From positions 1-49,256 of the forward strand of contig JAISGU010000017.1 of assembly GCA_031262935.1 (NCBI GenBank): DNA of 49,256 nucleotides, read 5' to 3'. Shown piece by piece: positions 1-49,256 of the stretch (position 1 is the stretch's first letter; each line of letters begins with the position of its first letter). The notes beneath the pieces are model-generated. The model worked only from the letters and a program-made list of their open reading frames with translations. It did no database searches and was not told the DNA's origin. This DNA comes from Mycoplasmataceae bacterium (GTDB lineage: Bacteria; Bacillota_I; Bacilli_A; Mycoplasmatales; Mycoplasmoidaceae). The position numbers and the translations under genes are program-made.

Positions 1-276
1 AACAATTAGGTAAATGAGACACTTATCGTATGACGCCAATTCAATCATTAACTTTTAACTACGAAAGGTATACTTAATGGGTATTAGATATTTCCACGAT
101 GTCTATCTTCTCACCACAAAAGTCAAGCGGATGTATTCCGACGTAATTATGTCTGCTATATTTATCACCTATTTGAACTTTTTTACAAAGACGATAATTT
201 AGGCAACCATTTAATCGAAGAACCGAAAAATTTAATAAGAAATTATTTGGAATGGTGTAAAAAAGTTAATAACTAA
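1..276 (+). pseudogene. Decayed 3' end of an unidentified gene
   Basis: No single frame is open across this stretch. Frame 3 reads 24 residues from the window edge (including GKWDTYRMTPIQ) and stops at 75-77. Frame 1 is then open from 88 and ends at 274-276 with a convincing protein tail (FYKDDNLGNHLIEEPK, then YLEWCKKVNN). Frame 2 is open between 77 and 205. The pieces look like one coding sequence broken by at least one frameshift and a stop. The tail is vaguely like the end of an alpha/beta hydrolase, but I do not recognise the family. The start lies outside the window. Confidence 0.35.
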
Positions 277-317
277 ATCTAGTTTGACTAATCATTAATA
301 GAAAAAGAAGATTTAAT

Positions 318-857
318 CTAAAATTTTTTAATTAAATCATCAACATTTGTAATGGTTGCTCCGTATGTCGCTTTTGCATATTCCAATCCATACTCATAAT
401 CATTTTGTGTAAAACTATTAGTAGCATCTTTAGGAATAACAATGTTATATCCATATTGATATCCATCAGCAGCTGTATGACGACAGCACATATGTGTATG
501 TAACCCTGTAATGATTAATGTATCAACTTTTAACTCATCTAATAGAATCTTTAAGTCTGTTTGAAAGAAAGCAGAATATCTTCTTTTTAAAATAATAAAG
601 TCTTTATTAGATGGTCTAAGTTGTGGAATCACTTCTGCCCCTTTAGTTCCTCTAATAGCGTGATCTCCTCATAACTTTAATTCATGATCAATATTCTTTA
701 AATGACTGTCGTTAGCATAAATAACTGGAACATTATTTTTTCTAGCTGCAGTAATTATCTTTTTGTTAGGTTGAATAGTATCTAATGCTCTTTGACAAGT
801 TAATGTTCCTGTGACGAAGTCATTTAGCATATCTACAACAATTACAGCGTATTTCAT
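318..857 (-). CDS. pncA: Nicotinamidase / isochorismatase-family amidohydrolase
   Basis: 179 residues, close to the usual length for the family. It should hydrolyse nicotinamide to nicotinic acid in the cytoplasm for NAD salvage. Visible residues: Asp9 in VVDMLNDF and Lys91, with Cys124 in THMCCRHTAADGYQYGY, matching the Asp-Lys-Cys triad. Asp50-x-His52 and His58 (NDSHLKNIDH) fit the metal-binding set of PncA enzymes. One UGA-coded Trp (669-671) splits the frame under the standard code. An in-frame GTG lies at 897-899, but the ATG at 855-857 is preferred: it opens the canonical MKYAVIVVDM, and a TATAAT at 867-872 would give a 3-nt leader. Substrate specificity within the isochorismatase family is inferred from the metal-site residues. 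Confidence 0.82.
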
Positions 858-866
858 AGGAAGAAA

Positions 867-872
867 ATTATA
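867..872 (-). promoter_or_regulatory. -10 box of the nicotinamidase gene
   Basis: TATAAT on the minus strand, followed by six bases and then CCT-ATG. Transcription would start about 3 nt before the start codon. No clear -35 box and no Shine-Dalgarno sequence are visible. Confidence 0.5.
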
Positions 873-931
873 TTGAAAAGTTTTAGAAACATATAACACT
901 CCTATCCAATTAATTATCGATATATGATGTA

Positions 932-3100
932 TTAATTTGTATAACTTAAAATTGCTGAACCATAAAAGTTAGGATTATCTCAAGTTAGTATAGTTAATGT
1001 TTTAGTTTCAGGATTAAGCTCCAATTTATATGAAAAATTTCGAAATTTAGCTGGATCAATATTTGTTTCTGTACAAAGATCCGATAACATTCCTTCTGGT
1101 GTTGTTGATGTCGTGGCAAATTGTGTTGGTAAACAATTCTGTAATTTTGGAATAATAGCTAATGAATTGGTTAAATTAACAGCAGATCCCATCATAGAAA
1201 TATAACCGCTATCATTTAAATATTTATTGTACATATTTTCAGTAACATAAAATTTACCACCACCGTTAATAAACGAATTAACAACAGAAGAATTATATAG
1301 TATTGTTTCATAGCCTGGTTTAGCAAGATAGAAATTTTTAGAGCTATAGAAATATATGTTTCTAATCGTAGTAGTCCCAAAAAAAGCAGCACCTAATGAC
1401 GCCATTCTATTAGGTACTTCAAAATTTATAATGTTGGCACCAATGAACATTGCATTCCTATTATCTGAATTTATAATGGGTCTATCTTTTTCACCCTTTT
1501 GTCAGATAACGTTTGCAACAGCAGTTGATCTAAAAACATCCTTACCTATTCATGTTATAGTGTTGGGTAATTTGATAGTGCCATTTGCAATGTTGCTGAC
1601 TAAACTTCCGCCAAATGCAGCTACGGAAGGAGAACGAAAACCAGGTATATCCTGACAACCTGGTAGACTAGTTACCGTATACTCAACACCGTTATTTGTT
1701 ATAGTATCCCCAATTTGAAGATCAGTTGAAGATATGCTATCAACCGCAGAATTGACTTTGCATGTATCATAAACCGCAACTTCTTTTGTTATTGAATCAA
1801 TAACACAAAAAGTTAGTGTCCCTCGAGATACAGTACCACCTCAATTTGTCCCATTTTGTATACATTGATCTAGTGTGTATGTGAAAGTTGACATAGCAAC
1901 TATTTTTATATATAAAGTAATTGTGTCATCTTTATAGTAGGGATTATTGTTGGTTGTTATTGTTAGTGTTGGTGTGTCGCCAACAGTTGAAGTCTTTGCA
2001 GAAATACTCATAGTAAAAGTGTTTGGAATAAATGTTTCAGAATCAACATTGTTGGGTTCACAAATACGATTTAAGTAATTTGTTATTGGTGAACTTCATT
2101 GTGAATAATATGTTGTAATTCATAGAAAAGGATGATTAATATCATACCCTATAGTTGTAAATACATCACTTAAATCTTTTCTTTCATCTTGCAATCAAAA
2201 TTTAACGTTTGTTTGTCCTGAATAATATGTAGAACCACTTGTTGGTGTAATTAAAATCGAATATTCTAAATCAACAAGATTAATAGCGTCTTCCATATCA
2301 ACATCCACAGCATTAATTTGCAACCCAGTGTATTTCTCTGATAATGCACTTAAAAAATCTTCTCTAGAAGGCATTGATGACCATGGTGTAGTTTCTTTAG
2401 TATTTAAACTATCGTTGTTGGGTATTAAAGTGGTTAAAACAATAGGATCCGCAGGGGGGGGTATTAATGAGTAATTAAATGTAACATTACCAGAATATCC
2501 AATTGACATAGTTGAAGCAGACAAATTAATTTCTTGTGAATCAGCTACAACATCTATAGAAATTTGGTTTAACACATTTAAATACTGAGATTTATTGTTG
2601 TTAACTAAAAAGTTCTTAAGATATGTTTTAACATTGATATATCCAGGAATTGAAACTAGATTAGACATCTCACAACCACTGAATATTTGAGAAATGTCTA
2701 TAGGTGTAACTGATGTGTACAAAAATCTAAATGTACCTTCATATTGTCTTGAATACGAGCTTGCAGTAACATCGATGGTTTTACTACTCGCTGTAATTGT
2801 TACATCAATATCATTTAACACCGAAGAATAAGCTGTATATTTATTATTCGTTTTTAGATAAGTACCTAAATAACTAATAACATCACTTTCAGTTGGTGTA
2901 TCTACTAAGTCTGCCCACGTTGGAACTGTGGGGTTAGAAAAAATAGTATTAATATTTGTTTTAGAGACTCCTACTCCGTTATTTGTCTTTGTAATAACCT
3001 TATTTTCAGTGTTATCAAAACAAATAGTACTAGTCATTAAACTTATCGGTACTATTGTCAAGATTGATGAGATTAGTAATTTATTTTTTTTCTTTATCAT
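932..3100 (-). CDS. Large exported surface protein with repeated modules and degenerate LRRs
   Basis: 722 residues read as one frame once UGA is Trp (W codons at 980, 1502, 1550, 1841, 2096, 2120 and 2195, among others). The N-terminus is basic, followed by a hydrophobic segment (about residues 8-24), so it is probably secreted or membrane-anchored. A Cys follows at about 27, but the preceding residues (STIC) are a poor lipobox. After that come at least two copies of a module of about 80 residues, opening with N/DIS-IF and closing with Y-G-F-Y strands (about 40-130 and 130-215). The second half contains LPNTITWIGKDVF and VPNRMASLGAAFF, degenerate BspA-type LRR units. It starts 18 nt after the stop of a paralogous gene and is probably co-transcribed with it. 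An 8-base C run (minus strand) lies in the frame at 2454-2461. Function is unknown; a host-interaction or antigen role is inference. Confidence 0.75.
2454..2461. repeat. G8 homopolymer inside surface protein gene
   Basis: Eight consecutive G on the plus strand (C8 in the coding strand), encoding a Pro-Pro stretch of the 722-residue surface protein. Runs this long of G or C are rare in such AT-rich DNA. It is a possible slipped-strand site that would switch the downstream two thirds of the protein off. Confidence 0.6.
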
Positions 3101-3117
3101 CTTTCTTATTAAGATAT

Positions 3118-4626
3118 TAATGTATAGTTAATTATTTGTTCAGCAGTTGTATAGTATAAAGATCCTGTAATGCCCGAAAGACTAATTATTCCAGCAGCAT
3201 CAATATCAATATCGATTTGGTTTCAAACAATAGAGCTTAAAACACTACTATCAATCACTCCTTTTAATACGGTAATGACGTCATTTCTATTAGGTGTTCT
3301 ATAAAATTTATTATTTAAATTAGTAATAGGAGTTGAAGGGGCAGAAATGATTACTTCATTAACATCTACTGGTGATAATAGTGTTCATTCAAATTGGTAA
3401 CCAGCATCAGTGGTTGCTACAGTAGTATTTGTTTGTGAATTATAGAAAGGATTACCATTTATTGTTAATACACCTTTATTAGCATCGGTTACAAAGTTTC
3501 ATGATTCAAGATAAGTATTATCCATACACCCTTGATAGAAAGTGGTGTTAGAAGTAAATAATTTAGCAAATCTTGTATTCAAGTTATCGCCACTTGGTGT
3601 TACTCTAAATTGATTGTTATTACTTGTTGCTCATGTTGTTTTTGCACTAGTTCAATCCGTATTATCTTTTAATTCAGGACGGTACAATTGAATCGTAAAT
3701 TGAATCGGATCTTGACCAGAGTATACAGGGTTTTCAGCAGTAGGAACAATTCTTAATCCCGCTTTAGATGTAGAACTTGATCCAGATGCAGCTTTACCAT
3801 AACAATTATCAGTTGCGTTTCATAAAGATAAAGATGTCGTTTTATCGGTAGCATTAGAGGCATATGCACCAAAAGTTCTAGAAGTAGTTCATACGTGTGT
3901 ATTTGTATCTTCTTCTGCTCATTCAGTTCATATAGGTGTCGCAATAGTTGTATCAGTAGAATATTGGATATGAATAGCATTAGTATCTAAATTAGTATTT
4001 TCTAAAGCAAGGGCTGCTAATCAATTTGCATACGATATTGAGCTATTTGTAGCAATTGGTGAACTAGTTGTTGAATAAGTAATTGCTTTATTTGTAAAGT
4101 CAGCGGCTAAATTTCTTGCTTGGAAATCTGTATAGAAATAAAAATTAAATGTACCTTCTCATTTTCTGCTTGATGTTTCAACGCTAATTATACATTTATA
4201 TCATTGTGAATTAGCTAAAGAAGTTAAATTACTAACTGTCAAATCATTTGTTACATATTGATTACCATCACTTAGCGTGGAAGCAAAAATTCCTAAATAT
4301 CCAATAATTTCATTTTCAGAAATTGTAGATTCTGATATCGCTGATTTTCAAATATAACCTGCTCCTGTACCTACACCTGATCCAATATCTGGTAATGGAG
4401 CTGCAGCTCCAGTCGCGTTAACATTGTTTGCTCAATGTCCAGTATCAGCACTAAATATTGTACTAATATCAGTTTTACTAGCTCCGATTATTCCTGAACC
4501 ATAAAGGACACCTACTGTTACCCCCCCCGCTATACCAAGACTAGCTATTGGTAATAATGTAAACAATAAAAGTCCTTTCTTTTTATGGTGCTTTTGATAT
4601 TTAAGTCTTTTATCTTTTTTAGACAT
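3118..4626 (-). CDS. Exported surface protein, paralogue of the downstream gene
   Basis: 502 residues with many UGA-coded Trp. The start ATG (4624-4626) is supported by GGGAG a few bases upstream. The N-terminus is very basic (MSKKDKRLKYQKHHKKKG), followed by a hydrophobic segment of about 25 residues, so a signal peptide or anchor; no lipobox Cys is seen. Right after it comes KTDISTIF, the same module opening as in the neighbouring 722-residue protein and, more weakly (RTDISTID), in the lipoprotein at 9190. The rest is rich in Thr, Ser, Asn and aromatic residues, typical of mollicute surface proteins, with no enzyme motif. A G8 tract in the hydrophobic segment (4521-4528) could allow phase variation. 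Function unknown. Confidence 0.72.
4521..4528. repeat. C8 homopolymer near the start of a surface protein gene
   Basis: Eight consecutive C on the plus strand (G8 in the coding strand) at about codons 33-36 of the 502-residue surface protein, inside the signal/anchor segment. Gain or loss of one base would truncate the protein at once, the usual design of an on/off contingency locus. The sequence given is in the ON frame. Confidence 0.6.
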
Positions 4627-4656
4627 TGTATACTCCCTACCCTATTTGGGTATATG

Positions 4657-4662
4657 TATAAT
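4657..4662 (+). promoter_or_regulatory. -10 box of pgsA, leaderless start
   Basis: TATAAT directly after TG. The seventh base downstream is 4669 and the ATG is at 4670, so the transcript would begin at or one base before the start codon. This supports ATG 4670 over the in-frame TTG at 4646. Confidence 0.6.
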
Positions 4663-4669
4663 TATATGT

Positions 4670-5305
4670 ATGAATTTTCAAAAGAAACAAATTCCTAATA
4701 TTTTAACAATATTAAGAATACTAATTTTACCAATTTTAATTGGTATTTTCATCGCTATTGCTTGTGATTGTGATACAATTCCAATTTATTCAATTAACGC
4801 TCCAAAGAACGTTGTTTGGCAGCATAACCTTCTCTTTTTAATATCGGGTATTTTATTTACAATTGCATCTTTTACTGATTTATTAGATGGATATTTGGCA
4901 AGAAAATACAAATGGGTCTCAGATTTTGGAAAACTATGGGATCCAATTGCCGATAAGATTCTAGTTAACACTACGTTAATATTTTTTGCTGTTTGACAAT
5001 TGACTCCATGATGAATAGTTGTGGTTATGATTGTAAGAGATACAATTGTTGATGCAAGTCGTATGTATGCTGCTAGTAAAAAGATTGTTGTAGCAGCAGA
5101 TATTTATGGTAAGCTAAAAACGATTACCCAAATGGTTGGCATTATTTTAATATTCTTTATATTTAATTTTCGCGCGCCAATTAACAAACCTATCATCATT
5201 TATTACTTTCCACAAAATATCTTTATGATAATTGCTTTATTGTTTTCAATAATTTCAGGTGTTAACTATCTTGTTAAAATTATAAAATTAACCAAACATA
5301 AATAA
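4670..5305 (+). CDS. pgsA: CDP-diacylglycerol-glycerol-3-phosphate 3-phosphatidyltransferase
   Basis: 211 residues, integral membrane. It transfers the phosphatidyl group from CDP-diacylglycerol to glycerol-3-phosphate, the committed step to phosphatidylglycerol and cardiolipin. The CDP-alcohol phosphotransferase signature is complete: Asp70, Asp73-Gly74, Ala77-Arg78, Gly87, Asp91, Asp95 with exact spacing (DLLDGYLARKYKW then WDPIADK). About five hydrophobic segments are visible. UGA encodes Trp in WQLTPWW (4994 and following). The stop is two bases before cinA, and pgsA-cinA is a conserved Firmicute pair, so the two are likely one transcript. It overlaps neither neighbour and diverges from the surface protein genes. 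Confidence 0.93.
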
Positions 5306-5307
5306 GT

Positions 5308-5781
5308 ATGTCATTATCTGAAGAAGTCGTTACTACTCTAATTAATAAAAATTTAACAATTTCAATATGTGAAAGTGTTACCGGAGGGATGATTGCCTCA
5401 TCATTAGTAGACATTCCTAATGCATCTAAAACTTTTATCGCTTCTATCATAACTTACACAAATAAGTCAAAATCAATGCTTCTTGGGGTAAAAAAAGAAA
5501 CGTTAGAAAAATATGGGGCAATTTCTAAAGAAATAGCAAACGAAATGGTCAACGGATTGATAAAAAAAACAAACAGCGATATTGGTATATCAATAACTGG
5601 TAATGCAGGTCCAAAACCAAATGAAAATAAGCCAATTGGTTTAGCTTATTTGGGAATATGTGTCATTGATAAGATATATGTTTATGAAATACATAGTGAT
5701 AAAATTGATCGTAACGACATTAGAATAGATTTTGTTTATCAAGCGCTTAGTTATTTACAAAAACATTTAAGTAAAAGATAA
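5308..5781 (+). CDS. pncC: CinA C-terminal-type protein (NMN deamidase, PncC)
   Basis: 157 residues, equal to the CinA C-terminal domain alone with no N-terminal MoaB-like part. Family members deamidate nicotinamide mononucleotide to nicotinate mononucleotide in the pyridine nucleotide cycle. Motifs: CESVTGGMIAS near the N-terminus and SITGNAGP around residue 95 (family consensus G-T-G-A-G-P). The ATG lies two bases after the pgsA stop. It ends three bases before the stop of the convergent PTS gene. Together with the nicotinamidase at 318 it gives two NAD-salvage deamidating functions in this segment. Activity is inferred from the family, and the gene could equally be named cinA. Confidence 0.85.
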   Translation: MSLSEEVVTTLINKNLTISICESVTGGMIASSLVDIPNASKTFIASIITYTNKSKSMLLGVKKETLEKYGAISKEIANEMVNGLIKKTNSDIGISITGNAGPKPNENKPIGLAYLGICVIDKIYVYEIHSDKIDRNDIRIDFVYQALSYLQKHLSKR

Positions 5782-5784
5782 AAT

Positions 5785-8019
5785 CTATCAATATCTATAA
5801 GGTTTATTTAAAACTTTAGTCTGATAGTATCAATTCTCGACAACCAAATTTTCTTGGTACCAATTAATAAATTTGTTAGCTCTTTTTATTTCTTTATGAT
5901 TTGATTCTTTTTTCTTTCTTGAGAAAATTGACTTTAATGCTTCTTTAGTTGTTGCACCGTTTTCTTTTGAAATAAGAACCACATAAATAATTGAATGAAT
6001 TAACATTCCCGCAATGATAGCTATAAAGAATCAAATAATATTACCGAAATAGTTCCATAACGTACTATCGCCACCACCAAAAATTGATGGAACTACCGTA
6101 CCAACTTGACCTGGATCTGCGTGAATCCCTAAAACAAATGCTACAATTGGTCCACCCCACATTCCAACATGTCCACCAATAAAGAATAAGAACGCGAGAC
6201 CACCAGCAATTGCTGAACCTATAATGTTTGGAATTAATGTTTTCTTAGGGCGATTAGAGAAGAATGGAATAGAACCTTCGGATATCCCAAAGAAACCAAG
6301 ACCTAACGCTGATGCTCCTAGAGCTCTTTCTTGTTCATTGAATAACCTTCTTCCTATTACAAGGGAAGCAAAGGCACAACCTAAAGGAGCGATTGGTATG
6401 GCTGCTTCTACAGCACCTAATAGTCTAGGATCGATTTGAATTAATGCGGTAGCTGTTGCACCAGCAATTTTATTTATAGGTCCACCCATATCGAACCCAA
6501 TCATCGCTCCTAATAGGCACCCTAATAAGAAGTCGACTATGAACGCTGCTGCTTGTGGCATTCCAGGGTGCGCTGTTGAAATTCACGCAAGGCCATATGC
6601 GAAATAATTCATAAAGCATCCTAGAATCCCACTAAACGCAAATAAGAAAGGGAATATTAAAACTGATGTACAAACAACTGGTATAAAAATAATAGGCATT
6701 AATGGTTTGATATGTTTGCTTACCTTTCAACTATTAACTCAATTAACTAAATATCCTCCAGCAAAACCCATAATTAAAGCAGCTATGATAGACAAACTGA
6801 CACCTGAAATAAAACTACTTGGATCAGCTGCGTTTAATAAAGGTGTCACTTTTGGTAGACCTTTATAAAAAATATAAAACGAAGGAGTGCTGGCAGCAAA
6901 TGTCGCCATTGCACACGGAGCTAATGCTGCACGTCCTGCGATTGATACACCAATAAACCCACCCATTATGGCAATATAAAATGTGAATCCGATACCACCA
7001 GCATCAACAGCATAATGAAAAGGTGAATTTTGGTAAGCTGGATTATCTTTGTAATTAGGAAAATCATGATTCTGTCATATACCCATAGCAATTGCTTGCA
7101 ATATTGCCCATACAATTCCACTAAAAACAATAAAAGGGATCATATGGGACACACCGTTTAAAAAGTGTTTCATGAAACCTTTCTTATTTTTAGAACTAAA
7201 AGTATCTCCACCACTTGAACCATTAAATATGTTTTTACTATTAATTGTTTTATTCAATGTTTCAACTGGTGTGTTAATTGCTTCATTAGTATCGGTAGAA
7301 TAATATTTCTTACCTTCAAAACGTTCCATAGGAACATTAATATCTGCTGCAATAACTACACTGTCAGCTTTTTTTATTTGGTCTTCACTTAATTTATGTT
7401 CTTGCCCACTTTGTCCTTGTGTTTCAATTCATACATCATAACCAACATCTTTAGCATGTTTTTCTAACGCTTCTCTTGCCATATATGTATGAGCAACACC
7501 AGTAGCACAAGCAGAAACACCAACGATCAAACCTTTACTATTATGGTTCGTTTCTTGAATTGTTTCTTTTTTACCTTCAACTGCTTTGCTTATAGTTTTA
7601 ATAATTTCATTTCTATTTTTTGAAGTTAATATGATTTTATTAAATTCTTTATCTAATAAAGCAGTAGCAATATTTTGTAAATATTGCATATGCAATGTTC
7701 CACGTGATTTTTCAGGGATTAACAATGCAAACGCAACTTTAACAGGTTCCCCACCAACTGAATTTCAATCAACAGCATTTTTAAATCTACAAACAATAAT
7801 ACCTGCTTCTTTAAAATCAGCATTCATTGCATGAGGAATGGCTACTTGATCAGCCATTCCTGTTGTAGAAATCTTTTCTCTTTTTAATAAATCTTCCACT
7901 AATCCCTTTGGGTTATTAGTAATATTTAGTTTTTTAGCTAAATTTGCAATTTGTTCAAAAGCTTCTCTTTGATTTTTTACATTAATATCAAATAAAAGGT
8001 GCTTATCGTCAAATATCAT
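5785..8019 (-). CDS. fruA: PTS fructose/mannose-type permease EIIABC
   Basis: 744 residues, a single-chain phosphotransferase permease that imports and phosphorylates a sugar with phosphate from HPr. Order: EIIA (about 1-150) with active His63 in VAIPHAMN; EIIB with Cys171 in SACATGVAHTYMAREAL; EIIC membrane domain from about 270, with GFDMGGPINK and EGSIPFF typical of the fructose family; then a basic cytoplasmic tail to a TAG at 5785. At least five UGA-coded Trp break it under the standard code. It is divergent from manA (mannose-6-phosphate isomerase) with a mirrored promoter pair between, so mannose is as plausible a substrate as fructose. A weak AGGA precedes the ATG by about 9 nt. Confidence 0.9.
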
Positions 8020-8068
8020 TTTATATTATCCTATCTATAAATTATCTTTTATCGAAATGTATAAATAC

Positions 8069-8110
8069 TTTATAACAAATATTTTTATTTATTGATAACT
8101 TTGTTATAAA
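8069..8110. promoter_or_regulatory. Mirrored divergent promoters of fruA and manA
   Basis: A perfect 11-bp inverted repeat: TTTATAACAAA at 8069-8079 and TTTGTTATAAA at 8100-8110, spacer 20 bp. Each arm read outward contains TG-T-TATAAA, an extended -10 box. The plus arm would start manA mRNA near 8117, four bases before its ATG. The minus arm would start fruA mRNA near 8062, giving a leader of about 43 nt. The arms are 31 bp apart, three helical turns, so the repeat could also be an operator for a dimeric regulator. Confidence 0.5.
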
Positions 8111-8120
8111 TTATTTACAT

Positions 8121-9032
8121 ATGATGCCTAATATTATTTTTTTAAAACCATATTTATCAGAAAAAGTTTGAGGTGGCAGTCATTTAAGACAATATGGTAT
8201 AGATGTTGAAAATAAAAAAATTGGTGAAGCATGACTAATAAGTGGAATAAAGGGTTATTCATCAATCGTTTATGCTAAAGGGTTAAAACCAATTACATTG
8301 GATAAGTTTTATAAACAACATCGTAATTGGTTTGGCAATTACAAATCTAAAGAGTATCCTTTATTATTAAAACTACTTGATTGTAATCAAAATTTATCTA
8401 TTCAAGTTCATCCAACAGATCAATATTGTAAAAATCATAAACAATATCAATCTAAGAATGAAGCTTGATATATATTAGATTGTAAAAAGAATGCCAAGAT
8501 TGTTTATGGACATAAAGCTAGGGCAAAACAAGAACTAACAACATTAGTAAGAGAAAATAAATGAAATAAATTATTGGCATACACTAATGTTGTTAAAGAT
8601 AAAATCTATTATGTCCCAAGCGGTACCATTCATGCGTTATTGTCAGGATTGGTTGTTTTTGAAATCCAACAACCTAGTCAAACAACTTTTAGACTATATG
8701 ATTATGAGAGAGAGAAAACTAATCCCAGTCGTAGACTAACAATTAAGGAATCGATTGACAACACAATTGTTCCTTTTAAGAAACCTATTCTTAATAAAAA
8801 AGATAATGAATTATTAACTACTCCTTATTTTTCTATTAAAAAAATTATTAATAAAGGTAAAAAAACATATCAATTCAATCAAACAAAATGATTGCAATGT
8901 TTTGTCGTTGGTGGTAAAGGAACGATTAATAATTTACCAATAATAAAAGGTTCTACATTTATTATCAGTAACAATCAAAAAAACTTTATATTAAATGGTA
9001 ATTTAATAATTTTATTAACTTATATAAGATAG
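8121..9032 (+). CDS. manA: Mannose-6-phosphate isomerase, class I
   Basis: 303 residues. Interconverts mannose-6-phosphate and fructose-6-phosphate, feeding PTS-imported mannose into glycolysis. Zinc-site elements: QVHP (about residue 94), the Glu in KNEAWYIL, and His in SGTIHALLSG; the family pattern IQQPSQTTFRLYDY is also clear. The short Firmicute-type length fits. Two adjacent ATG codons (8121, 8124) are possible starts; there is no Shine-Dalgarno sequence, consistent with a near-leaderless mRNA. It is divergent from fruA. UGA-coded Trp occur at KVWGG, EAWLI, NEAWY and NKWNK. Confidence 0.92.
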
Positions 9033-9088
9033 TTTTTTTATCAACTAAAAGTTGAATAGATATCACGGTTTTATTGTCTAAAATTTAT

Positions 9089-9167
9089 TTGTAGAAGGAA
9101 ATAGCAGACAGCAAAATGCCTACCATTCCCTTTAAATTAGATTACTTATAGATGGTTGCTTCTACAA
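9089..9167 (+). promoter_or_regulatory. Structured 5' leader of the LRR lipoprotein
   Basis: TTGTAGAAG (9089-9097) pairs perfectly with CTTCTACAA (9159-9167), enclosing 61 nt. Inside, ACCAT (9122-9126) pairs with ATGGT (9152-9156), and other short pairings such as GGAA/TTCC are possible. The stem ends 22 nt before the start codon and just upstream of AAAGGAG. I do not recognise a known riboswitch consensus. It may be a translational control element or only a stabilising hairpin. Confidence 0.35.
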
Positions 9168-9189
9168 GAAATTAAAGGAGAAAATAAAT

Positions 9190-10566
9190 ATGAAAAAGAA
9201 AATGTGAAAAACATTATTACCACTTATTACATTAGGAGGTGTAATATCTATTGCTGTTCCTACAATGCTAACAAGTTGTCAAAAGATTCCTATACCAAAA
9301 CCAGATGATACAAGAACTGATATTTCAACAATTGATTGGCAATATGACCTAGGTGGTGATAGTGTATATGCAACACCAGAAAACTATCAAGATGATGCTT
9401 TTGAGCAAGGATTTAAAGAAAAGAATAAAGATAAAGTAAATAATGATTGAACCGAATTAGATGTTTCTGTTGTTAATGCCCAAATAACAATTAAAGCAAA
9501 AGATAATAGCAGCAAATATAGAGGTGAAGTAAAAGGTAACTCTTTGACTTCAACACCAGTTAAAGCAAATATGGATGGTACTAATTGAATTGGTTTATCG
9601 AGTGGCAAAATTATTACAGATCCCTCGATTGGATTAATAATTGGTTACGAAACAGATGATGAAGGCTATAGTTTATCAGGAGTATTAAACATTCCAAGTT
9701 ATGTATGAATTGATAAGAAAGCATATAAAATTATTTCAATTGCCTCTGATGCCTTTGGTTGATGCTTAGAAATTACATCACTAACTTTACCAAGTAGTTT
9801 AACTTCAATTGGTGATTATGCCTTCTATCGTTGTTCAGGGATTACAGGTTCTTTAATTCTGCCAAATACTTTAACTTCAATTGGTGATGGTGCCTTCGCT
9901 GATTGTTTAGGGATTACTGGTTCATTAACTTTACCATCAACTTTAACTTCAATTGGTGATGGTGCCTTCTATGCTTGTTCAGGGATTAGTAAATTGACAA
10001 ATCCAACAGGTAATTTAGGAAACTATTATTCTATTATTGAATATGGTGATGTTAAAATGGTTTTAAACGGGAAAGGACGATTAACTTATGATGGTTCACA
10101 AGTTGTCGGTTGTGTTGCTTTTGGTGATAATTTGGATTTGAGTTCAATAAGAATCACTTCAATTAACAATGATGCCTTCTATGGTTGCTCAGGGATTACT
10201 GGTCCACTAACTTTACCAGATTCTTTAACTTCAATTGGAGACTCTGCCTTCGGTGGTTGCATTGGGATTACAGGTTCTTTAATTATGCCAAATGCCTTAA
10301 CTTTAATTGGCAATAATGCCTTCATGGGTTGCTCAGAAATTACATCACTAGTTTTATCGAGTAATTTAGCTTCAATTGGTGAGCTTGCCTTTTATGGATG
10401 TTTAGCTTGTACAACCGTTACATTTATGGGAACAAATAACCCAGAACTAGACGGTCTACCTAATAGTGGATATAATAATGGCGGATTACAACAAGTAAGA
10501 GAATATGATAATTCCCCTGCTAATGCCACTTATATATTTAACGAAGGGTTGTGAACTAAACAATAA
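9190..10566 (+). CDS. BspA-type leucine-rich-repeat lipoprotein
   Basis: 458 residues. A basic start (MKKKMW), a hydrophobic stretch, then MLTSC with Cys30 form a good lipobox, so it should be lipidated and face outward. Residues 38-43 (RTDIST) echo the module opening of the two surface proteins at 932-4626. From about residue 190 there are tandem LRR_5/BspA units of about 23 residues on the pattern L-LP-L-SIG-AF-C-GITG, six or seven copies in two blocks separated by a GKGRLTYDG linker. The DNA units are near-identical and could recombine. AAAGGAG lies 10 nt before the ATG. Such LRR surface proteins commonly mediate attachment to host cells; that role is inference here. UGA encodes Trp. Confidence 0.85.
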
Positions 10567-10574
10567 TAAACTAT

Positions 10575-10604
10575 AAAAAACGCCAAGTTAGTCGGCGTTT
10601 TTTT
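10575..10604. terminator. Bidirectional rho-independent terminator
   Basis: AAAAAACGCC (10575-10584), loop, GGCGTTTTTTT (10594-10604). The stem is flanked by A and T runs on both sides, so it can end both the lipoprotein mRNA and the convergent rplQ operon. Confidence 0.85.
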
Positions 10605-10640
10605 ATCATTCACTCTGTTTTAATACCTAAATTGTTTTCA

Positions 10641-10997
10641 CTAAACTAATTCAATAATAGCGACTTCAGTTCTATCTCCTGGTCTTTTACCAAGTCTTAA
10701 AACCCTTGTATAGCCACCCTTGCGTGAAGGATATTTTTTAACAATTTCTAGAATCTTTTTTAATAAAGCATTACGATCAAACATTTTGTTTGGCTTAATG
10801 ATTGACATAATTTTTCTTTTAGCTTCAAGTGTACCTTTTTTAGCCAATGTGATAACACCATCAACATGTTTTTGTGTTTCTTTAGCTTTAGTAAAAGTTG
10901 TTTTAATTTTGCCATAAGCAAACACATCACTAACTTGTTGACGAATTACCATTTGTCTTCATGAAGCTGTTTTACCAGGTTTATTTATGTACGACAT
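10641..10997 (-). CDS. rplQ: Ribosomal protein L17
   Basis: 118 residues, normal length for bacterial L17 of the large subunit. The opening MSYINKPGKTASWRQM and the internal ITLAKKGTLEAKRK are diagnostic; TSYNKPGK-W is the usual family start, and the Trp is a UGA codon at 10953-10955. Starting at the later Met at 10950-10952 would lose 15 conserved residues. It begins three bases after the rpoA stop and is the last gene of the alpha operon, ending before the bidirectional terminator. Confidence 0.96.
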
Positions 10998-11000
10998 TAA

Positions 11001-11984
11001 TTAATCCTCTCTAAATTGTAATCCGTATTGAGTAATTTGCTTAATAATTTCACGAAGTGATTTTTTACCAAGATTTTTAATTCTTTCAACTTCTCCACGA
11101 CTCATTGCGGTTAATTCTTGAATAGTTTGAATGCCATGTCTCTTTAAACAGTTATATGAGCGAACAGATAAATTTAAGTCCTCAATTGGAATAGATAATG
11201 TTTGTTGTTTTTTTTGCTCTACTTGTTCATTGATGACTTGGACTTGTTCAATTGTTTCATTAATATCAACTAATGGTTTTAAATGTTCAACTAAGATTTT
11301 GCTTGCCAATGCAATTGCATCGCTAGGAGTAATGGCTCCTGTTGTAGCAACATCAATTGTTAAGATATCACTAATGCCTTGCTTACTAGTTTTTTGTTCT
11401 TCAACAGTATAGCCAACTCTTACAATTGGTGAAAAATTAGAATCTGTAGAAATAATACTTAATGATCCGACAAGTTCACGATTTTCTAAAAATGTTTTAT
11501 AACCACGCCCACGAGTTGCATAAATATCCATTGCAAATTTAGAAGATTCGCTAGTTAAACCACATATGTATAAATCAGGGTTGATAATTGTGAACCCAGT
11601 AGGCAATTCAATATCACTTGCATGGATTTCACCCTTACCTTTTTTATTAACTTTCAATACTGGTCATTGTTCCATTCTCATTGATGATAATTCTTCATCA
11701 TTAATAACATTGGAATCAATTTTGATAATTAAATTTTTTAGATTCAAAACAATTTGCGTTACATCTTCTCTAATGCCATCTATTGCTTGGAATTCATGTG
11801 TGACTCCAGGAATCTTAATTGCAAAAACACTACTACCAGGTACATACGATAGTAACGTTCTTCTTAATGCGTTACCTAAAGTAACCCCAAAACCTTTTTC
11901 TAATGGCTTGATTGTAAATCTTGCAAACTGAGAATTTTTTGTGTCAATCTCTGGGACGATATTATATTTTGTGAATTTTTCCAT
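11001..11984 (-). CDS. rpoA: RNA polymerase alpha subunit
   Basis: 327 residues. The N-terminal dimerisation/assembly domain contains GFGVTLGNALRRTLLS and the basic RGRGY region; the helix-hairpin-helix C-terminal domain (about 250-320) carries LSVRSYNCLKRHGI and MSRGEVERIKNLGKKS. The complete C-terminal domain means UP-element or activator contacts remain possible. A single UGA Trp at 11664-11666 splits it under the standard code. A charged linker (about 215-245) joins the domains. It lies between rpsK and rplQ, as in other Firmicutes. Confidence 0.97.
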
Positions 11985-12009
11985 ATTTAAGTGCTCCTAA
12001 TTATACTAA

Positions 12010-12429
12010 TTAACGTGGTTTTTTGGGTGGCCTACAACCATTATGTGGAATTGCTGTAACATCATTCATTTCTGTTATCGTTAATCCACTTGCTGCGAGT
12101 TGTCTAATGGCAGTGTCTTTACCTTGACCTGTTCCGTTTACATTGACAACTACACTTTTAAGTCCCATTATCATTGCTGCTTTTGCAGCAGCTGCTGCAG
12201 CTAACCCCGCAGCATATGGTGTAGATTTTTTACTGCCTTTATATCCACACGCTCCTGACGAACTTCAAGCTATTGCATTACCATTTAAATCTGTGATAGT
12301 AACGATGGTGTTATTAACTGTTGAGTGAATGTGAGCGACACCATTAACGCTTGCAAGTTTTTTTTTCTTTTTAGATTTTGGTTTTTTAGCAGTCTTTACT
12401 TCTGCTTGTTGTTTTTTAACTTCTGCCAT
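12010..12429 (-). CDS. rpsK: Ribosomal protein S11
   Basis: 139 residues. Small-subunit platform protein. The core reads [20 protein letters not shown] then [13 protein letters not shown] and ends in GCRPPKKPR, the conserved S11 tail. The N-terminus carries about 25 Lys/Ala-rich residues, slightly longer than typical. The start ATG is at 12427-12429 with GGAG upstream. UGA Trp falls in IAWSSSG. It starts eight bases after the rpsM stop and is followed by rpoA after 25 bases. Confidence 0.96.
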
Positions 12430-12437
12430 GCTACTCC

Positions 12438-12812
12438 TTATTTAGTTTCTACTTTCTTGTTTGCAATTGTCTTACGTGGTCCTTTTCTTGTCCTAGCATT
12501 TGATTTTGTTCTTTGACCTCTAGTTGGCAATCCTTTACGGTGTCTTAACCCACGATAACAACCAATTTCAATAAGACGTTTTATATCCATTGCTATGTTT
12601 CGTCTTAAATCACCTTCAGTTGTTAATTTAATTGCGACTTCACGAATTGCTGCTAGTTCTGTGTCAGTTAGCTCACTAACTCTTTTTTCAACATCAATGT
12701 TTGCTTTTTTGCAAATCATTTTACCAGTTGGAATACCAATACCATAAATTGCTGTTAGAGCATATGGTACCTTTTTATTGTTTGGGATATCTACCCCTAA
12801 TAATCTTGCCAT
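12438..12812 (-). CDS. rpsM: Ribosomal protein S13
   Basis: 124 residues, standard length. Small-subunit head protein contacting tRNAs and the inter-subunit bridge. Diagnostic segments: [46 protein letters not shown] and the basic tail. Member of the infA-led operon between rpmJ and rpsK. Confidence 0.97.
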
Positions 12813-12829
12813 TTATTTTTTTTAACCTA

Positions 12830-12943
12830 TTATCCTTGTCTTTGTTTATGCTTAGGATTTTTGCAAATAACTATTACACGCCCATGACGTTTAATGACTT
12901 TACAATCTTTGCATATCGGTTTTACACTTGCTCTTACTTTCAT
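12830..12943 (-). CDS. rpmJ: Ribosomal protein L36
   Basis: 37 residues, the usual L36 length, and too short for many gene finders. It opens [14 protein letters not shown] and has [11 protein letters not shown] at the end; the Cys-x2-Cys ... Cys-x4-His set is the zinc-binding form. It sits between infA and rpsM, the conserved position, three bases after the infA stop. Confidence 0.94.
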
Positions 12944-12946
12944 TAA

Positions 12947-13159
12947 TTAACCCCTGTATGTAATTCTTCCGCGTGTTAAGTCATATGGACTCAACTCAAC
13001 CGTAACAGTATCACCCTTTAAAATCTGAATGTGATGCATTCGCATTTTACCGGATACGCTCGCAGTGACAACTACCTTATTCTCTAATTCGACTTTGTAA
13101 GTACTATTATTTAATACTTCTTTTACAATTCCATTTATTGCTATTGCGTCTTTTGCCAT
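12947..13159 (-). CDS. infA: Translation initiation factor IF-1
   Basis: 70 residues, an S1/OB-fold factor that binds the ribosomal A site during initiation. Recognisable parts: [33 protein letters not shown] and the ending [11 protein letters not shown] minus-strand TATAAT at 13175-13180 gives a leader of only about 9 nt, with no Shine-Dalgarno sequence. infA therefore heads its own transcript instead of following map directly. Confidence 0.95.
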
Positions 13160-13174
13160 TTAGTTGTGGTAAAC

Positions 13175-13180
13175 ATTATA
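13175..13180 (-). promoter_or_regulatory. -10 box of the infA-rplQ operon
   Basis: Minus-strand TATAAT, preceded by an AT-rich tract. The predicted start is about 9 nt before the infA ATG. It splits the ribosomal block into two transcription units together with the terminator at 13241-13268. Confidence 0.55.
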
Positions 13181-13240
13181 GAGTAAAAATAAAAATAATG
13201 TTAAATTATTCGTAACTATTGCAGATTAAATAGACATCGT

Positions 13241-13268
13241 GGAAAAACATACATTCATTAGAATGTAT
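13241..13268 (-). terminator. Terminator after map
   Basis: Read on the minus strand: ATACATTC, loop TAAT, GAATGTAT, then GTTTTTCC. The 8-bp perfect stem and U run fit a rho-independent terminator for the rpsJ-map transcript. The 81 bp between it and the map stop holds another small hairpin (13303-13321) and no gene. Confidence 0.6.
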
Positions 13269-13349
13269 ATTGGCGTTAGCTCTTGCAATTTACATATTCT
13301 GTCTAATACACTATGTATTAGGAGTTTTCTTTTTAATATCGGTGAATAG

Positions 13350-14096
13350 TTACAAAGTAAGAATTTCAGGTGTGTCGTCTTTAATTAAAATCATATGTTC
13401 TCAATGACATGTCTGTTTGTGATTAGAAGCAATGACGGTTCAATTATTTTTCTTATCAATATAGTACTTATTATTTTTAGTAAACAGCATTGGTTCAATA
13501 CATAAAGTCATATTGTTTACAAGTTTTGTCCCAGTATGTTGTTTACCATAATTCAAGATTAATGGAGCTTCATGTATTTTATTACCACAACCGTGTCCAC
13601 CATAATCTCTTATTACTTCATAACCGTATTGATTAGCCGTTCTTTCGATTTCGTTACTAATGTCACCGATGTAATTACCAGCTTTTGCTATTTTGATAGC
13701 GTTCATTAACGCTTCATAAGTTGCTTTTGAAATATTTTCATTATCTTGATTATCTGGATTCATATTTATTGTAAAAGCAGCATCACAGACGTGGTTGTTA
13801 TAAGTAACACCGACATCAAAAGTAATTAAATCATTTTCTTTAATTTGATAATCATTTGGTATTCCATGAATAATTTGATCATTAATAGAAATACAAATGT
13901 GTTTTGAAAATCCGTTATATTGATAAAAACTGCAAGTAGCATCATTTTTAGCAATAATGTCTCGTGCCATTCCATCCAAATCATTTAAACTTACACCAAC
14001 CCTGCAATTTTTAATTAATGCAGTTCTTACTTTTTTTCAGATTTCTGCTGCTTTTTTAATTTGTTGAACATCATATTCGCTTTTAATAATGATCAT
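13350..14096 (-). CDS. map: Methionine aminopeptidase, type I
   Basis: 248 residues. Removes the initiator Met from nascent proteins. The five metal ligands are present: Asp94 (FDVGV), Asp105 (VCDAAF), His168 (GGHGCG), Glu201 (IEPM), Glu233 (WEHM); substrate-site His77 sits in IIHGIP. The C-terminus WEHMILI then DDTPEILTL is typical. Several UGA Trp break the frame under the standard code, including one near residue 20 and one in WEHM. It starts four bases after the adk stop, the conserved secY-adk-map order. Confidence 0.95.
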
Positions 14097-14100
14097 TTAA

Positions 14101-14742
14101 TTATTTAATTAAACCCCTAAGTTCTTTTTTAATATCGTTTAAATCTTTATTACCATCAATAATGTGAAAACCGTTTTGATTCTTATAAAAATCAATTAAT
14201 GGTTTGGTAGCTGTTTCATAGACATCAAAACGAGTTTTCATTGTTTGTTCGTTATCATCTTTTCTTTGAATTAATGTGACTCCATCATAATCACAAATAT
14301 CAACAACTTTAGATGGTTTAAAATAAATGTTGTAAATAGCTCCGCACTTTGGGCAAAGTCTTCTACCAGCAACTCTTTTAATAGCAATTTCTTTAGGGAT
14401 ATTGATTAACAAAATTAAATCAACATGACAAATAGATTTTAAAAATTCTGCTTGTTTAAGACTTCTTGGATAGCCATCTAAAATAAATGGTTTATTTAAT
14501 TTGATTAATTTATCAATTTCATCTTTCATTACGGCATTGGTTAGTTCATCTTTCACTAATGCCCCTGTTGAAACAGCGTGATGTAATTGTTTGCCTAACT
14601 CATTACCACTATCGATCGTTTTTCTAAATAAATCTCCAGTAGAAATATGATTAAAATCGTATTCCTTGACTAAGAATTCACTAATTGTTCCTTTACCACT
14701 TCCTGGCACCCCCAATAGGACAACACTATTAACGTTTATCAT
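14101..14742 (-). CDS. adk: Adenylate kinase, zinc-type lid
   Basis: 213 residues. Catalyses ATP + AMP to 2 ADP. P-loop GVPGSGKGT at residues 11-19, STGDLFR in the AMP-binding part, LDGYPRS, and a long lid with CPKC ... CDYD, the Cys3-Asp zinc site of Gram-positive long-form enzymes. The ATG overlaps the secY end by 7 nt, which suggests translational coupling. Confidence 0.97.
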   Translation of the reverse strand: MINVNSVVLLGVPGSGKGTISEFLVKEYDFNHISTGDLFRKTIDSGNELGKQLHHAVSTGALVKDELTNAVMKDEIDKLIKLNKPFILDGYPRSLKQAEFLKSICHVDLILLINIPKEIAIKRVAGRRLCPKCGAIYNIYFKPSKVVDICDYDGVTLIQRKDDNEQTMKTRFDVYETATKPLIDFYKNQNGFHIIDGNKDLNDIKKELRGLIK

Positions 14743-16157
14743 AATTGTTCAACCTTTGTTTTTTCTGTGGATGTGTTCTTGATAGCTTCATCCATAAATC
14801 TTGATTCAATTCTTCTTCTTTCAACGTTATAACCACTAGTCGTAGACGCTGATTTAATGGAATTTCATAATTCTAATGTTGCAGTAACAATAATAATCAT
14901 TCCTGTTCCACCCAATGCTAACCCACTAGGGATACCAGATACTTGACTTAAGATATATGGCAATACAGCAATAATTCCTAGAAATGGTCCGCCAAGTCAG
15001 TTGATACGATTTAAAACTCTTGTAATATGCTTCTCGGTATCTTCACCGTTTTTTACGCCTGGGATAAATTTACCTGATTTTTCAAAATTTTCTGATAGTT
15101 GTTGTGGGTTTATTTGTACATAACTATAAAAGAAAGAGAATAAGACAATAAGCACAAAATATAAAAGGAGACCACTCCAACTATTTAGGGTTAAATATTT
15201 TAAAACAAAGTCTTTTCCTGCAGATCAATTACCCAAAAATTGAGCAATAGTACCAGGAATAGTTAAAATTGATGAAGCAAAAATTACTGGGATAACACCA
15301 GCGGAATTTAATTTAATTGGTAAAAATGGTAAGTCTTCTACTTTATTAGTAAGACCTTGTCCAGTTTGTTGTACAGGAATTTTTCTCGTTGCACCATTAA
15401 CGAAAATAACTGCAAACAAAATACCAACAAAAAATAAGATGTACAATCCTTCTGATAAAACAAGATTAATGATGTAATTAGAAGATTGTACATCCATTTT
15501 CCCCTTAATGTATTGAAATGATGTTGTAAAATTTGGAACAATATTAGCAACGATACCAGCAAGAATTAATAGAGTAACACCTTGCCCGACACCACGTTTA
15601 GTAATAATATCACCAATAAAAATGCATATATAAGTACCTGCAGTAAATATTGTCATTAAAGCAATAATTTTGCCTGCACTAATATCACTCAATGAAGTTT
15701 GACCAAAAATTTTTATACCAGAATCACTATTTTGTAGCAATAAAGCTAATACAGCATAACTTTGAGCTATACAAAAAGGTAATGTTAAAACACGAGTAAT
15801 AACTTCTAGTTTTCTCCTACCCCTTTCGCCAAGTTTAGCCATACGTGCCATAGGCTTAACTAAATCTGTTGATAATAATTGAACAATAATCTGTGCTGTA
15901 ATATAAGGGCCTACGCCGACAGCAAATAACGAAAGACGATTTAATCCACCACCAGCTAGTAAATTTAGCATACTGGCGAAAGAATTGCTATCATCTTTTT
16001 TCATGCCTGAAATATCAATTCCTGGAACCGTAATAGAAGAACCAAGACGGAACATAATTAAAAGAAAAAGGGTAATACCTAAAGCAGAAATGACTGTTTT
16101 GTTAGTAAAGATTCCTTTTAAATGGTTTTTTATTCCTTTATTAGTCCTTTTCTCCAT
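14736..16157 (-). CDS. secY: Protein translocase subunit SecY
   Basis: 473 residues with ten predicted membrane segments; the central channel of the Sec translocon. Recognisable: [13 protein letters not shown] at the first segment, [34 protein letters not shown], and the late [19 protein letters not shown] loop. The C-terminal half is only continuous with UGA as Trp (first at 15225). Reading UGA as Trp also moves the stop to TAA at 14736, producing the 7-nt overlap with adk. Lies between rplO and adk. Confidence 0.96.
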
Positions 16158-16162
16158 GAGAA

Positions 16163-16609
16163 TTATTTTACAATTTCAATTGTTCCTTTAGCTGCTTCCA
16201 CAGCTTTTTTAGCACCTTCAGTAATAATGTTAATTTTTAATGTGATAGATTTAATTAATTTTGTATTACCAATAACTTTAATTGGTAATTTGTTATTTTT
16301 GATGATTCTTTTTTCTATTAGTGATTTGTAATCAACTACATCTAATTTAGATTTATTAATTTGATCTAATGTAACAACGTTGTAGTTAGATTTAAAATTA
16401 AAATTATTAAAACCTACTTTAGGTATTTTACGATAAATTGGAGTTTGTCCACCCTCAAATCCAAGTCTTACATGACCAGATTTTCTTTGTTTCTGACCTT
16501 TAGTTCCTTTGCCACCAGTTTTACCAATACCACTACCAAAACCACGACCATAAGTTTTTCTTTTGTGTCCACGGCTCCCTTTTGTATATTTAAGATTATT
16601 CAATTCCAT
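16163..16609 (-). CDS. rplO: Ribosomal protein L15
   Basis: 148 residues. Central large-subunit assembly protein. The Gly/Arg-rich N-terminus ([28 protein letters not shown]) and [20 protein letters not shown] are diagnostic. No rpmD (L30) lies between rpsE and rplO, usual for mollicutes. Confidence 0.96.
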
Positions 16610-16623
16610 ATTTTACTCCTTCT

Positions 16624-17253
16624 TTATAAAGACTTAATGTCTTTGTCTCTTAAATCTGCAAAATATTTTGGATGTTTTTGATTTAATAAACCGTTAAGTG
16701 TTGCTCTAACCATGTTAATTGATGTGTTACTACCAAGATTTTTTGTATAAATATCTTTAAACCCTGCCAATTCAATAACGGCACGAATTGCACCACCAGC
16801 AACAATACCAGTACCGACTGGAGCTGGTTTTAATAAAACCTTGCTTGCTCCGTGTCTTCCTACAATTTCATGATAAACTGTAAAGTTTTTATTCATGATA
16901 ATCGATGAAACGTTGTTGTTAGCGTTTTTAATTGCTTTTCTAATGGCATTTGGAACTTCGGTAGATTTACCAATTCCAAAACCAACCTTACCGTGTTTAT
17001 CACCAACAACAACAAGCGCAGAGAACCTCATATGACGTCCACCCTTAGTTGTTTTGTTAATTCTTTTAATACCAACAACTTTTTCTTCAAAACCAGTACG
17101 ACTAGTTCTTGTGTTGGTTCTTTTTTTAAAACTTGTTATTGGTTTTTTATTAATTCTTTCTTTTGTTTCTGTGTTTGCTTTAGAAGCAGAAACATCAACT
17201 TTAGTTGTTGCCTCTTCATTTGTTGCTTCTATTTTTTCTTTATTTTCTAACAT
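16624..17253 (-). CDS. rpsE: Ribosomal protein S5 with N-terminal extension
   Basis: 209 residues against about 165 in most bacteria. The first 55 residues are charged and low complexity (Glu/Lys/Thr/Asn), then comes the S5 double-stranded RNA-binding domain ([21 protein letters not shown] split across 60-80) and the C-terminal domain ending near [11 protein letters not shown]5 lies at the mRNA entry side and affects fidelity; similar extensions are known in mollicute S5. Confidence 0.95.
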
Positions 17254-17283
17254 TTTACGTTCCTTCCAGAATATTTATTTTCT

Positions 17284-17640
17284 TTAAAATTTTAATCCCG
17301 CTTTTCTTGCGGCATTTGCAAGAGCTTCAATTTGACCGTGATAAGGATTACCACCTCGATCAAAGACAACTTCTTTAACTTGTTTCGCTAATGCTTTTTT
17401 AGCAACATCAGTACCAACTTCTTTAGCGGTTGCAATTGTTGCTTTTTTCTTTAATTGTTTAGTTGATGATGATGCAATTGTTTTCATTGAACCATCATCT
17501 ATAACCTGAGCAATTAAGTGATTATTAGATTTTGAGATTACTAATCTTGGTTTGGCGTTTGCATTAATTTTCAAACGATTAGTAATCCGTTTATGTCTTA
17601 ATTGTTTTTTAGATTTTCTGTTAACATTGACTTGTTTCAT
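17284..17640 (-). CDS. rplR: Ribosomal protein L18
   Basis: 118 residues, normal length. Binds 5S rRNA. Typical features: the basic N-terminus (KKQLRHKRITNRLK), RLVISKSNNHLIAQVIDD, and the ending VVFDRGGNPYHGQIEALANA(A)R. It lies between rplF and rpsE. Confidence 0.96.
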   Translation of the reverse strand: MKQVNVNRKSKKQLRHKRITNRLKINANAKPRLVISKSNNHLIAQVIDDGSMKTIASSSTKQLKKKATIATAKEVGTDVAKKALAKQVKEVVFDRGGNPYHGQIEALANAARKAGLKF

Positions 17641-17654
17641 ATCGCTTATACCTC

Positions 17655-18239
17655 TTATTTCTTAGTTCCACCGCTTGCTCCGCCAGTAGCAGCTCCTGCG
17701 CCTTCTGCAGTCTTACCAACCTTACGAACAATAATTTCATCGCTATACATAATACCTTTACCATTATATGGCTCAGGTTTTCTTGTAGCTCTTACGTTTG
17801 CAGCAAATTCTCCAACTACAATTTTATCAAAACCATTAATAAGAATTTCTGTTGGTGTAGGACAAGCCACTTTTAACCCTGAAGGGATATCAAAAGCAAC
17901 TGGATGACTAAAACCTATAGCGAGATTTAATTTATTCCCCGTAACATTTGCTTTGTAGCCAACACCAACAATTTTTAATTTTTTTTCATACCCTTTAGAC
18001 AATCCGACCAAAGCATTAGTGATGTTGCTTGCTACCGTTCCTTGAAAGACATTAGATTTTGTTTCTTGGTTTTTCCTAATTACTTTAATAATACCATTGC
18101 TATTCTCGATTGTTAGTAAATCACTAGGATATTTGACTGTTAAATTACCGCTTGGTGATTTAAAATCAACACGATCATTAGTGATTGTTACATTGACATT
18201 TGCTGGAATAGTTAATAATTTATTTCCTTTACGACTCAT
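17655..18239 (-). CDS. rplF: Ribosomal protein L6 with Ala/Gly tail
   Basis: 194 residues. Two L6 domains are visible (SRKGNKLLTIPANV at the start, GVGYKANV and PEPYNGKGI later). The last 20 residues (EGAGAATGGASGGTKK at the end) are a Gly/Ala/Thr tail not usual in L6. Start ATG 18237-18239 is chosen over the in-frame upstream ATG at 18252-18254 because MSRKGNK is the conserved opening and a GGGGGGAG ribosome-binding site lies just before it. Confidence 0.95.
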   Translation of the reverse strand: MSRKGNKLLTIPANVNVTITNDRVDFKSPSGNLTVKYPSDLLTIENSNGIIKVIRKNQETKSNVFQGTVASNITNALVGLSKGYEKKLKIVGVGYKANVTGNKLNLAIGFSHPVAFDIPSGLKVACPTPTEILINGFDKIVVGEFAANVRATRKPEPYNGKGIMYSDEIIVRKVGKTAEGAGAATGGASGGTKK

Positions 18240-18250
18240 ACTCCCCCCTA

Positions 18251-18649
18251 TCACACATAAGCAATTACTTCGCCACCCAAATTATTCTTACGAGCAACCT
18301 TATCAGTTACGATTCCTTTGCTTGTTGAAATAACAGCTACCCCTAAACCGTTTAAAACACGTGGTAGCTTGTCGACACTCTGATAGACTTTTAAACCTGG
18401 TTTGGAAATTTGTTTAATTCCATTAATGCTTGGCATATTATTCTTATATTTTAATGTAATTAAAGTATTGGTTACCTTTTTAGATTTAGGCCGTTTTACT
18501 TGTTCAAAATTAGCAATGTATCCTTCGTCCATTAATACTTTTAATATTGATGAGATTGTTTTAGATGTATGTACTAAAACATTTTGATGTCTTGCCTTTG
18601 TTGCGTTTTTCACTCTGACACATAAGTCAGCAATTGGATCTATATACAT
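18251..18649 (-). CDS. rpsH: Ribosomal protein S8
   Basis: 132 residues, standard length. Central-domain 16S binder and, in many bacteria, the regulator of the spc operon. Diagnostic: DPIADLCVRVKNA near the start, RVLNGLGVAVISTSKGI and VARKNNLGGEVIAYV at the end. It starts 10 bases after rpsN. Confidence 0.97.
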   Translation of the reverse strand: MYIDPIADLCVRVKNATKARHQNVLVHTSKTISSILKVLMDEGYIANFEQVKRPKSKKVTNTLITLKYKNNMPSINGIKQISKPGLKVYQSVDKLPRVLNGLGVAVISTSKGIVTDKVARKNNLGGEVIAYV

Positions 18650-18659
18650 TTTTTACCCC

Positions 18660-18845
18660 TTATCATGATGCTTTCTTTAACCCTGGAATTGCACCTTTGT
18701 ATGCTAATTCTCTTAAGCAAATACGGCATAATCCCGTTTTGCTATTTACTGCGTGTGGCCTACCACACCTGACACAACGATGATATTCTCTTGTCGAGAA
18801 TTTTTGATGTCTTTTTTGTTTTGCTATTAATGATTTTTTTGCCAT
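18660..18845 (-). CDS. rpsN: Ribosomal protein S14, zinc-type
   Basis: 61 residues, the short zinc-binding (type Z) S14. Cys motif [10 protein letters not shown] ... CRICLRELA. The final Trp is a UGA codon (18663-18665), and the true stop is TAA at 18660, giving the conserved GLKKASW end. Located between rplE and rpsH. Confidence 0.96.
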
Positions 18846-18863
18846 GTTTTCCTTTTCTATTAT

Positions 18864-19412
18864 TTACCTTTTTTTCATAAAGGGCAATCCTACTGCTGTT
18901 AATAATGCTCTTGCGATTTCGTCTTTTTTAGATGATGTCACAAATGTGACATCAAATCCACTAACACGCTTAATGTCATCATAATTAATTTCAGTAAAGA
19001 TAATTTGTTCTTTAATGCCTAATGTGTAATTACCATGCCCATCGAAAGCATTATTATTTAATCCTTTGAAATCACGAACACGAGGTAAAGCAATATTGAT
19101 TAAGTTTTCGATGAAGTTTCACATTCTTTCGCCACGTAAAGTTACTTTAACACCGATTGGTTGATTCTCTCGTAGCTTAAATGTTGCGATAGCTTTTTTT
19201 GATTTAGTAAGAATTGGCTTCTGCCCTGTAATTTGTTCTACTTCCTTAGCAACTGTTTCAATTAATTTTGCATCTTGTGTTGCAGCACCTACACCAGCGT
19301 TAATTACAATCTTTTCAAGTTTTGGAATTTGCATTACTGATTTAAACTTGAATTGTTTTGTTAATTCTTCTTTAATTAATTTCTCATATTTAACTTTTAA
19401 ATTTAAACTCAT
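18864..19412 (-). CDS. rplE: Ribosomal protein L5
   Basis: 182 residues. Binds 5S rRNA and contacts P-site tRNA. The N-terminal part has [16 protein letters not shown] and [18 protein letters not shown]; after a UGA Trp at 19119 it continues to [11 protein letters not shown], the conserved L5 C-terminus. Starts two bases after the rplX stop. Confidence 0.96.
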
Positions 19413-19414
19413 AA

Positions 19415-19744
19415 TTATTTTCCTTTCCCAGTAACTTCTGCGTTTGTTTTTTTAGCAATTCTTACTTTAATACCATCTTTATTTTTAGAATATCTAATTT
19501 TCGAGATCCCTTGAGGCGCTTTAGCAACCACCAATGCAAGTTTACACAAAGGAATGCCAACTTCTTTTTCAAGAATCCCTCCTTTTTCATTTTTTGCATT
19601 AGCTTTTTTATGCATTTTAACTTTATTTAACCCTTCAACTGTTGCTGTATTATTTTTATTGTTAATAGATAAAACAATACCTTCTTTAGTAACTAATTTA
19701 CCAGCAATTACTCTTACCTTATCACCTTTTTTAATTCTTTGCAT
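19415..19744 (-). CDS. rplX: Ribosomal protein L24
   Basis: 109 residues, normal length. KOW motif at the N-terminus (RIKKGDKVRVIAGKLVTKEG) and GLNKVKMHKKANA. An assembly initiator for the large subunit, near the tunnel exit. The stop lies two bases before rplE; one base separates it from rplN. Confidence 0.96.
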   Translation of the reverse strand: MQRIKKGDKVRVIAGKLVTKEGIVLSINNKNNTATVEGLNKVKMHKKANAKNEKGGILEKEVGIPLCKLALVVAKAPQGISKIRYSKNKDGIKVRIAKKTNAEVTGKGK

Positions 19745-19745
19745 A

Positions 19746-20114
19746 TTACACTACCTCCGGAGCTAATGAAACAATTTTCATAAAACCTTTATCTCTTAAT
19801 TCTCTAGCAACTGGTCCAAAAATACGTGTACCACGAGGAGTTTTATCTTCTTTAATAAGAACACATGCATTATCATCAAATGTAACTTTATTGCCATTCT
19901 CTCTCTTGATGCCTTTTTTTGTTCTTACAACAACAGCTAAAAACATTTGGCCTTTTTTTACACCGCTATCTGGCAAACAATCTTTAACTGATACTTTAAC
20001 AATATCACCAACATTACAGTAGTGTTGTCTAGAATTGCCTAAAATTTTAATAACACCAACTTGTCTTGCCCCACTATTATCTGCAACATTTAATCTTGTC
20101 ATGAACTGTATCAT
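19746..20114 (-). CDS. rplN: Ribosomal protein L14
   Basis: 122 residues, the invariant L14 length. Opens [20 protein letters not shown] and ends [13 protein letters not shown]. Sits at the inter-subunit face. Preceded by AGGAGG a few bases upstream of the ATG. Confidence 0.97.
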
Positions 20115-20123
20115 ATTTACCTC

Positions 20124-20399
20124 CTATTTCGCCTTTAAAAGTACTTTTTCTACACGATAGAATTTAGTTTTACTAATTGGTCTTGTCTCTACGATTCTTA
20201 CTTTATCACCAATATTAGCAACGCCTTGTTCATCATGAGCATGATATTTCTTATGTGAAATTACCAATTTCTTATAACGTGGGTGCAAAAGTTTTGTTTC
20301 TACTTCAACTACGGCAGTTTTTGGCATTTTTGTCGAAACAACAATGCCTACGAAAACTTTTTTTCTTGTAGTTCTAACTATATTATTTTCTTTTTTCAT
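20124..20399 (-). CDS. rpsQ: Ribosomal protein S17
   Basis: 91 residues. OB-fold 16S binder: RKKVFVGIVVSTKMPKTAVV and HPRYKKLVISHKKYHAHDE are typical. An earlier in-frame start (20412-20414, GTG) would overlap rpmC; ATG 20397-20399 is preferred because GGAGGAG ends 5 nt before it, placed across the rpmC stop codon. Confidence 0.95.
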   Translation of the reverse strand: MKKENNIVRTTRKKVFVGIVVSTKMPKTAVVEVETKLLHPRYKKLVISHKKYHAHDEQGVANIGDKVRIVETRPISKTKFYRVEKVLLKAK

Positions 20400-20400
20400 A

Positions 20401-20859
20401 CTATGCTCCTCCACCTACGGTTTTTCTAATAATTTGTTTTTCAACTTTTTTATCCATGTGAGATTTTAATTCTTTCTTAATAATTGGTGTAGCGGCCTTT
20501 TCTTCATCTTTTTTGATTTCATTAGCAGTTATATTTTTTGCTGCATCAACTACGTGTTTTTTAGCTCCTTGTATTTGTAATGCTTGTTGAACAGAATCAG
20601 TAATTGACTTAACTTCTTTAGTTTCACGATTGTACATTGTAATACCATGTGTACCAATAGTTAGATCAATATGTCTTTGTGTTAGAATCGTCATTGCTCT
20701 AGCGATTGTTTTTCTAATTTCTTGTAATTGATTAACTTTTTCTAATTCTCCGCTTGCCATTTTAAAACGGGCTTCTAAAAGTTGAAGTTTTAGTCTCATA
20801 ATTAAAGAACATAGTTCTTCGTTAGTTTTTTGTTTTAATTCCTTATTAATGTTTCCCAT
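20401..20859 (-). CDS. rpmC: Ribosomal protein L29 with long C-terminal extension
   Basis: 152 residues against about 65 for ordinary L29. Residues 1-65 are the L29 helical hairpin (KTNEELCSLIMRLKLQLLEARF, split here at the conserved LRF-like part, and IRKTIARAMTILTQR). The remaining 85 residues are a predicted largely helical, Lys/Glu-rich extension ending in KTVGGGA. L29 lines the peptide exit, so the tail would lie on the ribosome surface near the membrane. Position between rplP and rpsQ is canonical. Confidence 0.93.
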   Translation of the reverse strand: MGNINKELKQKTNEELCSLIMRLKLQLLEARFKMASGELEKVNQLQEIRKTIARAMTILTQRHIDLTIGTHGITMYNRETKEVKSITDSVQQALQIQGAKKHVVDAAKNITANEIKKDEEKAATPIIKKELKSHMDKKVEKQIIRKTVGGGA

Positions 20860-20862
20860 AGT

Positions 20863-21393
20863 CTATCTCCTTTCAATTACGTTTGGTTCTTTAAATGTTT
20901 GTGATAATAATTTTTCAGCAACTGTTTCATTTGGTAATTGTGCTTTAGAAACTACCTTGCAGACAACGTTTAATTTGTTACCAGCTTTTCTTAAAGCTTC
21001 TTTAGCTTCTTGTTCAGGGATACCTCCCAATTCAAATAAAACTGTACCAGCTTTAACAACAGCACATTGAATTTCTGGATTACCTTTACCAGAACCCATA
21101 CGTACTTCTAGCGGTTTTTTTGTCCTTGATAATTGTGGGAAAATACGGATTCACATTTTGCCACCTGTTTTCATATATTTTGTTTGTGTTTTACTCAAAA
21201 CCACACGTGCAGCCTCTAATTGTTTATCGGTAATTCAGTTACCTGTTTTTTGTTTACCATTACAATTTCTGCCTTTTCCTTTAATTACCACTAATCCATA
21301 TTCTCCAAAAGCAACATATTTATTACCTTTAGCTTTCCCTTCATAACGTGTTCGATGTGGTTTTCGATATTTTGTTCTTTTTGGTTGCATCAT
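20863..21393 (-). CDS. rplP: Ribosomal protein L16
   Basis: 176 residues; longer than the usual 137-144 because of an insertion near residues 35-55 ([15 protein letters not shown]) and a C-terminal extension after KVVSKAQL. Core motifs: [30 protein letters not shown]. Contacts A-site tRNA. Two adjacent ATG exist (21391-21393 and 21388-21390); the first matches the family start M-L-x-PKRTK. UGA Trp occurs in WITDKQ and WIRIF. One base separates it from rpsC. Confidence 0.94.
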
Positions 21394-21394
21394 A

Positions 21395-22183
21395 TTATTC
21401 GCCTACCTTTACTGACACGCTTTTAGATGTAATTTGTACATCTTCAGATGTTTTATTTGTTCTTTCTTTTGCGTTGGTAAAATTTGTCCTTTTTCTTGTA
21501 TCTTTAAAATCACCTTTTTTTGGAACAATTTGATTGTTTAATCCTTTACCAAAAATTTCACCACGATAAATTCATACTTTGACACCAATCTTACCATAAG
21601 TCGTGTGAGCTTCTTCAATAGCGTAATCTAAATCCGCTCTTAATGTAGTCATTGGGATTACTCCTTCACTATAGCCTTCAGTTCTCGCCATTTCAACACC
21701 ACCAAGACGTCCTGAAACTTTAGTTTTAATTCCTAATGCTTTTGATGCAATTACTTTTTTAATAGCTTGTTTTTGAGCGTTTCTAAAAGAAACTCGATTT
21801 TCAATAGCGTCCGCTATTTCTCTAGCAATAATTTTTGCACTTCAAGCTATATTGTCGTATGGAATAACATTAATATTAACTTTTTTATCGCGTCCAACAA
21901 TTTTATTAATTGCAATTGTAATGGCGTTAATATTGGCACCTTCTTTACCTAACAAAGTTCCAGGTTGACCACATTGAATAAACACATTGACGTTTTTCTC
22001 TGTTCGCTCGATTTCAATACGAACAATTTGTGAACTTTTATATTGTTTTTCAATATAGTTTCTAACTTTCTCATCTTGAACAATTCATTGCGCTGTTTCT
22101 TTTGGATTTTTAGCTATCCAACGTGATTGTCAATTTTTATTTACACCGTAACGGTAACCGTTAGGATTGACTTTGTGACCCAT
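21395..22183 (-). CDS. rpsC: Ribosomal protein S3
   Basis: 262 residues. Opens [16 protein letters not shown] and has the KH-domain [10 protein letters not shown] and the [11 protein letters not shown]-type C-terminal core; the last 35 residues (Lys/Thr/Ser-rich) extend beyond a short S3. At least five UGA Trp (for example IAWSAK, KVWIYRGE) break it in the standard code, so it appears in no long standard-code frame. Its ATG overlaps the rplV stop by one base (TAATG). Confidence 0.95.
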
Positions 22184-22683
22184 TATTTTCCCTCCTTAGT
22201 AGGTGTTGTTTGTAATTTAACAACCTCTGGTTTTTTAGTTTCATTTAATTTATTTTCTTTAATATTAGTTTTAATGTTTTTGTCAATTTGTTTCGGCTTG
22301 GTTTTTTTAACTTTATATTGACTTTCAACTAAATCTTTTTGTTTTTGTTTTATATCATCGCTTAAGATTATTTCAAGATGGCTATGACGTTTTCTAATCA
22401 TATTAGCTGAACCTTTAGCACGTGGTAAGCTACGTTTAATTGTCGTCCCTTGGTTAGCTGTAATAAAATAAACATAAAGAGCTTCCCCTCGCATTTGGTG
22501 ATTATTAGTAGCATTAGCTATTGCACTATTTAAAAGTTTTTTAATAATACTAGCAGTTTTCTTCTCAACGTTATCTAACAAAACTAACGCTTGAGTAATG
22601 CTTTTGTTACGTATTAAATTACAAATAAGATTAGCTTTCCTAGCTGATACATGAACATTTTTTTGAATTACTCTACATTTCAT
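22183..22683 (-). CDS. rplV: Ribosomal protein L22 with C-terminal extension
   Basis: 166 residues against about 110. The core includes VHVSARKANLICNLIRNKS and the tunnel hairpin SLPRAKGSANMIRKRHSHLEII. The last 50 residues are Lys-rich and hydrophilic (KKTKPKQIDKNIK). L22 reaches from the exit rim into the tunnel; the tail would emerge at the surface near L29 and L23, which are also extended here. Confidence 0.94.
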   Translation of the reverse strand: MKCRVIQKNVHVSARKANLICNLIRNKSITQALVLLDNVEKKTASIIKKLLNSAIANATNNHQMRGEALYVYFITANQGTTIKRSLPRAKGSANMIRKRHSHLEIILSDDIKQKQKDLVESQYKVKKTKPKQIDKNIKTNIKENKLNETKKPEVVKLQTTPTKEGK

Positions 22684-22692
22684 ACATTACCT

Positions 22693-23001
22693 CTACTTAG
22701 CCACTGGTGCAGTTGATTCCTTTGCAGCATCTTCAGCTTTGTTATTAGATGAATGTTGTTTGAATGTCCTTGTTGGCACAAATTCACCAAGTTTGTGCCC
22801 AACCATATCCTCAGTTACATAAACATTAATGAATGATTTGCCATTATAAACGCTAAAGTTTAGACCAACAAATTCTGGGAAGATTGCGCTTCTACGTGAT
22901 CAAGTTTTAATTGGTTTTTTGCTATTTTCTTGTTTTGCAACTTGTACTTTTTTTAATAAGCTTTTATCAACAAAAGCACCTTTTTTACTACTTCTAGACA
23001 T
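22693..23001 (-). CDS. rpsS: Ribosomal protein S19
   Basis: 102 residues. Opens [18 protein letters not shown]; core [37 protein letters not shown]. The last 15 residues ([13 protein letters not shown]) are an acidic/Ala tail slightly longer than usual. UGA Trp at TWSRR. The ATG overlaps the rplB stop by one base. Confidence 0.95.
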
Positions 23002-23840
23002 TATTTACCATTCCTTCTTCTAATAATTAGAGCTGTAGAAGATTTTTTATATCTTCTTGTCTTAACGCCCATGTGTCGTTTACCTCAAGGGGTTCTTGGA
23101 GCATCATATCCCACTGGTTGTCGACCTTCACCACCTCCGTGAGGATGGTCATTAGGGTTCATCGCTGAACCACGAACTGTTGGTCTAATTCCTAATTTGC
23201 GGCTTCTACCAGCCTTGCCAAGGTTAACTAAATTATGGTTTTCATTACTTACAGCACCGATTGTTGCACGACAATCATTTAAAATTTTTCTAACTTCTCC
23301 ACTTGATAACTTGACAATCATGTACTTTCCAGTTTCATCTTTTCCTAACACTTGAGCTGAACTACCGGCGCTTCTTACGAGTTGTCCTCCTTTATGAGGC
23401 ATAATTTCGATGTTGTGCACGAATGTACCTTCAGGAATATTCTTTAGCAACATTGCATTACCAACTTTAATATCTACCTTATCTGCCGAGATAATCTCGT
23501 CACCAATTTTAATTCCTTGCGGGGTAAGGATATAAGACTTAGTCCCATTTTCATAAACAATTAAAGAAATAAATGCAGTTCTATTTGGATCATATTCAAT
23601 TGTTTTAATAGTTGCTTTTAGTGGATTTTTTCTAGAGAAATCAATTTCACGATATTGTCTTTTTTGACGTCCACCTTGATGCCTTGTAGTAATTACACCA
23701 CGGTTATTCCTCCCTGATTGATTATGAATTGAATGGATTAATGATTTTTCGGGAGTGTCAGTAGTTAAATGTTTTTTGTAATCGACCAAAACAGTCGTTC
23801 TTCTACCTTTGCTTCTCGCTTTAATATATTTAACAGCCAT
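23001..23840 (-). CDS. rplB: Ribosomal protein L2
   Basis: 279 residues, normal length. Peptidyl-transferase-centre protein; [24 protein letters not shown] and the invariant [19 protein letters not shown] (its His belongs to the essential L2 loop) are all present. UGA Trp at 23085 in TPWGKR. Ends [14 protein letters not shown]. Confidence 0.97.
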
Positions 23841-24625
23841 TATTTTTCCTCCTTAATAAGTTTTAATGAATCAAGATTATTGTTAAGGTTATCATCTGGC
23901 ATAGCCTTCAAATATTTTTTACCATCATCTGTTTTTGTAACCATCAAAAAGTTATCTTGCTTACCAACAACATACAAATGCGTCTGGGTTAAAATTTCCT
24001 CAATAATATCTTTGGTTTTAATAATTTCCCCTTTAGATGTTTGAAATTCTGTATGATCTTTATTAACAGCCACCAATTCAACAATGAAATCGTTTGCCGA
24101 TGAAGTCGATGCTTTTGAAATAATTTTTTTCTTCTCACCAGATTTTGAAGAAACTTTTAATAATTCCTCATAGATTGTTTTAGCGTCTAATTGTGTGTGA
24201 ACATTTTTTTGCTTTTCACCAGAAACTTTTTTAGTGTGTGCTTTTTTAATAACTTCTTTTTTAGTAACCTCTGTCTTTTTTGTTTCTTTGGTTGCTGTTG
24301 GTTTTACTTCAGTAGATACTTTTTTTGTTGCTTCGCTATTTGTATTATTTGCAATATCACTACCAATAGGTAAAGTAACATAAGCTAGCTTAATTAATTT
24401 AGAAAATCCTGGTTTTAGTGTTCCAGTTCTAACTTTTGCTGATTTTCTTATTTGTGTAGCGATTTTAGATGGTTTAATACCATAAATTGATTCGAAAGCA
24501 ATAGCAATTGCATATTTATTTGCTTTGATGTCAACTTCAAAAGCATATTTTTTACTTTCACCATTTGCAAATGAATATGTTTTTTCAGTATGTATTGGTT
24601 TTAAAATTATTCTTGTGAATTCCAT
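23840..24625 (-). CDS. rplW: Ribosomal protein L23 with large extra C-terminal domain
   Basis: 261 residues against about 95. Residues 1-95 are L23 ([37 protein letters not shown]). From about 100-150 comes a Thr/Lys/Glu linker, then a domain of about 105 residues ([20 protein letters not shown], later [17 protein letters not shown] and [10 protein letters not shown]) that looks folded and that I do not recognise. L23 is the docking site for trigger factor and SRP at the tunnel exit. Start ATG 24623-24625 is favoured over the in-frame upstream ATG at 24644-24646, which would overlap rplD. One-base overlap with rplB. Confidence 0.92.
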
Positions 24626-24626
24626 A

Positions 24627-25259
24627 TTATCCCACCACCTTTGCAAGAGTATTTAAAGCTGTTTGTTGAGAAATAACAAAATTTGCATGAACAACATCTT
24701 TAGTAGACACTTGATTTGATTTTTTAGCAATAACTTTAAAAATATTTCGGCAAGATTTACTAATATTTTCGGATTTTTCATTATTCAAAACAAACAAGAT
24801 TTTTTTGCCATTAATTTTTAATTGTTTCAATAAAGAGACAATTGCTTTAGTTGAAGGCTTGTCCATGTTTTTATCTTCTAGAACGTACATGGCGTTTTTA
24901 TTGATTTTGTCATTAATAGCATTCACTAGAGCAAGTTTTGTAATTTTGCTATTAATGTATTTTTTATAATTTCTAACTGGTTTTGGACCAAATACAACAC
25001 CACCACCTACATAGTGAGGGTTTCTAATCGAACCTTGACGAGCATTACCTGTATGTTTTTGTGCAAATGGTTTTTTACCTCCACCACGAACTTCACCTTT
25101 TGTTAACGTTGAATGTGTACCTTGTCTTTTACCAGCGTTTTCTGCAATAATGGCATCGAACACAACTTGACTATTTGCTTTTTTAACTTCAAAACTTTTA
25201 GCAACATCCATATCACCAATTGTTTTACCAGAAAGATCTATCATTTTAATTTTTTCCAT
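24627..25259 (-). CDS. rplD: Ribosomal protein L4
   Basis: 210 residues, normal length. The extended loop GKRQGTHSTLTKGEVRGGGK and KPFAQKHTGNARQGSIRNPH reaches the tunnel constriction. L4 represses the S10 operon in some bacteria; whether it binds the rpsJ leader here is unknown. Located between rplC and rplW. Confidence 0.96.
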   Translation of the reverse strand: MEKIKMIDLSGKTIGDMDVAKSFEVKKANSQVVFDAIIAENAGKRQGTHSTLTKGEVRGGGKKPFAQKHTGNARQGSIRNPHYVGGGVVFGPKPVRNYKKYINSKITKLALVNAINDKINKNAMYVLEDKNMDKPSTKAIVSLLKQLKINGKKILFVLNNEKSENISKSCRNIFKVIAKKSNQVSTKDVVHANFVISQQTALNTLAKVVG

Positions 25260-25267
25260 AATCCCTC

Positions 25268-26113
25268 CTATTTTTTAACCTCTGTTGGAGCTTTCTTTGC
25301 TTCCGCTTCTTTTGCTTTAGCTTTAGCAGCAGCTTCAGCGGCTTTTTTTGCTTCTTCAGCTTTTGCTGCAGCTTCTTCTTCTTTTTGTGCAGTTTCATTA
25401 GCAGCGTGTAAAGCTTCTTTGTCTTCAAGGTTTTCGTTTTGTTTTAAAATTTCTTCTTGTAATTCCTTGGTGATAATTTGATACTCAAATTTCTTACCTT
25501 TCATTTTCTTAGAAGTTTTAATTGTTACAACACATCCTACAGGGCCAGGAATTGCACCAAGAATTAAAATCAAATTTCTTTTAAGGATAGTATCAACAAC
25601 AACTAAATTTTGAATCGTTACTAATTCATGACCGTAATGACCAGACATCTTCTTGCCTTTTGGTACTCTTTGTGGAGCACTGCCACCACGTCCAAAAGCC
25701 ACTGATCCTTGGAATCTATGTGGGAACCCCGCACCATGACTTAATGGGCCAATTTTAAAGTTTCATCTAGCAATTGCTCCAGTAAATCCACGACCACGAG
25801 TTAACCCTTGTACATCGACATATTCACCTTTAGTAAAAATGTCAACCTTGATATCGTCACCAACTTTCAAATTGGTAATTTCTGGGAATGTTTTAATGTG
25901 TCGCTTTACATTACTTCCGACTTTTTTAAATATTCCAGCGTGCGCTTTATTAACTTTCTTTTCATCAACATCGCTATAACCGACTTTAACAGCATTAGTT
26001 TTTACTTCCAACACTTTATTTGGTTCGCAATGAACAACAGTAATTGGTAATGTCTTACCATTTACATCAAATAACTGAATCATCCCTATTTTTGTTCCAA
26101 GAATATATTTCAT
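25268..26113 (-). CDS. rplC: Ribosomal protein L3 with helical C-terminal tail
   Basis: 281 residues against about 210. Core: [57 protein letters not shown]. The last 70 residues are a highly charged Ala/Glu/Lys helix ([20 protein letters not shown]), likely a single long solvent-exposed helix or coiled coil. UGA Trp at 25763 (ARWNFK). Second gene of the operon, 15 bases after rpsJ. Confidence 0.94.
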
Positions 26114-26128
26114 AACTTATCTCCAATC

Positions 26129-26434
26129 CTATAACTTGATTTGGATTTCTACTCCTGAAGGGATTACCAAACGTCTTAAAGCGTCAATTGTTTGAGCATT
26201 AGTTCTACTTAAAACAATTAGACGTTTATGAGTTCTTCTTTCAAATTGTTCCATAGCAGGTTTATCTACATGTACTGAACGACATATGGTAAAAATTTCC
26301 TTCTTTGTAGGAAGGGGAACTGGTCCTTTAATGCCACAGTTACAATTTCTTGCGACTTCGATTATTTTCTTAACTGATTTATCCAATAAATCGTGGTCAT
26401 AAGAAAATAATTTAATTTTTAATTCTTGATTCAT
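26129..26434 (-). CDS. rpsJ: Ribosomal protein S10
   Basis: 101 residues, normal. First gene of the S10 operon; also the NusE partner of NusB in antitermination. Diagnostic: KLFSYDHDLLDKSVKKI, GPVPLPTKKEIFTI, FERRTHKRLI. Preceded by a leader with a hairpin (26504-26535) and promoter-like boxes. Confidence 0.97.
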   Translation of the reverse strand: MNQELKIKLFSYDHDLLDKSVKKIIEVARNCNCGIKGPVPLPTKKEIFTICRSVHVDKPAMEQFERRTHKRLIVLSRTNAQTIDALRRLVIPSGVEIQIKL

Positions 26435-26503
26435 TATTTTTTGTTGTCCTCTCTTGATGAAAAGTCAAATCAATTGTTAATCCTATTATTAATTTCTAGT
26501 TAC

Positions 26504-26567
26504 CCGATACACGACAACACTTTTTGGTGTATCGGCAATCTATAAATAAAAATAGTCATTAATAATA
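26504..26567 (-). promoter_or_regulatory. S10 operon promoter and leader hairpin
   Basis: On the minus strand an extended -10 (TG-T-TATTAT) lies at 26562-26567; a second candidate, TATAGA, lies nearer the hairpin. The hairpin CCGATACAC / GTGTATCGG (26504-26512 with 26527-26535) has 9 perfect pairs and a 14-nt loop, and lies about 70 nt upstream of rpsJ. It has no U run, so a leader structure is more likely than a terminator. Confidence 0.45.
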
Positions 26568-26649
26568 ACACATTTTGATGGAAAATAAATATTTTATTTA
26601 TTAATGTAATTGTTTATACTTAATAGATAAATTAATCAAGGAGAAAAAA

Positions 26650-27018
26650 ATGGCTTTTATTTCAAACGCTGAAAGACAAAAGACTTCAAAAAAAATATAT
26701 AAAGGTTTTGGATTCAAAAAATGATGAATCTTTACAACTTTATTAATAGGTATCGCTGCAATGGTGTTCTTAATTTTAGGAGTTGTAGGTGTTTATACCA
26801 TCAACAGGGTTGATAGCCCTGTATTCTCATACATTGCATTAGTAGTAATTATTGTGGCAGGATTATTCTTTATTGTATCAGTTGTTCTTGTGTTAACACT
26901 ACCAAGCCCACAAAAAACAACAAGCAGAGTTCTTAAATTAACTTCTAGTGCAATCCCAGGAAAAAGAACAAATAAGAATACTTCTAAGATTGCAAAAAAA
27001 CGTTTAAACGCTGAATAA
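26650..27018 (+). CDS. Small two-helix membrane protein, unknown
   Basis: 122 residues. A basic, soluble N-terminus (about 1-25), two long hydrophobic segments (about 27-52 and 60-88), then a Lys/Arg/Ser/Thr-rich C-terminal tail of about 35 residues. Two UGA Trp (KKWWIF) make the true start ATG 26650, with AAGGAG 6-7 nt upstream; the ATG at 26761 would remove half of the first helix. TATACT at 26615-26620 is a possible -10. Divergent from the S10 operon and followed by a terminator. I do not recognise the family. Confidence 0.75.
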
Positions 27019-27038
27019 AAACAATCAAATTAAAATTA

Positions 27039-27063
27039 GATTACCGTAAGGTAATCTTTTTTT
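27039..27063 (+). terminator. Rho-independent terminator
   Basis: GATTACC, loop GTAA, GGTAATC, then a run of seven T, 21 bases after the small membrane protein gene. Confidence 0.85.
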
Positions 27064-27089
27064 ACAATAGTTTTAATATATACCACCCT

Positions 27090-27095
27090 TATAAT
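27090..27095 (+). promoter_or_regulatory. -10 box of the phosphatase-kinase-pgi operon
   Basis: TATAAT with the predicted start about 6 nt before the ATG at 27108. No Shine-Dalgarno sequence. Confidence 0.5.
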
Positions 27096-27107
27096 TAACC
27101 AATAAAT

Positions 27108-27890
27108 ATGTCTGATCGTTTTATCTTTAATTTATCTTCATCAACAGCTAAGGGATTAAGGTCAACAAATGAAGACGCTCATTGAGTTGGCACTAATAAA
27201 AAGAATCAATGTCTAGCAATTGTTTGTGATGGTATTGGTAGCCAAGATGATAGTCAAATTGCTTCTTTAATTACTGTCGATGTTTTTAAAAAACTTTTTT
27301 TAAAACGTTCGTTTATTTGTAATGGGGAAAAGTTTTTCAAACGTTGTCTAGAAAAAGCATATAAAGCCATTAGTAAACAATCAACTAGTAATTTAAATAA
27401 TAAGAAAATTGGCACAACATTAGTAATGATTCTAATTACTGGCAACAAAGGAGAAGTATACAATCTTGGTGATTCAAGATTGTATGATTACTCATTAGAA
27501 GATAATCAATGAACACAAATCACACAAGACCATAATCTTTATAACCATTTTGTTAATATGAAAGAAAAAGATCCCAGTATTGATATTAATAAACTTTGTT
27601 TAAATTACAAAGATCAATTATTTGCATTAACAAAATGTTTGGAAAGCAATGGAAATACACATCACGATTGAGACAAATTTAAAATCGAATTACATGAAGG
27701 TGATGTGATATTTTTAGCAACTGATGGTGTTTATTATTTCATTAAACCAGAACAAGTTAATGAGATTATTAAACGTTGTAGTAATAATTTTGAAACAGTT
27801 GCTAAAAATATCATTGATGTTGCACTTGCAAATAAAAGTAATGATAATTTAACAGCAATCGTTGTTGAGTGTTTAAAAGATAATGGATAA
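27108..27890 (+). CDS. prpC: PP2C-family serine/threonine phosphatase
   Basis: 260 residues, a metal-dependent phosphatase that reverses Ser/Thr phosphorylation. PP2C motifs in order: STNEDAHW, VCDGIGSQDD, GTTLV, LGDSRLYDY, TQDHNL, FLATDGVYY, SNDNLTAIVV; the metal-binding Asp residues are all present. Several UGA Trp (NEDAHW, DNQW, HDWD) interrupt it under the standard code. The stop overlaps the start of the kinase gene by 8 nt, so the phosphatase/kinase pair is translationally coupled, as in other Firmicutes. Confidence 0.92.
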
Positions 27891-29061
27891 GAAAGAAATT
27901 AAACCTATTGTTTATCAGATTAACGATTTAGTGTTAAATCGTTATCGTATTACTGATGATTTTAAAAAAAATAAAGATAAAGGTTTGCATGGCGGAATGG
28001 GTTCAACCATTTATAAAGCTGAAGACATCACTGTAAAAAGCACAGATTACTTTGATAACAAGAATAAAACTGTCGCTATCAAAGTAATTAATCGTGCTAA
28101 TAGTGATGTAAACTTTAACGATGAAGAATGAACAAAGATGTTAGATGAATGTGTCACCAGCCAAAGAGTGGCTAATAAACCTAATATCGTCAATACTTTT
28201 GATGTCCAAAAAGTAAATAATGGTAACACCATCATTATTGTGATGGAATTCATTGATGGTATTTCATTAAGAGACTACATTAACGAAAAAGGAATCTTAC
28301 AAGTAAAAGAAGCTGTTTATATTTTTGAGAAAATGTTAAATGCCATTAAAGTCTTACACAATTTTAAAGAAAAAATCATTCACCGCGATTTAAAGCCAGA
28401 AAACATTATGTTAACAAGAGATTTAATGAATGTTAAATTAATTGATTTTGGTATTTCAACCGTTAGAGCAACCGATGATAAGATTTTAACATACGAAGGA
28501 ACAACGCTTGGAACACCTCCATATATATCTCCTGATTTTTATAGAATGTGTCAAGAGAAAGATAAAACTACTAAATCGAAATACATTACTGAACAATTTG
28601 ATTTTTTCGCACTAGGTGTAATATTTTATGAAATGCTAATGGGAGAAAAACCTTTTGTTAATAAATCTAAAAATGAGAATGACATTATTAAAGTTCCTTA
28701 TACATATGATCCAATCCCTATTAGCAATGTAAGAAGTGATATCTCACCTGCACTTGATAATATCATTTTCAAATGTTTAGCCACTAAAAGTAATGATTTG
28801 CAATATCGATATAACAATGTTGATGAGATATTAAAGGATTTACACTCATATATTGAAAACCCTAATAAATCTTTTTATCAAAAATTGATCAAGCCTAAAA
28901 ATAAAAGAACTTTACAACTCGCAGATATTTTTAATGTTGAAAAAGAAAAACAACGTTTACGTTTTTATAATCAAAAATGGTTCTATTGATTAATATTTTC
29001 TGTAACAATAGTCATTTCGATTATTTCAATTGTACTTATAATCTTACACGAGATTAAATAA
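27883..29061 (+). CDS. prkC: Membrane Ser/Thr protein kinase without PASTA domains
   Basis: 392 residues. Glycine-rich loop GGMGSTIYKA, Lys68 in VAIKVI, catalytic Asp169 in HRDLKPEN, Asp188 in DFGIS and an activation-segment end GTPPYISPD (SPD instead of the usual APE/SPE). After the kinase domain and a basic juxtamembrane part, a single membrane helix (about 367-388) ends the protein with only a few residues outside. Cell-wall-sensing PASTA repeats of Firmicute PrkC are absent, as expected in a wall-less cell. UGA Trp at the kinase N-lobe (EEWTK) and before the helix (FYWLI). Confidence 0.92.
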
Positions 29062-29068
29062 ATACCAT

Positions 29069-30349
29069 ATGTTCAAATTCAATACAAAATATGTAGTTAA
29101 TAAAATTACGAATTTAAAAAAATATCAAGTTTCTATTAATACTATTGTTAAGAAGATTAATTTGGGTTCATTAGAAGGGACAGAAATGATGGGTTGGGTT
29201 GATTTAATTGAAAATTACAACAGTCATGAATTATTACTGATGAAGAAAAAAGCTATTGAATGACAAAAATTAAATCTTAAATATATTGTTGTTGTAGGCA
29301 TTGGCGGTAGTTATGTTGGTGTTAGAGCCGCAATTGATATGTGTTGTGGTTCATATAATGAGAAAACACCAGAAATATTATGAGTTCATAATATAGCTGC
29401 TAGTTATTTGTTGCCATTATTAAAAAAAATACATAATAGTAAATTTGCTATTATTGTTAATTCTAAATCAGGCACAACGCTTGAACCAGCTTTAGGATTT
29501 AGATTATTTAGAGAGCAATTGCAAAAAAATGTAGGCATTAGCAAATTACATAAATACATTGTTGCTGTTACTGATTATGAAAAAGGCACATTACATGATT
29601 TTGCAAAGCATAATCACATTACTACATTCGGATTAGCGAATGATATTGGTGGTAGATTCTCAACATTGACTGCCGTTGGCATGTTTTTAATGATTGTTAA
29701 AGGTTTAAATCCGTTGAAAATTTTACAAGGAGCTAAACAAGCACGGAAAGATTGTGAAAGCGACAATCTTTCAAGGAACTCTGCCTATTTATATGCTTGT
29801 TACCGGCACTATCTCTACAACTTTAGACATTTGTCAATTGAAAATTTTATTGTCTATGAACCTTGTTTAGAGTTTGTTGGAAAAATGTGACAACAAATTT
29901 TCGGAGAAAGCGAAGGCAAAGAACACAAAGCATTATTCCCTGCGCTAAGTCTTTTCACAACGGATTTACATTCGATGGGACAATATTTCCAAGAAGGAAC
30001 TAGAAACTTTTTTGAAACAACATTAATTGTTAATAAACCTCGGTATGACATAGTTCTTAAAATACATGACGACAACGATAAACTAAAATATTTAAATAAT
30101 AAATCAATAGATTTTGTTAACAGAAAAGCATTTGAAGGCACAATTGAAGCACATACAAAATTGGGTAAAGTCAATAATTTTGTTTTAGAAATTGATTATG
30201 CTGATGAATGACATTTTGGTTATTTATTCTATTGATTTGCAACCGCCGTTACTATTAGCGGCTATTTATTAAAAATAAACCCATTCAATCAACCAGGTGT
30301 TGAAACTTATAAAAACAACATGTTTAAATTATTAGGAAGAAAAAAATAA
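29069..30349 (+). CDS. pgi: Glucose-6-phosphate isomerase
   Basis: 426 residues, short bacterial form. Converts glucose-6-phosphate to fructose-6-phosphate. Visible: [59 protein letters not shown] and the late [11 protein letters not shown] with the catalytic Lys. Seven bases after the kinase stop, in the same operon; convergent with the ptsG operon. UGA Trp at IEWQKL, ILWVHN, KMWQQ and in ADEWHF/FYWFA. Confidence 0.95.
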
Positions 30350-30351
30350 AC

Positions 30352-30702
30352 CTATTGTTTTGTTTCGTTCATTAAAGTTTTATCTTTCTTTTCTTTCTTC
30401 TTAATCATAATTAACGGAATAATCACTGCAATAAATTCAACAACAAGAATATATAAAACTATAAAGATAGGAAATAAAATACTTTTGTTAGTTTTTTGCC
30501 AATCAAATTGAGGTGTATATAAAAATATCATTGCAATAACACCTAAAGTAACTAAGGGAATTGTAACAAAGAAACAAATAAAAATAGATTTATATTTTTT
30601 TCACATTTTTCTAAACCATCTGCAAATCGAAGAAAATATTTTTTTAAAAAAACGAGCAATATTTGTAAATATTTTTGCAAAAAATTTTATTATTTTATTC
30701 AT
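30352..30702 (-). CDS. Small basic two-helix membrane protein, unknown
   Basis: 116 residues. The first 45 residues are an Arg/Lys/Phe-rich amphipathic stretch (NKIIKFFAKIFTNIARFFKK), then two hydrophobic helices (about 47-68 and 82-105) and a Lys-rich tail. One UGA Trp (RKMWKK) hides it from standard-code gene finding. The ATG is one base after the ptsG stop, so it is probably co-transcribed as the last gene of the gap operon. No family recognised. Confidence 0.68.
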
Positions 30703-30703
30703 A

Positions 30704-32650
30704 TTATTGTAAACCTCCTATCTTTAGAATATCATTCATTCTGTTTTTGATAATATCAGCTTCATTACCAAAAACAGCATAAACAGATTGCGGACTTGGT
30801 TTAATTACACCACGCGCTCCTAAACCAATTAGCATATCTTTATTAACTTTTGATTGGTCAACAATTTGAACACGGAGTTTAGTTATGCAAGCATCAACAT
30901 TTTTAATGTTATCCTTACCACCATAAGCAATTATTGCCTGTTCTGCAATTAGTGTATATTTATCTTTAGGTACATCTGAGTCCCTTGGTTGAACATCCTC
31001 ATGTTCTGCGGATTGCTGTGCTTTATAATCTACTTTAGTGAACATTTTAATTTTGATAGATCGATCTCTACCAGGGGTTTTAATATCAAAATGTAAAATA
31101 AGTGTCTTAAATAAGAAGAAATAAAGCGGTATTAAACACATCCCGATTGCTATTGTTCAATAACAATTTGCGCCATGTTTAGTAACATCTGGTAAAACAC
31201 CATAAACAATGAAATCTAATAGTCCACCACTAAACGTCATACCCATATGTGCACCTAATATATTCATTAATCAAAACGAAATTCCTGCAAGTGGCGCATG
31301 AATTCCTCAGAATAATCATGGTGCTAGAAATAAAAAAGTGAATTCTAACGGTTCAGTAATCCCAGTTAATAACGAAGTTAAAGCACTTGCACCAATGATG
31401 GAGAAAGCTTGTTTTCTACCATCACCTAACTTTGGAACGCAGAAAATCATAGCCATTGCGGCAGCAGGTAAACCAAACATCATAAATGGATATTTACCTT
31501 GCATATATTGTCCAGGGTTACCAGAGATTAAACCAGGATAATTTATGTCATCACTTGGTAAATTTGGTAGTCCATTAAACAAATGATGATAATTCGATAA
31601 AGTAATTGTGTGTGTGCCAACAGTTTTGCCGCATAAACTATTATTAACAAACATTCATAACGATTGATCGCCATTAATACTTAATGAAGTAGAATTTTTT
31701 CATATAGAGGAGTCAATGCCTATACTTCCTCATGTTGCACCTGTTGCAACACCGTCTCAATAAATAGGAGTATTAAAACCAACGTTTATACATCCTCCAG
31801 CTGGTGTATATCATAGAGGGGCATAAAAAGCGTGATGTAATCCAAACGGCACTAGTGATCGCTCAACAAAACCAAATACAAATGAATTAAATCCATATGG
31901 TGCATAGCCTATGTATTTACCAAAATAAAATAATCCCAATCCTATTAATGGTCAAATCATTGAAAATAGTATCCCTAAAATTAAACAGCAAATAAAGGTA
32001 ATGATTGGAATAAATCTAACACCACTAAAAAATCCAATTACGGTAGGTAGTTGAATATTTTTAAAACGGTTATATAAAAATGCAACTAGTGCACCGACAA
32101 AAATACCACCAAAAGCACTAGTGTTTAATGAGGTAATACCTATATTTGATGTAAAAATAGCACTAAACATCGTGCTTGACCATTGTTTATCAGCAATAGT
32201 GTATGTTGCATCGTATGAATATCATAAAAAATGATATTTACCAGTAATATCATGAGAAGGGGGCGTTGATGGGACTGTTGGATTAACAATAAATGCCATT
32301 TGGATTGCGTTAAACACTATTCATCCAACCAAAGCAGATAGTCCTGCAGTTCCACTATCGTGAGTAAAAGCAATAGCTATAGCTATTGCAAATAATACTG
32401 GTAAACAACTAAAAAGCATATTACCTGGAACTTGGAAAATCTGACCAAAAATTTTTAATCCGCCGTTATGTTCGCCAGCTAAGTTAACGATTGTTGAACC
32501 AAGACCTAAAAATAATCCAGCTATTGGTAGCATGGCAATTGGTAGCATTAAACCTCGCGATAACTTTGCAATTAACTCTTTGCCAGTACCAGATTTTTCT
32601 TTTTTAGTCTTAACTTCACCAAACTGTTGATGTCTCTTCTTAAAAAACAT
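30704..32650 (-). CDS. ptsG: PTS glucose-type permease EIICB
   Basis: 648 residues. The EIIC membrane domain comes first (LSRGLMLPIAMLPIAGLFLGLGS; GITEPLEFTFLF near residue 430), then a linker and EIIB with the phosphorylated Cys588 in NVDACITKLRVQ. There is no EIIA domain, so a separate EIIA must supply phosphate. A polar insertion of about 100 residues with many Asn/Ser/Gly (around 310-400) is long for the family. Imports glucose as glucose-6-phosphate, which pgi, gap and pgk then process. Nine or more UGA Trp. Downstream of pgk and a small membrane protein gene. Confidence 0.93.
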
Positions 32651-32652
32651 AA

Positions 32653-32916
32653 TTATTTATCTTTCTTCTTTAAATTCTTAAGTATTAAAATCAAGCAAAC
32701 AATAGTTAAAAGAATAATTGGAATTGCAATCATTATGCCTCCAACTCAACATAATGCTGCATTCGCATGATTTGAAGAACCAACTTGGAAAGTTTGCATT
32801 AAGATTGGACCAGTAACAATTAACCCAATGATAATTATTGAACAAACACAAATAATCAAAATAAGTTTTAATCTACTTTTCTTTTTTTGTTGTGGTATAT
32901 TATTTGTTTGTTCCAT
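32653..32916 (-). CDS. Small two-helix membrane protein, unknown
   Basis: 87 residues if started at ATG 32914-32916; an in-frame TTG at 32941-32943 would add nine residues. Opening MEQTNNIPQQKKKSRLK, then hydrophobic helices at about 17-40 and 58-78 with a UGA Trp between (ALCWVGG), and a basic tail LKNLKKKDK. It lies between pgk and ptsG, so it may work with the permease, but that rests only on position. Confidence 0.65.
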
Positions 32917-32946
32917 TTGGTTATCAATTGTTGTAGTATACAAGAT

Positions 32947-34182
32947 TTATTTATTTTTAATTGCTTCAATTCCAGGAAGCGAACTACCTTCAATAAATTC
33001 TAAAGAGGCACCACCACCTGTTGAAATAAAACTAAAGTCATTTTCATGAAATCCTAAAGCTTTAGCTGCGCTTGCAGAATCACCGCCACCAATTAATGTA
33101 AAACATCCATTAGCAGTCAAATTCTTTAATATGTCGCATATGGCTCTTGTACCATTTTGATAATTATTAAATTCAAACACTCCAGCTGGACCATTTCAAA
33201 AAACTGTACCAGCATTATTTAGCGCACGTTTGAACGCTTCAATAGATTGATTACCAATATCCAGACCCATTAAACCATTAAGTCCTTTTTCAATGTCAAC
33301 GAGAAGACCTGGACTATCAGCAAATTCTTTAGCACATATAAAGTCGTTGGCTAAAATAATTTTATTTTGTCCTTTAACTAAAATATTTTTAGCCTCATTA
33401 ACCATGTCTTGTTCTAAAAGTGACGAACCAATGTCTTTGCCTTGTGCCTTTCAAAATGTATAACACATACCACCGCAAATGAGCACTTTGTCAGCGATAT
33501 TTAGCAAGTTATCAATAATTTTTAATTTATCACTAACTTTTGCTCCACCCAATATAGCAATAACAGGTCTTTTAGGATTATTAGTTATCTTTGATAAATT
33601 TTCTAATTCTTTTTGGACTAAAAATCCAACACATGATGTTTGAATGTTTTCAGCAATTCCAACATTGCTTGCATGTTTTCTATGTGCTGTACCAAAAGCG
33701 TCATTAACAAAGATGTCTGCTAAAGAGGCTCATTCTTTGCTTAATGTTTGATCACATTTAGATTCTAATTTTACAACTTCGCCTTTTTCATTAACATCAT
33801 TGTATCTTGTGTTTTCTAATAGTAGAATGTTACCTTCTCCTAATTGATTAACGGCATCTTTAACTTCTTGTCCACGATTAACTCTTAAAAATTTAACAAT
33901 AGAAGGTCGAGTTAAAAGTCTTTGCAATTCATCAGCTACAGGACTTAATGATTTTTTATTAGAAGACATATCTTCTAATGTTTTAATCCTTGATAAGTGA
34001 CTTAAAAGAATAATTTTGCATTTACGATCAATCAAATAGCGAATCGTTTCTAATGGCGCCATAATTCTTTTATTATCAACAACTACACCATCCTTGATGG
34101 GAACATTAAAATCAACTCTAACAATTACTTTTTGTCTATCAACATTAATGTCATTTAATGTTTTTTTATTTGAATAGTCCAT
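32947..34182 (-). CDS. pgk: Phosphoglycerate kinase
   Basis: 411 residues. Makes ATP from 1,3-bisphosphoglycerate. Motifs: [63 protein letters not shown]. The usual SHLGRPKG loop reads [11 protein letters not shown] here, a substitution in the substrate-loop region. Starts eight bases after the gap stop. UGA Trp at KEWAS, TFWKAQ and FWNGP split the frame under the standard code. Confidence 0.95.
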
Positions 34183-34190
34183 TAATAATC

Positions 34191-35207
<1,017 letters not shown>

Positions 35208-35294
35208 TTACCCCTTGTATTTAATAATGTTTAATATTTTAATATTAAATATCAATATTTTTAATTAATTATTTTTTCTATACCTTGTGAATCG

Positions 35295-35300
35295 TATAAT
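35295..35300 (+). promoter_or_regulatory. Promoter of the putative toxin mRNA
   Basis: Perfect TATAAT. Seven bases further, 35307 is exactly the first base of a 7-bp hairpin (ACCCATA 35307-35313 with TATGGGT 35327-35333), so the mRNA would begin in that stem. No clear -35 box. Confidence 0.55.
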
Positions 35301-35348
35301 TCCACCACCCATATTTCAAATTGATTTATGGGTAGAGGAGGAATCTTT

Positions 35349-35417
35349 ATGATTCATGTACTCGACTCACTTATGGCGATTCTAACCGATTATCAGTTAA
35401 TGCTGATGATTGAATAG
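35349..35417 (+). CDS. First small reading frame of the toxin-like mRNA
   Basis: 22 codons from ATG 35349 to TAG 35415-35417, with GAGGAGG ending 7 nt upstream, one of the best ribosome-binding sites in the window. The product starts MIHVLDSLMAIL and ends LMLMIE. It is hydrophobic with few charges and has a loose resemblance to putative holin-like toxins (M-V--SLM-I pattern). The antisense target 35374-35391 lies inside it (codons 9-15). It may itself be the toxin or a leader whose translation opens the next frame, as mok does for hok. Confidence 0.45.
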   Translation: MIHVLDSLMAILTDYQLMLMIE

Positions 35418-35428
35418 AAAGGTACAGG

Positions 35429-35494
35429 GTGAACTTTAAAGAGTTCATCATACTAATCTTACTATTGCTAGTGGTTCTAGTAATTATTAGGTAA
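35429..35494 (+). CDS. Putative membrane toxin peptide, 21 residues
   Basis: GTG start 35429-35431, stop TAA 35492-35494, with AAAGG 6-7 nt before the start and only 11 nt after the previous stop. The peptide is NFKEF, then an uninterrupted run of 14 Ile/Leu/Val residues, and a final Arg: a single membrane helix with charges at both ends, the classic form of type I toxins. The frame is open upstream to 35336 if UGA is Trp, but without an ATG, so a longer form is possible only with a non-standard start. Confidence 0.5.
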   Translation: MNFKEFIILILLLLVVLVIIR

Positions 35495-35520
35495 TAGTTC
35501 TTGATCGCTATATTTGAGTT

Positions 35521-35555
35521 AAAAGGACAATCTTTACGGGTTGTCCTTTTTAATT
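35521..35555. terminator. Terminator of the toxin-like mRNA, bidirectional form
   Basis: AAAAGGACAA (35521-35530), loop TCTTTACGGG, TTGTCCTTTT (35541-35550) followed by T and A/T: a perfect 10-bp stem. The loop contains TTTACG, the complement of the loop of the antisense terminator. On the minus strand it would also act as a back-up terminator. Confidence 0.85.
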
Positions 35556-35559
35556 ACAA

Positions 35560-35606
35560 ATAAAAATACGGAATTTACGTTCCGTATTTAGCGATCCTAA
35601 CCGATC
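35560..35606 (-). ncRNA. Putative antisense antitoxin RNA (RNA II-like)
   Basis: Predicted to start at 35606 (seven bases after the minus-strand TATAAA at 35613-35618) and to end after the hairpin at 35564-35589 in a U-rich tract, about 47 nt. Its 5' end GATCGGTTAGGATCGC pairs with mRNA 35376-35391, and its loop CGTAAA can kiss the mRNA terminator loop. It has no reading frame. Size, convergent orientation and paired repeats match RNA II of par/Fst loci. Confidence 0.5.
35564..35589 (-). terminator. Terminator of the antisense RNA
   Basis: Minus strand: AAATACGGAA, loop CGTAAA, TTCCGTATTT, then TTATTTG. The 10-bp perfect stem with a U-rich 3' side is suited to ending an RNA read from 35606. 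Confidence 0.75.
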
Positions 35607-35612
35607 TATATA

Positions 35613-35618
35613 TTTATA
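35613..35618 (-). promoter_or_regulatory. Promoter of the antisense RNA
   Basis: Minus-strand TG-T-TATAAA, an extended -10 box of the same form as at fruA/manA. It places the start at 35606, the edge of the repeat. Confidence 0.5.
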
Positions 35619-35697
35619 ACACATTAAGATATAAAGATAAATTTTATTTTTATGTATCACATATAATTTTACTTAACAAGAAAAGGAAATAAATGAT

Positions 35698-36123
35698 ATG
35701 AAAAAAGATTATAGTGGAGCGATTAACTTATGTATAGGAGCGGGGTTATTTTTATTTGGTTTTATTCTTAGTTTTATTCCTTCTGATGTTTTAAGTATCG
35801 TTGTTTTAATCATTGTAATAGCATCTGCAATATTAATGACAATTGGTTTTGCACTTAATAGAAGAAATAGAGGAAATTGGTTTAAAGCAAGTAATGCTTT
35901 AGCAATGGTTAGTTTTATATTGTTATATGCAATAGTATTAATGGTAATTATTATTACACTTTCAATATATGTTATCCCATTAAACATTGCATTTTACCAA
36001 GTTATTGATATTATTTCAATAGTCATTGAAGTCGGTGCATTGTTAACAAGTATTCTTGCAACAGTGTTTTCATTTTTAAATGCAAATAATTCTAAAAATA
36101 AAACTAATAAACCATCAAAATAA
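35698..36123 (+). CDS. Four-helix membrane protein, unknown
   Basis: 141 residues with four hydrophobic segments (about 9-28, 33-51, 66-96, 103-128), RRNRGNW between helices 2 and 3, and a Lys/Asn tail. AAGGAAAT lies about 8 nt before ATG 35698. It has no UGA Trp. It overlaps no neighbour and follows the toxin-antitoxin-like locus by about 75 bases from the antisense promoter. The family is not recognised; the layout resembles small mollicute membrane proteins of the DUF4064 kind, but this is a guess. Confidence 0.7.
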   Translation: MKKDYSGAINLCIGAGLFLFGFILSFIPSDVLSIVVLIIVIASAILMTIGFALNRRNRGNWFKASNALAMVSFILLYAIVLMVIIITLSIYVIPLNIAFYQVIDIISIVIEVGALLTSILATVFSFLNANNSKNKTNKPSK

Positions 36124-36131
36124 TTAATAGT

Positions 36132-36986
36132 TTATTTGTTGACTAATTTCATTTCTTCTTCTAATCATTTTTTATCATCAATAGTCATTTTTGGTGAAGT
36201 TCCTGTTTTAATGTAATTATTGTATCATTCGGTTGCATAATCAATATATTCTTTAAACTTGTTTAAATCAACATAAAAATCCACCAACCGAATGTCGTGT
36301 GTATTAGTGTCAAATAATTCAGGTTTAACATAATCTTCACCAGTTAAAAACCCGACAGCAAAAACGCCATGATTAATATTTCTTAAATATAAATAAAGTC
36401 CTAATTGCATTTTATATTCGCCAGAAATATTAATCATCCCATCTTTAAATCAACTATCTTTTTTACCATTCTTTTCTTTAACAAGTGGGATCCCATTAAT
36501 GTCTTTTTGCATTTTTAGACAATTGTTAAAGTCTTTTTTATAAACAAAACTATCAATTGAACTTGTTTTGATTTCTAACATTGGTTTGTCATTACTATAA
36601 TCAACAACCATTACATCATTTAATGGTTCTCCATCTGGAATCCCACCAAAGATTTTGTTTTCTTTAAACACATCTCAATTAATTTCTCTAGGGTTATAAA
36701 CTTTGTATTGAATGTTTAATTGTTTTGTAACATAGTCTCTAATCTTTGGTTCAATGGTATTACCAACAATTGCTAGTGTTGGATCCATAGTATCAGTAAA
36801 TAAATTAGTCATCATCATTCAAGTTTTGAATGGGGAATTGTATTTACTTAAACCTACAATACTAGCAAATCTTGTACCAGTAATTTTTTTAAAGTAATTA
36901 AAAGCTTTGTTAAGATAATCTTTATTTAATCTTACAACATCACCATCAATTGAAAAGTTATTAAAATTTTTTAAATTTAATGGCAT
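36132..36986 (-). CDS. YqaJ/RecB-like putative nuclease (MAGa7180 type)
   Basis: 284 residues. PD-(D/E)XK nuclease features: TGTRFASIVG near residue 37, GGIPDGE, then LEIKTSS (the E-x-K pair) and KMQLGLYLYLR, corresponding to the Q-x3-Y motif of RecB/YqaJ nucleases. Mollicutes carry a conserved putative nuclease of this type; a role in DNA repair or nucleotide scavenging is possible, and no phage genes surround it. Minus-strand TATAAT at 36993-36998 puts the transcript start exactly on the A of ATG 36984-36986. Three or more UGA Trp (FKTWMMM, DSWFKD, TEWYNN). Confidence 0.78.
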
Positions 36987-36998
36987 AAAATCATTATA
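36986..36998. promoter_or_regulatory. Interlocked divergent leaderless promoters
   Basis: Plus strand: TAAAAT (36986-36991), six bases, ATG (36998). Minus strand: TATAAT (36998-36993), six bases, ATG (36986). Each -10 box contains the first base of the opposite start codon, and only 11 bp lie between the two ATGs. Confidence 0.6.
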
Positions 36999-38173
36999 TG
37001 TTAGCTATAGCTATCCTAGATTTAATTACTATTTTAACCATAGGTTTAATTGTTGGTATTGCCCCTTATATAAAGAAGGTTACTAATAATTATTTTTTTT
37101 GAATCATATTAGGAGCAGGATTATTAACATACATATTGTGTTGTAGATTTATTAATCAATGACAATGTTTTTGAAGTGATGTCGTACCAACAATTAAAGA
37201 TAAGACTTTTGACCCATCAAGAATTGGGGATTCATTAGACGCTAGTCGTGGTTTATTATTAGATATTTGTCCTTTTACTTGTGTAGTCATTATGTTTGCT
37301 ATTATTGTTGATCCCACAAGAAAAATTGCCAAAGCAATTGCCCCGTTTGGAATCTTTAATTGTTTAATCACAATTCTTGGTGGAATAGGTCAAGATGACC
37401 CCCAACTAACAGCGTCATACATATTTTTAGGTAATAGTGAAAACCCAATGTATTTTATGATGCACTATCTAATGCTGTTGGTTGGAACATTAGTATTAGT
37501 TAGTGCACCAAGAGTTTCATTAAAAGATTGAATTTTTTCAAATCTTTATGCTGGGGTCTACTATTTATATGTAGCAATTTGTATGACTTCATTGCATTTA
37601 CAATATTATGTAAGCGGTTTGAATATAGGGGATTGATCGCCTGAAGGCGAATACTATGGTGTTGCTCAGTTTTTAAATATGTCACCACAAGCATCCGCTG
37701 GTATTGGTTTTACTTTTTGTTATTTAATTATCACTTTAATAATTTATGGACAAAACCGTCTGCAATGATTCAAAAGATACCGATGATATGATGTATGAAA
37801 TAAAAAACAATGATATATCGGGTGATATAGTTTTGATAGTAAAAACCATCATTCCTTATATAAAACATCATTGAACTTAAATAATTGAAAACAAAATAAG
37901 AAACTTTACTTAATGTTTTTCTTTGTTGTCTTGATAATGGTAGGATTAATTTTTACAACTGTTGGACTCGGGTTTTTATGTAATCATGGATCTTTATCAA
38001 CATCATTACCGTTATTCATTATTGGAATTGTCTTACTAATGACATCAACCACATGAACCATTATTCTTATAAATATTTGTAAAAAGGAGAAACTCATTGA
38101 TTTAAATAAAAAATCTATTTACAATTTGTGAAAGCTTTCTCAAATGATTCACCAATGACGTAATCATCATTAA
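36998..38173 (+). CDS. Polytopic membrane protein, DUF5378-like
   Basis: 391 residues with about eight to nine hydrophobic segments, rich in UGA-coded Trp (at least ten), which is why it is missed under the standard code. Conserved-looking stretches: PYIKKVTNNYFFW, LDICPFTCVVI, FGIFNCLITILGGI, YFMMHYLMLLVG and SAPRVSLKDW, matching my memory of the mycoplasma DUF5378 family; no function is known. A His/Trp/Arg-rich end (MIHQWRNHH) runs 59 nt into the 3' end of the convergent ytpR. Leaderless start predicted. Confidence 0.75.
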
Positions 38174-38717
38174 GTTCAATAATTCCTTCATTATTAAATT
38201 TACTATCTTTAATATTAAGTTCTCTACTTGAACATAGCATTCCGTTTGATGTATAACCCATTAATTTACCAGGTTTAATATACAACCCGTTTGGAATTAT
38301 TGAACCAATCATTGCTACAACAACTTTCAATCCTTGTTTTACATTGTTTGCTCCACAAACAATATTAAGTTGTTGAACTTTGATATCAACAACACAATTA
38401 TGTAAGTGAGTATTATTAATCGAATCACATTTAATAACTTTTCCAACAATTAATGGTTTATCTAACAAATAGTTTGATAAATCTATGTTCGTAATCTTTT
38501 TAATAAAATCATTTAATGATTTATCTAACTTTAAATAACCTTCATTCATTTTCATATGGTTAGATACATTGAAAATATTAATAAAAACTATTTTCTTATC
38601 TTTATCTTCGCCATATGAAAAACTATTTTTTGTAACGATATTCGTAGGGTCATTGATAGATACATTAACTATTAATGTGTCGTTTAAAGATTTTTTATTA
38701 TAAAAAAGCGCAATCAT
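38115..38717 (-). CDS. ytpR: YtpR-type tRNA-binding domain protein
   Basis: 200 residues from ATG 38715-38717. The C-terminal half is the EMAP/tRNA-binding OB fold found at the N-terminus of PheT: VGKVIKCDSINNTHLHNC, LNIVCGANNVKQGLKVVVA, IKPGKLMGYTSNGMLCSSREL. The N-terminus MIALFYNKKSLNDTLIVNV resembles B. subtilis YtpR. Upstream in-frame ATG codons at 38727-38729 and 38721-38723 are disfavoured because the minus-strand TATAAT (38728-38733) would start the mRNA at 38721, giving a 4-nt leader before this ATG. Its 3' end overlaps the opposite gene by 59 nt. Cellular role not established. Confidence 0.83.
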   Translation of the reverse strand: MIALFYNKKSLNDTLIVNVSINDPTNIVTKNSFSYGEDKDKKIVFINIFNVSNHMKMNEGYLKLDKSLNDFIKKITNIDLSNYLLDKPLIVGKVIKCDSINNTHLHNCVVDIKVQQLNIVCGANNVKQGLKVVVAMIGSIIPNGLYIKPGKLMGYTSNGMLCSSRELNIKDSKFNNEGIIELNDDYVIGESFEKAFTNCK

Positions 38718-38727
38718 AAACATTGTC

Positions 38728-38739
38728 ATTATATATAAT
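38728..38739. promoter_or_regulatory. Abutting divergent -10 boxes of ytpR and degV
   Basis: The palindrome ATTATATATAAT holds TATAAT on the plus strand (38734-38739) and on the minus strand (38733-38728), back to back. Predicted starts are 38746 (2-nt leader for degV) and 38721 (4-nt leader for ytpR). Only one polymerase could occupy the site at a time. Confidence 0.55.
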
Positions 38740-38747
38740 TTGAAAAT

Positions 38748-39602
38748 ATGAAAAAATGAGCAATGATAGTAGATTCTTCATATAACATTGAAGAGAATGA
38801 GTATGATAATGTTTATGTCTTGCCGTTAGTAATATCGGTTGCAACAAAAGAATCTCAAAAGGATTATTTTGATAATATTGATATTAATAATCAACAACTT
38901 TGTCAGTTTCTTAACAACGGTGCTGATGTTAAAACATCACAACCAATTCCTGGTAAGTTCTTAGAACTTACTGAAAAATTAAGCAAAGAATATGAAAACG
39001 TGTATTGTTTTCCAATTACACAAACATTATCAGGAACATACAATACTTGAAAGAATATGGTTAGTGAATTTAACAATGTTAGAGTTTATGATCAGAGAAT
39101 GGTTGGGGCTATTAGTAAATGAATGATTAAAGATCTAATAAATCAAAAAGATAATCTGACTGATCAATATATTAACAAATATTTAGAAAACACTCTTAAC
39201 ACAAGAGCTGGTGCTGTAATTGTTCCTGATATTACACAATTAAAAAAAGGTGGTAGAGTAAGTAACTTTAAATCCATTTTTATTAAACTGTTAGGACTTA
39301 AACTAATTATTACTTTAGATAAAAATGGATTGTTATTTAAAGATAAAGCAGGAAAACTTGAAAGTGCTGTAGATACTAATCTTGTCGAATTAGATAAGAT
39401 ACTTTCCTATTCAACTAAAAAGATTAAGAGAGCTTTATTGCTTTACAATGATTGTAAAAATGAAAAATTTAATATTAATGAGATGATTAAATTAACTGAA
39501 AACAAATTTCCTAATATTAAATTTGAAAAAACTGTTTTACCAGCTGTAATTACGGCTCATTTAGGACCAAACTATTTTGCTGTTGCTTTTGATGTGGAAT
39601 AA
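38748..39602 (+). CDS. DegV family fatty-acid-binding protein
   Basis: 284 residues, normal for DegV/FakB. Such proteins hold a fatty acid for phosphorylation by FakA so that exogenous fatty acids can be used for lipids. Family landmarks: IVDSSYNI near the start, KTSQPIPGKF (TSQPS-like), ITQTLSGTYNTW, LKKGGRVS, and TAHLGPNYFAVAF at the end. The GTYNTW Trp is UGA, as is KKWAM at the start. Its stop overlaps the alaS start by one base (TAATG). Confidence 0.9.
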
Positions 39603-40900
39603 TGAAAAAACTAACTACTGATGAAATAAGAAACATATGATTAGATTTTTGAAAATCTAAACAACATTTAGAATTACCATCTAAGTCATTGATACCTATT
39701 AATGATCCAACACTTTTGTGAATTAACTCTGGTGTGGCAACACTTAAAAGATATTTTGCAGGAATAGAAGCCCCACCATCACCCAGAATGTGTAATTCAC
39801 AAAAAGCTATTAGAACTAACGATATTGAAAATGTTGGTGTAACAGCACGTCATCACACTTTCTTTGAAATGCTAGGTAATTTTTCAATAGGTGATTATTT
39901 CAAAAAAGATGCTATTAATTGGGGATACGAATTACTAACTAAATATTTTGAAATAAATCCATCATTACTTTATATTACCGTTTATGAAAAAGATGAAGAA
40001 TCATACCAATGTTGAATTAATGTAGGTATTAACCAAAAACATATTATCAAGTGTAATAAACAAAGAAACTTCTGGGAAATCGGGGAAGGTCCTTGTGGAC
40101 CCTGTACAGAAGTTTATTATGATCGTGGCGAAAAATATGATTCTAAAAAACTCGGTGAAGAATTATTTTTTAAAGACATTGAAAATGATCGTTATGTAGA
40201 AATATGAAACATTGTTTTTAGTCAATATAAAAGCGATGGTAAAGGCAACTATACTGACTTACCTAAAAAAAATGTTGATACAGGAGCCGGATTAGAAAGA
40301 TTAGCGTCCATCAGTCAACAAGTCGATACAGATTTTGATGCAGATAATTTCATTAATATTATTAGGACATTAGAAAAATCTTGTCAAGTTAAATATGATT
40401 TAGACAAGAAAGATTACAAAACGATTATTGATCATTTAAAAACTTGTACATTTGCCATTGCTGATGGTGCTTATCCTTCTAACAAAGAAAGAGGATACAT
40501 TATTAGAAGATTGATTAGACGTTCAATGGTTGCTGCAAGAAAACTAGGACTAGATTCTAAAACAATGGTCGATGTTTGTATATCAATGACAATTGATAAT
40601 ATGAAATCTTATTATCCATATTTAATAAACCAAAAACAACATATTGAAGAAGTAATTTATAAAGAAGAAGAATCATTTAGTAGAACTATCAATGATGGAT
40701 TTAAAATTATCGATAAATTAACTACCGATATTGATGGTCATATACTTTTTGATTTATTTACAACTTATGGTTTTCCTGTAGAAATGACGGTTGAAATTGC
40801 TAGTGAAAAAGGTATTGCTATAAAAAAAGACGCCATTGAAGAATATAAAAAAGAATACAAACATCATCAAGATATTTCTAGAGGTTTTATTAAGAAATAA
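39602..40900 (+). CDS. alaS: Alanyl-tRNA synthetase, catalytic and tRNA-recognition half only
   Basis: 432 residues against about 875 in most bacteria. Class II motifs are intact: [38 protein letters not shown] (motif 2), [14 protein letters not shown], and the motif 3 region [11 protein letters not shown]. The tRNA-recognition helices ([13 protein letters not shown], and [13 protein letters not shown]) follow, and the protein ends GFIKK just where the editing domain (HxxxH zinc site) should begin. Editing and C-Ala domains are absent. The N-terminal 461 residues of E. coli AlaRS are known to aminoacylate, so the enzyme may be active but not proof-reading. TAATG junctions link it to degV and to the trmL stump. 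Confidence 0.88.
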
Positions 40901-40980
40901 TGTTACACATTGTTTTAGTTGAACCAGAGATTCCTGAAAACACAGACAACATCGCTAGAGCTTTATTATCTTGTTTTTAA
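40900..40980 (+). pseudogene. trmL: 5' stump of tRNA (cytidine/uridine-34 2'-O)-methyltransferase
   Basis: 26 codons from the ATG overlapping the alaS stop. [20 protein letters not shown] is the unmistakable TrmL N-terminus (family: MxHIVLxxPEIPxNTGNIAR), although Gly is replaced by Asp in NTDN. After ALLSCF it stops, and the remaining 130 or so residues of the SPOUT domain are absent; the convergent pseudouridine synthase gene overlaps the last 26 bases. The gene has been cut by a deletion or rearrangement. Confidence 0.75.
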
Positions 40981-41878
40981 GATAATTTAATACTCCAGCA
41001 TCAGTTTTAAAATTAAAAACTATTTTATAAGCTTTTAATCTTTGAAATGACTTTGGTAGATATCTTGAATATTCTTTAGTGGTGTATTTTTTTTCGCCAA
41101 CAAGCGGATGACCAACAAAATCCATATGAGCTCTAATTTGGTGTGTTTTACCGGTTACTAGTTTTACTTCTAATAAACTAGATTTATTATCATGACTAAT
41201 AGTTCTATATTCAGTAATTATTTGTTGAGAATGTAGATTTAGTGGCTTTTTAGAAACTTTAACTATTTTATTATTAGCGTCTTTTGTTAAGTAATCATTT
41301 AATACTCCATTTTTGGGTTGCATAATCCCATAAACTTCACATAAATAGTATTTATCAATTTGATGTTGCTTAATTTTTTGATTAAGGATATTCAATGACT
41401 CAGCATTTTTAGCCGCCATAATTAATCCCGATGTATTTTTATCTAATCTATGTACAAGCGATGGAGCAAAAGAATATTCATTCTTGTATTCCCATTCGCC
41501 TTTATTAAACAAGTTATGTTTAATTCTATTATTTAACGTATCAATTGTATGTGTCTCATCATCTTGCACAACTAATCCAATAGGCTTGTTAACTATTAAA
41601 ATGTTTTCATCTTCATAAACAATATCTAAATTTTTAGACACTTTCAAAAAATCTTCGCTATTGCTAGCTTTTAATAATAAATCATCGTTTAGATAAATTT
41701 GCACTTTATCATTTAAATTTAATTTGTAATTAAATGTAATTTTTTTATCATTAACTTTAATTCGATTATTCCTTATGGCTTTAAAAATACCACTTAAAGA
41801 TATTTTTGGTAAAACTTTTTTTAAAAAATTGTCTAAACGTTTATTAATATCGTTTTTATTAATTATTAATTCTTGCAT
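40955..41878 (-). CDS. rluD: RluA-family 23S rRNA pseudouridine synthase
   Basis: 307 residues. S4-like RNA-binding domain at the N-terminus (KRLDNFLKKVLPKISLSG), catalytic Asp146 in LVHRLDKNTSGL, and THQIRAHM with GHPLVGE. It is of the RluC/RluD type; which uridines it modifies cannot be told. ATG 41876-41878 (MQELIINKND) is preferred over the in-frame upstream GTG/ATG because it overlaps the trmH-like gene by only 13 nt. Its C-terminus (YLKNKIIKL) is atypical and runs into the trmL stump, consistent with a rearrangement there. Confidence 0.88.
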   Translation of the reverse strand: MQELIINKNDINKRLDNFLKKVLPKISLSGIFKAIRNNRIKVNDKKITFNYKLNLNDKVQIYLNDDLLLKASNSEDFLKVSKNLDIVYEDENILIVNKPIGLVVQDDETHTIDTLNNRIKHNLFNKGEWEYKNEYSFAPSLVHRLDKNTSGLIMAAKNAESLNILNQKIKQHQIDKYYLCEVYGIMQPKNGVLNDYLTKDANNKIVKVSKKPLNLHSQQIITEYRTISHDNKSSLLEVKLVTGKTHQIRAHMDFVGHPLVGEKKYTTKEYSRYLPKSFQRLKAYKIVFNFKTDAGVLNYLKNKIIKL

Positions 41879-42642
41879 AATTGATACATTACAATTGCAC
41901 AAGCTACATTGACATTTAACGAATCAACTTTATTTGTAATAGGTATATAAATGGTCTCATCGCACAATTTAACATCCTTTTCTTTTAACCCTGTACCTTC
42001 ATTCCCGAAAATTACACAAGTGCCATTTTGAAAAACAACATCATTTAACTTTGTACTATTAGGATTTAATGATGTTGCATAACATCTAATGCCTTTAGTT
42101 TTAAGTTTATTAATAGCGTCAGTGAGGCTAGTAATTACTTTTATTGGTATATTAAAACAAGTTCCAACACTTGTTTTGATGACTTTTTGGTTAGTAATGT
42201 CTACTGAATTATTAGTAATAATGATTCCATTAATTCCCAAAGCAACTGATGTTCTAATGATAGAACCTAAATTAATTGGGTTTTGAATACGATCTAAAAG
42301 AATGTATTTTTTATTATTCTCTATTACTAATTCATTCTTTTTACTATTAAAAACCCCAATAACTCCATCACTGTTTTCTAACGAAGATAATGTATTGAAA
42401 ATTTGATTATTTACTTCTACACAATTTAAGCCATTTTTATCTAACTGTTTAATTTGGCTTAAATATTTAGAATCCATTCTAACAATAATGTTTCTACATT
42501 TTTGTTTATTATCTATTAACTGCTTAATAACACGATATGTTTCGGCAACAAATAGATTTGATGTGTGCCGATATTTACTATCAATTAATAGCTTTTTAAC
42601 GGATTTAATTAATTTGTTTTGTGATGATGCTATTTTTAACAT
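41866..42642 (-). CDS. SpoU/TrmH-family RNA 2'-O-methyltransferase
   Basis: 258 residues. Substrate-binding N-domain (about 1-100), then the SPOUT knot: LLDRIQNPINLGSIIRTS (motif 1), VIFGNEGTGL (motif 2) and IPITNKVDSLNVNVACAIVMYQL (motif 3). Probably an rRNA methylase of the RlmB/TsnR kind; the target is unknown. The start codon lies exactly seven bases after a TATAAT, so the mRNA is predicted leaderless. Overlaps the pseudouridine synthase gene. Confidence 0.88.
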   Translation of the reverse strand: MLKIASSQNKLIKSVKKLLIDSKYRHTSNLFVAETYRVIKQLIDNKQKCRNIIVRMDSKYLSQIKQLDKNGLNCVEVNNQIFNTLSSLENSDGVIGVFNSKKNELVIENNKKYILLDRIQNPINLGSIIRTSVALGINGIIITNNSVDITNQKVIKTSVGTCFNIPIKVITSLTDAINKLKTKGIRCYATSLNPNSTKLNDVVFQNGTCVIFGNEGTGLKEKDVKLCDETIYIPITNKVDSLNVNVACAIVMYQLCKN

Positions 42643-42648
42643 GTAATC

Positions 42649-42654
42649 ATTATA
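42649..42654 (-). promoter_or_regulatory. -10 box of the SpoU methylase, leaderless
   Basis: Minus strand TATAAT-GATTAC-ATG: the A of ATG is at +1. Confidence 0.6.
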
Positions 42655-42667
42655 AAAAAGTTTGTCG

Positions 42668-42673
42668 TATAAT
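42668..42673 (+). promoter_or_regulatory. -10 box of rplJ-rplL
   Basis: TATAAT, with a predicted start near 42680 at the first stem of the L10 leader. It is 14 bp from the divergent -10 box at 42649-42654. Confidence 0.6.
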
Positions 42674-42679
42674 CTTTAT

Positions 42680-42831
42680 GCATTAACCAAAGACAGTAAC
42701 GGGTTTATCCTTAATAATGTTACCGAGGTGAAGTAGAAATACATTACTCATTTCAAATGTCTTTGTTGTTTACTCAATAAAGACATTTTAATTGTTAATG
42801 CATTACATTTTATAGAAAGGATATTTAAATT
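42680..42831 (+). promoter_or_regulatory. Ribosomal L10 leader
   Basis: About 150 nt of structured 5' UTR. TGCATTAAC (42679-42687) pairs perfectly with GTTAATGCA (42794-42802), and inside CAAAGACA pairs with TGTCTTTG. Position and form match the L10(L12)4-binding leader by which L10 represses its own translation in Firmicutes. GAAAGG lies 11 nt before the GTG start. Confidence 0.75.
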
Positions 42832-43320
42832 GTGAAGAAAATTCATGAAAAAAAAGAAATTGCTAGTAAAGATTTAGCTAAAGAATTATCAGAAGCTAAA
42901 TCATTCATTATTTTTGAATACCTTGGATTAACTGCTAAAGAATTAACGACACTAAGAAAAAATTTACATAAAGCTAACGCTAAAATGTATGTTGCTAAAA
43001 ATAATATTTTTAACCGTGCTTTTAATTCTGCGAAAATTGAAGGTATTTCAGAATTAACAGGACCAAATGCAATTTTAATTTCTAAAGGCGATGAAGTAGC
43101 TCCGTTTAAAGAAATCAATGAGATTGTTAAAACTCATAAATTTGTTAAATATAAAGATGGATTATTAGAAAGTAATCACATCACACCTAATAAACTTGCT
43201 TCTATTGCAAACATTCCAGGTCGTGAAGGATTACTATCAATGTTATTATCTTGTCTACAAGCATCAATTAGAAATTTAGCTTGCGGTATTAAAGCCGTAG
43301 GTGAATCTAAACCACAATAA
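42832..43320 (+). CDS. rplJ: Ribosomal protein L10
   Basis: 162 residues. Stalk base that carries the L7/L12 dimers. GTG start (42832-42834), with the conserved [18 protein letters not shown] following; [18 protein letters not shown] and [11 protein letters not shown] are typical. Presumably autoregulated through the upstream leader. Followed 20 bases later by rplL. Confidence 0.95.
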
Positions 43321-43340
43321 AGAAAGGAAATGAAATAAAT

Positions 43341-43706
43341 ATGACAAAAGTAAGTAAAGAACAAATAATTGAAACATTAAAGGAAATGACATTAATGGAA
43401 ATTAATGATCTTGTAAAAGATATTGAAACTACATTTGGTGTTAGTGCTGCTGCTCCAGTTGCTGTCACAGCTGCTGCTCCAACAGAAAAACCTACATCAG
43501 TTACAATATCATTAACAGATGCTGGCGCTCAAAAAGTTGCAGTTATTAAAACTTTCCGTGAAGTAACTGGATTAGGATTAATGGAAGCAAAAGGGGCTGT
43601 TGAAAAAGTTCCTGCAGTTATTAAAGAAAACATCAAGCCAGAAGAAGCTGATGAAATTAAAAAGAAATTTGAAGCTGCTGGTGCAAAAGTTAAAATTGAA
43701 GCATAA
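43341..43706 (+). CDS. rplL: Ribosomal protein L7/L12
   Basis: 121 residues. N-terminal dimerisation helices, Ala/Pro/Thr hinge (around residues 35-50), then the globular factor-binding domain with [21 protein letters not shown]. Preceded by AAAGGAA. Ends before a terminator. Confidence 0.97.
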
Positions 43707-43730
43707 TTGTTTTCAAATTAAAAAATATTA

Positions 43731-43756
43731 AAAGTACGAGCAATCGTACTTTTTTA
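43731..43756 (+). terminator. Terminator of rplJ-rplL
   Basis: AAAGTACGA, loop GCAA, TCGTACTTT, then TTTATT: a 9-bp stem 24 bases after rplL. Confidence 0.85.
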
Positions 43757-43805
43757 TTACTTTGAATCAAAAGTCAAAAAGCTTTATTTTATATATTTTT
43801 TTGAC

Positions 43806-43811
43806 TATAAT
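43806..43811 (+). promoter_or_regulatory. -10 box of the type II toxin-antitoxin operon
   Basis: TATAAT, predicted start 43818, 3 nt before ATG 43821. No Shine-Dalgarno sequence for the antitoxin. Confidence 0.5.
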
Positions 43812-43820
43812 ATTTTCATT

Positions 43821-44111
43821 ATGATGAAAACAGTAAATTTTAAAATGAATGAAAACTTAAAATACGAATTAGATAAATTTTGCGATTTAAATGATTTATC
43901 AATAACTTTTCTTTTTACAAACTACGCAAGACAGTTGATAAGTGGCGAAGTTAAACAGATTACATTGAATAACGATGTTATTTCTAGACGAAAAAAAACA
44001 ATTGAATGATTAGAAAAAACTTCTGGTAGCATGAACAATATTGCTAAAGAATTAAAACTAGAAAGTATAGAAGACATTGATAATTGATTAAATAAAGTTG
44101 GTAGGGATTAA
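43821..44111 (+). CDS. Antitoxin, RelB/DinJ-like ribbon-helix-helix
   Basis: 96 residues. The N-terminal part VNFKMNENLKYELDKFCDLN then LSITFLFTNYARQL matches RelB/DinJ-type ribbon-helix-helix antitoxins that bind their own operator. The C-terminal part (ELKLESIEDIDNWLNKVG) would wrap the toxin. UGA Trp at TIEWLE and DNWLN. The ATG at 43821 and the next codon, also ATG, are both possible starts. The stop is two bases before the toxin start. Confidence 0.78.
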
Positions 44112-44113
44112 AA

Positions 44114-44539
44114 ATGAAAATATTATTTGACACAAATATATTAATTTCAAATTTCTTTCTTAAAAGCCGACTCGTTACAGAAAAATTGGCTGCCATTGTT
44201 GCTATTAACGATTGTTACATATGTGATTATTCAATTAATGAATTTGCAATTAAAATTTTTACTAAGTTTTCTAAAACAAAAGAAGACTTAAGTAAAAACA
44301 TAGAAAAAGCGAGTACACTAATGTTCGATAACAAAATGTATATTCTTCTAACATCATCTAAAAATGATTGTATTTATAAAACAAGAGACCCAAAAGATGA
44401 TCCTATTTTAAATACTGCCATTAACAATAAGATGGATTTATTAATTACAAGTGATAACGATTTATTAAAATATCAAACAAACAAAATTAAAATTCAAAAA
44501 TTAAGCGATGTTTTAATACATAGCGTTTGGTCAAATTAA
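44114..44539 (+). CDS. PIN-domain toxin (VapC-like ribonuclease)
   Basis: 141 residues. PIN nuclease residues: Asp6 in LFDTNILIS, Glu in SINEFA, DPKDDPILNTA (acidic pair) and TSDNDLL; of the COG1569 putative toxin type. Expected to cleave a specific RNA, often a tRNA, when the antitoxin is lost. Its neighbour is a RelB/DinJ-like antitoxin, a mixed pairing. It overlaps the 3' end of the convergent ABC transporter gene by four bases. Confidence 0.82.
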   Translation: MKILFDTNILISNFFLKSRLVTEKLAAIVAINDCYICDYSINEFAIKIFTKFSKTKEDLSKNIEKASTLMFDNKMYILLTSSKNDCIYKTRDPKDDPILNTAINNKMDLLITSDNDLLKYQTNKIKIQKLSDVLIHSVWSN

Positions 44540-46554
44540 ATTTGTACACCTTTCTTGAATTGCGAATTGTATAGTTCTGCATAAAAACCGTTTTGAGCAA
44601 GTAATTCGTCATGGTTACCACGTTCAATAATTTTTCCATGATTAATTACTAAAATAATATCTGCATTTTTAATAGTTGATAATCGATGGGCAATTACAAA
44701 AGATGTGCGGTCTTTCATTAAATCATTCATAGCTTTTTGAATTTCAATTTCAGTTTTTGTATCAATTGAAGATGTTGCTTCATCTAAAATGACTATTTTA
44801 GAATTAGATAAGAATGCTCGTGCAATTGCTAACAATTGTCTTTGACCTTGAGAAATATTACCACCGTTATCATCTAAAATTGTGTCATATCCTAATGATA
44901 ATTGATTAATAAAATTATCTGCTCTTGCCATTTTTGCTGCCTGAATTATTTCTTCTTCACTAGCATCTAATCTACCATATCTAATGTTTTCTTTAATAGT
45001 TGTTCCAAATAAATACGTGTCTTGCAATACCATGGTGATATTTTTTCTCAGTGATTCTCTTGTAATTTTTTTAATAGAAACACCATCTATTAATAAATCA
45101 CCACTATTAATATCATAAAACTTCGTAATTAAATTAACAATAGTTGTTTTGCCTGCACCAGTTGGGCCAACTAGAGCGACCTTCATGTTTGGTTTAACAT
45201 AAAAATTAATATCTTTTAATATTGGTTTACCTTCAACATATGAAAAATCTAAATGTTCGGCTTCAACCAAACCGTATATCTCGTTTAAGTCTTTAGCATC
45301 GGGATCATCAGCTTCGTTTGCTTGCCTTAGCACTTCAAACACTCTTTCGGCCGATGCTAAAGCTAAAAAAACATTTCCTAAAGCAGCAACCATTTGATTG
45401 ATTGGATTATTTAAATTTCTAGCACACAATGAGAAAACAATTAGTAATGTTACTTTCCTAACAGTTGATACTAAAAATTCAAAATTAACTTGAGGGTTAA
45501 GGTTTGATTCTGATGGGAGCACTAATGGTGAATTAGGGTAATGAGCGATTCAATAAGTTCAATTTAACCAACTAGGTGGATCAAAATGGAATACTCCTCA
45601 ATTTGTACTTAATCATCCTGACGAATGACCTAACACATCTTTGGTTCCGCCAACAAACATCCCTGTTGCACCAATAGCTGCTAAAACAACAAACGAAATA
45701 TTTTGCATAAAAATATTTATCGGCATTAACATATTTGTTGTAGATTGAGCAACAATTGAATTGTGAGTTAGTTGTTTATTAATTAGAGCAAATGCCTTTT
45801 CTGATTCTTCTTTCATTTTAAACAATGAAATAATTTTTAACCCAGAAATCCTTTCCTCGATGAAACCATTGAGTTCTCCTAAACTATTTTGTTGTTTTGC
45901 AAAAAATGGACGTACTTTTTTCATTAAAGTTATGTTCAAAAAAAGAAAAACAGGAATTAAGATTGTTGAAAAAATTGCTAATACAGGATTAATAAGAAAA
46001 ATTAAAATAAACATTGTGATAATCATAAATATCCAATAAAAAATATTTCCTAAATATTGCGATAGTGCAGCGCCAATATTGTCAACATCATTAATGCTAC
46101 GACTCATAATATCACCAGAAGGAGTTTTATCAAAATAACTAATTGGTAATTTGTTTAGTTTGTCAAAAACCGCATCTCTCAAAATAAATGAACCACCCTC
46201 CGACATTTTTAATAATAAATATGATTCCAGCCAACTAAACCCTGACGCTATTACATAAACAATTATTAAACCTACACAAAACCATATAAAAGATGCAATA
46301 ACAAATAATCCATAATCAATAGTAGAACCCATAAATTTTCCAGAAATAAACATTGAAGGAATGACAAACTTTGAATATATAAAGCCATTTAATAAAATTG
46401 CTCCAGTTGAACATAAACCAGCAATCAAAGATAAAATAATAGCAATTATAAAAATCTTTTTATAGTTTCGATAATACGATGCTAACTCTCTAATTGTTCT
46501 TTTAATGTTCACTGGTTTACCAGATTTCATTGCTCTAGTATTAAAAGGAGGCAT
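44536..46554 (-). CDS. ABC exporter, canonical half (permease-ATPase)
   Basis: 672 residues. Six membrane helices with an exporter fold (FDKTPSGDIMSRSINDVDNIG typical of MsbA/LmrA types) and an inserted polar loop after about 310 (WLSTNWGVFHFDPPSW). ATPase domain: Walker A GPTGAGKTT (Lys469), signature GGNISQGQRQ (ISQGQ in place of LSGGQ), Walker B VILDEATSS with catalytic Glu592, switch His623 in IAHRLST. Probably heterodimeric with the product of the upstream gene, one base away. Start ATG 46552-46554 has AAAGGAGG directly upstream; the longer in-frame start overlaps the partner gene. Substrate unknown. Confidence 0.9.
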
Positions 46555-46555
46555 A

Positions 46556-48358
46556 TTATTCCATTCCCTCCTTCCCAAGTTGAGACTGAACAATATCGCG
46601 GTATAACATACTTGTTTTAACCAATTGTTGGTGCGTCCCACTATCAACAATTTTTCCAGCATCTAAAACAAGGATTTTGTCGGCATTTTTAACTGATGAA
46701 ATTCTTTGACTAATAATAATCTTTGTACAATCTTTATAGTTTTTCTGAAGATTTTCTTGAACCTTAGCCTCCGTTAATAAATCTAATGCACTTGTTGTGT
46801 CATCTAAAATTAATATTTTAGGGTGTTTAATTAAAGTCCTAGCAAGAGACAAACGTTGCTTTTGACCACCAGAAAAATTTCTACCCCTTTGTTCAACATG
46901 AGATTGAAGTTTGTTTTTCATCTTGGAGACAAAATCCCATGCACAAGCATCGTCACATGCTTGTTGCATATCTCTTTCATTTGCATCTTTCTTACCAAAT
47001 TTCAAATTAGATTCAATGGTTCCGGAAAATAGTAAAGCATCCTGAGGAACCAAACACACTTTATCACATAATTCAGTTTGAGTAACATCCTTAATGTTAG
47101 TTCCTCCAATTTCAATAGCGCCGCTATTAACTTCATAAAATCGCGGTATTAAATTAGCAATGGTTGATTTACCACTACCTGTTCCACCTACAATTCCTAA
47201 TGTTTTACCTGAATCAATTTCAAAATCAATTTTTTCTAAAGTGTTTACTTGTGCCTTATCATTATATTTAAAATCAACATTCTTAAATTTAACAGTGTAA
47301 TTATTATTTAATGCTTTAGGATTTATTGGATCTTTGATTTTTGGGTCAGTATCTAAAACAGCATTAATACGTTTTGCAGATGCTTCAGTTCTTGTTGCCA
47401 TAACAATAACCATAATAGCATTTAATGTATTAAATAACACAATAGCAATTAATTGAGTAAAAGCAAAAATACCTGCATTAATTTGTGGATGAGAAGAAGA
47501 ATATCTAAACTGTAAACCAGCAACAATTAAAATAATAACGATGCTTGCGTTCAAAATAAACATAATGACACTCATTATTGGCAACAATAATGCTTGGCCA
47601 CGGATATTTAATTTTTTTAAGTCTTTATTCTGTTCTTCATATCTTGCATGTTGTTCGTTTTGAATATTAAATGTTTTAATAACTCTAGCTCCAAGAATAT
47701 TTTCACGCATTACTTTATTGGTTGCATCTAATTTATTTTGAGCTTTAGTGAAAATTGGTAATACTTTAAAACCTATTGCAGCAACAACAGTCAACATCAC
47801 AATAACGATTGCAATAATAATACAACCATAAGTTGTATTACCCATAGGAGGTGTAAACGAATTAACAATACTTACAATAATGGTTACTGGACTTCTAAAT
47901 AAAAAAGTTAAAATCATTTGTAAACACATTTGATTTCTTTGCACATCATTGCTCATTCTAGTAATTAATGATGCTGTAGAAAATTTATCAACTTCATAAA
48001 ATGAATAAGTATTAACTTTGCTATACATGCCTTGTCTTGTATTCATGGCAGAAAATAATGCTGCAGCTGAACCTAAAAATGATCCTGATAATCCTAATAT
48101 TAAAGACCCGATGGCATATATAGACATCATCAGAATTGCCGGTCAAAATGCATATATCGAATTACCTGTCATTGATGTAATGTGTCAATGTGTGCCTCAT
48201 CAAAAATCATTAGTTCCTGCTGAACTAAAAGAAGTAATAGCGTCATTCAAGAATGTTGGTTGACTACTATCTAAATAAGCAGCACCCATAACACAAAGTA
48301 CACCAATGATGGTAAAAATTAATGCTTTCCCTTTAATAAATTTAGTTAACTTAAACAT
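46556..48358 (-). CDS. ABC exporter, degenerate half (permease-ATPase)
   Basis: 600 residues, six membrane helices then the ATPase. Walker A GGTGSGKST (Lys397), signature FSGGQKQ intact, but Walker B reads LILDDTTSALD, so catalytic Glu is Asp520, and the switch His is Gln551 (IIISQRISS). This is the noncatalytic-site pattern of heterodimeric exporters such as TM287/288 and BmrCD, with the matching weak signature in the partner. The true start is ATG 48356-48358; UGA Trp (NDFWWGTHW) hide the first 76 residues from standard-code reading. TATAAT at 48380-48385 gives a 15-nt leader. Confidence 0.9.
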
Positions 48359-48379
48359 ATTTAAATAAAACGATATGAA

Positions 48380-48385
48380 ATTATA
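48380..48385 (-). promoter_or_regulatory. -10 box of the ABC exporter operon
   Basis: Minus-strand TATAAT; predicted start near 48373, leader about 15 nt. The 87 bases between it and the sigma-like gene are A/T runs without other recognisable signals. Confidence 0.45.
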
Positions 48386-48472
48386 TAGATATTAGAAGAT
48401 TAAAAAAATGTTAAAAAAATATTAAAAAATTTTAAGAATATTTTTTCGTTCGTTTCTATTAAACTTTCTTTT

Positions 48473-49051
48473 ATGACTGATAAAGAATTAATCTATTTAT
48501 ATAGAAATGAACCAAGCAACGATATTAAACAAGCTATATATGACAATAATTTACAGATGGTTGATAATTTTTGTAAAGCAATAATTAAAAGAAGTTTTAA
48601 GCAGTTGCCTATTTCTATTGAAGACTTTAGTTTTATTCATACCATTTCAATTAATGAGTGTCTTAAGGAGTTCAATTTAAAGCAAAATTACTACAGCTTT
48701 AAACAAGCATTAGCGAATTTTAGTAAAACTAAAATATTTAAATATGTGAAAAATTTTATCAATAGTACCACTATCCCTGAATATAAACTTAAAAATATTC
48801 CATATGAATACATCGCAAATAAACACTATGACTTTTGCGATATGGAAACTAGTGAAACTAAAAATAAACAATTAGCCACATTAAAAAAGGCACTAATTGT
48901 TGAAACAAAAACTGTTAAAAAGATTATTGAATTTAAATCAAAGGGATACACAAATATTGAAATTAGTAAAAAAATAAGAATGAATGTGAAAAAAATTAGT
49001 AACATTTTCTATTCTTTTGTAAAACGCTTTAAAGATAAACATAAAACTTAA
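48473..49051 (+). CDS. Probable alternative sigma factor
   Basis: 192 residues. The N-terminal part (KELIYLYRNEPSNDIKQAI, then NNLQMVDNFCKAIIKRSFK) resembles sigma-70 region 2.1-2.2, and the C-terminal 40 residues (IEFKSKGYTNIEISKKIRMN) form a helix-turn-helix like region 4. Size and layout recall MG428/MPN626, the alternative sigma factor of the pneumoniae group, or SigH-type factors. The middle is highly diverged. A weak TATTAA at 48457-48462 would give a 4-nt leader. If right it controls a small regulon, in relatives recombination genes. Function is inference from weak similarity. Confidence 0.6.
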   Translation: MTDKELIYLYRNEPSNDIKQAIYDNNLQMVDNFCKAIIKRSFKQLPISIEDFSFIHTISINECLKEFNLKQNYYSFKQALANFSKTKIFKYVKNFINSTTIPEYKLKNIPYEYIANKHYDFCDMETSETKNKQLATLKKALIVETKTVKKIIEFKSKGYTNIEISKKIRMNVKKISNIFYSFVKRFKDKHKT

Positions 49052-49061
49052 TGTATGACTA

Positions 49062-49220
49062 ATGTGGGCTATACGTTGTGCACGTAATATGCGTTTAAGT
49101 GTAACTAATTGAGCAAATTGTCAAAAGTTAACAAAAATCACACCTGGCCCTCTATGTTGGAGTAGAAATATGGGCAATAATGAAAACAATAAACTTCAAC
49201 TTAATAGAAGAATCTATTAA
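49062..49220 (+). CDS. Small reading frame after the sigma factor, unknown
   Basis: 52 codons, ATG 49062 to TAA 49218, with one UGA Trp (TNWANC). The product is unusual for its size: four Trp/Cys-rich spots (MWAIRCARN, NWANCQKL, GPLCWSRN) and many Arg/Asn. No Shine-Dalgarno sequence, and the frame extends upstream into the sigma gene without a better start. It could be a real small protein, a gene remnant or chance. The last 36 bases of the window show nothing. Confidence 0.3.
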
Positions 49221-49256
49221 TTTAATCATAAACAAAAACTATCAAACAAAGAAAAT

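Follow-up and report, generated by a model that had tools for sequence, protein, structure and literature searches.

Bacterial bidirectional promoters, as described by Warman, Grainger, Wade and colleagues, are defined by divergent transcription start sites (TSSs) lying 7-25 bp apart (PMC10268837), with reciprocal overlap of the -10 elements and start sites and room for one polymerase orientation at a time (PMC10268837, PMC12825309). Promoters of the 18 bp class make use of -18T/+1A (PMC10268837). In tests of bidirectional promoters in E. coli, the two directions were too weakly active at the basal level to compete, strongly activating one side led to repression of the other, and interference reduced cell-to-cell variation (PMC12825309). 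Among the mollicutes, Mesoplasma florum has back-to-back overlapping promoters that serve divergent genes through opposed TAWAAT -10 elements and lack a -35 box (PMC7745072); in the portion of that report considered here, the starts were mapped by 5'-RACE, and neither leaderlessness of both mRNAs nor a 12 bp spacing is stated. Leaderless genes of mycoplasmas, which carry a TANNNT motif ~12 bp before the start codon, are known gene by gene (PMC3160421, PMC10568206), and leaderless-like transcripts, which make up 16% of the transcripts of M. pneumoniae, are translated just as well as those with leaders (PMC10568206).

The locus described here lies in a 49,256-nucleotide stretch of DNA (the window) from a Mycoplasmataceae bacterium, the assembly of which comprises 742 kb in 46 contigs. 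Read directly from the window, the 17 plus-strand bases 36984-37000 are CATAAAATCATTATATG, and they begin and end with the start codons of two divergent genes, a minus-strand ATG at 36986-36984 and a plus-strand ATG at 36998-37000, separated by 11 bp. On the plus side, TAAAAT is followed by CATTAT and then by the ATG, while on the minus side TATAAT is followed by GATTTT and then by the ATG, such that each hexamer stands 6 nt from its own start codon. The two boxes abut but share no base, and each opens with a T that pairs with the A of the opposite gene's ATG. With starts spaced 12 bp apart, position -12 in one direction coincides with +1 in the other, and position -11 with the opposite -1. 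An earlier note on this DNA had reported the coordinates, the 11 bp gap, both boxes and the embedding of the opposite gene's first coding base in each box, all of which proved exact to the base. Just upstream of the plus gene, a start-stop mini-ORF (ATG GCA TAA, 36980-36988, plus strand) overlaps the start of the minus gene in antisense. The features of the locus are collected in the table.

Table. Genes, predicted promoter elements and predicted melted region at the divergent locus (positions in the window)
Feature	Positions	Strand	Basis
MPN551-family DNA-binding / YqaJ-like putative nuclease gene, 284 aa, TGA=Trp	36132..36986	-	NF045868, PF09588
DUF5378 family membrane protein gene, 391 aa, TGA=Trp	36998..38173	+	PF17349
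Predicted -10 box TATAAT, nuclease gene	36993..36998	-	Sequence; exact TATAAT 6-10 nt before ATG in 9/13 genus divergent pairs
Predicted -10 box TAAAAT, DUF5378 gene	36986..36991	+	Sequence; equal-scoring rival at 36962-36967
Rival -10 box TAAAAT, inside nuclease coding region	36962..36967	+	Score equals proximal box
Combined extent of both predicted transcription bubbles (-11 to +2 each way)	36985..36999	.	Inferred from predicted +1s 36986 (-) and 36998 (+)

The host is a mollicute that reads TGA as tryptophan, many ORFs in the window being whole only under code 4, and both ORFs flanking the 11 bp gap are genes under this code. The minus-strand product passed the curated cut-off of the MPN551 family (NF045868; E 2e-107, 358.5 bits against a cut-off of 250) and also matched the YqaJ domain (PF09588; E 1.2e-6), while the plus-strand product passed that of DUF5378 (PF17349; E 3.6e-49, 168.1 bits against a cut-off of 25.7). 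Comparison with homologues supported both start codons: the nuclease N-terminus MP is found at the same point in nearly all relatives compared, and the start points of DUF5378 homologues differ from that of the plus gene by at most a few residues. For neither gene is there an in-frame ATG further upstream before a stop codon is reached. Codons 2-6 of the DUF5378 gene also hold a 12-bp perfect palindrome, TAGCTATAGCTA, at 37002-37013, of which the only other copy in the 742 kb assembly lies at 32374-32385, inside a PTS-like gene (30704-32650). Shuffling the window 100 times gave at least two matches (one mismatch allowed) in one case, and the repetition is possibly due to chance.

How genes begin elsewhere in this genome was assessed in a 215 kb sample made up of stretches that include the window, with 89 genes classed as likely first in their transcription unit and 77 as within operons. 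A strong -10 element, meaning TATAAT with at most one mismatch placed 5-9 nt before the ATG, was present in 31 of the 89 first-in-unit genes and in 9 of 77 within-operon genes; at a control distance the first-in-unit genes had it in 4 of 89 cases. Its position in first-in-unit genes peaked 6-8 nt before the ATG. Shine-Dalgarno-like sites were found at 31 of the 77 within-operon genes and at 17 of the 89 first-in-unit genes. The genome thus appears to use two start modes according to operon position: genes that come first carry a -10 box 6-8 nt from the ATG, and those that follow tend toward Shine-Dalgarno-like sites. Given how often a -10 element stands this close to the ATG in the genome, it is plausible that both genes of the divergent locus have leaderless or nearly leaderless promoters. 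In each of them a TANNNT motif ends 6 nt before the start, within the 6-7 nt typical of TA-led leaderless genes, and matches the signal and position of leaderless mycoplasma genes (PMC3160421, PMC10568206), here in a divergent pair that shares 11 bp. No Shine-Dalgarno sequence precedes either of the two starts, nor would one fit, and RNA structure near the starts was unremarkable (z -0.4 and -0.8).

Taken together, the sequence of the locus probably encodes a very compact, double-leaderless bidirectional promoter, a reading in which we infer both the start sites and the use of the boxes by RNA polymerase. It would be a sigma-70-type bidirectional promoter squeezed to the practical minimum between divergent genes, and the mRNAs of both would have no leader or almost none. 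RNA polymerase would bind in either orientation, at TATAAT for the minus gene or at TAAAAT for the plus gene, and would open almost the same 11-13 bp each time (predicted bubbles 36987-36999 and 36985-36997). Transcription would then begin on the A of the respective AUG, the two starts lying on opposite strands at a distance of 12 bp. Such spacing should create no strand conflict, as the A that initiates in one direction would supply the other direction with its -12 T, a parallel to -18T/+1A in the 18 bp class (PMC10268837). Any one round of initiation would block the other direction for its own duration only, and both genes would be expected to be expressed constitutively in proportion to the strength of their promoters, with mild interference if one direction were very active.

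The predicted promoter resembles bacterial bidirectional promoters (PMC10268837, PMC12825309) in its opposed -10 boxes, in starts that fall within the 7-25 bp definition, with a separation of 12 bp judged from sequence, and in the reciprocal overlap of -10 elements and start sites that admits one polymerase orientation at a time. It differs from them in having a 12 bp rather than the modal 18 bp spacing, abutting -10 elements and -12T/+1A as the shared pair, in that both mRNAs are predicted to be leaderless, and in that the starts are predicted rather than mapped. It is therefore not of the commonest form, in which starts 18 bp apart bring -7 and -11 into reciprocal coincidence, and lies within the broader definition. 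The M. florum promoters (PMC7745072) share with it a mollicute host, divergent genes, opposed TAWAAT -10 elements and the lack of a -35 box.

The leaderless status of the plus gene appears less secure than that of the minus gene because an equal-scoring TAAAAT lies 24 bp further upstream (table). The sole purine suitably distant from the minus-strand -10 box is the A of the ATG, while on the plus strand A 36996, 2 nt before the ATG, is a second candidate for +1. A reading that restricts a leaderless, local promoter to the nuclease gene, and has DUF5378 transcribed from the upstream box with a leader of ~24 nt and promoters that overlap only partly, draws on this equal score, on a leader mode near 15 nt in M. 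gallisepticum (PMC4245973) and on several relatives in which the DUF5378 -10 element lies 11-17 nt from the ATG. However, the proximal box sits at the spacer favoured in this genome, the 24-nt leader would have no Shine-Dalgarno sequence, and it would contain the mini-ORF described above, all of which make this arrangement unlikely. The earlier proposal that +1 falls on the A of each ATG thus holds as far as the abutting boxes and the genome-wide -10 peak point to divergent genes that are probably leaderless, and is weakened on the plus side by A 36996 and the rival box.

The nuclease and DUF5378 genes are divergent neighbours in 13 of the 36 genomes of the genus, the present one included, with ATG-ATG gaps of 11, 11, 27, 33, 41, 42, 42, 42, 45, 45, 55, 55 and 110 bp. 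Across these 13 species the predicted TSS separation ranged from 10 to 96 bp, falling within the 7-25 bp definition in four pairs and leaving well-separated promoters in the other nine. The gene neighbourhood is therefore kept, but judging from these predicted starts the promoter overlap is not. Only one other species (G011) has an 11 bp gap, and shared descent of this gap did not emerge from the nuclease protein tree, several forks of which lack resolution: G011 did not group with the present species, which adjoins a clade whose pair-keeping members have gaps of 42-45 bp.

These comparisons bear on the suggestion, made in the earlier note, that the locus is an intrinsic either/or switch, in which mutual exclusion at the shared bubble would anticorrelate the two genes from cell to cell. 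That only one promoter can be open at a time follows from the geometry, given that bases 36987-36997 belong to both predicted open complexes, so that simultaneous initiation would be impossible. However, such exclusion would last for a single initiation event and leave no memory; because nothing stores the choice, the outcome would be competition and not a switch. Five bidirectional promoters tested in E. coli lacked competition at basal activity, and competition where it occurs lowers noise (PMC12825309). No regulator or operator is evident at the locus, and an arrangement serving as a switch might be conserved with the gene pair, but the overlap is absent in 9 of the 13 pairs and the nearest species that keep the pair have the 42-45 bp gaps. 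We therefore rejected the switch, which we consider very improbable, on the grounds of its lack of conservation and the bidirectional-promoter literature; the claim is unsupported, and the locus looks like ordinary genome thrift rather than a built-in on/off switch.

Matches to the -10 element as good as those observed occur at 0.2% of positions per strand, and two of them at fixed positions between two real starts are thus far beyond what composition would produce. The bare palindromic pattern CATANNNTNANNNTATG is not enriched in this genome, with 5 occurrences compared to ~4.7 expected under a first-order Markov model, and only the copy at this locus sits between two genes (long ORFs). That one or both boxes are accidental AT-rich matches without function, as this composition-level count of the symmetric pattern might suggest, is nevertheless hardly credible in light of the 0.2% odds per strand at two fixed positions, the clear genomic -10 peak at the same spacer and a gap of only 11 bp, so that any alternative promoter would have to fall in coding region.

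The strict form of the 17-bp pattern is present in only 4 of the 36 genomes of the genus. Of the 83 distinct sites of the 17-bp pattern examined in the genus, 5 are flanked on both sides by ORFs of at least 60 aa. Besides the present locus, these include a site in G003 (C11:7334-7350) between divergent genes for a peptidase M3 (PepF-like) and a YbaB/EbfC protein (ybaB/ebfC), with perfect TATAAT in both directions, and two sites with a recognised family on one side (a methyltransferase and a glycosyltransferase); the fifth depends on an ORF of 61 aa, probably a spurious one. Because the pattern also occurs between an unrelated pair of genes in a relative, the arrangement is, on this sequence evidence, not bound to the nuclease and DUF5378 genes but an occasional product of compact leaderless genomes. 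For a double ATG pattern of the 18-bp type, 16 sites were found in the genus, of which 15 were examined and one has long ORFs on both sides, so that neither geometry is clearly preferred. It is conceivable, though doubtful, that the 17-bp cassette CATAWAATNATTWTATG represents a recurring, self-contained double-leaderless bidirectional promoter in the genus that sets the relative output of two divergent genes via a shared bubble and reciprocal -12T/+1A pairing.

Bidirectional promoters and leaderless mycoplasma genes are already known, and the locus would join a known kind. It is of interest mainly for its compactness and, taken alone, gives no indication of a novel regulatory principle. With 11 bp between the genes and no predicted 5' UTR on either side, it would be near the lower limit of DNA able to start two genes; the earlier phrase "smallest possible space" is, for a geometry of this sort, roughly right. 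If confirmed, the locus would provide a clean, naturally occurring construct in which to test how polymerases compete at coinciding bubbles, and it would indicate that leaderless translation lets reduced genomes shrink their divergent intergenic regions.
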